Part shown: positions 1 through 64,000 of the stretch, piece after piece | Numbering within the stretch: the first letter of the stretch is position 1 | How the letters are laid out: every line of letters begins with the position of its first letter | Source of the DNA: Glutamicibacter protophormiae | GTDB taxonomy: Bacteria; Actinomycetota; Actinomycetes; Actinomycetales; Micrococcaceae | Length of the DNA: 64,000 nt | Assembly: GCF_014647495.1 (NCBI RefSeq) | Contig: NZ_BMPH01000003.1 | Coordinates: forward strand, 186,001 to 250,000 | Reading direction: 5' to 3' | Notes under the pieces: generated by a model | The model's database searches: none | What the model saw: the letters and a program-made list of their open reading frames with translations, nothing else | Told to the model about the DNA's origin: nothing | Made by a program: the position numbers and the translations under genes

Positions 1-182
1 GCCACATAGCTTGAGCCAATGATCTGCAGGGCTTCACCCAGACCGTTGGGCTGTTCGGCGGTGCTGCCGGTGTACTTGGCGGCCAGGCCGAGCAGCAGGC
101 CGACAATCAGGGCCGCGATGATCTGCGGCCCGAAGCTTGTCATCCAACGTGGTAGTCGGGAAGAAGATGCGGTTTTTGACAT
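1..182 (-). CDS. Dicarboxylate/amino-acid:cation symporter (DAACS family), N-terminal fragment
   Basis: The reverse strand encodes about 60 residues from an ATG at 182 and runs off the left edge of the window. The residues include a short basic N-terminus, then a hydrophobic stretch with IIAALIVGLLLGLAAKYTG, followed by a hydrophilic segment and ALQIIGSSYV. This matches the first transmembrane segment of the DctA/GltP-type symporters, which import C4-dicarboxylates or glutamate/aspartate with protons or sodium. Only this N-terminal piece is visible, so substrate cannot be judged. No clear Shine-Dalgarno sequence precedes the ATG. The family call rests on the typical first-helix pattern alone. 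Confidence 0.65.
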   Translation of the reverse strand, partial: MSKTASSSRLPRWMTSFGPQIIAALIVGLLLGLAAKYTGSTAEQPNGLGEALQIIGSSYV

Positions 183-495
183 GTCACAAACCGTAGGCCT
201 TAAATTCCGCGTGTGCGCAGTTTCTGTTACGCAACATTACGAATGGGGATTTACTGTGATCTGCGACGAAGCCGGTGGGCCCGAAAGAGCTGTGAATCAC
301 CGCAAATGTGGGAATTTTCCGGCCGGATGGCGAAATGTGACGGCGGCGCTCGACGGTGCGCGCGCAGCTCGCTACGCGCCGAACGGCGCTGCTGGTTGAC
401 ATTGTCTGCGGCGCGGCTTCGGAGGGCCGGCTCCGCGGAGGGAAGTCTCCCGGAAACTGTTGACAGGCAAGTGAATACTTGCCTATTCTCGGTGC
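183..495. other. Intergenic region between symporter and ArsR gene
   Basis: About 313 bases hold the divergent promoters of the symporter (leftward) and the arsR-like gene (rightward). Short open frames exist on both strands but none has family features or a ribosome site, and they change frame relative to each other as expected of chance frames in GC-rich DNA. The only defined elements seen are the promoter and palindrome at 460-489. Confidence 0.5.
460..489 (+). promoter_or_regulatory. Promoter with palindromic operator for the ArsR-family gene
   Basis: A perfect -35 hexamer TTGACA (460-465) and a -10 TATTCT (484-489) are 18 nt apart. Between and overlapping them is a perfect inverted repeat AGGCAAGT-GAAT-ACTTGCCT (465-484). 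The start codon ATG at 496 is 6 nt after the -10, so the transcript is predicted leaderless. An operator that overlaps both promoter elements is the usual arrangement for autorepression by an ArsR protein; the identity of the binding protein is inferred. Confidence 0.8.
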
Positions 496-777
496 ATGGC
501 AGATCTATTCAAGGCTCTGGCGGACGGTACCCGGCGCATCATCATGGATGAGCTGGCGCAGCGCGATAGCCAGACCCTGTTTGAAATCTGCGGGCGGTTG
601 GCGATGAACCACGGGCTGGCCATGAGCCGGCAGGCGGTCTCCCAGCACCTCGCTGTGCTGGAAGAAGCCGGGCTGGTCGTCTCCCGCCGTGAGGGCCGCT
701 ATAAATTTCATCATTTGGACACCGGGCCGCTGCGGGCGATCGCCCAGCGGTGGCCCCAATCCACCACCGAGGACTAG
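496..777 (+). CDS. ArsR-family winged-helix transcriptional repressor
   Basis: A 93-residue protein with the ArsR/SmtB layout: an N-terminal helix MADLFKALADGTRRIIMDEL, a helix-turn-helix around MSRQAVSQHLAVLEEAGLV, and a wing with RREGRYKFHHLD. No cysteine-rich metal site like ELCVC is present, so it more closely resembles the non-metal branch that often sits beside VOC or SRPBCC genes. It lies 11 nt upstream of a VOC-family gene and is probably cotranscribed with it. The start at 496 is chosen because the protein aligns with the family from the first residue and the promoter places the transcription start at the A of ATG. The effector is unknown. Confidence 0.88.
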   Translation: MADLFKALADGTRRIIMDELAQRDSQTLFEICGRLAMNHGLAMSRQAVSQHLAVLEEAGLVVSRREGRYKFHHLDTGPLRAIAQRWPQSTTED

Positions 778-788
778 AGGATGAACCA

Positions 789-1178
789 ATGAAGATCTAC
801 ATCACCAGCGTCTTCGTCGACGACCAGGCCAAGGCGCGGGAGTTCTACACCACGGTGCTGGGCTTCGTGGTCAAGCACGACATTCCGATGGGGGAGGACA
901 GCTGGCTGACGCTGACCGCGCCGGATGCGCTGGACGGTCCCGAACTGCTGCTCGAGCCTGCGGGGCACCCTGCGGTAGGTCCCTTCCGCGAGGCGCTGGT
1001 CAATGACGGCATCCCGTTCACCTCCTTTGCCGTGGAGAATATCGATGCCGAATACGAGCGGCTGCTGGCGTTGGGTGTCGTTTTCACCCAGCCGCCTACC
1101 CAGATGGGCCCGGTGACCACCGCGGTCTTCGACGACACCTGCGGCAACCTGATCCAGCTGTCGAGCTACGGCGGCTAG
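789..1178 (+). CDS. VOC (glyoxalase/bleomycin-resistance) superfamily protein
   Basis: A 129-residue protein with the paired beta-alpha-beta-beta-beta modules of the VOC superfamily: MKIYITSVFVDDQAKAREFY at the start, VLGFVVKHDIPMG, then VNDGIPFTSFAVENIDAEYE and a C-terminal VFDDTCGNLIQLSSYGG, the usual end of the fold. Members bind a metal and act on small thiol adducts or sequester drugs. Here the first metal-ligand position is not the usual histidine, so catalytic function is uncertain. The ATG at 789 is preceded by AGAGG about 9 nt upstream. The gene follows the ArsR repressor closely, which suggests repressor-controlled expression. Confidence 0.85.
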   Translation: MKIYITSVFVDDQAKAREFYTTVLGFVVKHDIPMGEDSWLTLTAPDALDGPELLLEPAGHPAVGPFREALVNDGIPFTSFAVENIDAEYERLLALGVVFTQPPTQMGPVTTAVFDDTCGNLIQLSSYGG

Positions 1179-1202
1179 TGCCGCCGGCGGCTTAAACGAC
1201 AA

Positions 1203-1238
1203 CAAGGATCCTCCGTCCATCGGGTCGGGGGATCCTTG
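1203..1238. terminator. Bidirectional intrinsic terminator
   Basis: Inverted repeat CAAGGATCCTCC (1203-1214) with GGGGGATCCTTG (1227-1238), one mismatch, lies in the gap between two convergent genes (VOC protein and DUF885 protein). It can serve both. Confidence 0.7.
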
Positions 1239-1268
1239 CCGTCGTGTCAGGCGCGGGCCGGGAGCGTC

Positions 1269-2939
1269 TCAGCCATCGAGCAGGGCACGCTTGAGCGTGT
1301 CCAGCCCGACCGAACCCAGCTTCAGCGCACGGGTGTGGAAGGCCTTCACGTCGAAGTCCTCGCCGTCGCGGACGGCCAGCTCATCGCGGATCTGCTCCCA
1401 GAGGCGCTGGCCCACCTTGTAGCTCGGCGCCTGCCCGGGCCATCCCAGATAGCGCGTGAACTCGAAGTCCAGCTGTCCGGGGGAATCGTCGAAGTTGGCG
1501 CGCAGGAAATCGTAGCCCTTCTCCGGGGTCCAGGTTCCTTCGCCCCATGCCGCCGGGACTTCCAGTTCGAGGTGCACCCCGATGTCGAAGACCACGCGGG
1601 CTGCGCGCATCCGCTGTGCGCCGAGCATTCCCATGTAGTCTCCCGGATCGTCCAGGTAGCCCAGCTGCTGCATCAGCCGTTCGGAGTACAGGGCCCAGCC
1701 TTCGCCGTGCCCGGACACCCAGCACAGGTTGCGGCGCCACTTGTTCAGCGTGTCCGCCTGCAGCTGGGCGGTGCCGATCTGCAGGTGGTGGCCCGGCACA
1801 CCCTCGTGGTAGACCGTGGTGAGCTCGGACCAGGTGGTGAACTCGTCCTCGCCCGGCGGGATGGACCACCACATGCGTCCGGGGCGGGCGAAGTCCTCGG
1901 ACGGCCCGGTGTAGTAGATGCCGCCGTCTTCGGTCGGGGCGATCATGCATTCGATGCGGTCCATCGGCGCCGGGATGTCGAAGTGCGTTCCGGCCAGGTC
2001 CAGGATCGCGGCGTCCGCCTTGGACTGCATCCATTCGCGCAGTGCGTCCTTGCCGGCCAGCTTGCGGGCCGGATCCGCGTTCAAGATCTCCTTGGCCTCG
2101 GCGATGGAGGCGCCGGGCTGGATCTGTTGCGCCACGCGTTCCTGCTCGGCGATGATCCTTCCCAGTTCCTCGACGCCCCAGGCGTAGGTCTCTTCAAGAT
2201 CCACCTCGGCGCCCAGGAAATTGCGCGAGGCGAGGGCGTACTGTTCGCGCCCGACTGCATCCTTTGCCGGGGCCGCGGGGAGCAGTTCTTCTTCCAGGAC
2301 CGCCGCCAGTTTGCGGTACGCCGTCTTGGAAGCCTCGGCGCCGGAGGCCAGGGAGTCCTGCAGGGAGGCATCCAGCATCGCGCCGTCGGCCGCCAGCTCG
2401 TCGAAGAAGCCGCCGTCCTTGGCGTAGTCGGTGGACTGCTCCATGACGATCTTCACCTGGCGCCGCGCGGCGACCAGGCCCTTGGCGGCGGACTCGCGCA
2501 GGGACTCGATGAAGCCGTCCATGGCGGCCGGCAGGTTGGCCAGGCGTCGGGCGATATGCCCGAAGTCCTCGGCCGATTCCTGCGGCATGAGGTCGAAGAT
2601 CGCGCGGATCTCCTGGGCCGGGCAGGCGATGTTGTTCAGCTCGGTGCGCCCGGTGGCGATGATCTCCAGCTCCAGCCCCAGCCGCTCCTGCATGGCATCG
2701 AGGGTGACCTTGTCGATGTCGTCTGCGGGCTGCAGCTCGCCGAGCTTGGCCAGCGTGCCGCGGGTGGCTTCGGCATAGCGCTGGGTTCCGGCGGGGGAGT
2801 AGTCGCCATACAGGCTTTCGTATCCGGGCAGCCCGAGTTCCGCTCCGAGTTCCGGATAGATCTGAAGGGTGTGCTCGAAGTGCTCATCAGCCACGGCGTC
2901 GATGGCCGTGGCTGCGCGAGGTGATGTCTCGTTGTTCAT
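1269..2939 (-). CDS. DUF885 family protein (putative zinc metallopeptidase-like)
   Basis: A 556-residue protein with the DUF885 signature HEGVPGHHLQ (near residue 380), a variant of the zincin HExxH motif, plus WWSIPPGEDEF upstream and the conserved C-terminal YLGWPGQAPSYKVG. Members are found widely in Actinobacteria and Proteobacteria; some have been linked to peptide or carboxypeptidase-like activity, but the physiological substrate is not established. No signal peptide is visible, so it is probably cytoplasmic. The ATG at 2939 is preceded by a -10 TAGGCT exactly 6 nt away and a TTCAAC -35, which supports a leaderless transcript. Length is normal for the family. Confidence 0.88.
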   Translation of the reverse strand: MNNETSPRAATAIDAVADEHFEHTLQIYPELGAELGLPGYESLYGDYSPAGTQRYAEATRGTLAKLGELQPADDIDKVTLDAMQERLGLELEIIATGRTELNNIACPAQEIRAIFDLMPQESAEDFGHIARRLANLPAAMDGFIESLRESAAKGLVAARRQVKIVMEQSTDYAKDGGFFDELAADGAMLDASLQDSLASGAEASKTAYRKLAAVLEEELLPAAPAKDAVGREQYALASRNFLGAEVDLEETYAWGVEELGRIIAEQERVAQQIQPGASIAEAKEILNADPARKLAGKDALREWMQSKADAAILDLAGTHFDIPAPMDRIECMIAPTEDGGIYYTGPSEDFARPGRMWWSIPPGEDEFTTWSELTTVYHEGVPGHHLQIGTAQLQADTLNKWRRNLCWVSGHGEGWALYSERLMQQLGYLDDPGDYMGMLGAQRMRAARVVFDIGVHLELEVPAAWGEGTWTPEKGYDFLRANFDDSPGQLDFEFTRYLGWPGQAPSYKVGQRLWEQIRDELAVRDGEDFDVKAFHTRALKLGSVGLDTLKRALLDG

Positions 2940-2945
2940 GCGGCA

Positions 2946-2974
2946 AGCCTAGTTGATCTGAAACAGATGTTGAA
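2946..2974 (-). promoter_or_regulatory. Promoter of the DUF885 gene
   Basis: On the reverse strand, TTCAAC (2969-2974) and TAGGCT (2946-2951) are separated by exactly 17 nt. The ATG at 2939 follows the -10 after 6 nt, so transcription would begin at the start codon. The spacer carries a small palindrome ATCTG-TTT-CAGAT of unknown meaning. Confidence 0.6.
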
Positions 2975-3081
2975 GAGATGAAGTGAAAATGAATTGGCGT
3001 GAGCCCTGCCCGCTGCTGGCGGCGCTTGCCGGCGGCCGAATGGCGCATTGGGACGCGCGGAGTTATGGTGGTTAACTATTG

Positions 3082-3101
3082 CCTACCTATCGGTAGGTAG
3101 G
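3082..3101. promoter_or_regulatory. Probable TetR-type operator upstream of the MFS exporter
   Basis: Perfect inverted repeat CCTACCTA-TCGG-TAGGTAGG, 40 bases before the exporter start codon. It is embedded in the only AT-rich part of the gap, next to a CATAAT hexamer (3119-3124) that could be the -10. The tetR gene downstream of the exporter is the obvious binding partner, but this is inference. Confidence 0.65.
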
Positions 3102-3141
3102 AATCAATAATCACCGTGCATAATCTTTCGAGGAGCAGCAG

Positions 3142-4362
3142 ATGCCCACAACCCAGACCGCCGCCAAGGCCGGCGCCTGGTTCGCCATCTCTTTGGCACT
3201 GGTCACCATCCTGGGACCGGCAGGAACCGACATGTACCTGGCGTCGCTGCCCGACATCGTGGCCGACCTGAAGGGCACCGAATCCATGGGCCAGCTGACC
3301 TTGACGGTCTACCTGCTCGCCATGGGTGTCGGGCAGCTGGTCTTCGGCCCGCTCACCGATGCGTACGGCCGGCGCAAGCCGCTGCTGGTGGCATTGGTGG
3401 CCTTCCTCGCCGCCTCCTTGTGGGCCGCCGGCAGCCCGAGCCTCGAGGTGCTGCTCGGAGCCCGCGCACTGCAGGGGCTGGCCGCCGCGCTCACCCTGGT
3501 GGTGGCGCTGAGCATGGTGCGCGACGCAGCCCACGGCGTGCGGGCGGCCCAGCTGTTCGCACTGCTGATGACCATCGAGGGCCTGGTGCCGGTGCTGGCG
3601 CCGACCGCCGGCGGGTTCATCGACCAGCACTTCGGCTGGCGCATGGTGTTCCTGGTGCTGGCCGGCCTGACCGCCATCGCCACGGTGAACGCCACCTTCA
3701 CCATGTCCGAAACCCTGCCCAGGTCCTCGCGGATACGGCTCAGCCCCGGTGAAATCCTGCGCACCTACGCGCGCATCGCCAAGGATCCGGCCTTCCTGCT
3801 GCCGGCGCTCGGGCTGTCCCTGGTCTTCTTTTTCCTGTTCGGATACATCGGCGGCGCGCCGTTCGTCTACCAGGGCGAGTTCGGCCTGGACGCAGGACAG
3901 TTCGGGCTGCTCTTCGGCTGCACCGGGCTGGCGGTGATGCTCGGGGCCATTCTCACCGGACGGCTGGTTGGCCGCATGGGCGCCGCCAAGCTCGCGTTCA
4001 TCGGCACCGCGCTGGTGCTGGGCGGAGCGGTGCTGGCCTTCGGACTGCATGCGTCCGGGCTGGGGCTGGGCGGCATCGTGGCGGGCATGTTCGTCTCCCT
4101 GTTCGGCCTGGGCATCGCGGAGTCCACGCTGATGGCCCTGGCCATGGGCTCGCAGAACGTTTCGCTGGGTTCAACCGCCGCCCTGCTCGGGGCGCTGCAG
4201 CTGACCATTTCCTCGGCGGCCACACCGCTGTCCGGCATTGCTGTCGCGGCCGGCGTCCCGGCCTGGCTGGGATTCCTGATGGCGGGCGCGGCGGCGGCCC
4301 TTGTTATTGTGGGTATCAGCGCCAAGCGGGCGCCGGTGCTGACCGATTTGGAAAGCCACTAG
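3142..4362 (+). CDS. MFS multidrug exporter, Bcr/CflA type
   Basis: A 406-residue, 12-helix major facilitator. The first helix ends in the Bcr/CflA hallmark GTDMYLASLPDI, and the loop after helix 2 has the MFS motif A GPLTDAYGRRKPLL. It should export drugs or metabolites by proton antiport across the cytoplasmic membrane. Length and helix count match the DHA1 family. The ATG at 3142 has AGGAG 6 nt upstream. A TetR regulator follows 39 nt after the stop, and a palindrome precedes the gene, indicating a regulator-exporter operon that responds to the exported compound. Substrate cannot be predicted. Confidence 0.9.
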   Translation: MPTTQTAAKAGAWFAISLALVTILGPAGTDMYLASLPDIVADLKGTESMGQLTLTVYLLAMGVGQLVFGPLTDAYGRRKPLLVALVAFLAASLWAAGSPSLEVLLGARALQGLAAALTLVVALSMVRDAAHGVRAAQLFALLMTIEGLVPVLAPTAGGFIDQHFGWRMVFLVLAGLTAIATVNATFTMSETLPRSSRIRLSPGEILRTYARIAKDPAFLLPALGLSLVFFFLFGYIGGAPFVYQGEFGLDAGQFGLLFGCTGLAVMLGAILTGRLVGRMGAAKLAFIGTALVLGGAVLAFGLHASGLGLGGIVAGMFVSLFGLGIAESTLMALAMGSQNVSLGSTAALLGALQLTISSAATPLSGIAVAAGVPAWLGFLMAGAAAALVIVGISAKRAPVLTDLESH

Positions 4363-4401
4363 GAACCACCAGCACGGATCAAGCGGAGCAACCAGCGCAC
4401 C

Positions 4402-4989
4402 ATGTCACTTTCCCCCTCGGCCCAGAAGATCTGCGACGTCGCGGTCAAGCATTTCGCCCGATTCGGCTACGACGCCTCGTCCTTGGCGGCCATCGCCGAA
4501 GGCGCGGGCATGCGCAAGCCGTCGCTCTATGCGCATTTCGCCGGGAAGGATGCGTTGTTCCTGCAGGTGCTGGAAATCGCGCTGGACGAGGAGAAGGTGG
4601 TGGCCCGCACCTCCCTGGCGGCACAGGGCGGGCCTGCGGATGTTCCGGGGGACGGCTACCTCTCCGGGCTCCAGGAACGCTATGACGGTTCGCCGCATTT
4701 CCAGTTCCTGCTGCGGACGGTCTACGCGCCGCCGGTGGCCATGCGCGAGCAGATTATCGACAAGTACCGCGGCTACGAGTCCGAGCTCCGGTCGGCCTTC
4801 ATGGAAAGCCTGGAGCCGTCCCTCGCAGAGGATCGGGCGAACCTGCTGACCGAGGCGTTCCTCGGGGTGGTCGACAGCCTGCAGGTCGAGCTGATCTACA
4901 ACTCGCCGCAGACCTTCGAGGTCCGGCGCGATGCCATGTGCCGGATGCTGGGGGCATTTGCCGCGGCTTCGGCGCAACCGGGGAGCTGA
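4402..4989 (+). CDS. TetR-family transcriptional regulator
   Basis: A 195-residue protein with a standard TetR N-terminal helix-turn-helix: ICDVAVKHFARFGYDASSL, then IAEGAGMRKPSLYAHFAGKD around residues 10-50. The C-terminal ligand domain is typical in length and carries no recognised family signature. It is encoded 39 nt after the MFS exporter on the same strand, so it is probably cotranscribed and represses the exporter through the palindrome at 3082-3101. There is no strong ribosome site directly before the ATG (AGCGGAG lies about 12 nt away). Confidence 0.88.
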   Translation: MSLSPSAQKICDVAVKHFARFGYDASSLAAIAEGAGMRKPSLYAHFAGKDALFLQVLEIALDEEKVVARTSLAAQGGPADVPGDGYLSGLQERYDGSPHFQFLLRTVYAPPVAMREQIIDKYRGYESELRSAFMESLEPSLAEDRANLLTEAFLGVVDSLQVELIYNSPQTFEVRRDAMCRMLGAFAAASAQPGS

Positions 4990-5038
4990 GGGGCGGGACC
5001 ACCGGCAGGCCGGTCGTTCGGCAACAGCGCAGACAAGA

Positions 5039-5069
5039 ATGCCGGAGCACCCTCAGGGTGCTCCGGCAT
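5039..5069. terminator. Bidirectional intrinsic terminator hairpin
   Basis: Perfect inverted repeat ATGCCGGAGCACCC-TCA-GGGTGCTCCGGCAT between the convergent tetR and acyl-CoA carboxylase epsilon genes. The core GCCGGAGCAC/GTGCTCCGGC recurs in another hairpin at 20896-20923. Confidence 0.8.
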
Positions 5070-5086
5070 GCTCATTGCCGGCGTGC

Positions 5087-5308
5087 TTAGCGCCGGCCCA
5101 GGTTCCAGGACAGGCGCGGGGTGCTCAGCGCAGTGCGCTTGCGCAGCCGCGCCACGCGCTTGGGCGCCTGCACAGTTCGCGCGGTGTCCTGCTCCCGGGA
5201 GTCCATCGCCATCAGCAGTGCGGTGACCGCGGCCAGCTCTTCGGGCGTGGGATTGCCGCGGGTGACGGTCAGCTGCGCGGCAGCAGAAGCGTGGGCCTGC
5301 TGGTCCAT
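5087..5308 (-). CDS. Acyl-CoA carboxylase epsilon subunit
   Basis: A 73-residue protein: an N-terminal strand QLTVTRGNPTPEELAAVTAL, then a basic linker and the C-terminal SLSWNLGRR-like end (TPRLSWNLGRR) that is the hallmark of the small actinobacterial epsilon subunits. These bind the beta carboxyltransferase and stimulate the acyl-CoA carboxylase holoenzyme that makes malonyl- or methylmalonyl-CoA. It lies 49 nt downstream of the beta subunit on the same strand. The ATG at 5308 has AGGAG 7 nt upstream, which decides the start over longer in-frame options that run into the neighbouring gene. Confidence 0.88.
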   Translation of the reverse strand: MDQQAHASAAAQLTVTRGNPTPEELAAVTALLMAMDSREQDTARTVQAPKRVARLRKRTALSTPRLSWNLGRR

Positions 5309-5357
5309 GGTGGAACTCCTTATGCGTCGTGGAAGAAGGGTGCGTGGCGCCGGGTGC

Positions 5358-6968
5358 CTACAGCGGGATGTTGCCGTGCTTCTTCGCAGGCAGCGTGGCG
5401 TGCTTCTCGCGCAGCGCGCGCAGCCCGCGCACCAGCTGCAAGCGGGTTTCGCTCGGGGCGATGACCGCGTCCACATAGCCCAGCTCGGCGGCCTGGTAGG
5501 GGTTGAGCAGCTCGGCTTCGTAGTCGTCGATGATCTGCTTGCGGCGTGCCTCGACGTCGCCGCCTTCGGAGTCCACCGCCGCCAGATCGCGGCGGTACAG
5601 AATGTTGACCGCGCCCTGCGCGCCCATCACGCCGATCTGCGCGGTCGGCCAGGCCAGGTTCAAGTCCGCGCCCAGCTTCTTGGAGCCCATCACGATGTAT
5701 GCTCCGCCGTAGGCCTTGCGGGTGATCACGGTCAGCTTCGGCACGGTGGCCTCCGCGTAGGCGTAGAGCAGCTTGGCGCCACGGCGGATGATGCCCTGGA
5801 ATTCCTGGTCCTTGCCGGGCAGGAAGCCCGGCACGTCAACCAGGGTCACGATCGGGATGTTGAAGGCGTCGCAGTGGCGCACGAAGCGGGCGGCCTTTTC
5901 CGAGGCGGCGATGTCCAGGGTGCCGGCGAACTGCATCGGCTGGTTGGCGACCAGGCCCACGGTGCGGCCCTCGATGCGGGCGTAGCCGATCAGCACGTTC
6001 GGCGCGTACAGCGCCTGCATCTCGAAGAACTGGCCGTCGTCCACCACTGACTCGATCACGGTGCGCATGTCGTAGGGCTGGTTGGCCGAGTCCGGGATCA
6101 GGGTGTCCAGTTCCAGGTCGTCCTCGGTGAGCTCCAGCTCCTCGTCGAACTCGGCGATCAGCGCGTCGGAGAGGTTGGAGGAGGGGAGGTAGTCCAGCAG
6201 GTCCTTGCAGAACTCGATGGCGTCTTCCTCGTCGGCCGCCAGATAGGTGGCGGTGCCGGTGTTGGCGTTGTGCTGGCGCGCGCCGCCCAGGGTCTCCATG
6301 TCGATTTCCTCGCCGGTGACGGTCTTGATGACGTCCGGGCCGGTAATGAACATGTGGCTGGTCTTGTCGACCATGATCACGTAGTCGGTCAGCGCGGGGG
6401 AGTAGGCGGCGCCGCCGGCGCTCGGGCCCATGATCAGCGAGATCTGCGGGACGACGCCTGAGGCGTGGACGTTGTTGCGGAAGATGTCCGCGAACATGGC
6501 CAGGGAGGCCACGCCTTCCTGGATGCGGGCGCCGCCGCCGTCCAGGATGCCGATGACCGGGCAGCCGTTGCGCAGCGCGAATTCCTGGACCTTGACGATT
6601 TTTTCGCCGTTGACCTGGGAGAGCGAACCGCCGTAGACAGTGAAGTCCTGCGAGTAGACGGCGACCTGGCGGCCGTCGACGGTGCCGTAGCCGGAGACCA
6701 GCCCGTCGCCCATCGGCTTCTTCTTCTCCATGCCGAAGGCGGTGGAGCGGTGCACGGCCAGGGCGTCGAATTCAATGAAGGAACCCTCGTCCAGCAGCAT
6801 CTCGATGCGTTCGCGGGCGGTGTGCTTGCCGCGCGCATGCTGCTTTTCGATGGCGGCCTGTCCACTGGGAGCTTCGGAGAGCTTCTGGCGGCGGCGGAAC
6901 TCAGCGAGCTTGCCGGCGGTGGTGGACAGGTCGATTGCTTCGTCTGCCTCGGTACGGCCCTGCGTCAT
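5358..6968 (-). CDS. accD: Acyl-CoA/propionyl-CoA carboxylase beta (carboxyltransferase) subunit
   Basis: A 536-residue carboxyltransferase with the two crotonase-like halves of the PccB/AccD5 family. Visible signatures are the N-terminal [20 protein letters not shown], the oxyanion-hole [25 protein letters not shown] in the first half and [14 protein letters not shown] in the second. It transfers carboxyl from carboxybiotin to acetyl- or propionyl-CoA in the cytoplasm, with a biotinylated alpha subunit that is not in this window. GGGAG lies about 8 nt before the ATG at 6968; a longer reading begins with sequence unlike the family. The epsilon subunit follows and a biotin ligase lies nearby on the other strand. 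Whether the acceptor is acetyl- or propionyl-CoA cannot be settled here. Confidence 0.93.
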
Positions 6969-7163
6969 GCCCTGGTCTCCCTCGGATCGGTCTGGATGTG
7001 TAGGAATGGCACAAGAAAATTGCCAACCAAGCCAGTCTAACTGGGAAAACAGACAGTTTGTTTGTAGGAAACTTACAAATTGGGGCAATCCTGAGCATGA
7101 CCCACGCCAGAATAAGTTACCCAGTAGTAGCTTACCGGTCGCATCTGACGTAACCTAGGTCAC

Positions 7164-8021
7164 ATGACTATTGAATCGCGAACCCTCATCGCCCCCGACC
7201 ATTCCCGGCTGGCCGGGCGCACCCTGCTGATGAGCGGCGGCAGCCGCGGCATCGGCCTGGCCATCGCGACCGCCGCCGCCCGCGCTGGCGCCAATGTGGT
7301 GCTGCTGTCGAAAACCGATGCCCCGCACCCGAGCCTGGAAGGCACCATCCACACGGCGGTGCAGCAGATCAACGACGCCGGCGGCAAGGGCCTGGCAGTG
7401 GTGGGCGACGTGCGGGTGGACGAAGACGTGCAACGCGCGGTGCAGCAGGCGGTCGAGGCCTTCGGCGGCATCGACATCGTGGTGAACAACGCCTCGGCCA
7501 TCAACCTGGCCAAAACCGACCAGCTGGACATGAAGCGCTACGACCTCATGCAGGACATCAACGTGCGCGGCACCTTCCTGCTGTCCAAGACCGCGCTGCC
7601 GCACCTGCGCGAGTCCGCTCACGCCCACATCCTGACGCTCTCCCCGCCGCTGAACCTGGACCCCAAGTGGGCCGGGATGCACCTGGGCTACACCATGGCC
7701 AAATACGGCATGTCGCTGACCACCCTGGGCCTGGCCGAGGAACTTAAGGACAGCGGCATCGCGGTGAATTCGCTGTGGCCGGAAACGCTGATCGACACCG
7801 CCGCGATCCGCAACCTGCCCGGAGGCCAGCAGATGATCCGCGGCGCGCGCAGCGCGGACATCGTCGCGGATGCCGCACTGGCGATCCTTTCCAGCGATCC
7901 CGCCGGCGTCAGCGGCAATTTCTTCACCGACGGCCAGGTGCTGAACCTGGCCGGCGTCGGCGACCTGAGTGGCTATGCACTGAACCCCGATGTCCCGCTG
8001 GTGGAAGACATCTTCCTGTAA
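7164..8021 (+). CDS. SDR-family oxidoreductase (HSDL2-like)
   Basis: A 285-residue short-chain dehydrogenase. The Rossmann motif appears as LMSGGSRGIGLAIATAAARAG, with SGGSRGIG in place of TGxxxGIG; the VVNNASAINL segment follows; the catalytic tyrosine and lysine are in YTMAK with the serine in LTLSPPLN. The wording LDMKRYDLMQDINVRGTFLLS and LWPETLIDTAAI resembles the HSDL2/peroxisomal SDR subfamily, thought to act on fatty-acid-derived substrates. It is divergent from the carboxylase genes and 42 nt upstream of birA. The ATG at 7164 lies 7 nt after TAACCT and has no clear ribosome site, so it may be leaderless. Confidence 0.88.
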   Translation: MTIESRTLIAPDHSRLAGRTLLMSGGSRGIGLAIATAAARAGANVVLLSKTDAPHPSLEGTIHTAVQQINDAGGKGLAVVGDVRVDEDVQRAVQQAVEAFGGIDIVVNNASAINLAKTDQLDMKRYDLMQDINVRGTFLLSKTALPHLRESAHAHILTLSPPLNLDPKWAGMHLGYTMAKYGMSLTTLGLAEELKDSGIAVNSLWPETLIDTAAIRNLPGGQQMIRGARSADIVADAALAILSSDPAGVSGNFFTDGQVLNLAGVGDLSGYALNPDVPLVEDIFL

Positions 8022-8063
8022 AGCCCGCGGGGGCCGGGCCGTGCGTGACTTAGGGTGGAATTC

Positions 8064-8930
8064 ATGAGCATTGAAAACCAATCCGCCCGCGCCGCACTGG
8101 ATCCGGCCGTCTTCGACGCCCTGGCTGGCGAGCTGGGGCTGGGGCTGGTCAGCATCCGTGACACCTCCGGCTCGACCAATACCGAGCTGGCGGACCTGGC
8201 CGCCTCCGGGCAGGCCGGCAACCTGAGCGTGTACTTCACCGAGCACCAGCAGCAGGGCAAGGGGCGTCTGGGACGCGGCTGGATCACCCCGGCCGGCTCC
8301 TCCATCACCGTCAGCGTGCTCGCGGTGCCGGGCGCTGCGATGCCCACGGACTCGCTGTCCTGGTACACCATGCTCGCGGCCTTGGCCTGGTGCCAGGCCG
8401 TTGAAGAGCAGGCAGGGGTGGCCGCCCGCATCAAATGGCCGAACGACGTGCTGGCCGGGGACAAGAAGATCTGTGGCATCCTGGCGCAGCTGGTTTCCAC
8501 GCCGAAGGGCTTCGGGGTGGTGGTCGGCACCGGCATGAACGTCGACCAGGACGCCGACGAGCTGCCGGTTCCCACCGCCACCTCGTTGCGCCTGGCCAGC
8601 GGATCGCAGGTTTCGCGCAGCGCCCTGCTGGCCGGCTACCTGCGCCGCTTCGCCGCCCTGGATATCGCCTTCCGCGAAGTCCGCGGCAATGCCTCGGCCC
8701 AGATGCCTGGATTCTCCGGCGCCAGCCTGAGCGGCATGGTGGCGGCGAAGCTGGCCACGCTAGGACACGACGTCCGCGTCGAATTCCCAGATGGGAGCCT
8801 GCTTGAAGGGCAGGCGGTGGCCCTCGAACCCGACGGCGCGCTGTTGGTGCGCGACGGAGCGGCGCGCACCCACCGGGTGCTGGCCGGAGATGTCCACCAC
8901 GTGCGGCGCGCCGATGGAAAGTACGCCTAA
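8064..8930 (+). CDS. birA: Biotin--[acetyl-CoA-carboxylase] ligase, monofunctional
   Basis: A 288-residue class I biotin protein ligase without the N-terminal helix-turn-helix of bifunctional BirA. The biotinyl-5'-AMP loop appears as GKGRLGRGW and the catalytic lysine motif as KWPNDVLAGDKKICGIL; a C-terminal SH3-like cap follows. It attaches biotin to the carrier domain of acyl-CoA carboxylases, and its place beside accD and the epsilon subunit fits this role. AGGGTGGA immediately upstream supports the ATG at 8064 rather than an in-frame start three codons earlier. Confidence 0.93.
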   Translation: MSIENQSARAALDPAVFDALAGELGLGLVSIRDTSGSTNTELADLAASGQAGNLSVYFTEHQQQGKGRLGRGWITPAGSSITVSVLAVPGAAMPTDSLSWYTMLAALAWCQAVEEQAGVAARIKWPNDVLAGDKKICGILAQLVSTPKGFGVVVGTGMNVDQDADELPVPTATSLRLASGSQVSRSALLAGYLRRFAALDIAFREVRGNASAQMPGFSGASLSGMVAAKLATLGHDVRVEFPDGSLLEGQAVALEPDGALLVRDGAARTHRVLAGDVHHVRRADGKYA

Positions 8931-9017
8931 CCTGCTGGTGGAACTGCGCCGGGACTAGTATTAGTAGAACTGAGGCTTCAAGGACCAACCAGGGCAGGAG
9001 GGACGAGGATACTGACG

Positions 9018-9566
9018 ATGAAGGTGCCGCTGCATGAGAGGGAACGCGTGATCATCAAGACGCGTGAACATTCCCGAGTGCTGAGACAACCCATTGTCGC
9101 CTTCCTGCTGCTGACCGTGATCTGCACGTTCCTGCTCGGCTACCTCAGCCGCACGGACCTTTCGCCCTGGCTGGCCGACAACGCCGGCCTGTGGGTCGTG
9201 GTGACGCTGGTCCTGTGGGCGGCGCTGACGCTGATCTGGTGCGTCGCACCCTGGGTGCGCTGGCTGCGCAGCCGGATCGTGCTGACCACCGAACGGATCC
9301 TGTTCCGCTCGTCCTTCACCTCCGGCAAGCTGCAGTCCGTGGGACTGTATACGGTGCGCGACCTGATCGCCCACACTAAAAAGCAGAACGCCATGACCCG
9401 CGCCGGAACCCTGGATATCGTGCTGGGGCACGGCTACGTGAGGATTGCCCATGTTCCCTCGGTCCCGTACTTCAGGTCCCTGGCCATCGAAGCGATGACC
9501 AGCCTGCGCAACAACCAGTCCCCGGTGCAGACCGAGGCATCCAAGAGTGAGGGCATGGCTCCATGA
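9018..9566 (+). CDS. PH-domain (bPH2/YdbS-like) membrane protein
   Basis: A 182-residue protein with two adjacent transmembrane helices (about residues 23-43 and 56-76) followed by a bacterial PH-like domain: SRIVLTTERILFRSSFTSGKLQSV, TVRDLIAHTKKQNAMTRAGT and DIVLGHGYVRIAHVPSV. This is the usual arrangement of small bPH2 proteins whose role is membrane-associated scaffolding or lipid/protein binding, with no enzymatic activity known. GAGGA precedes the ATG. The last four bases overlap the start of the adenylate cyclase gene (ATGA), so the two are translationally coupled and probably act together. Confidence 0.85.
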   Translation: MKVPLHERERVIIKTREHSRVLRQPIVAFLLLTVICTFLLGYLSRTDLSPWLADNAGLWVVVTLVLWAALTLIWCVAPWVRWLRSRIVLTTERILFRSSFTSGKLQSVGLYTVRDLIAHTKKQNAMTRAGTLDIVLGHGYVRIAHVPSVPYFRSLAIEAMTSLRNNQSPVQTEASKSEGMAP

Positions 9567-10774
9567 GCACCGAGCACAGCACTACGCCACGGGCCGACAC
9601 TCCGCAGTCCGCCTCCGTCGCAGCCCACCAGGCCCGCGAACACGCCCCGGTGGAGACCGCGCCCGAAGCGGACCCGATCCTGGAGCTCGCCCAGGCCATG
9701 GAGAAGCCGCTGCAGGTCCCGGCCCACACCCCGGACGACATCCGCGACACCGTTGCGGCCCTGGAGCGCCGCTTGATCGGCGGGCAGCGCGAACTGCGCC
9801 GCCGCGAGGTCGCCGCCGACGCGGGCATCTCGCTGCACTCGGCCCGCAAGCTGTGGCGCGCCATCGGCTTCCCGGAACTCAGCGACGACGAGGTCTTCTT
9901 CACCAAACGCGACGAGGAGGCGCTGGCCACCATGGTCGGCCTGGTGCGCGAAGGGCAGCTGACCGAGGAAACCGCGATCTCCCTGATGCGCTCGGTGGGC
10001 CAGATGACCGACCGCATGGTGGTCTGGCAGATCGAGGCGCTCGTGGAGGACATGATCGCCAACCAGAACATGTCCGACCGCCAGGCCCGCCGCCAGCTGT
10101 TCAACATGCTGCCGGACCTGATCCCGCAGATCGAAGACCTGCTGCTCTATTCCTGGCGCCGCCAGTTGAACTCCGCGGTGCACCGCATGGCGCTGCGCGC
10201 CGAGGCCGGGGTGGCCGCCTACAAGCAGGGCGGCGGCGACGACGACGGCGACACTCCGCTGCCGCTGGCCCGCGCCGTGGGCTTCGCGGACATGGTCTCC
10301 TACACCTCCCTGTCGCGGCGCATGAACGAGCGCACGCTGGCCAAGATGGTGCAGCGCTTCGAGTCCAAGAGCGCGGAGATCATTTCCGTGGGCGGCGGCC
10401 GGCTGGTGAAGACCATCGGCGACGAAGTGCTGTACGTGGCCGAGACCCCGCAGGCCGGCGCCCGGATTGCGCTGGCGCTCTCGCAGGAGTTCGAAGCCGA
10501 TGAAATGCTGCCGCAGACCCGCGGCGCGGTGGTCTGGGGACGCATCCTCTCCCGCCTGGGCGACATCTACGGCCCGACGGTCAACATGGCCGCCCGGTTG
10601 ACCTCGCTGGCCCAGCCCGGCATGGTGCTCACCGATGCATTGACCGCCAATACGCTGAAAAACGATCCGCGGTTCGTGCTCACCGCGCAGGAAATCACCG
10701 CGGTGCGCGGCTTCGGGGAGATCCAGCCCTTTGAGCTGTCCCATGGCGAAGGTACAGGACTGGTGGTCGACTGA
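9563..10774 (+). CDS. Class III adenylate/guanylate cyclase with N-terminal regulatory domain
   Basis: A 403-residue protein. Residues about 35-220 are helical and resemble the adenylate cyclase regulatory domain seen in mycobacterial Rv1264-like cyclases; the cyclase domain occupies about 230-395. The catalytic set is visible: first metal aspartate D243 in GFADMVSYT, base-selecting K283 in VKTIGDEVLY, second metal D287, D334 in GDIYGPTVNMAARL, and transition-state N341 and R345. The enzyme should therefore be active and make cAMP from ATP. There are no transmembrane segments, but the gene overlaps that of a membrane PH protein upstream and a PP2C phosphatase downstream. The N-terminal domain in relatives senses pH or lipid; here the signal is unknown. 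Confidence 0.92.
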   Translation: MSTEHSTTPRADTPQSASVAAHQAREHAPVETAPEADPILELAQAMEKPLQVPAHTPDDIRDTVAALERRLIGGQRELRRREVAADAGISLHSARKLWRAIGFPELSDDEVFFTKRDEEALATMVGLVREGQLTEETAISLMRSVGQMTDRMVVWQIEALVEDMIANQNMSDRQARRQLFNMLPDLIPQIEDLLLYSWRRQLNSAVHRMALRAEAGVAAYKQGGGDDDGDTPLPLARAVGFADMVSYTSLSRRMNERTLAKMVQRFESKSAEIISVGGGRLVKTIGDEVLYVAETPQAGARIALALSQEFEADEMLPQTRGAVVWGRILSRLGDIYGPTVNMAARLTSLAQPGMVLTDALTANTLKNDPRFVLTAQEITAVRGFGEIQPFELSHGEGTGLVVD

Positions 10775-11733
10775 TGCACGGCGAAACTCAACCGGTACCC
10801 TTCATCCTGGCCGCGGCCGGGCGCACCGACGTGGGCCGGCGGCGCACCGAGAACCAGGACCGCATCCTGCTGGGCCAAGTGGCCTACGCGGTGGCCGACG
10901 GCATGGGCGGGCACGAGGCCGGCGAGGTCGCCAGCCAACTGGCCGTGGAGACCATGGAGGAACTGTGCACCCGCGCAGCGAAGACCTCCGTGCCGACCCT
11001 GCCCACCGTGTCCCAGGTGCGCAGCCAGGTCCAGCTGGCCGATGACCGCATCCGCGACGCGCTGGAGTCCCGCGGGGGCACCACGCTGTGCGCGCTGGTG
11101 CTGATCAAGGCCGCCGGGCAGGGCCGCGACTCGGTCACCGCGCCGGTGGCCATCCCGCCGTGGACGCAGAGCTTCGCGGCCCAGGGCGGCACCGACGTGA
11201 TTTCGAAGATTACCCCGGAAATGCTCGAGGCGCACCGCCGCGGGCAGGAACCGGCCACCGCCGCCATGCCGGTCGTCGAAGAGGTGCCGAGCCTGGCGCT
11301 GGTGAACGTCGGCGACTCGCGCGGCTACCGGCTGCGCGACGGCGCCCTGCAGCAGTTGACCCGCGACCATTCGGCCGTGCAGGAAATGGTGGACGCCGGG
11401 CAGATCACCGAGCTGGAGGCCCGGAACCACCCGCACCGCAACCTCATCACCCGTGCGTTGGGCGCCGGGGCCGAAAGCCACCCGGACATCACCGTGCTGC
11501 AGCCGCGCATCGGGGACCGCTACCTGCTGTGCTCCGACGGGCTGAGCGGCGAGCTCACCGAAGACCTGCTGCAGAGCATTCTGGTCAGCTACAAGGACCG
11601 GCACGTCGCCACCGAGGTGCTGACCGGCGCCGCGCTGGAAGCCGGCGGCCGGGACAACATCGCGGTGATCGTCATCGACGTGCTCGCCGTCCCCGCAGCA
11701 CCGGCGGCCGAGGCCGAGGTTCCCGCCAGCTAG
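10774..11733 (+). CDS. PP2C-family serine/threonine phosphatase
   Basis: A 319-residue PPM phosphatase with all the main motifs: RRTENQDR (metal-binding D29), VADGMGGHEAGE (D42), VNVGDSRGYRLRDG, LTRDHS, LLCSDGLSG and GGRDNIAVIVIDV. It is soluble with no transmembrane helix, unlike PstP. An unusual segment of about 60 residues (roughly 110-170) separates the core GGTTLCALVLI strand from LALVNVGDSR. The ATG overlaps the cyclase stop (TGATG), so the gene is the third member of a tightly coupled operon. It likely reverses Ser/Thr phosphorylation in the same signalling pathway; the substrate is unknown. Confidence 0.9.
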   Translation: MHGETQPVPFILAAAGRTDVGRRRTENQDRILLGQVAYAVADGMGGHEAGEVASQLAVETMEELCTRAAKTSVPTLPTVSQVRSQVQLADDRIRDALESRGGTTLCALVLIKAAGQGRDSVTAPVAIPPWTQSFAAQGGTDVISKITPEMLEAHRRGQEPATAAMPVVEEVPSLALVNVGDSRGYRLRDGALQQLTRDHSAVQEMVDAGQITELEARNHPHRNLITRALGAGAESHPDITVLQPRIGDRYLLCSDGLSGELTEDLLQSILVSYKDRHVATEVLTGAALEAGGRDNIAVIVIDVLAVPAAPAAEAEVPAS

Positions 11734-12002
11734 GCCTGCTGGCTCCGCTGCGGGACAGTCGAAGGGGCAGAACCGGCCGGCCGGATCCGGGCAACCGGTG
11801 CAGCCGCCGGAACCGGGGATTGCAGATGCTCGAACGCGGCGGCGAAGCCTGCCGCACCGGCCGCGTCGGTGCTCTGCTGGATTCGGGCCAGCAGCGCAAG
11901 CGAAGTCTTCAGCCGCTCGTATTCCAGCCCGTCCCGGACCTCCTGCATCAGGTGCGCACGCTGCTGGTGGCTCAGATCGCTGAATTCCTGCTGTCGTTCC
12001 AT
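11730..12002 (-). CDS. Small hypothetical protein, helical N-terminus
   Basis: A 90-residue protein that I do not recognise. Residues 1-62 are rich in helix formers (QQEFSDLSHQQRAHLMQEV, LEYERLKTSLALLARIQQS); the last 28 are an Ala/Pro-rich tail. A strong GGAGGAGG lies 7 nt before the ATG at 12002, which is the main evidence for translation. Its stop codon overlaps that of the PP2C gene in the shared tetranucleotide CTAG, convergently. The gene is divergent from ligA. Function is unknown. Confidence 0.6.
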   Translation of the reverse strand: MERQQEFSDLSHQQRAHLMQEVRDGLEYERLKTSLALLARIQQSTDAAGAAGFAAAFEHLQSPVPAAAPVARIRPAGSAPSTVPQRSQQA

Positions 12003-12023
12003 GCTTCGCCTCCTCCACCATGA

Positions 12024-14396
<2,373 letters not shown>

Positions 14397-14400
14397 GACC

Positions 14401-15198
14401 ATGGATCGAACCATTGCCCACGACCCGCTGGTGCTGCTGGCCCGCAAGGCCGCAGCCACCGGTGCTGAGATTCTTGCCCGCCGCGACGAGTCGAAGTTCA
14501 ACACCGATGAGAAGTCCGCTGCGGGGGACTGGGTCACCGACTTCGATCGCGCCGCCGAGGAAGCCATCCGGGCGACCATCGTGACCACCCGGCCGAATGA
14601 CGAATTGACCGGGGAAGAATACCCCAGCGCCAAGCCGGCGAATCCCAGCGGCCTGCGCTGGAGCATCGATCCGCTGGATGGCACCACGAACTTCGTGCGC
14701 AACATCGCGTACTACTGCTCGTCGGTGGCGGTCTGCGAGAAGGACGAAGACGGCAGCGAGCGCTGGGTGGCCGCGGCCATTGCGGCCCCGGCGCTGCACG
14801 TCGAGTACTTCGCGGGACGCGGGCTGGGCGCCTGGAAGCAGGACCTGCTCACCGGCAAGCTCACCCAGCTGAGCGGTCCTGCCGACACCGAGGCGCGCAT
14901 CCTGGCCACAGGTTTCGGCTACGACCCAGCACGCCGGGAATTCCAGGCATCCGTGCTGCAACAGGTGATCGGCGATTACGTCAACGTGCGCCGCCTGGGC
15001 TCGGCGGCGCTGGATTTGTGCCTGGTGGCCGAGGGCGCGCTGGATGCCTATGCCGAATTCGGCACCCAGGAATACGACTGGGCCGCCGGCGCGCTGATCG
15101 CCGAGGAAGCCGGAACCCTGGTCGGGCGCCCCGTCGGCTATCCGGGATGGCAGTACGCGGGACTGGTGGACGCGTCCAAGCTGCCAATGCCCGATTGA
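14401..15198 (+). CDS. Inositol monophosphatase family protein
   Basis: A 265-residue member of the FIG/IMPase superfamily of Mg-dependent, lithium-sensitive sugar phosphatases. Metal-site motifs are present: D of DWVTDFDRAAE, GEEY, WSIDPLDGTTNF and the C-terminal EYDWAAGALIAEEAGTLVG. In actinobacteria relatives dephosphorylate inositol phosphate, histidinol phosphate or PAP; the sequence alone does not separate these. It begins 4 nt after the ligA stop with GAAGGAGAATAAG overlapping the ligA end, so the two genes are cotranscribed. Confidence 0.9.
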   Translation: MDRTIAHDPLVLLARKAAATGAEILARRDESKFNTDEKSAAGDWVTDFDRAAEEAIRATIVTTRPNDELTGEEYPSAKPANPSGLRWSIDPLDGTTNFVRNIAYYCSSVAVCEKDEDGSERWVAAAIAAPALHVEYFAGRGLGAWKQDLLTGKLTQLSGPADTEARILATGFGYDPARREFQASVLQQVIGDYVNVRRLGSAALDLCLVAEGALDAYAEFGTQEYDWAAGALIAEEAGTLVGRPVGYPGWQYAGLVDASKLPMPD

Positions 15199-15227
15199 GC
15201 GCAAGCCTTCGTCAACGTCGTGGGCGT

Positions 15228-15638
15228 CTAGCCTAGAACCGTGCCGAGCAGATTGCCCGCATCATGGATCGCCCCGCCGACCAGCACACCGCCGCACACC
15301 TGTGAGGCGGTGTGCTGTCCGCTGCGGATGCGCGCCCAGGACAGCACCGCGACGCCGGCGAGGAGCAGAGGCATGCACCCGCCCATGCCGTTGGCTGCCT
15401 GCAGCGCCGCATAGGTTCCCACCGAGAGGTGCACTAAGACCTTCCACCTCAGATTGATCATGGACACCGCGAACAGGCCGATCAGGATGGCCAGGACTTC
15501 GCGGAAAATCCCGCCCCCGGCGCCCATGGCCCAGAGCAGCAGCAGGGTCGCCAGCGTGACTGGCGCCAGGAAATGGGAGATGCCGAGCGCCAAGCGTCTG
15601 ACCTGCTGGCCTGGGGCAGCATCCGCGGTGAGCCACAT
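15228..15638 (-). CDS. Small membrane protein, truncated PAP2-like
   Basis: A 136-residue protein with about four hydrophobic helices. The segment ARIRSGQHTASQVCGGVLVG resembles the third motif of PAP2 phosphatases (SRxxxGxHxxxDVxxG), with the aspartate position lost. The other two motifs (KxxxxxxRP and PSGH) cannot be found; where PSGH should lie the sequence reads QAANGMGG. The protein is shorter than normal PAP2 proteins of about 200 residues. It is therefore either a non-catalytic derivative or an unrelated membrane protein. The ATG at 15638 has no ribosome site; the gene is convergent with the IMPase gene. Confidence 0.5.
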   Translation of the reverse strand: MWLTADAAPGQQVRRLALGISHFLAPVTLATLLLLWAMGAGGGIFREVLAILIGLFAVSMINLRWKVLVHLSVGTYAALQAANGMGGCMPLLLAGVAVLSWARIRSGQHTASQVCGGVLVGGAIHDAGNLLGTVLG

Positions 15639-15785
15639 AGGGTAAAGCCTGGCCTATCGTTGTTTTTCCGTGCTCCCACGCCTACTGGGGACCGGGCCGC
15701 GGACGGGCAGCGTGGGCGCTTTGCGCAGGCTACCCAGCTGCCAGCGCTCAGGTTATGCTTCCCAGAAGAACCCTGGAGGGACAGC

Positions 15786-16349
15786 ATGCTCAAAATGGCC
15801 AGCTGGGTGATTCGATCGGCTATGACCCTGGCAGCCATGGTCGGACTTGCCGCGGCCGGGCTGGTGGCCGCAATGTTCATACCCGATGTCGGCAAGGACG
15901 AGTCCTGCGAATTGAACACGCCATATCTGGTAGACAGGACGAGCGCGGCAGGGGCCCGCCTCGAAGTGGCGGTGGACCCGGCTGGCTGCGACGCGGATCT
16001 GCCCGAGGGGCAGGTGATCCACCTGGAATTCAAGGTGGAGGATGCTCCGGTACCGCAAGCCGGGCAGAGCGACGCCCGGATGGATCAGGACGGATCAATG
16101 CACGCGGTGCTCCCGGTAGATCCACGGAACACGCAGGGCCTGTTGACCGTGAAGGTCATCGGCAGCGTCCCTGGCTGTGACGAAGACACCGCCGCATGCG
16201 CCGCATGGTTCCATGAACTTATATCCCGAATTGAAGTCCTGAATGAGTCAGCCGGAGGTGGACAGAAGGAAACTGTTCCGGCTGCGGATCAACCGGGGCA
16301 TGTACCAGCCCAGCACGAGTCTTTCCGCCAGCCAGCCCAGGGGCCCTAA
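15786..16349 (+). CDS. Hypothetical exported or membrane-anchored protein
   Basis: A 187-residue protein with an N-terminal hydrophobic helix (about residues 8-31, ending LVAAMFIP) that is a signal anchor or signal peptide; no lipobox cysteine is seen. The rest is a soluble domain with six cysteines (e.g. ESCELNTPY, VPGCDEDTAACAAW), probably disulfide-bonded outside the membrane. I do not recognise the family. GGAGG lies 6 nt before the ATG. The last 34 codons run antisense through the end of the SRPBCC gene, and that tail is Gln/Gly/Ala-rich with no structure, so the original stop may have been lost. Confidence 0.6.
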   Translation: MLKMASWVIRSAMTLAAMVGLAAAGLVAAMFIPDVGKDESCELNTPYLVDRTSAAGARLEVAVDPAGCDADLPEGQVIHLEFKVEDAPVPQAGQSDARMDQDGSMHAVLPVDPRNTQGLLTVKVIGSVPGCDEDTAACAAWFHELISRIEVLNESAGGGQKETVPAADQPGHVPAQHESFRQPAQGP

Positions 16350-16697
16350 CGGGGCGGCGAAGCTGATTTTGTCGATCATGACAGTTTCCTGGCCGCAGTC
16401 GATGAACTCGTGGACGTGCCGGAAGTACTTGAACGGGCCGTGCAGCTGCTCGTCCGTGAAAGTGGTGTGTTCCCGCAGCGCGGTGATCTTCGAGGTCATG
16501 CGCAGCGGAACGCCGAAGTGCGTCGCCCGCCACGTCACCTGCTCACCGAGGCCGATCGTGCCGGTGGTGACACCGGCAACGGCGCGCTCTCCCGAATCCT
16601 TCATGGAGTCGGTGTGAGCATCGATGTCCAGGGACTTGTCCCAGAGCGACGCAACGCTCTGGGAGGTGCGGGAGACGCACTCGAAGTAGACGGCCAT
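16248..16697 (-). CDS. SRPBCC superfamily ligand-binding protein
   Basis: A 149-residue protein with the START/polyketide-cyclase-like fold: GVPLRMTSKITALREHTTFT, GPFKYFRHVHEF, and the very typical C-terminus PLGWLAERLVLGWYMPRLIRSRN. Such small proteins bind hydrophobic ligands or act as uncharacterised cyclases. It lies 9 nt downstream of nagB on the same strand, as the last gene of the amino-sugar operon, but also has its own TAGTCT hexamer 6 nt before the ATG; the first three bases of that hexamer are the nagB stop codon. The 3' end overlaps the convergent secreted-protein gene by 102 nt. Confidence 0.8.
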   Translation of the reverse strand: MAVYFECVSRTSQSVASLWDKSLDIDAHTDSMKDSGERAVAGVTTGTIGLGEQVTWRATHFGVPLRMTSKITALREHTTFTDEQLHGPFKYFRHVHEFIDCGQETVMIDKISFAAPLGPLGWLAERLVLGWYMPRLIRSRNSFLLSTSG

Positions 16698-16706
16698 AGG
16701 GCCAGA

Positions 16707-17513
16707 CTAGACGATGACCAGGTTCTCTTCGGAAATTCCTGCCGCGGCATCGTCATAGTATTCGCGCTGGGTCAGCTTGGAAGCCGCTGCCTCGTCCAGC
16801 ACCACGACCGCGTCGCGGTGCAGCTGAAGCACCGAGCCCGGGCAGGCAGCGGACAGCGGCCCCTCGACCGCTGCGGCGATGGCGTCGGCCTTGCCGGCTC
16901 CGGTAGCCACGAGGACCAGCCGATCGGCATCAAGGATGGTGCCCAGCCCCTGGGTGACGCAGTGGGTCGGCACATGCTCGATGCCGGCAAAGAACCGTGC
17001 GTTGTCCTCGCGGGTCTTGGCGGCCAGGCGCTTGATGCGGGTGCGGCTGGTCAGGGCGCTGCCCGGCTCGTTGAAGCCCAGGTGGCCGTTGGCGCCGATT
17101 CCCAGGATCTGGACCTGGATGCCGCCGGAGGCCTTGATCGCGGCATCGTAGGCATCCGCGGCTGCCTGCACCGCCGGCACCGAAGCCCCGGTGCCCTGGG
17201 GCACGGACAGGTTTTCGGCGCGCAGGCCGATGACGTTGCAGACCTCGTTGATCAAGGTCTGGCGGTAGGACTGCTCATGGGTGTCCGGGATGCCGATGTA
17301 CTCATCCAGGGCGAAGCCGAGCGCCTCAGAGAAATCTGCGCGTGATTCGGAGACCGCCTTGCCCAGTTCCCGGTACAGTCCCAGCGGGGAAGATCCGGTG
17401 GCCAGGCCCAGCACCTGCCGTTGCCCCGCCCCGTGCTCGGCCAAGCCTGCCAGGACGTTGTCAGCGGCGATACGAGCTACTTGGTCAGCGTTCGAACCAA
17501 TCAGTACGCGCAT
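16707..17513 (-). CDS. nagB: Glucosamine-6-phosphate deaminase
   Basis: A 268-residue NagB. Core features are MRVLIGSNADQVARIAADNV, FALDEYIGIPDTHEQSYRQTL, GIGANGHLGFNEPGSAL and the phosphate-binding and catalytic residues that these segments carry. It converts glucosamine-6-phosphate to fructose-6-phosphate plus ammonia, the last step that feeds amino sugars into glycolysis. The gene lies at the end of a leftward operon with a transporter and a hexosaminidase, which explains its source of substrate. The start at 17513 fits the family; an upstream extension has no resemblance. Confidence 0.95.
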   Translation of the reverse strand: MRVLIGSNADQVARIAADNVLAGLAEHGAGQRQVLGLATGSSPLGLYRELGKAVSESRADFSEALGFALDEYIGIPDTHEQSYRQTLINEVCNVIGLRAENLSVPQGTGASVPAVQAAADAYDAAIKASGGIQVQILGIGANGHLGFNEPGSALTSRTRIKRLAAKTREDNARFFAGIEHVPTHCVTQGLGTILDADRLVLVATGAGKADAIAAAVEGPLSAACPGSVLQLHRDAVVVLDEAAASKLTQREYYDDAAAGISEENLVIV

Positions 17514-17627
17514 AGAATGAGGATCCAATCTTCGAAAAACGGGGTGCGCCGGGCGGCGCGGCGGTCTGCTGCAGTCAGCGCAAGCGCAGAACCGCGAAAA
17601 CACTATTCTCTCAGGTTTTACCCTGGG

Positions 17628-19052
17628 CTAGCATTTTTGTTCCGCGGGGATCTGCAACATCTCCATCACGGTGCGGGCCAGCACGGGGGAGGCGCCATAG
17701 GTGGTGATGTCGGCCCCGGGAGCGGGCCAGCCGAAGTTCACCACCAGCACGCGGTGGCCAGCCTGGCGCAGCTGGGCGGCCAGTGTATGCACCGCATGGG
17801 TTTCCGACAGGGCCCGGGCCGCCAGCAGCACCTTCGCGCCGGGACGCAGATCTTCCGGTGCGGCCGTCGAAGCAACGCTGGACAACCCCCACGGTACGTG
17901 GCCCACGGCCATGTTGCTGTCGGTGTCCACCTGCACCAGCTGTACCTCGGCTGGATCCGAAATCCAACCGGCAACCTCGGCGGAGGTTTCAAAGGCCTGC
18001 GACCAGTCGCCGGTCACCAGCTCGCACGGTTCGCAAGCCCGGTCCTGCACCCGGTAGTGGGTGGCCAACGCGGTGTTGCGGGCCGCCGCATCGCGCAGGC
18101 GCTGCGGATCAAGGGTGCCTTCGCGCACTGCGTGGAGGATGGCGTTGACAACTTGTTCGTAGTCTTCGCGTTCCATGTCGGTGCCCAGGCACAGCAGGTC
18201 GGCGCCGGCGCGCAGCGCACGCACCGCTGCCACCGGGATTCCGGTTTCGGCGCTGGCACCGGCCATGTCCAGGGCATCGGTGACGATGACCCCGGTGAAA
18301 CCCAGCTCATCGCGCAGCAGGTCGCCAAGGATGGCGCTGGAGAAAGTGGCGGGATTTTCCGCATCCAGCGCCGGAACCATGATGTGGCTGGTCATGATGG
18401 CCGCGATGCCGGTCTGGATCGCCGCGGTGAATGGGGCCAGTTCGCGTTCGGCCAGGGTGAAGGGATCCACCGCGACGACCGGCAGCGACAGGTGCGAGTC
18501 CGTGGAGGTGTCGCCGTGCCCGGGGAAGTGCTTGGCGCAGGCGGCAACCATTTCCCCCTGCAGGCCCACGGTGAACGCTGCGGTGTGCATGGCCACCTTG
18601 CGCGGGCTGATCCCGAAGGAGCGCACCCCGATGACCGGATTCTGCGCATTGGTATTCACGTCCGCGTCCGGGGCCAAATTCAGGTTGAAGCCGTAGGAAC
18701 GCATTTCGCGGGCGATGGCCCGGGCACTGGCGCGGGTGAGCTGCGGGTCGTCCATTCGCCCCAGCACCGCGTTGCCCGGCTGGTTGGAGCCGTCGCGGTA
18801 GTGCAGCCGGGTGACGTCTCCGCCTTCCTCATCCAGTGCCAGAATGGCCCCGGGGGACGCCTGGCGGATCTGGCTCATGAGCGCGGCCAGCTGCCCGGTG
18901 TCCTGGATATTGCCGCCGTAGATGCACAGCGATCCGAGCCCGGCTTCGAGTTCTTCGGCAACCCATCCGGGGAGTGTGGTGCCGATGAACCCCGGCATGA
19001 GCACGGCGCGAGCCAGGGAACGCAGCGCCTGGTCGTCGTGGTGGTTTTCCAT
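17628..19052 (-). CDS. Glycoside hydrolase family 3 beta-N-acetylhexosaminidase
   Basis: A 474-residue GH3 enzyme. The NagZ signature with the catalytic His/Asp pair is present at about residues 174-187 (KHFPGHGDTSTDSH), and the region with the nucleophile reads VIVTDALDMAGA. LALDEEGGDVTRL is another family block. There is no signal peptide, so it acts in the cytoplasm on imported chitobiose, muropeptide-type or other GlcNAc oligosaccharides delivered by the ABC transporter encoded just upstream (4 nt gap). Together with NagB it forms a route from GlcNAc oligomers to fructose-6-phosphate; NagA is not in this window. Confidence 0.92.
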   Translation of the reverse strand: MENHHDDQALRSLARAVLMPGFIGTTLPGWVAEELEAGLGSLCIYGGNIQDTGQLAALMSQIRQASPGAILALDEEGGDVTRLHYRDGSNQPGNAVLGRMDDPQLTRASARAIAREMRSYGFNLNLAPDADVNTNAQNPVIGVRSFGISPRKVAMHTAAFTVGLQGEMVAACAKHFPGHGDTSTDSHLSLPVVAVDPFTLAERELAPFTAAIQTGIAAIMTSHIMVPALDAENPATFSSAILGDLLRDELGFTGVIVTDALDMAGASAETGIPVAAVRALRAGADLLCLGTDMEREDYEQVVNAILHAVREGTLDPQRLRDAAARNTALATHYRVQDRACEPCELVTGDWSQAFETSAEVAGWISDPAEVQLVQVDTDSNMAVGHVPWGLSSVASTAAPEDLRPGAKVLLAARALSETHAVHTLAAQLRQAGHRVLVVNFGWPAPGADITTYGASPVLARTVMEMLQIPAEQKC

Positions 19053-19056
19053 GGTG

Positions 19057-19893
19057 TTATCCCTTCACAGCGCCGCCGACCAGGCCGGAGGACATCCGGG
19101 ACTGGACCAGCAGGAAGAAAATGATGACGGGTACGGCAACCAGGGTGGAGGCCGCCATGACCATGCCCCAGTCGGTTTCACGGGTGGCCGAAGCCTGGAT
19201 GAATGAACGCAGCCACAGCGGCAGCGTCTTGGCCTGGTCTTCGGTCATGACCACCAGTGCCACGGTGAATTCGTTCCAGGCCTGCAGGAAGGCGTAGACG
19301 CCGGAGGCGACCAGGCCGGGGGCCAGCAACGGAAAAGTGATTCTCAGGAATGCCTTGGTGCGGGACAGGCCGTCCACCATGGCGGCTTCTTCCAGCTCCA
19401 CCGGCACGCCTGCCACGAAGCCGCGCAGCATCCAGATGGTGAACGGGACCACGGCCGCCGCATAGAGCACGGTCAGGCCCAGCACGGAGTTGAGCATGTT
19501 GACGCTGGACATCATCTTGTACTGCGCGATGAACATGCCTTCGGCCGGCAGCATCTGGATCAGCAACAGGGCCAGAATGAAGGACTTTCGGCCGCGGAAG
19601 CGGAAACGGCTGATGGCCAGCGCGCCGAGGAATGCCACGATCAGGCAGATGCCCACGGTAGCCAGGGTGACGGCCAGCGAGACGCCGAGCGCCTGGACGA
19701 ACGCGCCGTCGGAGAGCACCGCTGCGAAGTTGTCGAAGGAGCCGCCGACGGGAAGGAACTGCGGGGTGGTGGACTGCAGCGTGGTGTTCGGAAGCAGGGA
19801 GGAATTCAGCATCCAGTACACCGGGAAGGCCCAGATCAGGGCCGCCGCCAGGGCGATGGCCCCGGAGATGTAGGTGGTGATCTTCGTGCGCAT
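19057..19893 (-). CDS. ABC sugar transporter permease, MalG type
   Basis: A 278-residue inner-membrane permease with six predicted helices and the EAA loop as EAAMVDGLSRTKAFLRITFPLLAPG, which contacts the ATPase. It belongs to the carbohydrate uptake CUT1 group. The start ATG at 19893 shares one base with the stop of the MalF-type permease gene. The ATPase is not encoded in the operon; actinobacterial CUT1 systems commonly use a shared MsiK-type ATPase from elsewhere. The nearby hexosaminidase and NagB suggest GlcNAc or chitobiose as the cargo. Confidence 0.92.
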   Translation of the reverse strand: MRTKITTYISGAIALAAALIWAFPVYWMLNSSLLPNTTLQSTTPQFLPVGGSFDNFAAVLSDGAFVQALGVSLAVTLATVGICLIVAFLGALAISRFRFRGRKSFILALLLIQMLPAEGMFIAQYKMMSSVNMLNSVLGLTVLYAAAVVPFTIWMLRGFVAGVPVELEEAAMVDGLSRTKAFLRITFPLLAPGLVASGVYAFLQAWNEFTVALVVMTEDQAKTLPLWLRSFIQASATRETDWGMVMAASTLVAVPVIIFFLLVQSRMSSGLVGGAVKG

Positions 19894-20843
19894 CAGTGTT
19901 CTTCCTTCATCAGCGAGCGGACGTAGTACCAGCTGATCCCGACGGTGATCAGCAGCATCAGGATCGACACGGCACTGGCAATGCCGAAGGATCCCGAGCC
20001 GACGCCGGCCTGGTAGATGTAGGTGCCGAGCAGGTGGGTCTCATTGGCGACGCCGCCGGCATCCTGCAGCAGCTTGATCTGCGTAAAGACGCGCAGGTCC
20101 CAGATCAGCTGGAGCAGCATCACGATGGAGAGCACCGGGGCGATGACGGGAAGGATGATGTGGCGGGTGCGCTGCCAGCCGGTGGCCCCGTCCATGGCCG
20201 CCGCCTCCAGCATCTCCTCGGAGATCTGGGTCAGCCCGGCGAAGATGCTCAGCGCCACGAATGGCACCGAGGCCCAGACGACGATGACCAGCGCGGTGAT
20301 GAAGAAGGTCACGGGGTCGGCCAGCCAATTGTGTCCCTGGGCGTCCACTCCGAGCTTGACCAGCACCCAGTTCAGCAGGCCGCGGCGCCAGTCGACCAGC
20401 CAGACCCAGACGGTCATGGAGGCGACCACCGGCATGGCCCAGGCCAGCAGCAAGGCGATCTGCAGGATCAGGCGCACTGACTTGTGCACGCGCTTCATCA
20501 GCAGCGCCAGCAGGAAACCGAGCAGCACGGTGAAGGAGGCGGCGAGCAGGCAGAAGAGCAGGGAACGCCCGAGCACCACCCAGAAGTTCGCGTCGCTGAG
20601 CAACTCGACGTAGTTGGCGAATCCGACGAATTCGGGGGCCTGGCCGAACTGCTGCTTGAGGCCGAATTCCTGGAAGCTGGTGACCAGCTGCCAGCCCACG
20701 GGGTAGCCCAGGGCGAGCACGAGCAGCACGATCGTGGGAAGGATCAGCAGCCGGGCGCGGGAACGCGGCGGCTTGGACGGGCGCACGGCGTCGGGCCGGT
20801 CCCGGTCCTTCGCCGGGTTCGGCGTGGAGAGCTGGGTTGTCAT
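19893..20843 (-). CDS. ABC sugar transporter permease, MalF type
   Basis: A 316-residue permease with a cytoplasmic Pro/Arg-rich N-terminus (about residues 1-28), six or seven helices and the EAA loop LEAAAMDGATGWQRTRHIILPVIAP. It pairs with the MalG-type protein in a CUT1 importer. AAGGA lies 9 nt upstream of the ATG at 20843, supporting this start over a longer reading. The gene follows the solute-binding protein gene after a 103-nt gap that carries a strong hairpin. Confidence 0.92.
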   Translation of the reverse strand: MTTQLSTPNPAKDRDRPDAVRPSKPPRSRARLLILPTIVLLVLALGYPVGWQLVTSFQEFGLKQQFGQAPEFVGFANYVELLSDANFWVVLGRSLLFCLLAASFTVLLGFLLALLMKRVHKSVRLILQIALLLAWAMPVVASMTVWVWLVDWRRGLLNWVLVKLGVDAQGHNWLADPVTFFITALVIVVWASVPFVALSIFAGLTQISEEMLEAAAMDGATGWQRTRHIILPVIAPVLSIVMLLQLIWDLRVFTQIKLLQDAGGVANETHLLGTYIYQAGVGSGSFGIASAVSILMLLITVGISWYYVRSLMKEEH

Positions 20844-20895
20844 GACGGAGTTCCTTGCAAGGGTGGTGACGAAGTTCAGGTCGGTGGCGAGCCGA

Positions 20896-20923
20896 TGGCC
20901 GGAGCACGAGGGTGCTCCGGCCA
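20896..20923. promoter_or_regulatory. Hairpin between binding-protein and permease genes (attenuator or mRNA-stability element)
   Basis: Perfect 12-bp inverted repeat TGGCCGGAGCAC-GAGG-GTGCTCCGGCCA in the leftward operon between the solute-binding-protein stop and the first permease start. No run of T follows on the coding strand, so it probably protects the upstream mRNA 3' end or causes partial termination, giving more binding protein than permease. It shares its core with the hairpin at 5039-5069. Confidence 0.65.
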
Positions 20924-20946
20924 TCAGCGGGCCCGGTGGTGAACTC

Positions 20947-22311
20947 TTACTTCAGGTTCAGCATCGGGGTGATCTTGGCGTCGTATTCCTCAGCCAGCGC
21001 CTTCAGATCCGTTGCGGATTCGATCTTGCCGAAGAATTCTTCCAGCACGAGGTTGGTTTCCACAGCGGCCCAGCCCGGAGCGGCAGGGGTCAGCTTGGAG
21101 TTCTTCATGGCCTCGATGGTGGTGGTGGCGAACTGGTCGTCACCCAGCGAGGAGGAATACTTCAGGTTGGCTGGCCCCAGGCCGTTCTTGCCCAGCATGT
21201 TCTGGTATTCCTCGGAGAAGATGACGCGCATCAGTTCCTTGGCCAGTTCGGGGTTCTGGCTCTTGGCCGAGATGCCGATGTTCGAGCCGCCGGCGAGCAC
21301 CGGTGCCGGGTTGCCGTCGTTGCCCGGCAGGGCGAAGATGCCGAAGGTCTCGTCGTTCCATTCGCGCGCGTCCTTGCCGTCCACCTTGGTCAGGTCGCCA
21401 ATGGACCAGCGGGCCCAGTTCGGCGCCATGATGGTCGCGGCGGCCAGGGAGGTCTTGCCGGTCGGCTTGCCCGCTTCGTCCAGGATCTGGTCCGCGTCGT
21501 TGATGTACAGCCACGGGGTGACGTCCTTCGCGTCGGAAGGAGCCTTGGACGCGTTCTTGTACAGGTCCTGCAGCTGTTCCAGGCCCTTGAGGGTGTTCTC
21601 GTCGGCCAGGGTGGAGACCCACTGGTCGCCGTCCTTCTTGGCCAGGTCGCCGCCGTTGGCGAAGATCCAGGAGACGCCGTTGCGCCAATCCTGGCCGCCC
21701 AGGAAGAAGCCGGAGAAGTTCTTGATGTCGCGCGGGTTCTTCTCGGTGATGGTCTTCACCGCGGTGTTGAACTCATCCAGGGTCTTCGGGGTTTCCACGC
21801 CGGCTTCTTCCCAGAGGTCCTTGCGGTTGAACATGTAGCGCGAGCCGGCGTAGTACGGAAGGGTGAACTTCGCGCCGTCGACGCTGCCGGCCTCGACGAA
21901 GGACGGGATCAGGTCGGCGCCGCCGAGCTCTTCATACAGGTCGCTCAGGTCGAGGAACGCGCCGATGTTGGTGAAGGTCGGGGACTGGGTGTTGCCCATT
22001 TCCACGACGTCCGGGGTGTTGTTCGCATCCGGCAGCGCGGTGGTCATCTTGGTGACCAGGTCGCCCCAGCCCTGCTCCTCGATCTTCAAGGTCGCGCCGG
22101 TGTTCTCCTTGAAGGTGTCCTTCAGGTAGGTGCGCAGTTCGTCGGGGGTGTCGCCGCCGGCCAGCCAGAGGGTGATGGACTTGCCGGCGTTGGCCTCCTT
22201 GTCCAGCGGGGCGTCGGAGGACGGGGCCGGGGTGCCCGAACCGCCGGCGCAGGCGGTGAGGGCTACGGAAGCTGCCACGGTCGCGGCAAGAGACAGCAGT
22301 GTCTTCTTCAC
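20947..22311 (-). CDS. ABC transporter sugar-binding lipoprotein
   Basis: A 454-residue extracellular solute-binding protein of the carbohydrate group (family 1). The N-terminus is a lipoprotein signal peptide VKKTLLSLAATVAASVALTAC with the lipid-bearing cysteine at residue 21, then a Gly/Ser/Pro linker and the mature domain starting KSITLWLAGG. The GTG at 22311 has AAAGGA about 9 nt upstream; an in-frame ATG 17 codons earlier would spoil the signal peptide. It captures the sugar for the two permeases encoded downstream. The amino-sugar specificity is inferred from the operon. Confidence 0.92.
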   Translation of the reverse strand: MKKTLLSLAATVAASVALTACAGGSGTPAPSSDAPLDKEANAGKSITLWLAGGDTPDELRTYLKDTFKENTGATLKIEEQGWGDLVTKMTTALPDANNTPDVVEMGNTQSPTFTNIGAFLDLSDLYEELGGADLIPSFVEAGSVDGAKFTLPYYAGSRYMFNRKDLWEEAGVETPKTLDEFNTAVKTITEKNPRDIKNFSGFFLGGQDWRNGVSWIFANGGDLAKKDGDQWVSTLADENTLKGLEQLQDLYKNASKAPSDAKDVTPWLYINDADQILDEAGKPTGKTSLAAATIMAPNWARWSIGDLTKVDGKDAREWNDETFGIFALPGNDGNPAPVLAGGSNIGISAKSQNPELAKELMRVIFSEEYQNMLGKNGLGPANLKYSSSLGDDQFATTTIEAMKNSKLTPAAPGWAAVETNLVLEEFFGKIESATDLKALAEEYDAKITPMLNLK

Positions 22312-22391
22312 GTTGATGGTTCCTTTCGGGAATGCATGTTGCGAGTGATTTGGGTAGAGCATGTCGTGCAGAACTGGCGGGTGTCGATTGC

Positions 22392-23543
22392 TCAGGCCAC
22401 CCCCAGCTCGTTGAACAGCACGTTCACGGCCGCACCGCGGAGCACGATGTCGTCGGGGTTCCGAGAGAGCTGAACCGTGAAATTGGGGCGCTGCGAGGTG
22501 TTGGTCCGGGCGCTGATGGTCTCACGCACCGCGGCGAGCAGCTTGTCGTCGACATAGCGGGCCGGCCCGGCCAGCACCAGGTCCTGCACGTCGAGTACCG
22601 AGACAATGGGGGCCAGCACGATGCCCAGGCGTTCACCGGCCTGGGCCATGACCGAGCTGTGGTGGTCGGCTTCCGCTACGCCTTCCGGACGCTGGGCCAG
22701 CGCGCGGCGGATGGAAGGGATGGACGCCCAGGTTTCCACGCAGCCGTGTTTCCCGCAGACGCATTCAGGCCCCTGGTCGGTGCCCACGATGACGTGGCCG
22801 AGTTCCCCGGAGGCAGCATTCGCGCCGCGGACCCGGGTGCCGTTGACGATGGTTCCGCAGCCGACGCCGCGGCCGAGCTTGACCAGCATCATATGGGCGC
22901 TGCCGCTGCCGAAGGTGTGCTCGCCCATGACGGCGCCGTCGGCGTCGTTGACCACGTGGGTGGGGAGATTGAAATGTTCGCAGACCTGCTGGCGCAGGTC
23001 GAGGTCTGTCCATCCGAAGTTCGGTGCGGTGAGGATGCATCCGTCGTCGGTGACAATGCCCGGGGTTCCCACGCCGATGCCGATGATGCGTTCGGTGGCT
23101 GCCTGCACGGCGCGCGCGGTCAGCTCGATGACTTGGGCCGAGGCTGCCTCGCCCTTCTCATCGGTGGTTTCCAGCTCCACGCGGGTCAGCACGTTGCCGT
23201 TGAGGTCCATGACGGCGGCGCGCATCACGGCCGAGTCTGCGAGGTCGACGCCGATGATCTGCAGGCCCTGGCGGTTGATGTCCAGCAGGATGCTCGGCTT
23301 GCCCGGGCGGCTGGCGCTGGAGGTGCCGACTTCGATCACGTGGCCGCGGGAAATCAGTTCGACCACCAGATCCGAAATGGTCACGCGGGTCAGGCCGCTG
23401 GAACGGGAGAGGTCCGCGCGGCTCATCGGTCCCTGCGCATACAGGTGCTGCAACAGCAAGGCGAGGTTGAGCTCGCGTCCGTGCGACGGCAGTGAAGCGG
23501 TGCGCCGGGACATGGTGCTGCGGTTGCCTGTGGTCGAAGTCAT
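22392..23543 (-). CDS. ROK-family transcriptional regulator (NagC/XylR type) of the amino-sugar operon
   Basis: A 383-residue ROK repressor: N-terminal winged helix-turn-helix (PMSRADLSRSSGLTRVTISDLVVEL) and a sugar-kinase-like domain with the zinc motif CVCGKHGCVETW. It is the first gene of the leftward operon and lies 80 nt before the binding protein, with no further promoter seen, so it is probably cotranscribed and autoregulated. TAACTA lies 6 nt before the ATG, which suggests a leaderless mRNA, and a palindrome overlaps this promoter. A GlcNAc-derived sugar is the likely inducer. Confidence 0.9.
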   Translation of the reverse strand: MTSTTGNRSTMSRRTASLPSHGRELNLALLLQHLYAQGPMSRADLSRSSGLTRVTISDLVVELISRGHVIEVGTSSASRPGKPSILLDINRQGLQIIGVDLADSAVMRAAVMDLNGNVLTRVELETTDEKGEAASAQVIELTARAVQAATERIIGIGVGTPGIVTDDGCILTAPNFGWTDLDLRQQVCEHFNLPTHVVNDADGAVMGEHTFGSGSAHMMLVKLGRGVGCGTIVNGTRVRGANAASGELGHVIVGTDQGPECVCGKHGCVETWASIPSIRRALAQRPEGVAEADHHSSVMAQAGERLGIVLAPIVSVLDVQDLVLAGPARYVDDKLLAAVRETISARTNTSQRPNFTVQLSRNPDDIVLRGAAVNVLFNELGVA

Positions 23544-23546
23544 GAC

Positions 23547-23567
23547 TGTTAGTTAACTTTACTAACA
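23547..23567. promoter_or_regulatory. Operator of the ROK-regulated amino-sugar operon
   Basis: Perfect inverted repeat TGTTAGT (23547-23553) and ACTAACA (23561-23567) around TAACTTT, overlapping the presumed -10 (23550-23555, reverse strand) of the ROK gene. The AT-rich TTAGT/ACTAA form is like operators of known ROK repressors. It is the only such repeat in the operon, so it should govern all seven genes. Confidence 0.7.
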
Positions 23568-23797
23568 AACATTTGGTAAGTAGTTTTTCGCGGCAAAAGA
23601 TCGCCCAGCGCTCCGGAAAGTGGTGTCGATCACCAGATCAAGAACTGATAAAGGCTATTTGACCTGCTAAATCGCTGGAATATCGCGAATCCATTGAAGT
23701 CGATCACGGAAATCATAACTTTTGAATGCATGGATGATTATTCCGGCTCCCACCGTGGTGGGATCCGGTAGTCGAACGGTGGCACTATTAACGAACC

Positions 23798-24331
23798 ATG
23801 TCTTTGATTGATGAATTTCGCGTGACCTGCGACGGTCTGGTTATCGAACCGGCCGCGCCAGCCGACTTTGAGCGAGTCGGCGACATTACCGTTGACGCCT
23901 ACCTGGCGGCTGGGCACTTCGACGACCCCCAACACGAGTACATGCAGTTCGTCCGCAGGGTTGCGGACCGCGCGGCCAAGGCGGAGGTCTACGTTGCCCG
24001 TCGCGAGGGTGCGGTGATCGCCTCGATGACGCTGGTTCCCTTCGGCAGCGACTATGCCGACATCGCCCGCGCAGGCGAGCTGGAGATCCGCATGCTCAGC
24101 GTGGATCCCGCGGTGCAGCGTTCAGGTGCCGGGAAGGCCATGGTGCTCGCCGCAATTGAGCGTGCACGGCAGCTTCCGGGTGTGCACACGGTCTCGCTGA
24201 CCACCGGAGGAAACTGGACCGCAGCCCGGGCCCTCTATGAATCCCTGGGATTTGTGCACTGCCCGCAGCGCGACTGGTACGTGCCCAATACTGAGATCTT
24301 GCTGGTCGTTTACACCATGGATCTCGGTTAA
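23798..24331 (+). CDS. GNAT-family N-acetyltransferase
   Basis: A 177-residue acetyltransferase with the acetyl-CoA pyrophosphate loop as LSVDPAVQRSGAGKAMV (motif A) and the C-terminal ARALYESLGF (motif B). It transfers acetyl from acetyl-CoA to an amine, with unknown acceptor. TATTAA lies 6 nt before the ATG with no ribosome site, so it may be leaderless. It is divergent from the ROK operon and followed 47 nt later by a PBP gene. Confidence 0.88.
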   Translation: MSLIDEFRVTCDGLVIEPAAPADFERVGDITVDAYLAAGHFDDPQHEYMQFVRRVADRAAKAEVYVARREGAVIASMTLVPFGSDYADIARAGELEIRMLSVDPAVQRSGAGKAMVLAAIERARQLPGVHTVSLTTGGNWTAARALYESLGFVHCPQRDWYVPNTEILLVVYTMDLG

Positions 24332-24378
24332 CGGTCACGTCATTGTTGGTTCTCGGCGCCGGGTCATAGAATGGCGCC

Positions 24379-26289
24379 ATGAGTGCACTTCGCCGAAAAG
24401 TCATTGCCCTGTCAGTTGCGAGTCTTGTTGCAGGCACCCTGAGCGCCTGTAGTTCAGCCCCCGCAGACCCGGCTCCGTCGGCAGACGCACTGGCCGCCGC
24501 GCTGAACTCCGGAGACTTCTCCGGCATCGCATTCAGCAACTCTGATGCGGCCGCGGCCGCGGCAACGCTGGACACCGCTTTCGGCAAACTCGAGGACATC
24601 AAGCGCACCAGCACCGTCAGCTCGGTGGCCACCGACGAGCAGAAGCAGGACGGGGTCACCACCGCCACTGCTACCATCCAGACCGTCTGGGACGTGGATG
24701 CGACCGAGACGGATCTGAGCTACCAGACCCAGGCAATCTGGCAATACGACGCCGAGGGCAAGACCTGGCAGCTGCGCTTCGACCCGTCGATCCTTGCTCC
24801 GGACATGGCCGAAGGCGACTTCCTGGCGGCCAGCTTCGAAGCAGGCGTCCGGGGCAACATCACCGACGGGGAAGACAAGAATATCGTCACCGAACGCCCG
24901 GTGATCAATGTCGGCATCGACAAGACCCGCGCAACCAGCGACGAATGGGCATCCTCGGCAAAGGCGCTGGCCAAGCTCGTGAACATCGACGAAGACGCCT
25001 TCGTGGCCAAGGTCAAGGCCGCCGGCGAGAAAGCATGGGTGCAGGCAATCGTCCTGCGCGATGACGCAACCCGCGAGGTCACCGACGAGCAGATCGCCAA
25101 GATCCCGGGAGCCGTCGGCCAAGCCGACCAGATCCCGCTCGCGCCGACCCGCTCCTTTGCGCGGCCGCTGCTCGGCTCGGTCGGCGAAGCCACCGCGGAA
25201 ATCATCGAGAAGTCCGACGGCAAGATCCATGCAGGGGACCAGGTGGGCCTCTCCGGCTTGCAGGCAACCTACAACGACACCCTCTCGGGCACCTCAGGGG
25301 TAACCATCTCCCGCTACAACGCCGCGAAGGAAGCCCAGTCCGAGTTGTTCTCCAGCGACCCGGTGGACGGCAAGGACGTGCAGCTGACCCTGGACCAGGA
25401 CCTGCAGAAGGAAGCGGATGATCTACTGGAAGACGCCGAATCCAACTCGGCCATCGTGGTGATCCGCCCGTCCGACGGAGCGGTGCTTGCCGCATCCTCC
25501 GGTCCGGTGTCCTCAGGACTGAACACCTCGCTGCAGGGCAAATATGCCCCGGGTTCCTCTTTCAAGGTGGTCAGCGCCTTGGCAATGCTCCGTGACGGGG
25601 CGAGCGCCAGCACCAAATTCGACTGCAAGGCCACCACCGTGATTGACGGCAAGACCTTCAAGAACTTCGACGGCTACCCGGCATCGGCCCTGGGAAATAT
25701 CCCGCTGTCCGAGGCCATCGCCCAGTCCTGCAACACGGTTTTCGTCGACGAAGGCGAAAAGATCGGCGGCGCCAAGCTGGCCGAGGCCGCGGCGGCCCTG
25801 GGTCTGACCGGCGAGGACGGCACCGGAGTCGGCGCGGTCCTCGGCTCGGTGCCCACCGATTCCACCGGAACCGAACAGGCGGCGAACATGATCGGCCAGG
25901 GCGTGGTGGAAGCCTCGCCGCTGGGCATGGCAACTGTCGCAGCCTCCGTCCAAGCCAAACAAACCGTGTCGCCCAAGCTGGTGATCTCACCGGAACCCAA
26001 GGCGCCTGAAGCCGCGAAGTCCAAGCTCACCGAGGAGGAAGCCAGCGAGCTGGCCACGATGATGGCCGCCGTCGTCGACCATGGAACGCTCAAGGACCTG
26101 AAGGGCACCGGCACCGGGAAGATCATCGGCAAGAGCGGCACCGCCGAATACGACAGCGAGCGCAACGCCCACGCCTGGGCCATTGCCGCCCAGGGCGACA
26201 TCGCCATTGCCGCATTCGTCGAAGACGGCAACGGCGGAGCGCAGACCGCAGGCCCGCTGGTGAAGGACATGCTCAAGGCTGCACAGTAG
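24379..26289 (+). CDS. Class B penicillin-binding protein (lipoprotein), MecA-N type transpeptidase
   Basis: A 636-residue peptidoglycan transpeptidase. The signal peptide ends SLVAGTLSACSS with a lipobox cysteine, so it is membrane-anchored by lipid. Next is an NTF2-like MecA_N domain (about 30-145), the PBP dimerisation domain, then the transpeptidase domain with catalytic serine in PGSSFKV, SxN as SCN (QSCNTVFV) and KSG in GKSGTAEY. It crosslinks cell-wall peptides outside the membrane. The NTF2-like N-domain is the class seen in Gram-positive PBP3/PBP2a types, here of the actinobacterial PbpA group. A terminator follows directly. Confidence 0.93.
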   Translation: MSALRRKVIALSVASLVAGTLSACSSAPADPAPSADALAAALNSGDFSGIAFSNSDAAAAAATLDTAFGKLEDIKRTSTVSSVATDEQKQDGVTTATATIQTVWDVDATETDLSYQTQAIWQYDAEGKTWQLRFDPSILAPDMAEGDFLAASFEAGVRGNITDGEDKNIVTERPVINVGIDKTRATSDEWASSAKALAKLVNIDEDAFVAKVKAAGEKAWVQAIVLRDDATREVTDEQIAKIPGAVGQADQIPLAPTRSFARPLLGSVGEATAEIIEKSDGKIHAGDQVGLSGLQATYNDTLSGTSGVTISRYNAAKEAQSELFSSDPVDGKDVQLTLDQDLQKEADDLLEDAESNSAIVVIRPSDGAVLAASSGPVSSGLNTSLQGKYAPGSSFKVVSALAMLRDGASASTKFDCKATTVIDGKTFKNFDGYPASALGNIPLSEAIAQSCNTVFVDEGEKIGGAKLAEAAAALGLTGEDGTGVGAVLGSVPTDSTGTEQAANMIGQGVVEASPLGMATVAASVQAKQTVSPKLVISPEPKAPEAAKSKLTEEEASELATMMAAVVDHGTLKDLKGTGTGKIIGKSGTAEYDSERNAHAWAIAAQGDIAIAAFVEDGNGGAQTAGPLVKDMLKAAQ

Positions 26290-26303
26290 GCATCAGGTTC
26301 AGG

Positions 26304-26336
26304 CTGCCCTCCAGGAATTTCTGGAGGGCAGTTTCT
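26304..26336 (+). terminator. Intrinsic terminator after the PBP gene
   Basis: Perfect 11-bp stem CTGCCCTCCAG/CTGGAGGGCAG with loop GAATTT, followed by TTTCT. It lies between convergent genes and could act in both directions. Confidence 0.85.
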
Positions 26337-26345
26337 GATTGCGGT

Positions 26346-26936
26346 TTACGCCTCTTGGCAGTAGGCCCCGTACGCCTTGCGCGCCGCATCCGGGGCTTTC
26401 GCATCCAGGGTCAAGGCACAGTCCAGAACTCCCGAGTCGGGATCGATCCACGTCGAGAATTCCAGCTTGTACCGGTTTTCCGGCTCATTCTGGCATTGGA
26501 CGCTGAATTCATGGGTCAGCGGTGTCGCGGCGAGGTACACCAAATTGCCGGCAGATCGATCGGAATTGGCGAGCAGCGAATCAAATTCGCCGGCGCGGGG
26601 GAAGGGCAGTTCTTCGAGCCTGTCAGGAGAAACGGCATTCACTGCAGTGACAACTGCATCAAGGTTGTCCCATGCGGGCAGCGGGGTCCACGCGACGGAA
26701 GATGCAACTTCCTGATTGAGCACTGTTTTGCCCAGATCCTGATCGTAGAACCTGTCGACCCGGATGAATTGGGGTTTTCCTTCGGACTGCCCCGCACTCA
26801 CCACATACGGTCGATCGCAAGAAGTGGTGGGTGTTGGTGTCGGGATTTCCTCCCCTTGCGGCAGACCAGGGCTCGTACAGGAGACAAGTCCCAAGGACAG
26901 GCAAGCTGCCAACGCTGCGATGCGGCCTTGCTTCAT
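26346..26936 (-). CDS. Hypothetical lipoprotein
   Basis: A 196-residue protein with a lipoprotein signal peptide (AALAACLSLGLVSCTSPG, cysteine at about residue 20), a Pro/Thr-rich linker PTPTPTTSC, and a mature domain with four further cysteines (TSCDRPYV, VQCQNEPEN, LDCALTL, AYCQEA) that could form two disulfides. I do not recognise the family. AAGGAG lies 8 nt before the ATG at 26936. It is alone on this strand, convergent with the PBP gene. Confidence 0.8.
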   Translation of the reverse strand: MKQGRIAALAACLSLGLVSCTSPGLPQGEEIPTPTPTTSCDRPYVVSAGQSEGKPQFIRVDRFYDQDLGKTVLNQEVASSVAWTPLPAWDNLDAVVTAVNAVSPDRLEELPFPRAGEFDSLLANSDRSAGNLVYLAATPLTHEFSVQCQNEPENRYKLEFSTWIDPDSGVLDCALTLDAKAPDAARKAYGAYCQEA

Positions 26937-27108
26937 CTATTTACTCCTTGTCGGTCTACCGCTTGACTGCGGCTTTAGCCGCCGGTGAGTATGAATGATA
27001 ATTCAAGTCAGACCGCAGATATCCTTGTGCAGCCACGGACAGCTTCGGTTGCTTGCCAGTAGCCTATCTGTGCACCTTCGAACTGTACAACCGGCCAGGA
27101 ATACGGCG

Positions 27109-27720
27109 TCAGCTGGCGAAGTACTCGCGATCCAGGAATCCCATGACGAGCGCGTCGTGGAATCTTCCGTCATGGAAATACGCGTCCCGTTCCCTGCCCT
27201 CGACACTGAAACCAGCCTTTTCGTAGGCACGAATGGCGCGCGAGTTGAACGCAGCGACCTTCAGGGCGACGCAGTGCAGACCCAGTTCCTTGAAACCATA
27301 ACCGCACATGAGTTTCACCGCGCGGGTTCCCAATCCCTTGTCCACGTATTCCGGGCCGATCATGATGGACAGGTCGGCGGCGCGATGGGGGAGCGTGCCG
27401 CCGTACAACGTCACATGACCCACCAGGGAACCGGTGGCTTTCTCGAAAATGCTGAAGCCTGCCTTGCCGCTCTCCGGCCGATTAACGCACCAGGACGCGA
27501 ACATGTCGGCCAGATGCTGGGATGGGCGGGGCTTGATGACCCTTTGCTGCAACACGGCCCACCGCGGATCGTTCCACCACGGTGCCAGCACCGCGAAGTC
27601 CTCCGGTTCGGACTCGCGAAGCACCACTGCATCGTCTTCAAGCAGCGTTGTCCCATAGTCCTGGGCTTGCTGCCCGGTGGTCCACTCGCAGTTAGTTTCC
27701 ATGCCGTCTATGCTAGGCAT
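27109..27720 (-). CDS. GNAT-family N-acetyltransferase (RimJ/RimL-like)
   Basis: A 203-residue acetyltransferase of the GCN5 type 3 (RimJ/RimL) group: VVLRESEPEDFAVLAPWWND at the front, MIGPEYVDKGLGTRAVKLM as acetyl-CoA loop, and FNSRAIRAYEKAGFSVEGRERDAYF at the end. AGGA lies 5 nt before the ATG at 27720. A second ATG six codons later sits 7 nt after TAGCAT and could be a leaderless start. The acceptor is unknown. Confidence 0.85.
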   Translation of the reverse strand: MPSIDGMETNCEWTTGQQAQDYGTTLLEDDAVVLRESEPEDFAVLAPWWNDPRWAVLQQRVIKPRPSQHLADMFASWCVNRPESGKAGFSIFEKATGSLVGHVTLYGGTLPHRAADLSIMIGPEYVDKGLGTRAVKLMCGYGFKELGLHCVALKVAAFNSRAIRAYEKAGFSVEGRERDAYFHDGRFHDALVMGFLDREYFAS

Positions 27721-27789
27721 AAACGTCCTGGCTCCTGATCATTTGGTGCAGTACTTGTGCCAAAACAACCCACCTGAAAGTCGATGCGC

Positions 27790-28341
27790 ATGGGAATCAT
27801 CTACAACACGACGATGAAGCCGAGCAAAAACGAACTGGTTGAAGACTGGCTGGTCCGCCAGGATTTCTTCACCGGCAAGAAGAAGCCGCAGCTCAAGCAC
27901 GTCGGCGGCTTCCGGCTGGAAGACCCTGCAGGGGAGGTCGGCATCGAGTTCCGTCTTTATGCTGATAACGCCGATCTGAGCGACGTCATCTACCACGTCC
28001 CGCTGACCTACCGGGACGCACCGTTGTCTGGGGCCCAGAAGTACCTGCTGGGGACCAGCGAGCATGGAATTCTGGGCAAGCGCTACATCTATGACGCCGA
28101 AGGCGACCCGGTCTTCACGGCGCGGTTGCAGGCGTTCGCCGAAGGCAAGGCCGTCGCGCAGCACCATACCGAATCCTTCGCGGATGAACCGCGTGTGATC
28201 CTGACCAAGGACGCCGTTGGAAAGAAGCTGCAGATCATCCGACGCCCGGTGCGCTCGGCCGGCACCCGGTCCGGGGTCGTGGGATATTGGGAGAACGCCC
28301 TGGGGCAGGACCTGACCGGTTTGGTATTGCGCACAGCGTAG
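27790..28341 (+). CDS. Stand-alone maltokinase N-terminal cap-like domain protein
   Basis: A 183-residue protein with the pattern of the N-terminal cap domain of actinobacterial maltokinases: MGIIYNTTMKPSKNELVEDW, HVGGFRLEDPAGEVGIEF, YHVPLTYRDAPLSGA and STSEHGILGKRYIYDAEGDP-like LLGTSEHGILGKRYIYD. There is no kinase domain, so it is not a maltokinase; free-standing versions are common in actinobacteria and their role is not known. An ATG two codons upstream at 27784 is an alternative start; homologues in memory begin about ten residues before the PSK, which favours 27790. Confidence 0.75.
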   Translation: MGIIYNTTMKPSKNELVEDWLVRQDFFTGKKKPQLKHVGGFRLEDPAGEVGIEFRLYADNADLSDVIYHVPLTYRDAPLSGAQKYLLGTSEHGILGKRYIYDAEGDPVFTARLQAFAEGKAVAQHHTESFADEPRVILTKDAVGKKLQIIRRPVRSAGTRSGVVGYWENALGQDLTGLVLRTA

Positions 28342-28426
28342 CTGATGCGCCACATTACGGCCTGATGGCAGTCCGGCACGGGATAGACTTGTCTATGAAA
28401 CCCATCCGCCCATTCTAGGGAGATAT

Positions 28427-28723
28427 ATGTCTGCCATCAGCCGTGAGGACCTTGTGCACCTGGCACAGTTGGCCCACATCGAGATGAGCGACGCAGAGCT
28501 GGACAAGATGACCGGTGAGCTCGACGCAATCGTCGGTGCCATCGCGTCTGTCAGCGAAGTCGCCTCCTCCGACATTCCAGCAACCAGCCACCCGATCCCG
28601 CTGACCAACGTCCTGCGCGAGGACGTGGTGGGCCAGACGCTGAGCATTGACGAAGTGCTGCTCAACGCGCCGGATTCGGACTCGGACCGCTTCAAGGTCC
28701 CGGCAATTTTGGATGGTGAATAA
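28427..28723 (+). CDS. gatC: Asp/Glu-tRNA(Asn/Gln) amidotransferase subunit C
   Basis: A 98-residue GatC with the family pattern [19 protein letters not shown] at the front and an acidic, extended C-terminus that wraps GatA and GatB. GGGAG is 5 nt before the ATG. It is the first gene of the gatC-gatA-gatB operon, whose product converts mischarged Glu-tRNA(Gln) or Asp-tRNA(Asn) into the correct amidated form; organisms using it lack GlnRS. Confidence 0.95.
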
Positions 28724-28728
28724 TCCAC

Positions 28729-30267
28729 GTGAACGAACTGATTAAGCTCTCTGCCGCAGAACTGGCCGCCAAGCTGCGTGCTGGCGAAGTGACCTCCGTG
28801 GAAGCCGTCCAGGCGCACCTGGACCGCATCGCCGAGGTCGACGGCACCCTGAACGCCTTCCTGCACGTGAACGCTGAGGAAGCGCTCGCCGTGGCCGCCG
28901 AGGTCGACGCCATCCGCGCCGCCGGCGGCGCCGAGGCCGAAGCGCTGCACCCGCTGGCCGGCGTGCCGATCGCCATCAAGGACCTGATCGTCACCAAGGG
29001 ACAGCCCACCACCGCGGCATCGAAGATGCTCGATGGCTGGATGAGCCCGTACGACGCGACCGTGATCGAGAAGATCCGCGCCGCCAAGCTCCCGATGCTG
29101 GGCAAGACCAACTTGGACGAGTTCGCGATGGGATCCTCCACCGAGCACTCGGCCTACGGCGTGACCCGCAACCCTTGGGACCTGGGCCGCATCCCGGGCG
29201 GTTCCGGCGGCGGCTCGGCCGCGGCAGTGGCCGCCTTCGAGGCTCCGCTGGCCCTGGGCACCGACACCGGCGGTTCCATCCGCCAGCCGGGCGCCGTCAC
29301 CGGCACCGTGGGCGTGAAGCCGACCTATGGCGCGGTCTCGCGCTACGGCGCCATCGCCATGGCCTCCTCGCTGGACCAGATCGGCCCGGTGTCCCGCACC
29401 GTGCTCGACTCGGCACTGCTGCAGGAACTGATCGGCGGGCACGACCCGAAGGACTCCACCTCGCTGCCGCAGGACCTCGAAGGCCTGGTGGCCGCCGCGC
29501 AGACCGGCGCCGCCGGCGACCTGACCGGCGTGCGCGTGGGCGTCATCAAGGAACTGCAGGGAGAGGGCTACCAGGAGGGCGTGCAGGCGCGCTTCAACGA
29601 GTCCCTTGAACTGCTCAAGAACGCCGGCGCGGAAATCGTGGAGGTGTCCTGCCCGAACTTCAAGTACGCGCTGGGCGCCTATTACCTGATCATGCCTTCC
29701 GAGGTCTCCTCGAACCTGGCCAAATTCGACGGCGTGCGCTTCGGCCAGCGTGTACTGCCGACCGAGGGCCCGCTCACCATTGAGCGCGTCATGGCCGCCA
29801 CCCGCGCCGCCGGCTTCGGCGACGAGGTCAAGCGCCGCATCATCCTGGGCACCTACGCCCTGTCGGCAGGCTACTACGACGCCTACTACGGTTCGGCCCA
29901 GAAGGTCCGCACCCTGATCCAGCGCGACTTCGACGCCGCGTTCGAGCAGGCCGACGTGCTGATCTCCCCGACCGCTCCGACCGTGGCCTTCGAGCTCGGC
30001 GCGAACGACAACGACCCGGTCGCCATGTACCTCAACGACGTGGCCACCATCCCGGCAAACCTCGCCGGCGTCCCGGGCATCACCGTGCCCGGCGGCCTGT
30101 CCGAGGGCCTGCCGGTGGGCATCCAGTTCCTGGCTCCGGCGTACGAGGATGCCCGTCTGTACCGCGCCGGCGCCGCACTGGAGACGCTGCTTGAAAAGCA
30201 GTGGGGGCGCACCCTGATCTCGCAGGCACCGGCCATTGACACCGCTTCGATCGCGCAGGAGGCCTAG
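28729..30267 (+). CDS. gatA: Asp/Glu-tRNA(Asn/Gln) amidotransferase subunit A
   Basis: A 512-residue amidase-signature protein that releases ammonia from glutamine. The Ser-cisSer-Lys triad is visible: lysine in [11 protein letters not shown], serine in [13 protein letters not shown], and nucleophile serine in [11 protein letters not shown]. The start is GTG, 5 nt after the gatC stop. Confidence 0.97.
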
Positions 30268-30273
30268 GGAATC

Positions 30274-31782
30274 ATGAGCAACTACACCGATGAACTAGTC
30301 GATTTCGACGAGGCCCTGGATCGCTACGATCCGGTGCTCGGCTTCGAGGTCCACGTTGAGCTGAACACCAAAACCAAGATGTTCTCCGACGCCCCGAACG
30401 CCTTCGGCGACGACCCGAACACCAACGTCACCCCGGTGGACTTGGGCCTGCCCGGCGTACTGCCGGTGGTCAACAAGACCGCAGTGGAGTACTCCATCCT
30501 GATCGGCCTGGCGCTGAACTGCCAGATCGCCGAAAAGTGCGGCTTCGCCCGCAAGAACTACTTCTACCCGGACACCCCGAAGAACTTCCAGACTTCCCAG
30601 TACGATGATCCGATCGCCTTTGACGGCTGGCTGGACATCGAGCTGGAGGACGGCGAGGTCTTCCGCGTGGAGATCGAGCGCGCCCACATGGAGGAGGACG
30701 CCGGCAAGCTGACCCACATGGGCGGCGCCGCCGGACGCATCCAGGGCGCCGACTACTCGCTGGTCGACTACAACCGCGCCGGCGTGCCGCTGGTGGAGAT
30801 CGTGACCAAGCCAATCGTGGGCGCCGGCAAGCGCGCCCCGGAGCTGGCCCGCGCCTATGTGGCGGCGGTTCGCGAGATCGTGAAGAACCTGGGTGTCTCG
30901 GACGCGAAGATGGAACGCGGCAACGTGCGCTGCGACGCCAACGTTTCGCTGATGCCGAAGGACGCACAGAAGTTCGGCACCCGTACCGAGACCAAGAACG
31001 TGAACAGCTTGCGTGCCGTGGAGCACGCGGTGCGTTTCGAGATCGAGCGCCACGCAGCGGTGCTGGATTCCGGGGCGAAGATCGTCCAGGAAACCCGCCA
31101 CTGGCATGAGGACACCCGCTCCACCACCTCGGGCCGCCCGAAGTCGGACGCGGATGACTACCGCTACTTCCCGGAGCCTGACCTGGTGCCGATCATCACC
31201 ACCGCCGAATGGGTGGAGGAACTGCGTTCCCGCCTGCCCGAGCCGCCGGCAGACCGCCGCAAGCGCTTGAAGGCCGACTGGGGCTACGCGGACAAGGAAT
31301 TCCGCGACGTGGTGAACGCCGGGGTACTGGACGAGATCGAAGCGACCATTGCCGCGGGCACCTCCGCCGCCGTGGCCCGCAAGTGGTGGATGGGCGAGAT
31401 CGCCCGTCTGGCCAAGGCCTCCGACAAGGAGATCGCAGATCTGGGTGTTACGCCGCAGACCATCGTTGAGCTGAACTCGCTGATCGAAGCGAAGAAGATC
31501 AATGACAAGATCGCCCGCCAGGTGCTCGAATTCGTGCTGGAAGGGGAGGGCTCCCCGACGGATATCGTCGAGAAGCGCTCGCTGGCCGTCGTGAATGACG
31601 ACGATGCGCTGGGCAAGGCCGTGGATGACGCCATGGCCGCCATGCCTGACGTGGTCGAGAAGATCAAGGGCGGCAAGATGCAGGCCATCGGTGCGCTGAT
31701 GGGCCCGGTCATGAAGGCCACCCGCGGCCAGGCCGACGCCGGTCGCGTCCGCGAGATCGTGATGGAGAAGCTGGGACTCTAG
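30274..31782 (+). CDS. gatB: Asp/Glu-tRNA(Asn/Gln) amidotransferase subunit B
   Basis: A 502-residue GatB. GFEVHVELNTKTKMFSDAPN, RKNYFYPDTPKNFQTSQYD and RCDANVSLMPK are the kinase-like domain signatures; the C-terminal third is the YqeY-like tRNA-binding domain. It phosphorylates the mischarged aminoacyl group and amidates it with ammonia channelled from GatA. AGGAGG within the end of gatA precedes the ATG; the intergenic gap is 6 nt. A long hairpin ends the operon. Confidence 0.97.
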   Translation: MSNYTDELVDFDEALDRYDPVLGFEVHVELNTKTKMFSDAPNAFGDDPNTNVTPVDLGLPGVLPVVNKTAVEYSILIGLALNCQIAEKCGFARKNYFYPDTPKNFQTSQYDDPIAFDGWLDIELEDGEVFRVEIERAHMEEDAGKLTHMGGAAGRIQGADYSLVDYNRAGVPLVEIVTKPIVGAGKRAPELARAYVAAVREIVKNLGVSDAKMERGNVRCDANVSLMPKDAQKFGTRTETKNVNSLRAVEHAVRFEIERHAAVLDSGAKIVQETRHWHEDTRSTTSGRPKSDADDYRYFPEPDLVPIITTAEWVEELRSRLPEPPADRRKRLKADWGYADKEFRDVVNAGVLDEIEATIAAGTSAAVARKWWMGEIARLAKASDKEIADLGVTPQTIVELNSLIEAKKINDKIARQVLEFVLEGEGSPTDIVEKRSLAVVNDDDALGKAVDDAMAAMPDVVEKIKGGKMQAIGALMGPVMKATRGQADAGRVREIVMEKLGL

Positions 31783-31800
31783 CCCGAGCTTCACCAACGT

Positions 31801-31835
31801 CCGATGGCCCGCACTCTTGAAGTGCGGGCCATCGG
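31801..31835. terminator. Intrinsic terminator after gatB
   Basis: Perfect 15-bp stem CCGATGGCCCGCACT/AGTGCGGGCCATCGG with loop CTTGA, followed by TGCTT. It ends the gatCAB operon. Confidence 0.9.
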
Positions 31836-32012
31836 TGCTTAAAGGTGGTTCTCGACGGCAAGTTGGTACCGAGGGACGGACAGCGGCCGCGTTGGTATTG
31901 GGTGTTGTCCAGAATGGCGGTGCGATTGTCCTGCCTGGTCCTGCGACAACTATGCACAACGGGTAGCTGGAGCTGATGCCGTGGAAATTGAAGATCCAGG
32001 CGTCGCTAGCCC
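31836..32012. other. Intergenic region between gatB and the toxin-antitoxin pair
   Basis: After the terminator this stretch has no credible reading frame with a ribosome site or family features, and base composition is less GC-rich than the operon to the left. I see nothing further in it. It marks the start of the looser accessory zone. Confidence 0.4.
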
Positions 32013-32423
32013 TCAAAGTTCATGAGGGTTGAGCAATCTGACGCTAATCTGGTTAAAATCTTTTGTATTTCGCGTTACGAGAGTCATCCCGTGCACAAGC
32101 GCAGTCGCAGCAATCAGGGCATCCATTTCGGGCATTGGATCTGGCACGTGCAGGCCGGCCGCCACTGTTGCAATTTCCTCGGTAACCGGATGAATTTTGC
32201 GAGAGAACGTCGTTCGAACACTGTGTTCAAGCCATTCTCGAAGCAAGCGACCTTGAACGTTGTCTCGGCGTTCGAGCCTTTGAACTCCTTTTTCAAGTTC
32301 GAAAATAGTGATAACGCTAATCGCCAGCTCGGATATCCTTTGCTGGGAAAGCCAGTTGTTCAGTGCCGGCGAACTACGCCGCCGTGCGTCGCTCAGAATG
32401 TTCGTGTCGAGAAGATAGTTCAT
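32013..32423 (-). CDS. VapC-family PIN-domain toxin (FitB-like)
   Basis: A 136-residue PIN-domain ribonuclease. Acidic metal ligands are in place: D6 in NYLLDTNILSD, E42 in ITIFELEKGVQRLERRD, D101 in MPEMDALIAATALVHG and D122 in VTRNTKDFN. Such toxins cut tRNA or other RNA to stop growth. The ATG overlaps the antitoxin stop by 4 nt (ATGA), so translation is coupled and toxin is made only with antitoxin. No frameshift is visible, so the pair should be functional. Confidence 0.92.
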   Translation of the reverse strand: MNYLLDTNILSDARRRSSPALNNWLSQQRISELAISVITIFELEKGVQRLERRDNVQGRLLREWLEHSVRTTFSRKIHPVTEEIATVAAGLHVPDPMPEMDALIAATALVHGMTLVTRNTKDFNQISVRLLNPHEL

Positions 32424-32668
32424 AGCTCAACCGGCGGTCGTGACACCGAACGTTCTGAAATTTCGAGCTCAATTTCAGTGTTCTGACCGCTCCAGAGGAT
32501 ATCGCCAAGTTTCCTGTCTGAGCCCAGCAGTTTGTCGTAGTCCTCGACGCTGAGCAAAACGTGCGAAGGGCGCCCATGATCAGTAATGGTCACGGGACCA
32601 TGCAAAGCCGCTTTCTTTGCAGCAGAGACGTCTTGATTGAATTCTCGGCTGGTAAATGTTGTGTTCAT
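32420..32668 (-). CDS. Phd/YefM-family antitoxin
   Basis: An 82-residue antitoxin. The N-terminal DNA-binding half reads TFTSREFNQDVSAAKKAA, GPVTITDHGRPSHVLLSVED, typical of the Phd/YefM fold; the C-terminal half (IELEISERSVSRPPVEL) would wrap and neutralise the VapC toxin. It precedes the toxin, as usual, and probably represses the operon from the palindrome upstream. Confidence 0.9.
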   Translation of the reverse strand: MNTTFTSREFNQDVSAAKKAALHGPVTITDHGRPSHVLLSVEDYDKLLGSDRKLGDILWSGQNTEIELEISERSVSRPPVEL

Positions 32669-32685
32669 TCTGACCCCCGATCGAA

Positions 32686-32702
32686 GTACCTACAGTAGTT
32701 AC
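32686..32702. promoter_or_regulatory. Probable autoregulatory operator of the toxin-antitoxin operon
   Basis: Inverted repeat GTACCTA (32686-32692) and TAGTTAC (32696-32702), one mismatch, 18 bases upstream of the antitoxin start codon, where the Phd/YefM-VapC complex usually binds. Confidence 0.55.
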
Positions 32703-32998
32703 ATTACGCTCAGTCGCAGTAGCGCGGAAGGCCATCGTGGGACTGTGGGTAGATCGCCACTTCTGTGATTTCGCGACGCTACGGTAGCTAAAGGATCTAT
32801 GCTGGCTGGTCCGCTTGGGATCAGGCGGCTAGGTGGCAACTAAACCTGCCCACCATGAGGAACACGCTCGACTGGCAACAGCTGCGCACGGTGTCGCTGA
32901 ATCAAACTGTCTTTTCCGATTGCCGGGCGGGAGGCAGCGTAGAAGAAGCACCGCGGGAAAGAGCGAAACCGCTGGGCCGATAGTTGGGCAGAGAAAAC
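32703..32998. other. Intergenic region, no gene recognised
   Basis: About 300 bases between the toxin-antitoxin operator and the end of the HutD gene. A forward reading of 71 codons (32833-33048) starts with ATG but is Arg/Ala/Thr-rich without any fold pattern, and runs into the antisense of the HutD gene. I regard it as chance. Confidence 0.4.
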
Positions 32999-33544
32999 TC
33001 AGGACTGGGGTGCCAGCGAGGCGAGCACGAACTTGCCGGTGGCTGTAGCGGGGGAACCGGGCACAAGTTTCACGGCATCCAAGTAGGCAAGCTGTTCTCC
33101 ATTGACCGTGCAGTGATCATGCAGGGCAATGAGCATCTGGAGAACTTCAGCGCTCGGTTCAATGACCGCTGAATCTAGGATCAATGCCTGCGGGTCCCAG
33201 TTCTCCCTAAGTGCCATGACGTTCAGGTCGAGGAATCCTTCGCTGCGCGGAGTTGCCTCAACCTCGTCCTCGCCTTCGAAAACGATGATGCCTTCTACCG
33301 GCAGGTCTATCTGGCGGTTGTTGACGACCAAATCGACGGCGCCAGGACCCAGCGCCACCTGGCTGCGTCGAATTCCCGGGTACCGACTGTAGGGCTGGGT
33401 ACCGGTAATTTCGGCAATGCTGATCTTCCACGTCCAGTCGCCGCCGTTCGCGAGGTCGTCGCTGAAGAGCGTGCGCGTAACACCCTTGCCGTTCTTCCAT
33501 AATTGCGGCGATAAATCTGCATAGCGAACGATGGACATTGTCAT
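32999..33544 (-). CDS. HutD/Ves family protein (paralogue 1)
   Basis: A 181-residue cupin-like protein: SIVRYADLSPQLWKNGKGVT at the front (the WKNGxGxT block is the family signature), WTWKISIAEITG, YPGIRRSQVALGPGAVDLVV. Family proteins occur in histidine-utilisation loci, are called HutD or Ves, and are thought to bind a small effector that tunes hut expression. This copy is isolated, about 17 kb from the hut genes, in a region of low gene density. AAGGAA lies 12 nt before the ATG at 33544; an in-frame upstream extension to 33820 has no family similarity. Confidence 0.85.
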   Translation of the reverse strand: MTMSIVRYADLSPQLWKNGKGVTRTLFSDDLANGGDWTWKISIAEITGTQPYSRYPGIRRSQVALGPGAVDLVVNNRQIDLPVEGIIVFEGEDEVEATPRSEGFLDLNVMALRENWDPQALILDSAVIEPSAEVLQMLIALHDHCTVNGEQLAYLDAVKLVPGSPATATGKFVLASLAPQS

Positions 33545-33703
33545 GATGAAGTTCGATTCCTTGCTGTAGTTTTGAGCCAGTTCCATCATTTCATTGACCA
33601 CGGAAGCAGAAACCGGCAACCCGGTATCTACTGTCTGATCGGACAGAAAATATCGGGAAACTGCGATTCGGCTTTGCCGCGAAAACAGAATTGCGCCGTG
33701 TTG

Positions 33704-33898
33704 ATGAGTTTTGATCATCTGACCGAGAACGATGCCTCTGAATTCATTAAATCGAGCAGCTACCCAGCCCGCGTGAGTAGCCATCGGTCCGCGGAGGAAG
33801 CCGCCAGACTCGTGCACCATGGCTGGGTCTGGAACTCGTCGTCGCAGGGATACTGGATCTGCGACGGGGATCCACTGTTTCGTGGTAGCGAGTATTGA
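33704..33898 (+). CDS. Possible small hypothetical protein
   Basis: A 64-residue reading with a protein-like pattern: an acidic amphipathic start MSFDHLTENDASEFIKSS, then SAEEAARLVHHGWVWNSSSQ and YWICDGDPLFRG, which reads as a helix followed by a beta hairpin. No ribosome site or good promoter is visible before the ATG, and I do not recognise it. It may be a fragment of a degraded gene or chance. Confidence 0.3.
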   Translation: MSFDHLTENDASEFIKSSSYPARVSSHRSAEEAARLVHHGWVWNSSSQGYWICDGDPLFRGSEY

Positions 33899-34375
33899 AG
33901 AGTTGAGTGATCATGGACCGCTGGTCGATCTGGGGCCCGCTGCAGGATGCTGCGGGCTGGGCATGGAACTGTAGTTCTGCAGGTGCTTGCCGACAACGTC
34001 TCTACCGAAGTGCCAGAAGTGATCCGCGTCGAGGGACAGCCTCGGGACAACGACGTTGCCATGCGCAAGACCTCCGTACCTGCCGTCGTCGTCACGCAAG
34101 CTCGCTGTCACTAGGGCTGGCCAACTGATGTCGGACAGTTTCCTGCATCGATAGCCTTTGCCATGATTCGAGTCGACTGGGAATCCGTCGAGACTGCAAC
34201 CTTTGAACTACAGGACGTCGTCGCTGATTTTCAACAGGGGCATCAACCACCTTGAAGATCAGACGCCCGGCGACCATCAGCAGCTGGATCGTCCGGACGA
34301 CCCGCAGCTGAGCATGGCACACCAGGCTTCGTTGTCGCCCTCCCTGGCGAGCGCTTCTGCTGATATTCTTCGGGC
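33899..34375. other. Gene-poor stretch with possible gene debris
   Basis: About 480 bases without a supportable gene. Two items look like debris: a stop-bounded forward reading from about 33970 with LQVLADNVSTEVPEVIRV and PRDNDVAMRKTSVPAVVV, ending in TAG at about 34110-34112; and a 30-codon reading at 34163-34255 starting MIRVDWESVETATFELQDVV, preceded by TAGCCT. Both have ordinary protein texture but end abruptly. There is also a short hairpin at 33936-33956 (CCCGCTGCA/TGCTGCGGG, one mismatch), possibly a terminator. Confidence 0.35.
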
Positions 34376-34891
34376 ATGAACGGGCAACAAGGGGTGAGTC
34401 CACTGTATGCACGGGCCGGGCGGACACTGCTGGGTGCCGCGATGCTGGTGGGGATCACCGGATGCGGCACAGCATGGGGTCCCGGGGGACAAGCTGACAC
34501 CTCGTGTATGCCCCCGCACTTCACTATCAGCCCGGCATCAGCCCCGGCGGGCAGCGAGGTGGTGATCGCAGCGCCGCCAGCCCTGTGCAACCCGGCCTAT
34601 GGAGCGCAGGCAGAAATTGAATTGGAGATCACCGATGCCACCGGCGAACGGATCCTGCACACCACAGCACCGATGAAGGACGATGGCGAATTCAGCTATC
34701 GCTACACTATCGATGCGAAGGCCGCCCCTGGGGTAGCTCAGGTCGTCGCCTACCCACATGAGTTGGATTGGTGCGATGACACAGGGGAGAACAACCGGCT
34801 CAAAGGACAATCTGAGATCCAGCGGACTTCGTGTGTGATCACAACCAGGGAGCTGCTCGTTGAAGACGCGAGGACCGATACTAGTCAGTGA
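34376..34891 (+). CDS. Hypothetical lipoprotein
   Basis: A 171-residue protein with a lipoprotein signal (RTLLGAAMLVGITGCG; cysteine at about residue 30) and a mature beta-rich domain (HFTISPASAPAGSEVVI, AEIELEITDATGERI, EFSYRYTIDAKAAPG) like an Ig-like or copper-binding-type sandwich on the cell surface. Several cysteines could pair. The family is not recognised. TATTCT lies exactly 6 nt before the ATG with no ribosome site, so translation is probably leaderless. Confidence 0.7.
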   Translation: MNGQQGVSPLYARAGRTLLGAAMLVGITGCGTAWGPGGQADTSCMPPHFTISPASAPAGSEVVIAAPPALCNPAYGAQAEIELEITDATGERILHTTAPMKDDGEFSYRYTIDAKAAPGVAQVVAYPHELDWCDDTGENNRLKGQSEIQRTSCVITTRELLVEDARTDTSQ

Positions 34892-34975
34892 AAGGGTTTG
34901 GATAAACCGGTAGTGGACTACGTATTTTTGAACGTCGCGCCCAGTCTACCCGGACGGTTCGCCTAGGATGGATCA

Positions 34976-35881
34976 ATGACCGAAGCCTCTGCAGCCGTGC
35001 CCGGGCTGCCAGCCGCAGAAGTAGCAATCACTCGTAGCCTTGTCCGCGAATTACTTCAGGAACAGGTACCGCAATGGGCCGGATGGGATCTATCCTACGT
35101 AGCGACCGGCTGGGATAACGAGGTTTACAGACTAGGCGATGAACTGCTGATTCGACTCCCGAGACGAAAAATGGGCGAGGCCACCGGGCGAAACGAACGT
35201 CAATGGCTGCCAAAACTCGTCCGGGAAACCGGGCAGGACGTAGCGAGCATAGTCTTCGAGGGACAGCCTAACGCGGCCTACCCTTTTACGTTTTCAGTGG
35301 TGAAATATGTTCCGGGGCAGAGTGCCGCGAGAATCGGACGCCCCTTGCGTGATGGATACGCGCCGGAAATGGCAACCTATTTCCGCCTACTGCACCAGCC
35401 GGCAACGGACCCCCGGCCCGTCAGCGACTATCGTGGATGCCCATTGCAGACACTGGACATTAAAACGCGTGGAGAAATCTCCTTATTGGCGTCCGGACAG
35501 CGGGCAGCCGCCGTCGAAGTGTGGAGGGCAGCTGTGGAAGCGCCGGTGCATGAAGGACCGCCGCTGTGGTTGCACGGTGATCCGCATCCCCACAACACGA
35601 TCATCAAACAGCACGGCCGGGAAATACGACTGGCAGCCCTGGTTGATTTCGGGGATCTATGCACCGGGGATCCGGCGTCGGATCTTGGTGCGGCGTGGAT
35701 GCATTTCACCGTCTCGGGTACAGAATCATTCATGGCCCACTATGGTGTGCTTGAAGGCAGTCCGTTGTGGCTGCGGGCGCGGGGATGGGCCCTGCGATAT
35801 GCGATCCTGACATCGGGCCTGGCCGAACAGGATCCGTTGGGCATTGTCGGCAGGGAAACCCTAGAGCTTCTTTTACGCTGA
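34976..35881 (+). CDS. Aminoglycoside phosphotransferase (APH) family protein
   Basis: A 301-residue kinase-fold protein with ATGWDNEVYRLGDELLIRLPR at the front, the catalytic loop LHGDPHPHN (Brenner motif) and metal loop VDFGDLCTGDPASDLG. Members phosphorylate aminoglycosides, macrolides or metabolites; antibiotic resistance cannot be claimed from sequence. TAGGAT lies 6 nt before the ATG, so it is probably leaderless. It lies in the accessory zone with no obvious partners. Confidence 0.87.
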   Translation: MTEASAAVPGLPAAEVAITRSLVRELLQEQVPQWAGWDLSYVATGWDNEVYRLGDELLIRLPRRKMGEATGRNERQWLPKLVRETGQDVASIVFEGQPNAAYPFTFSVVKYVPGQSAARIGRPLRDGYAPEMATYFRLLHQPATDPRPVSDYRGCPLQTLDIKTRGEISLLASGQRAAAVEVWRAAVEAPVHEGPPLWLHGDPHPHNTIIKQHGREIRLAALVDFGDLCTGDPASDLGAAWMHFTVSGTESFMAHYGVLEGSPLWLRARGWALRYAILTSGLAEQDPLGIVGRETLELLLR

Positions 35882-36027
35882 ACATCGATGACTTGCCGGG
35901 AGACTTTTCACTAGTTGGCGGGGAGGCAAGCTGGCCTGCCTGATGCGCAAGGCACACTTCATTGGTGACAGAATAAGCAATGCTAACCAAAATGGGGCAA
36001 TTGGCCCTTCGAAAGGTTCATCGCTAC

Positions 36028-36723
36028 ATGTCTCACAAGATCGATCCGGCTCGTGCCAGGAATTTCGCGTCGGTGCTCCAGGAGATCTTCGCGGCGCCCG
36101 GGCGCTCGCGCAAGGACATCGCGGATGCCATCGGCATCAGCGTCGCCTCGGTGACCAGCATTGCCGCCAGCCTCCTGGAACATCGGCTGATCAGCGAATC
36201 TGCGCCGGTCGCCGCGGGGCAGGGCCGTCCGAGGGTTCCTCTGAGCGTTGACACCGACTCGAACTTGGTTATGGGGATCCACCTCGGCCCGCGAGTCACG
36301 GGTATCGTGCTGACCGGGCTGGACGGAGTTGCCAAGGCCTCCGTGCTCGTCCCGCACTCGGGGATGGCCGCGGCAACGGCCTTTGAGCTGGTGATCGCCC
36401 AGGCACAGAAGCTGGTTGCGGACCATGCCGACGGACGCCCGGTCTTGGGCACCGGGGTGGCTACCGGCGGCATCGTGGATCGGGAACAGGGGTTGATCGT
36501 CGAGAACGCGGGAGCCGGATGGTCGCAGGTCCCTGCGCAGCGCATGCTCGAAGCCCTGCCCCAACCGCTGGTCTTGGACAACAACGCCCGCGCGGCAGTG
36601 GCCGTGGGGGATCTGGGCGCCCGTTCGCTGCGCGATCAGGGGCAGACGCTGCAAATCCCTTCCCAGGACCAGAACGTGGTGCGCTACTTCGAGGCCGACC
36701 AGCAGGCCGAAGCAGTTAAGTAG
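36028..36723 (+). CDS. Truncated ROK-family regulator
   Basis: A 231-residue protein. The N-terminal helix-turn-helix is normal (SRKDIADAIGISVASVTSI, LLEHRLISESA) and the first half of the ROK domain is present up to LVLDNNARAAVAVGD, but the second half, which carries the zinc motif and the rest of the sugar site, is replaced by 30 residues of unrelated sequence ending EADQQAEAVK. Full ROK regulators are about 380-400 residues. A C-terminal deletion is the likely cause; DNA binding could survive but sugar sensing should not. The ATG at 36028 begins the family similarity; ATGs at 35980 and 35992 are alternatives. Confidence 0.7.
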   Translation: MSHKIDPARARNFASVLQEIFAAPGRSRKDIADAIGISVASVTSIAASLLEHRLISESAPVAAGQGRPRVPLSVDTDSNLVMGIHLGPRVTGIVLTGLDGVAKASVLVPHSGMAAATAFELVIAQAQKLVADHADGRPVLGTGVATGGIVDREQGLIVENAGAGWSQVPAQRMLEALPQPLVLDNNARAAVAVGDLGARSLRDQGQTLQIPSQDQNVVRYFEADQQAEAVK

Positions 36724-36737
36724 TCCGAAAATGAACT

Positions 36738-36773
36738 CAGGGCTCGGCGAACCAGATGGTTCACCGAGCCCTG
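36738..36773. terminator. Bidirectional intrinsic terminator
   Basis: Sixteen-bp stem (36738-36753 with 36758-36773), one G-T wobble position, loop AGAT, between convergent genes. The coding-strand 3' side lacks a long T run. Confidence 0.8.
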
Positions 36774-36795
36774 CGGGGTCGTTTGGCCCGTCGTG

Positions 36796-37473
36796 CTACT
36801 TCGCCTCGATGGCCAGATCCGCCAGCTGGTCCATGTGGGTGAAGATCGTGCTGGCGCCGGCCTGAAGCAGTGCCCCGGGATCGGTGCTGGTCGGGCCTCC
36901 GGAGGAGTAGCCATAGACCGTCGCCCCGGCCCCAACTCCGGCGGTGACACCCGTAACGGTGTCCTCGATGACCAGTGCCCCGCGGGGATCGATGCCCAAC
37001 GCTTCGGCAGCGGCCAAGTAGACGTCCGGGGCCGGCTTGCTGCGCGGGAACTCCAAACCGCTGAACACCCGGTCTCCGAAATACTTGTCGAGCCCGGTCA
37101 GCGCAAGCTGCATTTCCACCTTGGCGCGGTCGGCACCGGTGACGCAGGCGATTTTCGAACCGTAGGCGCTGGCTACTTCCGCCACGGCCTGCGTGGATCC
37201 TGCCACCGCGCGCAGCTGCGTACGCAACGCTTCGTCGCGACGGGCACGGAAGCCGGCAATCCAGGTGTCGTCGATGCGCACGCCGGTGTGCTGGTAGATC
37301 GGTTCCCACTGGTCCTTCAGCGCCTTGCCGATGAAGATCTTGATACTGTCTTCCATGCTGATGTCCCATCCGTTTTCCTGCAGGATGCCTCGCAGAACGG
37401 AGTTGGTGATGAGCTCGGAATCCACCAGGACCCCGTCGCAGTCGAAAAGGACGGCAGAGAATTTTTGAAGCAA
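36796..37473 (-). CDS. HAD-family hydrolase (beta-phosphoglucomutase-like phosphatase)
   Basis: A 225-residue HAD enzyme. The nucleophile motif is VLFDCDGVLVDSE, motif II is CVTGADRAKVE (with T), and motif III/IV is FPRSKPAPDVYLAAA ... LVIEDTVTGVTAG. The DxDGVxxDSE form matches the beta-PGM/sugar-phosphatase subgroup. Substrate unknown. The start is uncertain: the family begins just before FSAVLFDCDG, where a TTG at 37473 follows GGATGGGAA; an ATG at 37611 in the same frame would add 46 residues that look unrelated. Confidence 0.82.
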   Translation of the reverse strand: MLQKFSAVLFDCDGVLVDSELITNSVLRGILQENGWDISMEDSIKIFIGKALKDQWEPIYQHTGVRIDDTWIAGFRARRDEALRTQLRAVAGSTQAVAEVASAYGSKIACVTGADRAKVEMQLALTGLDKYFGDRVFSGLEFPRSKPAPDVYLAAAEALGIDPRGALVIEDTVTGVTAGVGAGATVYGYSSGGPTSTDPGALLQAGASTIFTHMDQLADLAIEAK

Positions 37474-37694
37474 GGCGTGGAGTTCCCATCCGGTTGAAAG
37501 CGTGGAATGTGCTGTGCCGCTGGTGACAGAGTCGGCACTCAGCCCGCGGCCATTCGGTGTCACGTCTTCAACAATAGTTTGTTCTCGGAAGCCTTGTCGT
37601 TTCGCCGGCATGAGACGCACAGGTTTTCCCGTGAGCCCAGAGGTATCCGGCCCGGCAACGGGCGGATCTGGTCTGGAGCGAGTGGTGTAAGTCC

Positions 37695-38303
37695 TCAAGA
37701 ATGGGCGGCGATACGTCGATCCAGTTCGTTGCGCACCTGAGGCCACTCGGCTTTTAGGATCGAGAAGACCACGGTGTCGCGCAGCGACCCGTCAGGCATC
37801 CGCGAATGGGCCCGCAACACCCCGTCCTGCTTGGCGCCCAGGCGCGTGATCGCCATGCGCGACTGGAAATTCATCCAGTGCGTGCAGAACACCACGACCT
37901 CGCAGCCCAGCGTTTCGAAGGCGTAACCCAACAGCAGCCGCTTGCTTTCAGCATTGGCACCGGAACCGTGGGTGCTGGCCGCGTTCCAGGTGTAGCCGAT
38001 CTCCACGCGGGGCAGCCCGAGGTCGATGCCGCAGTAGGTGGTCATGCCGATGATCCTGCCAGGCAGGCCGGTATCGGGATCGTTGAGCCGGGTGGTGAAC
38101 GCCAGCATGGAACCTTCCGATTGCAGCGTCAGACGCCTGCGGATTTCTTTGCACATGTCATCGGGGCGCGGCACCGAGGTGTACCAGAGGTTCCACAGCT
38201 CGCCGTCGCTGGCCGCCTGCACCAGTTCGTCGTGGTGGTCCAGAGACAGCGGTTCAAGGGTGACATGCGCACCGCGCAGGGTGACGGGGTCAAGAATTTT
38301 CAT
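37695..38303 (-). CDS. GNAT-family N-acetyltransferase (RimJ/RimL-like)
   Basis: A 202-residue acetyltransferase with the layout of the RimJ/RimL group: VTLRGAHVTLEPLSLDHHDEL, VEIGYTWNAASTHGSGANAE, KRLLLGYAFETLG and TRLGAKQDGVLRAHSRMPDG. The RxxGxG/A loop is poorly conserved. TACAGT lies 6 nt before the ATG with no ribosome site, so it is probably leaderless. Acceptor unknown. Confidence 0.85.
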   Translation of the reverse strand: MKILDPVTLRGAHVTLEPLSLDHHDELVQAASDGELWNLWYTSVPRPDDMCKEIRRRLTLQSEGSMLAFTTRLNDPDTGLPGRIIGMTTYCGIDLGLPRVEIGYTWNAASTHGSGANAESKRLLLGYAFETLGCEVVVFCTHWMNFQSRMAITRLGAKQDGVLRAHSRMPDGSLRDTVVFSILKAEWPQVRNELDRRIAAHS

Positions 38304-38713
38304 GCGAATACTGTACGCGCTGAAAATCGTCCCGGCACCCTCCGCGCCGCCGATAATCTAGGCAGGCGGGAATCCCGGAAGCAGGTGAGGGCTATTCGGT
38401 GTCCTGCGTCAGAGCCACAGCCAACGCGGTGGAACACATCATTGTTGCGCCGCCAGACACCGCCACGGTGCAGGCAACAGCCAGCGCACCAGACCCAACG
38501 GCAGCCAGCATGCCCAGCGTCGCAGCGATGCCATGGGTGCCGAACACGGTGGCGATTCCGTCCAGGTACAGCGGAACCAATCCTCGCTTCTGTGCACCCA
38601 CGCACCGGAGTAATCGTGGCGGATTGGATGGGACGAGAAGTGCAGGGTGCATATTTCTCGACGTCATGCGTTGGAAATTTTCGCGCAACGTCCCATTGCT
38701 ACTGTGATGCATC
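38304..38713. other. Gap with one doubtful hydrophobic reverse-strand frame
   Basis: About 410 bases between two divergent GNAT genes. A reverse reading (stop at 38392, in-frame ATGs at 38745 and 38652) ends with a hydrophobic Ala/Gly-rich stretch, LGMLAAVGSGALAVACTVAV, which could be a transmembrane helix. It has no ribosome site, overlaps the next gene if long, and matches nothing I know. I leave it uncalled. Confidence 0.3.
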
Positions 38714-39178
38714 ATGACGATGATTATCCGGCGAGCAGATTTCACCGACCCCCGGCTGCCCGCGTTCCTTGCCGCGCATCACTCCGACTTGGCACCCCAG
38801 TCTCCGCCGGAGTCACAGCATGCGTGGGGCATCGAAGCGCTGAAGCGTCCGGGCGTCAGGTTGTGGGTAGGGCAATCCGCAGACCAGCTTGCGGCCACCT
38901 GCGCGCTGGCACCCTTGGAACCGGGACATGAGGAGCTCAAGAGCATGCGCACCCACCCCGGGGTGCGCGGGCGAGGTTACGCATCGCGGATGCTGGCGCA
39001 CGCCATTGAGGATGCATCGAAGCGGGGTATCACGCGAATCTCGCTTGAAACCGGGTCTGCGGAGTTTTTCGCTGCGGCGCGAAGGCTGTATGCCGTGAAC
39101 GGATTCGAGCCCTGCGCCCCGTTTGGGTCCTATGGCGAGGACCCATACAGCAACTACATGACCCGTTCGTTGACCTAA
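38714..39178 (+). CDS. GNAT-family N-acetyltransferase
   Basis: A 154-residue acetyltransferase with MRTHPGVRGRGYASRMLAHA as the acetyl-CoA loop (RxxGxG/A form), and the C-terminal FFAAARRLYAVNGFEPC pattern. The gene is short and complete. TACTGT lies 8 nt before the ATG. Acceptor unknown. It is convergent with the polysaccharide deacetylase gene. Confidence 0.87.
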   Translation: MTMIIRRADFTDPRLPAFLAAHHSDLAPQSPPESQHAWGIEALKRPGVRLWVGQSADQLAATCALAPLEPGHEELKSMRTHPGVRGRGYASRMLAHAIEDASKRGITRISLETGSAEFFAAARRLYAVNGFEPCAPFGSYGEDPYSNYMTRSLT

Positions 39179-39202
39179 TTCGGTCCAGCGGACGGGCATT
39201 GA

Positions 39203-40390
39203 CTAACACGGAAGCGAATCGGGGAGCATCCTCGGGGTAGCGACGACCGCACCGATCTCGTTGGTGCCGCGATAGGCACGGCAGACTCCGAGCCCGCGCG
39301 CTGCGAGGTTCGACTTGATCTGGCGCAGCGAATCCGGGGCGAACCCCTGCCATCGCATGTGCATCAGGACAGTGTCGCCCGCCCGTGCCGCGGAGGCACG
39401 CGAAATGATGATCGCCTTGTTCTGAACCTGCCAGTCACGGGTGTCGACGGTCCAGGTCCAGATCTTCATGCCGATGCTGCTATAAGCGCACCGGGCCGCG
39501 GTATCCAGTGCACCGTAGGGCGGGCGGCCCCAATTGGTGCGCACGCCGGTGCCCAGCAATTCGCGCTCCGCTCCGGCACAGGAAAGCGTGGTCAAATCAC
39601 GGTGCGTCACCGAATGATTGATGACCCATTGGCCCTTGGCGCGGGCGCGGGCAGCCAAATCGACGCCGTAGCGGCTTCGGAAAGAGGAGAGGCAGTCCCC
39701 GGTCGGAGCGAGGACCAGGCCCATGTCATTGCTTGCTGCGTACCCGATGGCCGAGTCGAGGGCCGCCAGGGTGCGCGGGCAATCGTCGAAGGTCAGCACC
39801 ACGCGAGGTCCGCGGTTGGGTCCCTTGCCCTGCGACGTGGAAGGCGGTGTCTTCTTCAGATACGACCCGCTGGCCCATCCGGTGCGTCCCCGATAGGTGA
39901 CCTTGTACCAGCCGCTGCTGGCACGGGCAGATACATCGACCCGAGCTCCTCGCGGCATCTCGGTGACGATCGGAAAGGTTGCGTTGCTGCCGGTACGCAG
40001 GTTGAGTTCATCCTGGGTGTAGAGCTGCGTCGGCAGGGTCTGGGTGGTGGCCTTGAGGTACCTGCCGCTGGCCCAGCCTGTATAGCTCTTGTAGATGACT
40101 TGGTACCAGCTGTTGCTTGCCCGGCTCAGGACGGAGACAACGGAACCCTTGGGCATCGTTGCGAGGATTCCGAAGGAGACTCCGCTTCCCATGCGCAGAT
40201 TCAGCTCGTCGAGCGTCACCATGACGGACGGCAGGCTGACGGCTGCTGGCGAAATAGTTTCGGTGATCTGGGTGTCTTGGAACGCCGGTGGTGAGGTATT
40301 CGCAGAAGTTCCCGTGGCGCTCGCGCCGATTCCACACAGAACGCAACTAAGCGCCGTGGCCAGACCGATGGCACGCATTCGGAGACTCAT
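39203..40390 (-). CDS. Secreted polysaccharide deacetylase with two SH3b domains
   Basis: A 395-residue exported protein: signal peptide (MRAIGLATALSCVLCGIGASA), two bacterial SH3 repeats (about residues 57-112 and 122-177; LDELNLRMGSGVSFGIL...GWASGRYLK and QDELNLRTGSNATFPIV...GWASGSYLK), then a NodB-type deacetylase domain with TFDDCP and the metal site NHSVTHRDL. The catalytic set D-D-H-H appears intact. SH3b domains usually bind cell-wall peptides, so it probably de-N-acetylates peptidoglycan or another wall glycan. A G-rich ribosome site lies 8 nt before the ATG at 40390. Confidence 0.88.
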   Translation of the reverse strand: MSLRMRAIGLATALSCVLCGIGASATGTSANTSPPAFQDTQITETISPAAVSLPSVMVTLDELNLRMGSGVSFGILATMPKGSVVSVLSRASNSWYQVIYKSYTGWASGRYLKATTQTLPTQLYTQDELNLRTGSNATFPIVTEMPRGARVDVSARASSGWYKVTYRGRTGWASGSYLKKTPPSTSQGKGPNRGPRVVLTFDDCPRTLAALDSAIGYAASNDMGLVLAPTGDCLSSFRSRYGVDLAARARAKGQWVINHSVTHRDLTTLSCAGAERELLGTGVRTNWGRPPYGALDTAARCAYSSIGMKIWTWTVDTRDWQVQNKAIIISRASAARAGDTVLMHMRWQGFAPDSLRQIKSNLAARGLGVCRAYRGTNEIGAVVATPRMLPDSLPC

Positions 40391-40596
40391 GCGAATCGCC
40401 CCCAAAAAATAAGTGGCTGCCCCTGCCATTAATATGATGCTTCATTATGGGCCTGCACCACGGACCCCACAAGCACTAGAGAGTGTTAAATGACTGGGAA
40501 AAAACACGTGGCATGGTGCGCGTATTTCCCCATGTCACACGGCCCAACTTTGGCTGACTCCAAGACTGCGGGGGAAGCCCGCCATGGCGTGTTCGG

Positions 40597-41502
40597 CTAA
40601 GCTCCGACAAGCCCCCGGATGGTCTGCCGGATCGCCTCCACGACATCCATGACCGGCTCCCGATGGAGGTGTTCCGCCCGGACCAAGACGTCGATTTGTC
40701 GACCTGCTGATAGGCCCTGAATTGGTCGTAAAGTCACCGCGCCACCCAAGGATTTCCGCGCGGTATAACGCGGCAGGATCCCGAGGCAGCCGCTGGTCTC
40801 GATCAGCGACCCGGCGGTGGCGTAGTCGTTGACCCGGTGCTCTACCACCGGTGCGCGTCCGGCCAGGGCCGCGATGGTTTCCAGAACGTCGGCAGGGGAG
40901 TACCCGGAACGCGAAACGACCCAGCGCTCGCCGATGACCTGTTCGGGGGAGAGCTCCGCGTGCTCTGCGAGCGGATGATCCCGGTGCAGCGCGATGTCCA
41001 GCGGCTCGAAAGCCAGCGGGATGACTGCAACGTGGTTCTGCGGCCACGGCGCGGTATGGGGCATGCGGTGCGCCAGCACGAGATCATAGGCGGAGGTCAG
41101 CGCCGGGAAATCCTGCTGCGAGACATCTTCGTCGGAGAATCTCAGGGGCGGCAGGGCGCGTTCGGTCCAGTTGAGCAGAGGAGCGAAGATCGTCTGGCCG
41201 ATGGAATGGAAACCTGCGACCTTGACCGGCGTCTGTCGGTCTTGGTCCTGGGTCTGGATCTTCGCCGAGGCTTCGGCGAGCGTCGAGGCGACGTGTGCCG
41301 CAGCGGATGCCAGCAGCCTGCCTTCAGCAGTCAGCACCAAGCGCCGTCCGTCCTTCATGGTCAGCGGGGCGGTGAAATTGCGCTGGAGTTGGGCCAGATG
41401 CTGCGAAACCGCCGAGGGGGAGACATACAGCGCTTTGGCCACCGCATTGACGCTCCCCAGATCGGCAAGTTCGCGCAGGATCCTCAGCTGATGTAATTCC
41501 AT
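40597..41502 (-). CDS. LysR-family transcriptional regulator
   Basis: A 301-residue LysR regulator: N-terminal winged helix-turn-helix MELHQLRILRELADLGSVNA, AKALYVSPSAVSQHLAQLQ and a substrate-binding effector domain from about residue 90. It is divergent from tdh and may regulate it or an unseen gene. A spaced palindrome overlies its start codon region, consistent with autoregulation. Confidence 0.9.
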   Translation of the reverse strand: MELHQLRILRELADLGSVNAVAKALYVSPSAVSQHLAQLQRNFTAPLTMKDGRRLVLTAEGRLLASAAAHVASTLAEASAKIQTQDQDRQTPVKVAGFHSIGQTIFAPLLNWTERALPPLRFSDEDVSQQDFPALTSAYDLVLAHRMPHTAPWPQNHVAVIPLAFEPLDIALHRDHPLAEHAELSPEQVIGERWVVSRSGYSPADVLETIAALAGRAPVVEHRVNDYATAGSLIETSGCLGILPRYTARKSLGGAVTLRPIQGLSAGRQIDVLVRAEHLHREPVMDVVEAIRQTIRGLVGA

Positions 41503-41507
41503 GAAGT

Positions 41508-41534
41508 AAATACTAAATCGTCAGATCAGTATTT
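41508..41534. promoter_or_regulatory. Probable LysR operator in the lysR-tdh gap
   Basis: Perfect inverted repeat AAATACT (41508-41514) and AGTATTT (41528-41534) with a 13-base spacer, just upstream of the lysR start and 102 bases from tdh. The spacing matches the T-N11-A layout of LysR sites. Confidence 0.55.
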
Positions 41535-41636
41535 CGATGATCAACTAAGGTGTTATCCGTGCCCGGACGGTGCGACACTTGAACTGATCCCATAATTCGT
41601 GTCCACGACGCAGCTTCTTGATCAAAGGAATCCCTG

Positions 41637-42689
41637 ATGAAAGCCTTGTACAAGTCCGGACCACACGCCGGTTTGGAACTCGTTGAACGTCCGGAGCCGG
41701 AAGTAGGCGTCCACGACGTCAAGATCCGCGTCATGACCACCGGCATCTGCGGCACCGACCTGCACATCGAAGCCTACGACGAGGCCGCCAAGGCCATGAT
41801 CAACACCCCTCTGGTTCCAGGCCACGAATTCTACGGCGAGGTCGTCGAGGTCGGGGACTTCGTTCACAACGTCAAGGTCGGCGACCGCGTCTCCGGCGAA
41901 GGCCACGTGGTGTGCGGGCTGTGCCGCAACTGCCGGGCCGGACGCAAGCAGATGTGCATCAATGTCAGCTCCGTGGGCGTGCAGCGCGACGGAGCCTTCG
42001 CCGAGTTCGTCTCCATCCCGGAGAGCAACGTCTACGTGCATCGCGACGAGCGCATCACCCCTCTGCTGGGCGCCATCTTCGACCCCTTCGGGAACGCCGT
42101 GCATACCGCCCTGCAGTTCCCAATGGTCGGCGAGGACGTGCTGATCACCGGCGCCGGGCCTATCGGCCTGATGGCCGCCGCTGTGGCCCGCCACATCGGC
42201 GCCCGCAAGATCGCCATCACCGACATCTCCGAGCAGCGCCTGGACCTGGCCAAGACCATGGGCGTGGATCTGGCCGTGAACGTCGCCAAGCAGCGCATCA
42301 AGGACGCCCAGGGCGAGCTGGGCATGATCGAGGGCTTCGACTACGGCATGGAGATGTCCGGACACAAGACCGCGCTGCCGGAAATGATCGAGAACATGAA
42401 CCACGGCGGCAAGATCTGCATGCTCGGCCTGCCCAGCGAGTCCATCGACATCAACTGGGGCAAGGTCGTGACCCACATGCTGACCCTGCGCGGCATCTAC
42501 GGCCGTGAAATGTTCGAAACCTGGTATGCCATGAGCGCCATGCTCACCAGCTCCGAGCTGATGCGCGAGCGCATCTCCTCGGTCGTCACCGATTTCCTGC
42601 CGGCCAGCGAATGGCAGCAGGGCTTCGAGGCAGCCCGTGGCGGCCACGGAGGCAAGGTCGTGCTGGACTGGACAGTCTTCAGCAGCTAA
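41637..42689 (+). CDS. tdh: L-threonine 3-dehydrogenase
   Basis: A 350-residue zinc medium-chain dehydrogenase. Zinc-site motifs GICGTDLHIEAYDE, PLVPGHEFYGEV, and structural cysteines in CGLCRNCRAGRKQMC; Rossmann motif ITGAGPIGLMAAAVARHIG. It oxidises threonine to 2-amino-3-oxobutanoate with NAD. AAAGGAA lies 8 nt before the ATG. The partner kbl follows after 32 nt, which settles the function. Confidence 0.96.
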   Translation: MKALYKSGPHAGLELVERPEPEVGVHDVKIRVMTTGICGTDLHIEAYDEAAKAMINTPLVPGHEFYGEVVEVGDFVHNVKVGDRVSGEGHVVCGLCRNCRAGRKQMCINVSSVGVQRDGAFAEFVSIPESNVYVHRDERITPLLGAIFDPFGNAVHTALQFPMVGEDVLITGAGPIGLMAAAVARHIGARKIAITDISEQRLDLAKTMGVDLAVNVAKQRIKDAQGELGMIEGFDYGMEMSGHKTALPEMIENMNHGGKICMLGLPSESIDINWGKVVTHMLTLRGIYGREMFETWYAMSAMLTSSELMRERISSVVTDFLPASEWQQGFEAARGGHGGKVVLDWTVFSS

Positions 42690-42721
42690 GAATCGCTCGG
42701 ATCAACAAGGAGTAATTGGGA

Positions 42722-43921
42722 ATGTATACCGACCTCAAGGAACAGCTTGCCGGGGAACTGGATGAGCTGCGCACCGCGGGCCTGTTCAAGGCCGAACGCC
42801 ACATCGACTCGGCGCAGTCCGCGTCCATCCTGGCCGGCTCGCTGGGCCAGGACGCCCGCAAGGTGCTGAACTTCTGCGCCAACAACTACCTGGGGCTGGC
42901 CGACGACCCGCGCATCATCGAGGCCGCCAAACAGGCCATGGACGAGCGCGGATTCGGCATGGCTTCGGTCCGTTTCATCTGCGGCACCCAGGACCTGCAC
43001 CTGGAACTGGAGTCCGCCGTCTCCAAGTTCCTGGGCACCGAAGACACCATCTTGTTCTCCAGCTGCTTCGACGCCAACGGGGGCGTCTTCGAGTCGCTGT
43101 TCGGCCCGCAGGACGCGATCATCTCCGATGCGCTGAACCACGCCTCGATCATCGACGGAATCCGCCTGTCCAAGGCCGCGCGCTTCCGCTATGCCAACCA
43201 GGACATGGCAGACCTGGAAGTCCAGCTGAAGGCCGCGGCCGCCATGAACGACGGGGCCGGCGCCCGCCGCACCATCATCGTCACCGACGGAATCTTCTCC
43301 ATGGACGGCTACATCGCCCCGCTGGAAGCCATCTGCGACTTGGCCGAGCAGTACAACGCGCTGGTCATGGTGGACGACTCGCACGCCGTGGGCTTCATGG
43401 GCGCCACCGGCGCCGGAACCCCGGAACACGCGGGTGTCTCTGACCGCGTGGACATCTACACCGGCACCTTCGGCAAGGCCCTGGGCGGCGCCTCGGGCGG
43501 CTATGTCTCCGGCCGCGGCGAGATCGTTGCGATGCTGCGCCAGAAGGCCCGCCCGTACTTGTTCTCCAACTCGCTGGCTCCTGCCATCGTGGCGGCGACC
43601 TTGAAGGCGCTGGAACTGGTGGAGGGCTCGGGCGAGCTGCGCGAGAAGCTCTTCGAGAACGCTGCGCTCTTCCGGACCCGCATGAGCGAGGAAGGCTTCG
43701 ACCTGCTGGACGGGGAGCACGCCATCGTCCCGGTCATGTTCGGGGATGCGGTCAAGGCCGCAGAAGTGGCCGGCAAGATGCTGGAGCACGGCGTCTACGT
43801 GACCGCCTTCAGCTTCCCGGTGGTTCCGAAGGGCGCAGCGCGCATCCGCGTGCAGCTCTCCGCCGCCCACTCGGCCGAGGACATCGAGGCTTGCGTGCAG
43901 GCGTTTGTCGCCAGCCGCTAA
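42722..43921 (+). CDS. kbl: Glycine C-acetyltransferase (2-amino-3-ketobutyrate CoA ligase)
   Basis: A 399-residue PLP enzyme of the alpha-oxoamine synthase family. [33 protein letters not shown]-like [17 protein letters not shown] and the PLP lysine in [15 protein letters not shown] are visible. It cleaves 2-amino-3-oxobutanoate with CoA to glycine and acetyl-CoA. AAGGAG lies 9 nt upstream of the ATG at 42722. Cotranscribed with tdh. Confidence 0.96.
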
Positions 43922-43929
43922 ATGACTCG

Positions 43930-43982
43930 GGCATCGCCCGCAGTCTTCCGGCGAGACGGAAGACTGCGGGCGATGCCTGTTT
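43930..43982 (+). terminator. Strong intrinsic terminator after kbl
   Basis: Perfect 21-bp stem (43930-43950 with 43957-43977), loop GCGAGA, followed by TGTTT. One of the longest perfect stems in the window. It lies between convergent genes. Confidence 0.92.
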
Positions 43983-44018
43983 AAGAAGTGGAAATGCCGG
44001 AAGCGCGCGATACCGGGC

Positions 44019-44630
44019 CTAGGGAAGATCCAGCGAGATGACCGCCATGAAGCCGCGGCCGCTGATGCGCGGCGAATCCTCTTCGCCGCCGATCACGGTG
44101 TCGCGAAGCTCCAGCGCCGACTCGGAGTTCTCGCGCAGGACGCTGGCCTTGCCCTGCAGCAGCACCCCGAACTGGGAGCCGAACAGGTGCTGTTCGCGTT
44201 TCTTCGACAGCTCCACGATGCGCACGTTGCCGCGTACCTTGCCGCTGCGGGTGATGAGGTTCAGCGCCAGGATTTCCCCGGTGGGCAGTGCAGCGGAGGT
44301 GGCCGCTGCGCCGGGGAACTTGAAGGGCCGGTAGATCTCCAGCGCCTGCGAGGCGCCGTCGACGGTGAGTTCGAGCAGCTCCCCGGCGATGACCGTGAGG
44401 GTGCGTTCGCAACCGTCGTAGGGCGTGAAGTCCCCGGCTTTCTCGATGGATGCGACCGAGATCCGCCAGTCCCAACCGCCTTCCGGAGCAGTAGCCAGTG
44501 ATCCGTCATCGGCCAGGATGCCCTTGGCGATTTCCCGGATCTGCCCCTGGGCTGCTCCCCACGGTTTCTTGGGGCTTGAAGAAAGCTGGATCTGAGTTCC
44601 GATGGACAGCGAGGCATTGCTTTGGCTCAT
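44019..44630 (-). CDS. HutD/Ves family protein (paralogue 2)
   Basis: A 203-residue cupin-like protein with a HutD pattern: GGWDWRISVASIEKAGDFTP, YDGCERTLTVIAGELLELTV, ALEIYRPFKFPGAAATSA. The usual front block WKNGGG is altered to KPWGAAQGQIREIA. The gene sits just left of the CoA-transferase of the hut-linked cluster. TAAGCT lies 6 nt before the ATG, suggesting a leaderless mRNA. It might sense an imidazole compound or hut intermediate. Confidence 0.82.
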   Translation of the reverse strand: MSQSNASLSIGTQIQLSSSPKKPWGAAQGQIREIAKGILADDGSLATAPEGGWDWRISVASIEKAGDFTPYDGCERTLTVIAGELLELTVDGASQALEIYRPFKFPGAAATSAALPTGEILALNLITRSGKVRGNVRIVELSKKREQHLFGSQFGVLLQGKASVLRENSESALELRDTVIGGEEDSPRISGRGFMAVISLDLP

Positions 44631-44812
44631 GGTTCGAGCTTATTCTCCCTACCGGGCTATCACGATGCCTGACACCGTTACTGGCTGCTGAAACTTGTGC
44701 AGGGTTCTGACCGACAGTCATGGCACGGCATTGGGATCGCGGTGCCTGACTGGAATACGCTTACCCCCCCCCGGCGCGATGAAGTGTTGCCGGGGAGTAG
44801 CAACCCGGAAGC

Positions 44813-46012
44813 CTAGCGGATGCTGGCGCTTCCTTCTGACAGGCCGGTACGCACAGGGCCGGAAATCCATTGCTCCAGCATCTCGTTGTGCTGCCCGAGA
44901 ACCGGAGCCGGCGAGGGAGGCACCGAGCCGGTCAGCCGCAGTGGAGATGCCAACGTCTTGAATCCATCAGATTCCACCGCAACAGTTCCGCGATATACCG
45001 AATGTTCGCTGGCCAAGGCGTCATTGACCGATTGTACCTTCGAGACCGGAACTTGGTGCTCGGAGAGCAAGGCAATCGCCTGGTCGGCGCTGAACGGAGC
45101 CAGAGCTTCTTCCAACGCCGCGCGGAACTCGACCGGGTAGGTGTTGCGCAGCGTCTGTTCCTTGAATCGCTCGTCCTCTAGCCATTCTGGTCGGTTCAGT
45201 GCTTCGGTCAGGCGTGGGAACAGCCGGTCGCCCGCAATAGCAATGGCAATGGAACCGGACCCCGTGGCATAGGTGCTAAACGGAGTCGACATGGCGTGGT
45301 CGTTGCCGCAGGCGACTGGTTCTTCGCCGTGCAGTGCTCGCATGCCAACGGATTCCAAGACCGAGATCAGGCTGTCGAGCATGGCCACGTCGACCTGCTG
45401 GCCCTTGCCGGTGTTGTGCCGCTCGTTGACGGCGGCCAGCGCTGCAATGGCGCCGTAGAGGCCGGGAATGAGGTCGCCCAAGCTGACACCGGTGCGGGTC
45501 GGTTCTCCTCCTGGCCATCCGGTGATCGACATGAGACCGCTCATGGCCTGAGCGATCAAGTCGTAGGCAGGTGCCTTCTGCAACGGCCCGTCCTGCCCGA
45601 AGCCTGAGATGCTCACGATGATCAGGCGGGGATTGATTGCCATGAGATCTTCTGCTGCCAGCCCTAGGCGGGCCATCACGCCGGGGCGGAAGTTTTCAAT
45701 GAGGATGTCCGAGCGGCGCACCAGTTCAAGCAGCTGTTCGCGCTGTTCGTCAAGCTTCAGATCCATGGTAAGGCCGTACTTGCTGCGGTTGAACAGCCGG
45801 TAGTAGGCGGATTCCCCGTTGTACCAGGGGCCGAAATGCCGTGAATCGTCGCCTTCAGGGCTTTCGATCTTGATGACCTCGGCGCCCAGATCGGCCAGGA
45901 TCATGGCGCAGAAAGGGCCGGCAAGAACTCGTGAGAGGTCAAGAACGCGCAGCCCCTCAAGGGAACCAGGGGTGTTCAGCGACGCTGGTTCTGGACGATC
46001 GTTGAGGGACAT
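44813..46012 (-). CDS. Family III CoA-transferase (CaiB/BaiF type)
   Basis: A 399-residue class III CoA-transferase: front block LEGLRVLDLSRVLAGPFCAM, LGAEVIKIESPEGDDSRHFG, ENFRPGVMARLGL, and the catalytic aspartate D151 in APAYDLIAQAMSGLMSITG. It moves CoA from one acid to another. The gene is divergent from the IclR gene and shares a 141-nt gap holding the IclR-type palindrome. AAAGGA lies 8 nt before the ATG at 46012. Relatives act on carnitine, oxalate, glutarate, phenyllactate and others; the substrate is unknown. The link to an acyl-CoA dehydrogenase and hut genes suggests an imidazole acid. Confidence 0.92.
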   Translation of the reverse strand: MSLNDRPEPASLNTPGSLEGLRVLDLSRVLAGPFCAMILADLGAEVIKIESPEGDDSRHFGPWYNGESAYYRLFNRSKYGLTMDLKLDEQREQLLELVRRSDILIENFRPGVMARLGLAAEDLMAINPRLIIVSISGFGQDGPLQKAPAYDLIAQAMSGLMSITGWPGGEPTRTGVSLGDLIPGLYGAIAALAAVNERHNTGKGQQVDVAMLDSLISVLESVGMRALHGEEPVACGNDHAMSTPFSTYATGSGSIAIAIAGDRLFPRLTEALNRPEWLEDERFKEQTLRNTYPVEFRAALEEALAPFSADQAIALLSEHQVPVSKVQSVNDALASEHSVYRGTVAVESDGFKTLASPLRLTGSVPPSPAPVLGQHNEMLEQWISGPVRTGLSEGSASIR

Positions 46013-46116
46013 GGTGGTGAATCCTTTTTCTGTGGCTTGAAGCACGCCAGCTGTTAGTTGTTGTTTCCATCACAGCATTGAATGACCGTCCGAACCCAAT
46101 CGACCCTGATTAAGTC

Positions 46117-46132
46117 GTCTGGGATTACAGAC
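46117..46132. promoter_or_regulatory. IclR-type operator, copy 1
   Basis: GTCTGGGATTACAGAC, a near-perfect palindrome in the CoA-transferase/IclR gap, ten bases upstream of the -10 of the iclR-like gene, where the -35 would lie. It is identical over 18 bases (TCGTCTGGGATTACAGAC) to copy 2. Repression of both divergent genes is inferred. Confidence 0.8.
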
Positions 46133-46141
46133 TTCTTGGCT

Positions 46142-46147
46142 TACTAT
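46142..46147 (+). promoter_or_regulatory. -10 hexamer of the IclR gene
   Basis: TACTAT lies 6 nt before the ATG at 46154, so the transcript is predicted to start at the start codon. The operator copy 1 overlaps the -35 position. Confidence 0.6.
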
Positions 46148-46153
46148 TGTCGG

Positions 46154-46993
46154 ATGGGAGTGAATAATGCGCCGCAGGTTCCCGCGGCTAAGAATGTGCT
46201 GTCGGTGCTAAGGTATATTGCCGCGCAGGCCGGGCCGGTGGGCGCCGGCGCCATTGTGCGGGATGTCGGTCTGCCTCGCTCCACGACTTACCACCTGTTG
46301 GCAGCCCTGATTGAAGATGGCTTCGTTACGCACCTGCCAGAGGAGCGCAAGTATGCGCTGGGTGTGACGGCCCATGAGCTCGGTTCCGGATATTCGCGTC
46401 AGGCGCCGCTGCAACGTATTGCACGATATCCAATGACTCAGTTAGTGGAGCGCACCAAACGCACGGCGCATCTGGCTATCATGCATGGACGCGACGTCAT
46501 CTACGTCATCGAGGAACGTGCCAAGCGGCAGGCCGACCTAGTGACCAATCCCGGTGTGAGGCTGCCCGCCCACCTCACGGCCAGCGGACGGGCAATGCTT
46601 GCGACTTTTTCCGCTGAACAACTTGCAGCCTTGTATCCTGGCCCGGAAGCCTTCCCTACGAGGTATGAAACCGGGGTACATACCCCTGAAGCGCTCAACG
46701 AACTTCTAGTCCAGATTCGCGCGGTTGGGTATTCGTGGGAGCAGGACGAGGTGACCGAGGGATTTTCATCCATTGCCGTCCCTGTCATGGACCACGCCGG
46801 GCATGCGGTGGCCAGCGTGACACTCACTATTGCTAACAGAGAAAATCTGAATAAAGCTGCAGCATCGCGGAATGCCACTGTGGGGGTTCTTCCCGAGCGC
46901 ACCATACACTTGGAGGATTTGGTCTCCGAGTGGCTACCGCAAGTCACTAGGACCGCGGCCGAAATCTCACGCAGGTTGCGTCCAAGCGGGTGA
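46154..46993 (+). CDS. IclR-family transcriptional regulator
   Basis: A 279-residue IclR protein. N-terminal winged helix: KNVLSVLRYIAAQAGPVGAG, GLPRSTTYHLLAALIEDGFV. The C-terminal effector domain has RLPAHLTASGRAMLATF and VTEGFSSIAVPVMDHAGHAV. IclR regulators sense small carboxylic acids. It lies between a CoA-transferase and a permease/acyl-CoA dehydrogenase pair, and its presumed operator recurs upstream of hutU. The start at 46154 is chosen because it is 6 nt after TACTAT; an in-frame ATG at 46082 would add 24 residues that cross the operator. Confidence 0.92.
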   Translation: MGVNNAPQVPAAKNVLSVLRYIAAQAGPVGAGAIVRDVGLPRSTTYHLLAALIEDGFVTHLPEERKYALGVTAHELGSGYSRQAPLQRIARYPMTQLVERTKRTAHLAIMHGRDVIYVIEERAKRQADLVTNPGVRLPAHLTASGRAMLATFSAEQLAALYPGPEAFPTRYETGVHTPEALNELLVQIRAVGYSWEQDEVTEGFSSIAVPVMDHAGHAVASVTLTIANRENLNKAAASRNATVGVLPERTIHLEDLVSEWLPQVTRTAAEISRRLRPSG

Positions 46994-47035
46994 TGCCACG
47001 AGAAGCCGGCTTAAGCGGAGGGGGAAACGAAAAAG

Positions 47036-47092
47036 ACTTCCGGAGGGTGCCGCGACTTCTTCGGTAAAGAAGTTGCCGCACCCTCCGGAAGT
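47036..47092. terminator. Long bidirectional terminator between iclR and permease genes
   Basis: A 26-bp stem (47036-47061 with 47067-47092) with two mismatches and a five-base loop CGGTA lies between convergent stop codons. Confidence 0.88.
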
Positions 47093-47147
47093 TCCACTTG
47101 CAGTGTTCAGGTCTTGGACGCCGGTGGCTAGGCGCGGTGCGAAGTGC

Positions 47148-48581
47148 CTAGTCCGCTACGCCTGGTGGGAAAACCATTTCTTTGGGAGGGTGCTGGAACT
47201 TGCGGGCCACGGGGTAGTACACCGCAGCAGTCACGACCAGACCGACAATCCATGAAATATCGGCGCCCCCCAAAAGCGCTGTCATCGGCCCGGTGTACAT
47301 CGTCTGGGCGAGAAATGGGATCTGGACCAGCACGCCAACAACGTAGGTGATCAGGGCCGGGACATTCCACTTTCCGTAGCGTCCCTTTGGATCATAGAGC
47401 GCGGGAATGTCGACCTTCTCCTTGGAAATCAGATAGTAATCAACCAGGTTGATTGAGCTCCACGGAATGAAGACCATCAGCAGCATCAGCACGAAGTTCT
47501 TGAAGTTGGAAATGAATTCTTCGGTCGCCAGGATCGCAATCAGGATTGAAATGGTGATGAATCCGATGACGTAGGCGAAACGAACCCACGGGGCAAAGCG
47601 CAGCTGGCGGGTAAACGCGCTGACAGAGGTCAGGATCGTCATGTATCCGCCGTAGGCGTTGAGAGTATTGACCGTTAGCTTGCCGACGACGATCACTACG
47701 TACATCAATACGGCAATGGCTCCTCCGCCGGCAAGGTTGCCCACGAAGCCGATTTGCTGGTCGAGGAAATCCTGGCCGGGAGGCATCGCGATCGAAGCGA
47801 ACAGTGCGCCAAGAATCATTGACCACTGCGCGCCGAGGACCGAGCCCGAGAAACAACCGAGGAAAGTTCGATGTGCCGGGGTGTCGGCAGGGAGGTAACG
47901 GGAGTAGTCGGCCACGTACGGTCCGTAAGTCAGCTGCCATCCGGCGCTCAGTGAAATGGAGAGCAGGAAGGTCGGGATGGCGAAGCCTTCGGGGCTCAGG
48001 ATCGCGCCGATGTCGTTCGCCATGAATAGCCGAATACCCAAATAGGTGAAGCCGATGATCCCCACGGTCGTAGAAATGCGCCCCAGAGCGTGAATGTACT
48101 TGTAGCCGAGCGTTGCGACCAGAACGGTCAGTGCTCCGAAGACGACAAGACCGACAATCGGGTTTCCGGTGGGAATGATCTGGTCGACGGCCTGGCCGGC
48201 GAGCACAGCACCGGTTGCCGCGAAGCCCAGGTACATCACGATGACGAGCACCAGTGGAAGCACCGCTCCATAGACGCCGAACTGTGCGCGGCTGGAAATC
48301 ATCTGAGGCAGACCCAACTTAGGCCCCTGCGCGGCATGCAGAGCCATCACTGCACCGCCTAGAACATTGCCAATGAGCAGTCCGATGATTCCCCAGAACG
48401 CGTTGGCACCGAAGATCACCGAAAGGGACCCGGTGACGATGGCAGTAATTTGCATATTGGCACCAAACCACAGGGTGAACTGACCAAACGGCTTTCCGTG
48501 GCGTTCGCTTGCAGGCACAAAATCGATGCTGCGGCGCTCCACCGCCGGCCCGGTTGTGTTGACTGTTTCGATCCTTGACAT
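47148..48581 (-). CDS. NCS1-family permease (cytosine/purine/hydantoin type)
   Basis: A 477-residue transporter with 12 predicted helices. Family blocks are FGQFTLWFGANMQITAIVTG near the front, GPKLGLPQMISSRAQFG and GWQLTYGPYVADYSRYLP, which line the substrate site in CodB/Mhp1-like proteins. NCS1 carriers import nucleobases, hydantoins, allantoin or related heterocycles. Here the neighbours suggest an imidazole compound such as urocanate or imidazolepropionate. GGAGA lies 8 nt before the ATG at 48581. It is divergent from the acyl-CoA dehydrogenase gene and shares operator copy 2. Confidence 0.92.
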   Translation of the reverse strand: MSRIETVNTTGPAVERRSIDFVPASERHGKPFGQFTLWFGANMQITAIVTGSLSVIFGANAFWGIIGLLIGNVLGGAVMALHAAQGPKLGLPQMISSRAQFGVYGAVLPLVLVIVMYLGFAATGAVLAGQAVDQIIPTGNPIVGLVVFGALTVLVATLGYKYIHALGRISTTVGIIGFTYLGIRLFMANDIGAILSPEGFAIPTFLLSISLSAGWQLTYGPYVADYSRYLPADTPAHRTFLGCFSGSVLGAQWSMILGALFASIAMPPGQDFLDQQIGFVGNLAGGGAIAVLMYVVIVVGKLTVNTLNAYGGYMTILTSVSAFTRQLRFAPWVRFAYVIGFITISILIAILATEEFISNFKNFVLMLLMVFIPWSSINLVDYYLISKEKVDIPALYDPKGRYGKWNVPALITYVVGVLVQIPFLAQTMYTGPMTALLGGADISWIVGLVVTAAVYYPVARKFQHPPKEMVFPPGVAD

Positions 48582-48678
48582 GTGTCGTTCTCCAAATTTT
48601 TGGGAAGCCACATTCGGTTGTGGCTCATCAAGCATGCTTTGAAAAGTTGGCAAGATTATGAAGTGTGACACGAATCTC

Positions 48679-48694
48679 GTCTGGGATTACAGAC
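48679..48694. promoter_or_regulatory. IclR-type operator, copy 2
   Basis: GTCTGGGATTACAGAC, identical to copy 1, in the 207-nt gap between the divergent permease and acyl-CoA dehydrogenase genes, 98 and 95 bases from their start codons. Confidence 0.8.
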
Positions 48695-48788
48695 AAACGA
48701 AGCTTTTCTGTGATCCAGGCCATTGATGGTCTGAAAGTAAGGCTATGTTCGATGGAGAACGGCCCGACACTTCTTCTGGAGGATCACA

Positions 48789-49988
48789 ATGACAACCAAC
48801 GCTTCAGCGCCAACTGCTGCCACCGAATTGCCATATGCGGACGGAGACTTCTTCGGCTTCGAGTCCCTCTTGCCAGCCCACGAGCTTGATCGGCTGAACG
48901 CCATCCGCGACTGGGTGGAGGCAGAGGTTCGCCCAATCGCGCAGGACCACTGGAATCGCAGCGAATTCCCGGTCCACCTGATTCCGAAGATCGCCGAGCT
49001 GGACATGATCAGCCCGGTGCGCCGTCAGGGCTACTCCCACCTTCTGGCCGGCATGATCACCGCCGCCATCCACCGCGTCGATGCGTCCTTCGGAACGTTT
49101 TTCAGCGGCCATGACGGACTCTTCACTGGATCGATTGAGCTGCTGGCGTCCGAAGAACAGAAGGCCGCCTGGTTGCCTGACATCTACGCGCTGAAGAAGA
49201 CCGGCGTCTTCGCGATTACCGAACCGCTGGCCGGCTCAGATGTTGCCGGTGGCACACGGACGACCGCCGTACGAGACGGGGACAACTGGATCTTGAATGG
49301 CGAGAAGCGCTGGATCGGCAACTCGACCTTCTCCGACTATGTGCTCGTCTGGGCCAAGGATGTTGCTGACGACCAGGTCAAGGGGTTCCTCGTGGAGACC
49401 AAGACCCCGGGATTTAGCGCAACCCTGATGGAAAACCGCATCGCGCTTCGTGCGGTGCAGAACGCGGATATCGTGCTGGACAATGTAGTGGTACCGGATT
49501 TCTTCAAGCTCGCGAATGCCAACAGCTTCCGCGACACCAACAAGGTTCTGAAGTCCACTCGTGCCACGGTGGGCTGGCAGGCTGTCGGCCTGCAGATGGC
49601 AGCATTCGACGTAGCACGCAAGCATGCGGTGGAGCGACTGCAGTTCGGCAAGCCGATCGCCTCCTTCCAGCTCATCCAGGAACAGCTGGTCACCATCCTG
49701 TCCAACGCACAGGCTTCGATGGGCATGATGGTCCGCCTGGCCCAGATGGAAGACGAAGGCACCAGCCGCAACGAGCACTCGGCGCTGGCCAAGGCGTTCG
49801 TCACCAAGTGTATGCGCGAGAGCGTGGCGCTGGGTCGCAGCATCCTGGGTGGCAACGGCCTGCAGGTCGACTACGAAATTGGCAAGATCTTCTGCGATGC
49901 CGAGGCCATCTACACCTATGAGGGCACTTACGAAATCAACACCCTGGTCGCCGGCCGCGCGATCACTGGGGTGGCGGCGTTCGTCTAG
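48789..49988 (+). CDS. Acyl-CoA dehydrogenase, glutaryl-CoA-dehydrogenase-like
   Basis: A 399-residue flavoprotein dehydrogenase. Features: AITEPLAGSDVAGGTRTTAV, GEKRWIGNSTFSDYVLVWAK, KHAVERLQFGKPIASFQLIQ and the catalytic glutamate E378 in YTYEGTYEINTLVAGRAITG. The C-terminal block is closest to the glutaryl-CoA dehydrogenase group. However, the residue aligned with human Arg94 (mature numbering), which holds the glutarate carboxylate, is Gly102 in VDASFGTFFSG, so glutaryl-CoA is an unlikely substrate. It should oxidise a short acyl-CoA at the alpha-beta bond. GGAGG precedes the ATG. hutU follows after 159 nt. Confidence 0.92.
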   Translation: MTTNASAPTAATELPYADGDFFGFESLLPAHELDRLNAIRDWVEAEVRPIAQDHWNRSEFPVHLIPKIAELDMISPVRRQGYSHLLAGMITAAIHRVDASFGTFFSGHDGLFTGSIELLASEEQKAAWLPDIYALKKTGVFAITEPLAGSDVAGGTRTTAVRDGDNWILNGEKRWIGNSTFSDYVLVWAKDVADDQVKGFLVETKTPGFSATLMENRIALRAVQNADIVLDNVVVPDFFKLANANSFRDTNKVLKSTRATVGWQAVGLQMAAFDVARKHAVERLQFGKPIASFQLIQEQLVTILSNAQASMGMMVRLAQMEDEGTSRNEHSALAKAFVTKCMRESVALGRSILGGNGLQVDYEIGKIFCDAEAIYTYEGTYEINTLVAGRAITGVAAFV

Positions 49989-50018
49989 CCGGTCGGCGCT
50001 TCGGCGCATCATCGAATC

Positions 50019-50034
50019 GTCTGGGATGCCAGAC
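50019..50034. promoter_or_regulatory. IclR-type operator, copy 3, upstream of hutU
   Basis: GTCTGGGATGCCAGAC, a perfect 6-bp-arm palindrome and close match to copies 1 and 2 (differs at two central positions). It lies between the acyl-CoA dehydrogenase stop and the hutU start, 113 bases before the ATG, and suggests hutU is controlled by the same IclR regulator. Confidence 0.75.
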
Positions 50035-50147
50035 GGGTAGATGTGCCGGAGCGCACATTTCCGGGACCGTGGATGGTTCGATTAATACCAAGAACCCTAC
50101 CTCGGGAATCCACTCCAGACTTCAAGCACACCAACGAAGGAATTATC

Positions 50148-51827
50148 ATGAGCTTCACCCAGCACGACCCCTCACGGGTCATCCGCGCACCTCGCGGCAC
50201 CACCCTCACCGCCAAGTCCTGGGCCACCGAAGCCCCGCTGCGCATGCTGATGAACAACCTCGACCCGGAGGTCGCCGAGCGTCCCGAAGACCTGGTGGTC
50301 TACGGCGGCACCGGCCGCGCCGCCCGCTCCTGGGAAGCCTACGACGCCATCATCAAGACCCTGACCGATCTGGAAGAGGACGAGACCCTGCTGGTCCAGT
50401 CCGGCAAGCCGGTCGGCGTGTTCAAGACCAACAAGTGGGCGCCGCGCGTGCTGATCGCCAACTCGAATCTGGTGGGCGACTGGGCCACCTGGCCCGAGTT
50501 CCGCAAGCTCGAGGCCGAGGGCCTGATGATGTACGGCCAGATGACCGCCGGTTCCTGGATCTACATCGGCACCCAGGGCATCCTGCAGGGCACCTACGAG
50601 ACCTTCGCCGCCATCGGTGTCAAGCGATTCAACGGGACCCTGGCCGGCACCTTGACCCTGACCGGCGGCTGCGGCGGCATGGGCGGCGCCCAGCCGCTGG
50701 CCGTCACCCTCAACGGCGGCGCCTGCCTGATCGTTGACGTCTCCGAGGACCGCCTGCGCCGCCGCATGGGCAAGCGCTACCTGGACGACGTGGAGCTGGA
50801 CCTGGACGCAGCCGTTGCCAAGGTCACCGCAGCCAAGAACGAAGGCCGCGCACTGTCCGTGGGCTACGTCGGCAACGCCGCCGAGGTCTTCCCTGAACTG
50901 CTGCGCCGCCAGAAGGCCGGCGAGATCTCCATCGACATCGTCACCGACCAGACCTCGGCCCACGACCCGCTGTCCTACCTTCCGGTGGAATACACCGTGG
51001 AGCAGTGGGATGCCGAGGCGAAGGCCGACGAAATCGGCTTCACCAAGAAGGCCCAGGCCGCCATGGCCGCCCACGTCGAAGCCATGGTCGGCTTCCAGGA
51101 CATCGGCGCCGAGGTCTTCGACTACGGCAACTCGATCCGCGACGAGGCACGCAAGGGCGGCTACATGCGGGCCTTCGAATTCCCGGGCTTCGTTCCGGCC
51201 TACATCCGCCCGCTGTTCTGCGAGGGCCTTGGCCCGTTCCGCTGGGTGGCTCTGTCCGGCGATCCGGAGGACATCCGCGTCACCGACGAGGCGCTCAAGG
51301 AGCTCTTCCCGGAAAACGAGCACCTGCGCCGCTGGCTCGATGCGGCCGCCGAGCACGTTGAATTCGAGGGTCTTCCGGCCCGCATCTGCTGGCTGGGCTA
51401 CGGCGAGCGCCACAAGGCCGGCCTGCTGTTCAACAAGCTGGTCGCCGAGGGCAAGGTCTCCGCACCGATCGTGATCGGCCGCGACCACCTGGATTCCGGT
51501 TCGGTGGCCTCCCCGTACCGCGAAACCGAAGCCATGAAGGACGGCTCGGACGCGATTGCCGACTGGCCGCTGCTCAACGCCATGACCGCGGTGTCCTCCG
51601 GTGCCAGCTGGGTTTCGCTGCACCACGGCGGCGGAGTCGGCATTGGCCGCTCCATCCACGCCGGCCAGGTCTCGGTGGCCGATGGCACCGAGCTGGCAGC
51701 GGCCAAGCTCGAAGCGCTGCTGACGAACGACCCGGGCATGGGTGTCATCCGCCACGTGGATGCCGGCTATGAGCGCGCGGTAGATGTTGCCAACGAGCGC
51801 GGCGTGCGCATTCCGATGGCAGAGTAG
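50148..51827 (+). CDS. hutU: Urocanate hydratase
   Basis: A 559-residue urocanase. NAD-binding signatures [13 protein letters not shown] (residues 174-186) and [12 protein letters not shown], catalytic region DQTSAHDP, and [13 protein letters not shown] are visible. It hydrates urocanate to imidazolone propionate in the cytoplasm, using NAD as an electrophile. AAGGAA lies 8 nt before the ATG at 50148, which decides the start against an in-frame GTG at 50043. It is the first of four hut genes in this direction; histidine ammonia-lyase is absent from the window. Confidence 0.97.
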
Positions 51828-51862
51828 TTGAACTTGTCGTGGTGGCTGCACTCACTGGGTTT

Positions 51863-51892
51863 AAGGTGTGTGCAACCGCCCCGCACACCCTT
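51863..51892 (+). promoter_or_regulatory. Hairpin between hutU and the M20 amidohydrolase gene
   Basis: Imperfect stem AAGGTGTGTGC (51863-51873) with GCACACCCTT (51883-51892) and a short downstream T run in TTTG, in the 159-nt gap. It may be a terminator or attenuator that separates hutU from the next three genes. Confidence 0.5.
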
Positions 51893-51986
51893 TGCGCTGG
51901 AGACCTTCCTGCGCAATGAATGACAGTTCGGTTGCCGGCGCCGATAGTCAGGTTGCCGCTGCATCAAGAAAAGGACATTCCACAAC

Positions 51987-53258
51987 GTGAGCACAGTAAA
52001 TTCCCTGCTAGCCGCGATCAGCGGCGAGGGCCGCGACGCCAAGCGCGGCGGCTACTCGCGCCCGGTCTACTCGGACGCCGAGATTACGCTGCGCGAGTGG
52101 TTCATTGCCGAAGCCTCCGTGCGTGGGCTGGAGGTGTCCACGGATGCCAACGGCATCATCTGGGCTTGGTGGGATCTTCCGGGGTCCGCCGGGGACGACG
52201 CCTCGCGCAAGGGTTCGCTGGTCACCGGCTCCCACCTGGACTCCGTGCCCGGCGGCGGCGCCTTCGACGGCCCGCTGGGCGTGGCCAGCGCGCTGGCCGC
52301 CTATGACGTGCTGGCCGCCCGGGAAGCCTCCGGCGAGCTGGTGCGAAACCGTGCCCTGGCGCTGGCCGTCTTCCCGGAGGAGGAAGGCTCGCGCTTCGGG
52401 GTGGCCTGCCTGGGTTCCCGGCTGCTCAGCGGCGCCATCGACCCGGTGAAGGCGCTGAACCTGCGCGACGCGGAGGGCAACACCTTCGCTGACATCGCCG
52501 CCGCCAACGGGCTGGACCCGGCGCGCATGGGCCGCGACGAGAAGGCCCTGGCCCGGATCGGCGACTTCATCGAGCTGCATGTGGAGCAGGGCCGCGGGCT
52601 GAACACCGAACAATACACCGACGCCGCCGGCCGCGGGCCGGCCGTCGCGGTGGGCAGCTCCATCCTTGGCCACGGCCGCTGGCGGCTGAGCTTCAGCGGC
52701 CAGGGCAACCACGCCGGCACCACCTTGATGATCGACCGCGCCGATCCGATGGTGGCCGCCGCCCAGCTGGTGCTCAAGGTCCGCGAGATCGCCACGGCGC
52801 AGCCCGACGCCCGCGCCACCGTGGGCCGGCTGGAGCCGGTGCCCGGCGGCACCAACGTGATCGCCTCCCGCGTGGACATCTGGCTGGACGTGCGCCACCC
52901 GGACGACGCGGTCACCGCCCTGCTGGTGGAGAAGATCCACGGCCAGGCGCAGAAGATCGCCGCCTTCGAGGGCTGCTCCGTGGTGCTGACCGAGGAATCG
53001 CTCTCCGGCACCGTGCACTTCGACGCCGCGCTGAGCGCCTCGCTGGAACGCTCCGTGCACCGACTGGTTCCCGACGCCCCGGCGCTGCCCACCGGCGCCG
53101 GCCACGACGCCGGCGTGCTGGCCGCCTACCTGCCCACCGGCATGCTGTACGTGCGCAACCCTTCGGGCATCAGCCACTCGCCGGAAGAATACGTGGAAGA
53201 CGCCGATGCCGAGGCCGGCGTGCTGGCCTTGGCCGACGCCCTGGAGGACCTGCTGTGA
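51987..53258 (+). CDS. M20-family amidohydrolase (allantoate amidohydrolase/N-carbamoyl amino acid hydrolase type)
   Basis: A 423-residue zinc amidohydrolase of the AllC/HyuC/beta-ureidopropionase group. Metal-binding motifs are TGSHLDSVPGGGAFDGPLG, VFPEEEGSRFG and ELHVEQGRGLNTE; the dimer domain has GQGNHAGTTLMIDRADP. Members cleave N-carbamoyl or ureido groups. It sits between hutU and hutF and overlaps hutF by 4 nt, so it is part of the histidine pathway; hydrolysis of N-formylglutamate in place of HutG is the obvious idea. GTG start at 51987 follows AAAGGA. Confidence 0.9.
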   Translation: MSTVNSLLAAISGEGRDAKRGGYSRPVYSDAEITLREWFIAEASVRGLEVSTDANGIIWAWWDLPGSAGDDASRKGSLVTGSHLDSVPGGGAFDGPLGVASALAAYDVLAAREASGELVRNRALALAVFPEEEGSRFGVACLGSRLLSGAIDPVKALNLRDAEGNTFADIAAANGLDPARMGRDEKALARIGDFIELHVEQGRGLNTEQYTDAAGRGPAVAVGSSILGHGRWRLSFSGQGNHAGTTLMIDRADPMVAAAQLVLKVREIATAQPDARATVGRLEPVPGGTNVIASRVDIWLDVRHPDDAVTALLVEKIHGQAQKIAAFEGCSVVLTEESLSGTVHFDAALSASLERSVHRLVPDAPALPTGAGHDAGVLAAYLPTGMLYVRNPSGISHSPEEYVEDADAEAGVLALADALEDLL

Positions 53259-54484
53259 GCGGAAAAACCACTACCGTTCCGGCGCCGGTCAACGCGCACT
53301 CGCACGCCTTCCACCGGATCCTGCGCGGCCGCACCCACCAGGGGGACAACGGCGGAGCCGGGAACTTCTGGACCTGGCGCGAACAGATGTACGCCGCCGC
53401 CGCCGGGCTCACCCCGGCCGGCTACGAGCAGCTGGCCACCGCGGTCTTCGCGGAAATGGTCGTCAACGGCTACAGCGCGGTGGGGGAGTTCCACTACCTG
53501 CACCACGACGCCACCGGTGCACCCTACGCCGGGACAGATGAGCACGGCATGGAGATCGCGCTGGGCCGCGCGGCGAAGGCCGCGGGCATCCGCCTGGTCC
53601 TGCTGGACACCTGCTACCTGCAGGGCGGGCTGGACGCGCTGGGCAACGCCATCGAGCTGAACGAAACCCAGCGGCGCTTCACCGACGGGGACGCCGCCGG
53701 CTGGCTGGCCCGCCACGCGCGGCTGCGCGAGGCCCTGGCCGAGCTGGACGCAGGGGAAGGGCTGCTGAGCCTGGGAGCCGCCATCCACTCGGTGCGCGCG
53801 GTGCCGCCAGCCCAGCTGGAAGCCATCGCCGCCGGGCTGGACCCTGCCTTGCCGCTGCATGTGCACCTGTCCGAGCAACCGGCCGAGAACGCGTCCTGCC
53901 AGGCGGCCTTCGGGCTGAGCCCGACCGGGCTGCTTGAACGCCACGGCCTGCTGGCCCCGCGGCTCTCGGCCGTGCACGCCACCCACCTGAGTGATGCGGA
54001 CATCGCCGCGCTGGGCGCCGCCGGCGCGGGCATCGTCATGTGCCCCACCACCGAGGCGGACCTGGGCGACGGGATCGGCCCGGCCCGCGAACTGGCGGAC
54101 GCCGGCGCCGTGATTTCACTGGGCAGCGACCAGCACGCGGTGCTGGACCCCTACCTGGAGCAGCGCGCCCTTGAACACGGCGAGCGGCTGCGCAGCGGGC
54201 AACGCGGGCGCTTCTCCCCGGCGGAGATCTCCGCCGCCGCCCGCGAGGGCGGTCTGCGCTCGCTGGGCCTGGCGGAGAACGAGGACCACCTCGTGGTGCG
54301 CACCGACACCATGCGCACCTCCGGGTCGCGCACCGCCCAGCTGCCGCTGAGCGCCACCGCCGCAGATATCGTGCAGGTCCACGTCAATGGCAAGCTGGTA
54401 GCCAGCAATGGCCTGCACACCACGCTGGGAGACCCGGCGGATTTGTACGCAGCATTCTTCACCGAGTACCCGGAGTTTTCATGA
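53255..54484 (+). CDS. hutF: Formimidoylglutamate deiminase
   Basis: A 409-residue amidohydrolase-superfamily enzyme. Family marks: NAHSHAFHRILRGRTHQG near the front (zinc histidines), VHLSEQPAENASC, HATHLSD and SLGSDQHAVLDPY. HutF releases ammonia from N-formimidoyl-L-glutamate to give N-formyl-L-glutamate. Starts GTG in the M20 stop (GTGA) and overlaps hutI by ATGA, so all three are translationally coupled. Confidence 0.92.
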   Translation: MSGKTTTVPAPVNAHSHAFHRILRGRTHQGDNGGAGNFWTWREQMYAAAAGLTPAGYEQLATAVFAEMVVNGYSAVGEFHYLHHDATGAPYAGTDEHGMEIALGRAAKAAGIRLVLLDTCYLQGGLDALGNAIELNETQRRFTDGDAAGWLARHARLREALAELDAGEGLLSLGAAIHSVRAVPPAQLEAIAAGLDPALPLHVHLSEQPAENASCQAAFGLSPTGLLERHGLLAPRLSAVHATHLSDADIAALGAAGAGIVMCPTTEADLGDGIGPARELADAGAVISLGSDQHAVLDPYLEQRALEHGERLRSGQRGRFSPAEISAAAREGGLRSLGLAENEDHLVVRTDTMRTSGSRTAQLPLSATAADIVQVHVNGKLVASNGLHTTLGDPADLYAAFFTEYPEFS

Positions 54485-55680
54485 GCACCACACTGATCAC
54501 CAACATCTCCGAGGCCTTCCTCTCGGACGCGGCGCACACCCTGATCGAGAACGCCGCCATCCTCATCGACGGCGAGGACATCGCATGGGTCGGCGAAGCG
54601 GAGCACGCCCCGGAAGCCGATTCCGTGATCGACGCCGGGCAGCGCGCCGCGCTGCCGGGCTGGGTGGACTCCCACAGCCACCTGGTCTTCGCCGGGGACC
54701 GCAGCCGCGAATTCGTGGCCCGCATGGCGGGGCAGGACTATGCCGCCGGCGGCATCGCGGTGACCACCAAGGCCACCCGGGCCGCCTCCGACTACGACCT
54801 GACCCGGCTCGTGATGGGACGGGCCGCGGAAGCGCTGGCCGGCGGCACCACCTATCTGGAAACCAAAACCGGCTACGGGCTGAACGTGGAGGAAGAAGCC
54901 CGCCACGCACGCATCGCCTCCACCGTGGTCGACCAGGTCACGTTCCTCGGAGCCCACCTGGTCCCCGCGGACATGGACGCCCAGGAGTACATGGACCTGG
55001 TGTGCGGCGAGATGCTCGAACGCGTGCTTCCCTTCGTGCAGTTCGCCGACGTGTTCTGCGAGCGCGGCGCCTTCGACGAGGCGCAGTCGCGCCAGGTGCT
55101 TGCCGCGGCGAAGGACGCCGGGCTCGGGCTGCGCGTGCACGGCAACCAGCTGGGTCCGGGCCCCGGCACCCAGCTGGCCGTGGAATTCGGCGCGGCCAGC
55201 GTGGACCACGTGAACTTCCTGGACGCAGACGACGTCGCGGCGCTCGCCGGATCCTGGGCGGACTGGGATGCCCGGGCCCGTACCGGCACCGCGGGGACCG
55301 TGGCCACCTGCCTGCCCGCCTGCGACCTGTCCACCCGCATGCCCTTCGCCCCGGGCCGCGAGCTGATCGATGCCGGGGCGCAGATTGCCCTGGCCTCGAA
55401 CTGCAACCCGGGCACCTCCTACACCTCGTCGATGGCCTTCTGCGTGAGCACCGCGGTGCTGCAGATGCACCTGAGCATCGAGGAAGCGATCGTCGCCGCC
55501 ACCTACGGCGGCGCGCTGGCGCTGGGTGTGCAGGATCGTGTGGGAAGCCTGGAAGTGGGCAAGAGGGCGGACATCCAGCTGCTGAACGCCCCGTCCGTGG
55601 CGCATCTGGCCTACCGCCCCGGCATGAACCTCTCCGGTCCGGTCTTCCGGGCCGGGCAGCTTGCGGCGGGGCAAATTTAG
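54481..55680 (+). CDS. hutI: Imidazolonepropionase
   Basis: A 399-residue amidohydrolase that opens imidazolone propionate to formimidoylglutamate. PGWVDSHSHLVFAGDRSREF (metal site), ARMAGQDYAAGGIAVTTKAT, HGNQLGPGPGTQLAVEFGA and NCNPGTSYTSSMAF are typical. It ends the hut operon. Confidence 0.95.
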   Translation: MSTTLITNISEAFLSDAAHTLIENAAILIDGEDIAWVGEAEHAPEADSVIDAGQRAALPGWVDSHSHLVFAGDRSREFVARMAGQDYAAGGIAVTTKATRAASDYDLTRLVMGRAAEALAGGTTYLETKTGYGLNVEEEARHARIASTVVDQVTFLGAHLVPADMDAQEYMDLVCGEMLERVLPFVQFADVFCERGAFDEAQSRQVLAAAKDAGLGLRVHGNQLGPGPGTQLAVEFGAASVDHVNFLDADDVAALAGSWADWDARARTGTAGTVATCLPACDLSTRMPFAPGRELIDAGAQIALASNCNPGTSYTSSMAFCVSTAVLQMHLSIEEAIVAATYGGALALGVQDRVGSLEVGKRADIQLLNAPSVAHLAYRPGMNLSGPVFRAGQLAAGQI

Positions 55681-55725
55681 CGAGTCCGGTAGTGGGGCCG
55701 GGCACCTTCGTGGTAAACAAGGAGT

Positions 55726-56223
55726 ATGGCTAATACTGCATTCAAAGGTACCCCTGTCCAGACCATTGGCGACCTGCCAGCCGTAGGCTCGCAGGCACCT
55801 GCCTTCACCCTGACCGACACCGGCCTGGCCGACGTCACCAGCGAATCGCTGGCCGGACGCCGCGTCGTGTTGAACATCTTCCCGTCCGTTGACACCGGTG
55901 TGTGCGCAGCCAGCGTCCGCCGCTTCAACGAACTGGCCGCCGGCCTGGAGAACACCACCGTGGTGTGCGTCTCCGCTGACCTGCCATTCGCCATGGGCCG
56001 CTTCTGCGGCGCCGAGGGCATTGAGAACGTCGTGTCCGGCTCCGTGTTCCGCTCGGACTTCGGTTCCGATTACGGCGTCACCCAGATCGACGGCCCGCTG
56101 GCCGGTCTGCTGGCACGCTCCGTTGTCGTGCTGGACGAGTCGGGCAAGGTCATCTACACGCAGGTGGTCCCTGAGATCACCACCGAACCAGATTACGATG
56201 CAGCTATCGCAGTCCTGAACTAG
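55726..56223 (+). CDS. tpx: Thiol peroxidase (Tpx)
   Basis: A 165-residue atypical 2-Cys peroxiredoxin. The peroxidatic cysteine C60 lies in [17 protein letters not shown] and the resolving cysteine C94 in [13 protein letters not shown]. It reduces hydrogen peroxide and alkyl hydroperoxides using thioredoxin. AAGGAG lies next to the ATG. It is 45 nt from hutI but probably its own unit; a terminator follows. Confidence 0.96.
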
Positions 56224-56262
56224 CAATCAACCGGCGGCCGCCAGCCGATGAGGTGGTTCTCC

Positions 56263-56308
56263 AATGGCGTCTTTGCCGACCTGTGGTCGACGAAGACGCC
56301 ATTTTTTG
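56263..56308 (+). terminator. Intrinsic terminator after tpx
   Basis: Perfect 11-bp stem AATGGCGTCTT/AAGACGCCATT with a 19-base loop that itself can pair (GACC/GGTC), followed by TTTTG. Confidence 0.85.
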
Positions 56309-56498
56309 TGCGCGCCCGAATCTGCTGTCCAAGATTCCCCAAGGACTTTGCCCCGGGGGATTCTCAAGATGCACTTCTATCCCCATATTCTTTGTAGATT
56401 GCTTATGATTGTTATGATCGAAAAGAAATCATAAAACATCAGATACTTTTCACTGAGTGGTCAAACGGTTTCACTGTGAATGATGAGGGAGAATATCG

Positions 56499-56921
56499 AT
56501 GAGCGAGCGGTCCCTTCTGGGTGCGCACATGGAACAGGAGCTGGTTTCCCAGCCAGAGATGTGGCGCCGCGCCATCGCCCAGCAGCAGCCCGAAGACCTG
56601 CTTCCGGCCAAAGGCGCCAAGGTCGCAGTGGTCGGATTCGGTGCCTCCTGCTTCATAGCCGATGCCTACCCGGCCATGGGCCACCGCCACGACCCGATCT
56701 CCAACGCAGCGCCGAACCGAGTAACGTGGATACTTGGCACCCAGCCCGAAGGCCTGGACACCGATGTGACTCGCACCGGCGCGATCTACGCGAACGAGGA
56801 CCGCCGCCTGCTGGCCGACCTCGCATCTATCCACCGGGTGACCCTGGACCGGGCTCGCGCGTGCAATCTCGATCCGGATAGCCCACGCAACCTGACCCGT
56901 TTGGTCATCCTGGAAGGCTAA
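56499..56921 (+). pseudogene. Collapsed SIS-domain sugar isomerase (N- and C-terminal ends fused)
   Basis: A 140-residue reading. The front (GAHMEQELVSQPEMWRRAIA ... VAVVGFGASCFIADAYPA) matches the start of AgaS/GlmS-like SIS isomerases, and the end (SIHRVTLDRARACNLDPDSP then RNLTRLVIL) matches their C-terminus, but the middle 200 or so residues with the second SIS domain are missing. Normal members have about 300-350 residues. An in-frame internal deletion is the simplest explanation. The next gene, a ROK kinase, starts 6 nt later, as in intact amino-sugar clusters. Confidence 0.75.
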
Positions 56922-56926
56922 AGGCC

Positions 56927-57865
56927 ATGAGTGAACATTTCCTGCTCTTCGACGTCGGAGGCACTGACATCAAGGCGGGGCTGGCCAACACCAATGGCGA
57001 TATCCTCCAGGTGCTGCGCGAACCAACCCGCAAAACAGCACCTGAGGAATCCGCCGCCGAGCTGGTCACCCAGCTCGGCGAAATCTCGCGCCGCCTGACG
57101 GCCGAATCCGGCACCACCCCGGTCTCCGCCGGCCTGGCTGTCTGCGGCCTGGTCGACCCTGAAAACGGCATCGGCATCTTCTCCGCCAACTTGGGCTGGC
57201 GCGACGCGCCGCTACAGGCCATGGCCCGCGAAACACTCGGCGTCCCGGTGGGCTTCGGGCACGACGTCGCCATGGCCGCTCGCGCCGAGCTCGAACTGGG
57301 CAGCGGCGCCAAGGACGCGGCGCTGCGCCGCAATGCCGTGGTCATGGTCATCGGCACCGGGATTGCCAACGCGCTGATGGTCGACGGGCGGCTGATCAGC
57401 GCCGGGGGATACGCCGGGGAATTGGGCCATGCCCAGGTGCCCGGCGGGCTGCCGTGTGCCTGCGGCGCCACCGGCTGCCTGGAAACCCTGGGATCCGCCG
57501 GGGCCATCGCCAAACGCTATCTGGCGGCCACCGGCAAGCGCGGCGGAGCCCGTGAAGTGTTCGCCGCCCGGGCAGCAGGAGACCAGGTCGCCGCGGGCAT
57601 CATCCACGATGCCATTGAGGCGTTGACCTTCACCATGGCCCAGCTGTGCTCCTCGGTGGCTCCCGAGGGCATCGTGCTGGGCGGCGGACTGGCCCAGGCC
57701 GGCCCGTCGTTCTTCGCCGAGCTGCGCGAATCCCTGCACCGCAGGCTGTCCTTCCACCGCGAACCGCGGCTGATCCCCGCGCACCTGGGTGCCGACGCCG
57801 GCCTGCAGGGCGCGATGATCCTGGCTGGGGATGCCGCCGGGCGCTCGGCGCGCATCGCCCTGTGA
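56927..57865 (+). CDS. ROK-family sugar kinase
   Basis: A 312-residue kinase with phosphate loop LFDVGGTDIKAG, VIGTGIANALMVDGR, and the ROK zinc motif ACGATGCLETL (CxCGxxGCxE form) preceded by GHAQVPGG. It should phosphorylate a hexose such as N-acetylglucosamine, N-acetylmannosamine or glucose at the 6-OH. It begins 6 nt after the isomerase remnant and was probably coupled to it. Confidence 0.9.
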   Translation: MSEHFLLFDVGGTDIKAGLANTNGDILQVLREPTRKTAPEESAAELVTQLGEISRRLTAESGTTPVSAGLAVCGLVDPENGIGIFSANLGWRDAPLQAMARETLGVPVGFGHDVAMAARAELELGSGAKDAALRRNAVVMVIGTGIANALMVDGRLISAGGYAGELGHAQVPGGLPCACGATGCLETLGSAGAIAKRYLAATGKRGGAREVFAARAAGDQVAAGIIHDAIEALTFTMAQLCSSVAPEGIVLGGGLAQAGPSFFAELRESLHRRLSFHREPRLIPAHLGADAGLQGAMILAGDAAGRSARIAL

Positions 57866-57950
57866 TCCTGGCGCTGAGGCCGACCCCGGCGACCGACAAA
57901 ACCTGCGTGGTCCCCGGGGCGGACCTGCTGGAACGAATTCGCTGCCGAGA

Positions 57951-58076
57951 ACCAAACCGCTGAGCGTGGCACTGGCCAAATTCATCGGCCAGTACGCGAC
58001 CGTCTGGCCAGAAGTCTTCGACGTTGCCATCGTGGCTATCGTGCCGCTCATCATCCTTTTCGCGCTGAATGAATAA
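57951..58076 (+). pseudogene. Fragment of an ABC sugar permease (MalG-type) C-terminus
   Basis: The reading TKPLSVALAKFIGQYATVWP, then EVFDVAIVAIVPLIILFALNE followed by a stop, matches the last helix of CUT1 permeases. No start codon or upstream helices are present; the preceding 85 bases do not code for anything alike. It is the leftover 3' end of a deleted transporter gene. Confidence 0.7.
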
Positions 58077-58115
58077 GCGCCTGAGTGGCGGCCTGGCCGC
58101 CGGAACGGTCAACTA

Positions 58116-58823
58116 ATGTCGCAAAATACAGCTCTGGAAATCGTCGCCACCAGCGGAGCCTGCGCCCGGAGGGCTTTCGCCGCCGGCGCAGACCGCATCG
58201 AGGCCTGCGAAGCACTTGAACTGGGCGGCATCAGCCCGGGGCCTGAAGTCTTGGAAGATATCTTGGAGCACCGACCAGCGCTAGGCGTGCACGCACTGCT
58301 GCGCAACCGGCCCGGGGACTTCCACTACGGCGAGGCGGATCTGCAGGTCATGGAACGCCAAGCAAGGCGGCTGGCTCGCACCGGCGTGGACGGTCTGGTG
58401 CTCGGCGCGGTGGATGCCAGCGGGACGGTGGATCTCAAGGCGGTCGCACGGATGGCGGCGGCTGGACTGGAGGTGAACCCGGAGCTGGAAATCACCATGC
58501 ACCGGGCCATCGATGCCAGCACGGACCCGGTGGCATCTGTGACACAGCTTTTGGACCTTGGCATCCACCGAGTGTTGACTAGGGGAGGGCAAGACTGCGC
58601 CGGTGAAGGCCTGGAAGTCATAGAGCGGATGGTGCAGGCCGCCGGCGGCCGGATCCAGATCATGGCCGGAGGTTGCATGAAGGCCCGGGACATCGGCCCA
58701 GCGCTCCGCGCCGGAGCCGCGGCTGTGCACTTCTCCGCCAAGACACAGCATGCCGGCACCATCAGGGTCTCGGAGCAACATGTGGAGCAGCTGCGCAACA
58801 TGCTGAACGCGCTGACCGATTAA
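58116..58823 (+). CDS. cutC: CutC family protein (putative copper homeostasis)
   Basis: A 235-residue TIM-barrel protein of the CutC family: LEIVATSGACARRAFAAGAD, RIEACEALELGGISPG, VHALLRNRPGDFHYGEAD, LEITMHRAIDAS, HRVLTRGGQDCAGEGLE and IQIMAGGCMKARDI. Members were named for copper sensitivity, but copper binding is doubtful for many; in actinobacteria the gene often sits in sugar-catabolism clusters as here. It ends 13 nt before the DeoR gene. Confidence 0.9.
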   Translation: MSQNTALEIVATSGACARRAFAAGADRIEACEALELGGISPGPEVLEDILEHRPALGVHALLRNRPGDFHYGEADLQVMERQARRLARTGVDGLVLGAVDASGTVDLKAVARMAAAGLEVNPELEITMHRAIDASTDPVASVTQLLDLGIHRVLTRGGQDCAGEGLEVIERMVQAAGGRIQIMAGGCMKARDIGPALRAGAAAVHFSAKTQHAGTIRVSEQHVEQLRNMLNALTD

Positions 58824-58836
58824 GGAGGCAGGATCC

Positions 58837-59616
58837 ATGAAACGCGAGGAGCGACTTAACCATATCCTCGACCTGCTGGCCAGCCGCGGCCAGATCGATG
58901 TCGATGAGATTGTGCAGCAGCTGAGCACCAGCCCGGCGACTGCCCGGCGGGACCTGGATTCCCTGGCTGCGGCCTCGCTGCTGACGCGCACCCACGGCGG
59001 GGCGGTCTCCAACTCCGTGGCCTACGACCTGCCCTCGCGCTACCAGCGCGAGGAACACGACGAAGAAAAAGTGCAGGTGGCCAAGGCTGCCGCGGCGCTG
59101 GTGGAAAAAGACATGGTCATCGGACTGTCCGGCGGCACCACCACCAAGGCCATCGCCACCGAACTGGGGCTGCGCCAGGAATTGGTCGGAGAACCGGGCA
59201 GGGTTACCCTCACAGTGGTCACTAACGCGGTGAATATCGCCTCGCTGTTGGCAGTGCGCCCGCATATCCGGGTCATGGTCACCGGCGGGGTGCTCAACGA
59301 CCGCTCCTACGAGCTGGTCGGGCCTATGGCACAGGCTTCGCTGGCGAAGATCACTCTGGATCTGTCTTTTGTCGGGGCCAACGGACTGGATGCGCAGACC
59401 GGCCCGATGGTAGGAGACGAGATGGAAGCGGCGGTCAACGAGCAGCTGATCCGCCAGTCAGAGCGCAGCTTCGTGGTGGTGGACTCCTCCAAGATCGGAC
59501 AGCGCTCGTTTGTCATTCTGGACAGGGAACACCTCACCGGGATCATCACCGATACCAAGGTCACCGATGCGCAGCGGGCGGCATTGGCTACAGGCGGCAT
59601 GCCGGTGTACAGCTAG
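58837..59616 (+). CDS. DeoR/GlpR-family transcriptional repressor
   Basis: A 259-residue DeoR-type regulator. Helix-turn-helix front: KREERLNHILDLLASRGQID, VQQLSTSPATARRDLDSL, LLTRTHGGAV. The sugar-phosphate sensor domain has SGGTTTKAIATEL and the C-terminal VVDSSKIGQRSFVIL. It presumably governs the sugar cluster upstream, sensing a phosphorylated sugar. GGAGG precedes the ATG. The gene ends the forward cluster. Confidence 0.92.
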   Translation: MKREERLNHILDLLASRGQIDVDEIVQQLSTSPATARRDLDSLAAASLLTRTHGGAVSNSVAYDLPSRYQREEHDEEKVQVAKAAAALVEKDMVIGLSGGTTTKAIATELGLRQELVGEPGRVTLTVVTNAVNIASLLAVRPHIRVMVTGGVLNDRSYELVGPMAQASLAKITLDLSFVGANGLDAQTGPMVGDEMEAAVNEQLIRQSERSFVVVDSSKIGQRSFVILDREHLTGIITDTKVTDAQRAALATGGMPVYS

Positions 59617-59657
59617 GCAGACCCCTGTCCGGAAACGGCGGGCGGCCGTCCGAAGTG

Positions 59658-60512
59658 CTACCGGTTGCGGGCGCCGGCCGCGGCGGCCGCGCGCAGGATG
59701 CGCGGGCCGATCTTGCGCATGAGCTTGTCCAGCCGGGGCTTGTCGCTGCGCGAGAGGGCATCCGAAAGCCGTTCCAAGCCCATCAGGCCCAGCCAGATCC
59801 TGGCCCGGCGGGCCTGCTCGGTGTCCGGGGCGATCTGTTCGACCAGGTCCTGCCCGTGCCACAGCGCCAGGTAGGCGGTGTTCAGCGCCGGGTCCCAGGC
59901 GCAGGCCAAATCCCAGTCCAGGATCCCGACCAGCTTCCCGTCCGCCCAGTGCATGTTCTGGCCCGCCAGATCGCCGTGCACCAGCGAGGGCGGCACCTGA
60001 TCCAGGTGGGCGATCTGCGCAAACACGGACTCGGCCGCGGTGCGCAGCTGCCCGGACAGGTAGCCCAGGCAGCGGCTCCGCGAGCCGTCGTTCCATCGGC
60101 CGCGGAACGCGAACGGCTCGGCCAGGTCCGCGGCCAGCGGTTGGAGGTCCACGGCCGCGAGGTCCTGCACGATCCGGCGCAGCACCACAGGATCCCCGCG
60201 ATGCGGTGCGTGGGCGGTGCCGGGGATGAAGCGCAGGGCCACCGCGTTGCGTCCTTCGAATTCGAGCATCGCGCTGCAGGCGGTGGGCACCCGGTATGGC
60301 AGCTGCCCTGCCACGAGGTTGTGCAACCGGATGCTGCGCGGCATCTGGGCGCTGGAGGCTTCGGTACGAGCCATGCGGATGACGGCTTGGTCGTTGGCCA
60401 GCAGCACGGTGTGGAACTGCCCGGCCTCATTGACCACCCCGCCCTCCCAGGACAGCTGGGGGCACAGGGCCCGGCCCAGGTTGATCTCGGCTTCGGTGGC
60501 GGGACGGGACAC
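59658..60512 (-). CDS. Phosphotransferase (APH) family protein
   Basis: A 284-residue kinase-fold protein with LVHGDLAGQNMHWADGKLVG as catalytic loop and ILDWDLACAWDPALNTAYLA as metal loop, like macrolide 2'-phosphotransferase-like proteins. The front (LEFEGRNAVALRFIPGTAH) has the hinge pattern. Substrate and any resistance role are unknown. The start is a GTG at 60512. Confidence 0.85.
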   Translation of the reverse strand: MSRPATEAEINLGRALCPQLSWEGGVVNEAGQFHTVLLANDQAVIRMARTEASSAQMPRSIRLHNLVAGQLPYRVPTACSAMLEFEGRNAVALRFIPGTAHAPHRGDPVVLRRIVQDLAAVDLQPLAADLAEPFAFRGRWNDGSRSRCLGYLSGQLRTAAESVFAQIAHLDQVPPSLVHGDLAGQNMHWADGKLVGILDWDLACAWDPALNTAYLALWHGQDLVEQIAPDTEQARRARIWLGLMGLERLSDALSRSDKPRLDKLMRKIGPRILRAAAAAGARNR

Positions 60513-60602
60513 GGCAACTCGCTTCGCGGATCAGGGAAAACAGCCTCTTCAGGCTACCGCATGGCGTCCCGATCGCTGGGTGTCCGCACAGCTTGCGCGG
60601 TC

Positions 60603-60608
60603 TATGAT
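60603..60608 (+). promoter_or_regulatory. -10 hexamer of the CPBP gene
   Basis: TATGAT lies 7 nt before a GTG at 60616. This places the transcription start at the GTG and argues against the in-frame ATG at 60604 that lies inside the hexamer. Confidence 0.6.
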
Positions 60609-60615
60609 CAAAGAC

Positions 60616-61386
60616 GTGAATGCACAGACCAGCACCCAAACCGAGGACCGGCGCACGCTGAAGATCGAGATCGCGCTGGTGATGGCCCTGTGCCTGGGAC
60701 AGAGCGCGGTGTACTCGATCATCAGCTTCGCCGACAAGGTCACCAAGGCGCCGCTGTCCGAGCAGACGACCTCGATGAACAACCCGCTGAGCACCCGCGA
60801 GTACTTCGACCTGGCCTACCAGCTGCTGGACATCGTTTTCGCCCTGGTTCCCGTGCTGCTGGCGCTTTATCTCATGAAGCGCAGCACCGGCACCACCGTG
60901 TCGATGATCGGCTTCGACCTGCGCAAACCCGGGCGGGATACGCTGCTGGGCGCCGGCCTGTTCCTGGCCATGGGGCTGGGAACCCTCGGCGTCTACGCCG
61001 CGGGAAGGGCGCTGGGCATCACTACGGCGCTGTCCACCGCGAATCTCGGGGACTACTGGTGGAGCATCCCGGTGCTCATGCTCTCGGCCGCGCGGCATGC
61101 GGTGCTGGAGGAGGTCATCATGCTCGGCTTCCTGTTCACCTACGCCAGCAAGCTCAAGCTGGGCCTGTGGACCACGATCATCGCCTCGGCGCTGATCCGC
61201 GGCAGCTACCACCTCTACCAGGGCGTCGGCCCGATGATCGGCAATGTCGTCATGGGTGTGGTGTTCGGCTGGGTCTACCACCGTTACGGCCGGGTGATGC
61301 CCCTGGTCGTCGCCCACTTCCTGCTCGACGCCATCGGCTTCGTCGGCTACCTGCTGCTCGGCCCGGCAATTGGCATCGGCGCCTAG
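60616..61386 (+). CDS. CPBP-family intramembrane glutamic protease
   Basis: A 256-residue protein with about eight helices and the Abi/CPBP motifs LEEVIMLGFLFTYASKL (EE dyad), RGSYHLYQG (motif 2) and AHFLLDAIGFVGY (motif 3). It should cut peptide bonds within the membrane; bacteriocin self-immunity or protein maturation are the usual roles. The GTG at 60616 is chosen by the adjacent -10 TATGAT; an ATG at 60604 would place the start inside the promoter. Confidence 0.9.
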   Translation: MNAQTSTQTEDRRTLKIEIALVMALCLGQSAVYSIISFADKVTKAPLSEQTTSMNNPLSTREYFDLAYQLLDIVFALVPVLLALYLMKRSTGTTVSMIGFDLRKPGRDTLLGAGLFLAMGLGTLGVYAAGRALGITTALSTANLGDYWWSIPVLMLSAARHAVLEEVIMLGFLFTYASKLKLGLWTTIIASALIRGSYHLYQGVGPMIGNVVMGVVFGWVYHRYGRVMPLVVAHFLLDAIGFVGYLLLGPAIGIGA

Positions 61387-61406
61387 CCTGGACGTAGCCT
61401 TCTGAC

Positions 61407-61820
61407 ATGGAAATCATCGAACTCTCCGAGACGTGGGTGGACCAGGCCGTCGAGCTATGGGAACGCACCGGGCTGACCCGTCCTTGGAACGACCCGCAGG
61501 CCGATACCCGCAAGGCCCTCGCCGGTACGGATTCCACGATCTTGGGCCTGGTCCATGGACAGCGGCTCATTGCCACCGCCATGGCCGGCGATGACGGGCA
61601 TCGCGGCTGGCTGTACTATGTCGCCGTCGACCCGGGCTCGCAGGGCCAGGGATGCGGGCAGCGCATCGTGGAGGCGGCGGCGCAGTGGCTGCGCACCCGG
61701 GGCACCGTCAAGGTGCAGCTGATGGTTCGCACCGGCAATGATGCGGTGACGCAGTTCTACGAGAAGCTCGGCTACGAACGCCAGGAGGTCTCGGTGCTGG
61801 GCAAGCGGCTGGTTCCCTGA
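61407..61820 (+). CDS. YpeA-type GNAT acetyltransferase
   Basis: A 137-residue acetyltransferase of the YpeA group: LWERTGLTRPWNDPQAD at the front (typical), YYVAVDPGSQGQGCGQRIVE as acetyl-CoA loop, VMVRTGNDAVTQFYEKLGY-like MVRTGNDAVTQFYEKLGYE at the end. TAGCCT lies 6 nt before the ATG, so it is probably leaderless. It follows the protease gene closely. Confidence 0.9.
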   Translation: MEIIELSETWVDQAVELWERTGLTRPWNDPQADTRKALAGTDSTILGLVHGQRLIATAMAGDDGHRGWLYYVAVDPGSQGQGCGQRIVEAAAQWLRTRGTVKVQLMVRTGNDAVTQFYEKLGYERQEVSVLGKRLVP

Positions 61821-61944
61821 CCGGCGGGACATTTGAAGCGCACGTTCAGAAAAAGCGGATAAAGTAACTCCGGTACAAATATCCGCCACTGTGAAGAAAC
61901 CCTTCCTGATGAAAGAGCATCCGGCAGGGACTTGAAGGGACGAC

Positions 61945-63273
61945 ATGCCGTTCGCCGAACTCTGGAGCAAATCGCGCGCCTGCCTGGCACTGATGGCGAT
62001 GCTGATTCTGACCGAGCTCTTGGCGCTGCTGGTCCCGGTGGAGATCGAAAATACCAGCAGGGAAGGCCTGAGCGTCGTTTCCTCCTTCGGCGTGCTCTTC
62101 TGCGGCGCGGTGTTGGGCACCTACGCTGCGTGGGTGGGAAGCCGCTTCGGCGTGCAGGCCCTGCGCCGCGTCCGCGGACCGCGCCGCATCGCGGCGACCG
62201 CCCTGAAGCTGTTGGCGCCACCGCTCGTTGTCGGTGCCAGCGCCTACCTGCTGGGCTACGCAACGGCCATGTACCGGATGGGCGAGATGTTCTTTCCCGA
62301 TCCCGGCCTCTTCCTGCTCTCGATGCTCATGATGCTGGGTTTGTGCCTGGGTGGCCTGGGGCTGGGATTGCTGTTCAGGCCGGGGCCGGCCATCACCTTG
62401 AGCATCGTGCTGTTCTCCGGGCTGCAGCTCTTTTCGTTGCTGGCGCCGGGCCCGGTGCTCTCCAACATGGCCGGACTTTCTGGATGCTGCAGCCTGGATT
62501 ACGGGCCGAACCCCGGGGTGATCCAGGCCGTGGCCCTGTGCTACCTGGGCTGGACGGCGCTCGGTCTCTTCGCGATCTGTCTCAGGGTGCGGGCAATGGG
62601 CAAAACGCTGCGCCGGCTCCTGGCGGTGGCCGGTGCGGCGTCGCTGGCCGTGCTGTGGGGCGGCGGGGCCTTGGCCGCCCAGGAGGCGGGATCCGAGCAG
62701 GAGCTGAGCCGTACCTCGCAGTTGCTGTGCGAGCGGCCGGGCGACGGGCACCAATACTGTTTTTGGCCCGGCCAGGCCGCGCATTGGGGCGACTGGGGCT
62801 CGAATATCGTCTCGGGCATTGCCCGCATGGAAGAAGCCAGCGGGATCCGGCAGCCCGAGGCCATTACCAGCAGCAAGGCCCACGCCCTGGCGACCGGAGG
62901 ACTGCGCCTGGATTTCGAGGACCGTTATTCGCCCGAGTCGGTCATGTGGGAGCTGGCAATGGCAATGGCGGTCAGCCCCACGGAAGAATGCCTGGGCGGT
63001 TTGGCGGAAGATCATGTTTTGCCCGACATCGCGGCGGTCGATTCCGAAGCCCAGCAGCAGATGTGGGCGCAGTACGACCTGCTGTACCAATGGTGGGCCG
63101 GTAAAGCCGATCGCGACTACCTGGATGACGCGGAAAACCATGAGCTCGCCGAGCTGCGGGACCTGGACGAGCGGGCCCAGGCCGCCTGGGTGCGGAAGGC
63201 GGCTGCCGGTATCGAAGACTGCCAGCTGGTGCCGCTGCCAGGTTCGCAGGACGGCCGCGGACTTTCGGGTTAA
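61945..63273 (+). CDS. Large membrane protein with soluble C-terminal domain
   Basis: A 442-residue protein. Residues about 10-240 hold seven hydrophobic helices (e.g. ALMAMLILTELLALLVPVEI and LLSMLMMLGLCLGGLGLGLL), like an ABC-2 transporter permease half, with a long outside loop around VLSNMAGLSGCCSLDYG. From about 241 to the end is soluble, acidic and contains four cysteines (LLCERPGDGHQYCFWPG, EECLGG, EDCQL). I recognise no named family. AAGGGA precedes the ATG. A strong hairpin follows. No partner ATPase is nearby. Confidence 0.7.
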   Translation: MPFAELWSKSRACLALMAMLILTELLALLVPVEIENTSREGLSVVSSFGVLFCGAVLGTYAAWVGSRFGVQALRRVRGPRRIAATALKLLAPPLVVGASAYLLGYATAMYRMGEMFFPDPGLFLLSMLMMLGLCLGGLGLGLLFRPGPAITLSIVLFSGLQLFSLLAPGPVLSNMAGLSGCCSLDYGPNPGVIQAVALCYLGWTALGLFAICLRVRAMGKTLRRLLAVAGAASLAVLWGGGALAAQEAGSEQELSRTSQLLCERPGDGHQYCFWPGQAAHWGDWGSNIVSGIARMEEASGIRQPEAITSSKAHALATGGLRLDFEDRYSPESVMWELAMAMAVSPTEECLGGLAEDHVLPDIAAVDSEAQQQMWAQYDLLYQWWAGKADRDYLDDAENHELAELRDLDERAQAAWVRKAAAGIEDCQLVPLPGSQDGRGLSG

Positions 63274-63276
63274 AGA

Positions 63277-63320
63277 ACCAAAGGTAGGTGGGGACGCCGT
63301 TGTCCCCGCCTACCTTTGGT
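63277..63320. terminator. Bidirectional intrinsic terminator
   Basis: Nineteen-bp stem (63277-63295 with 63302-63320) with one G-T wobble position and loop GCCGTT, between convergent genes. Confidence 0.9.
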
Positions 63321-63336
63321 GTGGTGCCCGGTAATC

Positions 63337-63981
63337 CTAGAGGACCACCGTGCCCTTGCCGGTCTTGAACGTCACCGACAGGATGCCAGGAGTTCCGTTG
63401 GGTGCCTGGTACTTGGTGGTCACCGGCCCGAGATTGACGTTCTCCGGCTGTCCCAGCCATTCAAGCACGCGCTCGCGGGAGCCGGCGATGCTGATCTCGC
63501 TGATTTCACCGGTCGGATCCAGCGCGCGCGAGGGATGCAGTTCCTCGGTGCCGTCGTCCCAGCGCAGCAGGTAGGGTACCTGCGGGTCCGCGATCAGCCC
63601 CTTGATGCCGATCTGCTGCCAGGTCAGTTCGCGGCCGTCGGGGAACTTGCGGTTCCCGGGAACGGCCTTGCGTTCCAGGCGTTCTTCTGCGCCGCTCAGG
63701 TCGTCCAATGAGACGCACCAACCCATCCAGCCGCCGCCCAGCTCGGAGCGGGCGCGAACGGCCTGACCGAAGGGAGCCTTGAGGCTGGCCGGATGATTCA
63801 GTACCTCGACGACCTCAAGGTACTGGTTGTGCTTCAGCGGGAAAATGACATTGCGAGTTCCAAACCGTGGATGCACGCCTCCCTTGACGAATTCCAGGCC
63901 CAGGGACTCTGCAATTCTCTCAGCAGTTGGCATCAGCCCGTCTGGGCCGCATGCGTACGTAACGTGATCTAGCCTCATCAT
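63337..63981 (-). CDS. Glyoxalase-like (VOC) domain protein
   Basis: A 214-residue protein with the glyoxalase-like fold of the type with MRLDHVTYACGPDGLMPTA at the front, VIFPLKHNQYLEVVEVLNHP, and WMGWCVSLDDLSGAEERL. Such proteins are uncharacterised relatives of VOC enzymes. CATGAT lies exactly 6 nt before the ATG at 63981, so it is probably leaderless; the second ATG at 63978 is equally possible. Confidence 0.85.
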   Translation of the reverse strand: MMRLDHVTYACGPDGLMPTAERIAESLGLEFVKGGVHPRFGTRNVIFPLKHNQYLEVVEVLNHPASLKAPFGQAVRARSELGGGWMGWCVSLDDLSGAEERLERKAVPGNRKFPDGRELTWQQIGIKGLIADPQVPYLLRWDDGTEELHPSRALDPTGEISEISIAGSRERVLEWLGQPENVNLGPVTTKYQAPNGTPGILSVTFKTGKGTVVL

Positions 63982-64000
63982 GTGCCAATCATGACAACAA

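Follow-up and report, generated by a model that had tools for sequence, protein, structure and literature searches.

Why do a CoA-transferase, an IclR regulator, a permease and an acyl-CoA dehydrogenase (ACAD) stand together among genes of histidine utilization (hut), and what does the palindrome in their gaps mean? The question arises in a 64-kb stretch of Glutamicibacter protophormiae DNA, the whole of which is called the window here. An earlier note proposed that three copies of the palindrome place catabolic genes of unknown purpose and the histidine/urocanate pathway under one regulator, an arrangement it did not know as described.

Gene content of the locus

The block and its flanking hut genes comprise the following features.

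44019..44630, minus strand: hutD, at the other flank of the block (PF05962, E 9.3e-32)
44813..46012, minus strand: class III (CaiB/BaiF) CoA-transferase (PF02515, E 2.3e-118; best solved sequence match YfdE)
46117..46132, no strand: HutR-type palindrome 1, GTCTGGGATTACAGAC, in the divergent gap caiB/iclR
46154..46993, plus strand: IclR-family regulator, by sequence a second HutR-type protein (PF09339 and PF01614, both over cut-off)
47148..48581, minus strand: NCS1-family permease (PF02133, E 9.7e-55 for the longer ORF)
48679..48694, no strand: HutR-type palindrome 2, GTCTGGGATTACAGAC, in the divergent gap permease/ACAD
48743..48752, plus strand: CTATGTTCGA, second conserved stretch of the permease/ACAD gap (gap alignment of relatives)
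48789..49988, plus strand: ACAD (PF02771/PF02770/PF00441)
50019..50034, no strand: HutR-type palindrome 3, GTCTGGGATGCCAGAC, 114 bp before hutU
50148..51827, plus strand: hutU, urocanate hydratase (TIGR01228, 884.6 bits, cut-off 375)
51987..53258, plus strand: M20-family amidohydrolase of the hut operon (NF006770, 556 bits, cut-off 372; model named allantoate amidohydrolase)
53255..54484, plus strand: hutF, formimidoylglutamate deiminase (NF006681, 464 bits, cut-off 362)
54481..55680, plus strand: hutI, imidazolonepropionase (TIGR01224, 316.8 bits, cut-off 298)

HutU has no second match in the genome at E <= 1e-20, and it falls short of the two thiourocanate models (690 against 880 and 640 against 930 bits). 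For hutF, the sister model TIGR02022 gives 339 bits, below its cut-off of 413. The M20 protein probably hydrolyzes N-formylglutamate after HutF. GC3 is 0.63–0.79 in the block genes, which lie between hutD and hutU, against 0.82–0.92 in the hut genes.

Copies of the palindrome

The three copies and the gaps that hold them are as the earlier note described. Palindromes 1 and 2 are identical over 18 bases, counting the TC just before each, and no further copy of GTCTGNNATNNCAGAC at 0–1 mismatch occurs elsewhere in the window, both as claimed. A scan of the whole genome (3.83 Mb, 38 contigs) brought up no crowd of unrelated exact copies: the exact 16-base palindrome is found three times, always in the window. 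The expected number under a first-order Markov model is 0.003 per window and 0.19 per genome; against these values a chance motif was rejected. Origin from a repeat or mobile element is not supported, there being just three exact genomic copies, each in a regulatory gap.

The genome also holds three one-mismatch copies. One of them, GTCCGGCATTTCAGAC at C18:43745, lies upstream of hutH, the only PF00221 gene of the genome; the remaining two are at C2:177919 and C11:126313. Two-mismatch sites number 44. A shorter core is matched at C3:84995, before an uppS-like gene, and at C9:41747, inside a transporter-like gene (gene names by eye); both matches lack the outer G...C and were treated as chance.

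Whether palindrome 1 covers the -35 position of iclR, as was claimed, depends on the start codon. The ORF called from ATG 46082 is over-extended and includes palindrome 1, and the IclR frames of relatives start just 3′ of the palindrome. With ATG 46154 as the start, TACTAT is found at 46142–46147 and the corresponding -35 position, 46119–46124, falls inside the palindrome, a reading made by eye; the output of a sigma-70 scan does not contain this promoter. TATGTT in CTATGTTCGA may be the -10 of the ACAD gene.

Conservation in the family

All four block genes are present in 8/8 close relatives, seven of which are labelled Arthrobacter; A. silviterrae and A. psychrochitiniphilus are among the carriers of the block. 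HutU is encoded on the contig of the block in 7/8, and the best hutH match is on another contig. Counting the window, palindrome 1 is kept with at most one mismatch in 8/9 loci and with at most two in 9/9, palindrome 2 in 7/9 and 8/9 loci, respectively, and palindrome 3 with at most one mismatch in all 8 loci that have hutU in reach. The gap alignment reveals that the sites persist in the same gaps while most of the flanking sequence diverges. Because the palindromes recur in the same three gaps of relatives, the gene grouping is not due to chance, and the shared operator linking the IclR, CoA-transferase, permease, ACAD and hutU genes is upheld. In Arthrobacter pascens hutU does not adjoin the block, and the sites there are weak: one gap shows 2 mismatches and the other 3, the latter no better than shuffles. 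In two family genomes that lack the block, hutR, hutU and hutH remain clustered. In some relatives the permease is followed by a HisC-like aminotransferase, suggesting further or other imidazole substrates.

Other family genomes encode ACADs 63–74% identical to that of the window. These were set aside as orthologues, since neither block nor hut genes lie nearby in any of the 19 fetched loci (the permease query was out of frame there). Because such homologues stand without block or hut genes, the ACAD subfamily is not specific. A Marinobacter CoA-transferase match (33%) was also set aside.

The IclR regulator and HutR

The window palindrome fits the operator GTCTGWWATWCCAGAC listed in Table 1 of PMC8222616 for HutR of Corynebacterium resistens, an IclR-type regulator of histidine utilization. 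The motif is thus a known one, and the block under its control looks new. The two systems share the operator frame, the IclR architecture and the hut targets. The window IclR differs in being the diverged second member of the HutR type in its genome, encoded in a CoA-transferase/ACAD/permease block.

An ordinary HutR-type gene lies near the only hutH, on contig 18. We call the window IclR HutR-type rather than HutR because its gene neighbors hutU, hutH being on contig 18. The two proteins are 44% identical. In the phylogenetic tree the window IclR clade groups with the HutR sequences (100/100), to the exclusion of the genome's 14 other IclR proteins. The window clade (9 sequences, 100/100) has a long branch (0.94) and emerges inside the HutR sequences at a 93/94 fork, which is drawn open; without it, the HutR sequences come together as a group in 0% of 200 bootstrap trees. 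In the alignment, the window IclR and the HutR sequences have the recognition region [LIM]PRSxxYxL in common. HutR-type loci were examined for the 30 best-scoring, own genome included, of 131 genomes with a match, and hutH or hutU lies within 3.7 kb in 29/29 other loci. In one locus (L206) a CoA-transferase 40% identical to that of the window occurs near hutR; it was set aside because, by eye, it neighbors another IclR-like gene and a gene resembling HMG-CoA lyase.

These sequence comparisons make the window IclR a diverged HutR-type protein, the second in its genome, and the motif alone does not tell the two apart. Control by one regulator is not established, because the genome encodes two HutR-type IclR proteins; a one-mismatch site also stands before hutH on the other contig.

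The CoA-transferase, the dehydrogenase and the permease

The CoA-transferase has seven NCBIfam matches listed, all below their cut-offs, among them those for oxalate (283 bits against 522), glutarate (258 against 750), mesaconate (265 against 700) and carnitine (132 against 413). Its Asp180, presumably the catalytic Asp, is aligned with YfdE and kept in the window and the 7 relatives displayed. The ACAD has N-terminal, middle and C-terminal domains (PF02771, PF02770 and PF00441, respectively), and its best solved sequence matches are Arabidopsis ACX4 and glutaryl-CoA dehydrogenases. The motif YEGT, whose Glu we take to be catalytic, is present in 9/9 loci. An Arg of three aligned glutaryl-CoA dehydrogenases (one 'putative'), which we assume binds the second carboxylate of glutaryl-CoA, is Gly in the window ACAD; SFGTFF is seen in 8/9 cluster ACADs (the ninth, L101, lies outside that reading). 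Neither the CoA-transferase nor the ACAD scores high enough for a curated NCBIfam function model. Among solved sequences the permease matched two, both of the hydantoin permease Mhp1 (E 5e-7), and it may be an importer of imidazole carboxylates.

In the CaiB/CaiA carnitine system and in FldA/AcdA-type aryl-propionate chemistry, a class III CoA-transferase and an ACAD interconvert a saturated acid and its 2-enoic counterpart while product and substrate exchange CoA. By analogy with this chemistry, the window pair would work in the same way. Unlike CaiB and CaiA, the window proteins fall short of the models for L-carnitine CoA-transferase (the 132 bits above) and crotonobetainyl-CoA dehydrogenase (111 bits against 540).

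Occurrence in Pseudomonadota

A CoA-transferase with a very different dehydrogenase is found inside hut operons in 4/12 plasmid loci read from Pseudomonadota. In two Paracoccus plasmids the gene order is hutI-hutH-hutG-CoA-transferase-ACAD-hutU. The Paracoccus and window CoA-transferases are 45% identical, and the ACADs 29% identical over the aligned part. No hut gene lies in the 8-kb flanks of five of the 12 plasmid loci; in three of these five, a LysR gene adjoins the CoA-transferase gene. Among 398 sampled Pseudomonadota genomes, the CoA-transferase/ACAD pair lies within 10 kb of hutU in 6/8 loci, and in two of the eight genomes the stretch read contains no hutU. As in the window, the Paracoccus hut operons hold the same activity pair directly before hutU; unlike the window, they have a UTRA-domain (HutC-like) regulator in place of IclR and an amino-acid ABC transporter in place of NCS1. 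The hut linkage in Pseudomonadota appears to have arisen independently of the Actinomycetota block.

Proposed pathway and alternatives

The block is probably a part of the hut regulon that imports imidazole propionate and oxidizes it to urocanate in a CoA-dependent manner, with operator binding and substrates predicted from sequence. This reading builds on the observed sites, their conservation, the protein families, the hut linkage in two phyla and the kinship to HutR. Insertion between hutD and hutU would have joined the block to the histidine regulon by way of HutR-type operators. Import of imidazole propionate (dihydrourocanate) would fall to the NCS1 permease, and the class III CoA-transferase would pass CoA to this acid from urocanoyl-CoA. 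The ACAD would then oxidize imidazolepropionyl-CoA to urocanoyl-CoA, which would give its CoA to the next turn and leave as urocanate, to be converted to glutamate by HutU, HutI, HutF and the M20 hydrolase. In the window block a single CoA-transferase stands with a single dehydrogenase, and there is no hydratase or thiolase, so that one double bond is predicted to be made; urocanate is the expected product because it is the sole 2-enoic acid in the hut pathway. The purpose of the catabolic genes may thus be narrowed to urocanate feeding, with imidazole propionate as the most likely source. The window IclR would bind the three palindromes, repress its own promoter and, responding to an imidazole acid, control the block and hutU. 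These sites may also be used by the ordinary HutR encoded near hutH.

It is unlikely that the block uses the same CoA chemistry on another imidazole or aryl propionate, such as a methylated imidazolepropionate, which would join the hut pathway at urocanate or close to it. In favor of such substrates, some loci place the pair beside HisC-like aminotransferases, glycolate-oxidase-like FAD enzymes and Rieske demethylase-like proteins, and CoA-transferases 44–48% identical adjoin aromatic ammonia-lyases together with a hydratase and a 3-hydroxyacyl-CoA dehydrogenase. These points are opposed by the high score of HutU on the urocanate hydratase model, by its place below the thiourocanate cut-offs and by the lack of a demethylase in the window block. 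Degradation of an unrelated acid (glutarate or a short-chain acid), with only hutU and the regulator related to histidine and the neighborhood incidental, is very unlikely: the pair is hut-linked in two phyla with very different dehydrogenases, the block shares its operators with hutU, and the Arg assigned to glutaryl-CoA binding is absent from the ACAD, even though ACX4 and glutaryl-CoA dehydrogenase are the best solved matches of the latter and the Paracoccus CoA-transferase scores best, below cut-off, on the succinate-glutarate model.

Run in reverse, the enzymes might reduce urocanate to imidazole propionate and serve as an electron sink, a CoA-dependent counterpart of urocanate reductase. 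This is highly improbable, for Arthrobacter and Paracoccus are mainly respiring genera, and the pair is found beside oxidative hut genes and, in the window, with an importer. The Paracoccus ACAD does score best on the acryloyl-CoA reductase model, below its cut-off, and UrdA of gut bacteria is reported to make imidazole propionate from urocanate (PMC13320830). UrdA acts on the same metabolite pair; the window route, in contrast, would be CoA-dependent and oxidative. As for regulation, it is somewhat unlikely that the ordinary HutR alone reads the palindromes while the window IclR senses something else and binds elsewhere, an arrangement compatible with the proposed enzymology. In favor of this reading stand the role of HutR as the conserved regulator of hut genes with this motif and the long branch of the window clade; against it, the second IclR gene itself carries a site in 9/9 loci at up to two mismatches, its product matches HutR in the recognition region, and the hutR gene of this genome has no good site upstream, the best having 5 mismatches.

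Significance

Returning to imidazole propionate oxidation, we lean towards a gene-defined aerobic breakdown in which one CoA is recycled, and for which very different dehydrogenases were recruited on at least two occasions, in the hut regulons of Actinomycetota (with a second HutR-type regulator) and of Pseudomonadota (beside HutC-type regulators). Older biochemical work by Coote and Hassall in 1973 reportedly dealt with imidazolylpropionate use by Pseudomonas testosteroni. No report of this pathway, its CoA esters or its gene set was found in the open-access literature, which leaves most subscription journals outside. Imidazole propionate is a gut-microbe product linked to diabetes. This microbial product of histidine is reported to impair glucose metabolism (PMC7676231). 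The open-access literature searched covers its bacterial production and names no genes for its removal. If the block degrades imidazole propionate, it would supply the enzymes, a candidate sensor, and marker genes for finding degraders. The histidine regulon of these bacteria would then have grown by gaining a block that brought along a second HutR-type regulator and the operators that go with it.

The palindrome and the HutR operator

The window carries three copies of the palindrome, each in an intergenic position:

46117–46132, gap between the CoA-transferase gene (caiB, class III) and the iclR gene
48679–48694, gap between the NCS1 permease gene and the acyl-CoA dehydrogenase (ACAD) gene
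50019–50034, upstream of hutU

These are the places reported in the earlier note, and the window has no further copy at zero or one mismatch. The genome-wide scan proposed there (3,833,393 bases, 38 contigs) found three exact copies of GTCTGNNATNNCAGAC, all inside the window, and three copies with one mismatch. One of the latter, at C18:43745 on another contig, lies upstream of hutH, the genome's only PF00221 gene. The exact palindrome is expected 0.003 times per window and 0.19 times per genome under a Markov model. With up to two mismatches, the genome gives 50 matches per strand for the motif versus 30 for the pattern read backwards; two-mismatch sites are thus mostly noise. The two-mismatch variant GTCTATGATCAAAGAC at 60600–60615, upstream of a minus-strand phosphotransferase-like gene (named by eye), is probably a chance match.

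HutR of Corynebacterium resistens, an IclR-family protein of histidine utilization, has the binding motif GTCTGWWATWCCAGAC, as stated in a passage of PMC8222616 that credits it to Schroder et al. 2012. The window sites match its GTCTG..AT..CAGAC frame and differ at the first W positions. According to a section of PMC3350403, hutR is present in the hut clusters of all ten corynebacterial species compared. The motif was therefore already known as a HutR operator, and the suggestion that this regulation had not been described could hold only for the genes governed here.

The block and its relatives

The gene order in the window is hutD, CoA-transferase, IclR, NCS1 permease, ACAD, hutU, M20 amidohydrolase, hutF and hutI. 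GC3 is 0.63–0.79 in the four genes from CoA-transferase to ACAD (the block) versus 0.82 (hutD) to 0.92 in the hut genes, so the block looks as if it were a foreign insert between hutD and hutU. The glutamate route in the window (51987–54484) uses HutF and the M20 amidohydrolase; relatives have instead a formimidoylglutamase (HutG) gene near hutH.

Species-representative genomes were scanned with the CoA-transferase pair, yielding nine loci, eight of them close (73–84%) and the ninth a 33% Marinobacter match. All eight close genomes contain the four block genes; in Arthrobacter sp. HY1533 the permease and ACAD genes are about 16 kb from the IclR gene on the same contig. HutU is encoded on the contig of the block in seven of the eight, at 0.2–1.6 kb from ACAD in five (of which A. 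wenxiniae has an extra reading frame between ACAD and hutU) and at 4.7 kb and about 9 kb in the other two. The eighth, A. pascens, has a hutU fragment beside hutH at a contig end. The best hutH match is off the block's contig in 8/8.

In a 149-genome family sample, ACAD is found at 88% in one of the 148 other genomes, A. wenxiniae, already among the eight relatives, and next at 74% or less. Among 394 genomes of the class (up to four candidates scored per genome), only the source genome matched the CoA-transferase at E <= 1e-95; the block thus seems rare in the class. In two family genomes with no CoA-transferase match, hutR, hutU and hutH are consecutive genes; hutU has thus apparently been relocated to the block.

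Loci L095, L123 and L132, from a record named Sporosarcina beigongshangi REN13, have 63–66% GC and Arthrobacter-like proteins; the record may be mislabelled or mixed. Arthrobacter sp. SDTb3-6 carries a second hut-like set (L129:4369-11450) beside its normal hut genes, with identities of 42% for HutH, 44% for HutU, 36% for HutI, 43% for HutF and 63% for M20. This set perhaps serves another imidazole compound.

Sites in the relatives and promoter positions

Counting the window with its relatives, the palindrome is present in the caiB/iclR gap at <=1 mismatch in 8/9 loci and at <=2 in 9/9, in the permease/ACAD gap in 7/9 and 8/9, respectively, and in the hutU gap at <=1 mismatch in 8/8. The best match in the A. 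pascens permease/ACAD gap has 3 mismatches, no better than shuffles. At hutH the palindrome occurs at <=1 mismatch in 5/9 and <=2 in 8/9, the miss being A. pascens, where hutU is directly upstream. A hutG-like reading frame was seen in seven hutH neighbourhoods other than that of A. pascens (two of the proteins were compared with the hutG model); the called start contains the palindrome at <=1 mismatch in four, and one remaining frame is cut at the locus edge. The source genome's own hutR has no upstream site (best 5 mismatches). The palindrome ranks with the best-conserved stretches of the gap alignments; a second such stretch, CTATGTTCGA, is closer to the ACAD start.

The overlap with the iclR -35 proposed in the earlier note holds if iclR starts at 46154; the palindrome would then cover that element, which suggests autorepression. 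The distance from the permease/ACAD site to the two gene starts is 98 and 95 bp, with a possible ACAD -10 downstream of the site, and the hutU palindrome is 114 bp upstream of its gene. These positions make activation at ACAD and hutU also possible.

Two HutR-type IclR proteins

The source genome has 16 IclR_C matches. One of them, encoded at C18:40969–41754 about 2 kb from hutH, shares 44% identity with the window IclR. When 394 genomes of the class were searched with this protein (up to six first-look candidates scored per genome), 131 matched at E <= 1e-38, and the best 30 loci, the source locus included, were examined. HutH is encoded within 1.5 kb flanks in 22 of the 29 others and hutU in two; in the remaining five, hutH lies no more than 3.7 kb away and hutU no more than 5.7 kb. 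The palindrome is present at <=1 mismatch in 16 of these best 30 loci (11 exact) and absent from 14; 200 shuffled palindromes gave a mean of 0.08 and a maximum of 6 of the same loci. Because of this linkage and the palindrome, the group is taken as the ordinary HutR.

In a tree of 58 rows, a single clade (100/100) unites the HutR rows with the window IclR and its eight relatives and excludes the genome's 14 other IclR proteins. The nine window-type rows are a clade (100/100) on a long branch within the HutR rows and join those of other families at an open fork (93/94), not the HutR of their own family (99/96). By this placement, the window IclR may derive from acquisition of a HutR copy, not from a recent duplication. 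Its recognition region resembles that of the HutR rows. The earlier note had united the block and hutU under one regulator; the palindrome may be read by either the window IclR or the C18 HutR.

Independent assembly in Pseudomonadota

A plasmid search with the CoA-transferase identified a Paracoccus alcaliphilus plasmid with the order hutI-hutH-hutG-CoA-transferase-ACAD-hutU. Compared with the window, its ACAD is 29% identical over 286 aligned residues and its CoA-transferase 45% over 361. With the Paracoccus ACAD as query, 14 plasmid records matched at E <= 1e-100; 12 were read, all but two further P. yeei records. The CoA-transferase adjoins ACAD in 12/12. Four loci are inside hut operons (P. 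alcaliphilus, P. aminophilus, Thioclava and Pseudorhodobacter), and three more, two Sinorhizobium and one Mesorhizobium, have a HutC-like regulator gene nearby, the Mesorhizobium one annotated hutC and 31% identical to that of Paracoccus. The other five have no hut gene in 8 kb flanks. Among 398 sampled Pseudomonadota genomes (up to four candidates scored per genome), eight carry the Paracoccus-type ACAD at E <= 1e-90, with the CoA-transferase adjacent in 8/8 and hutU within 10 kb in 6/8. Random placement would put hutU there in well under one of the eight (an estimate from 20 kb of several Mb each).

In Gemmobacter (L146) and Mesorhizobium (L150), HisC-like, FAD-oxidase and Rieske genes accompany the CoA-transferase/ACAD pair. 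A HisC-like aminotransferase gene follows the NCS1 permease in relatives (L095:4024-5136, L100:7850-8965; by eye in L125 and L098), and L098 also contains the end of an FAD-linked oxidase gene. These neighbours give the impression of a broader locus for imidazole-acid salvage. Rhizobium and Sodalis plasmids (L142:8404-12866, L144:8454-12854) encode in a row an aromatic amino acid ammonia-lyase, a CoA-transferase 44–48% identical to that of the window, a 3-hydroxyacyl-CoA dehydrogenase and an enoyl-CoA hydratase, which looks like CoA-dependent aryl-acrylate breakdown.

Proposed function

The enzymes of the block are one CoA-transferase and one dehydrogenase; among its genes none encodes a hydratase, hydroxyacyl-CoA dehydrogenase or thiolase. 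Both enzymes score below the cut-offs of curated function models, and the sole solved relative of the permease, a weak match, is a hydantoin transporter. An Arg of three aligned glutaryl-CoA dehydrogenases is absent from the window ACAD, which argues against glutarate. The CoA-transferase and the single dehydrogenase would make urocanate from imidazole propionate, its saturated form, with CoA passing from urocanoyl-CoA to the next substrate.

Imidazole propionate is formed by UrdA, according to a passage of PMC13320830, and is the same compound as dihydrourocanate in PMC11872695, a paper that lacks four phrases for its degradation and has 'metabolism of ImP' once, in a heading. A passage of PMC8444586 lists Eggerthella among the bacteria that produce dihydrourocanate. 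No paper on imidazole propionate degradation genes of this kind was found in searches of an open-access library with few subscription journals.

The pair may act on other imidazole acids, as hinted by the HisC-like aminotransferases that accompany it in several relatives and in two Alphaproteobacteria, and its occurrence away from hut genes also counts against this proposal. The pair shares operators or an operon with hutU, and urocanate is the single 2-enoic acid of the hut pathway, which argues for urocanate as the product. Most simply, the pair would thus feed imidazole propionate into histidine utilization as urocanate.
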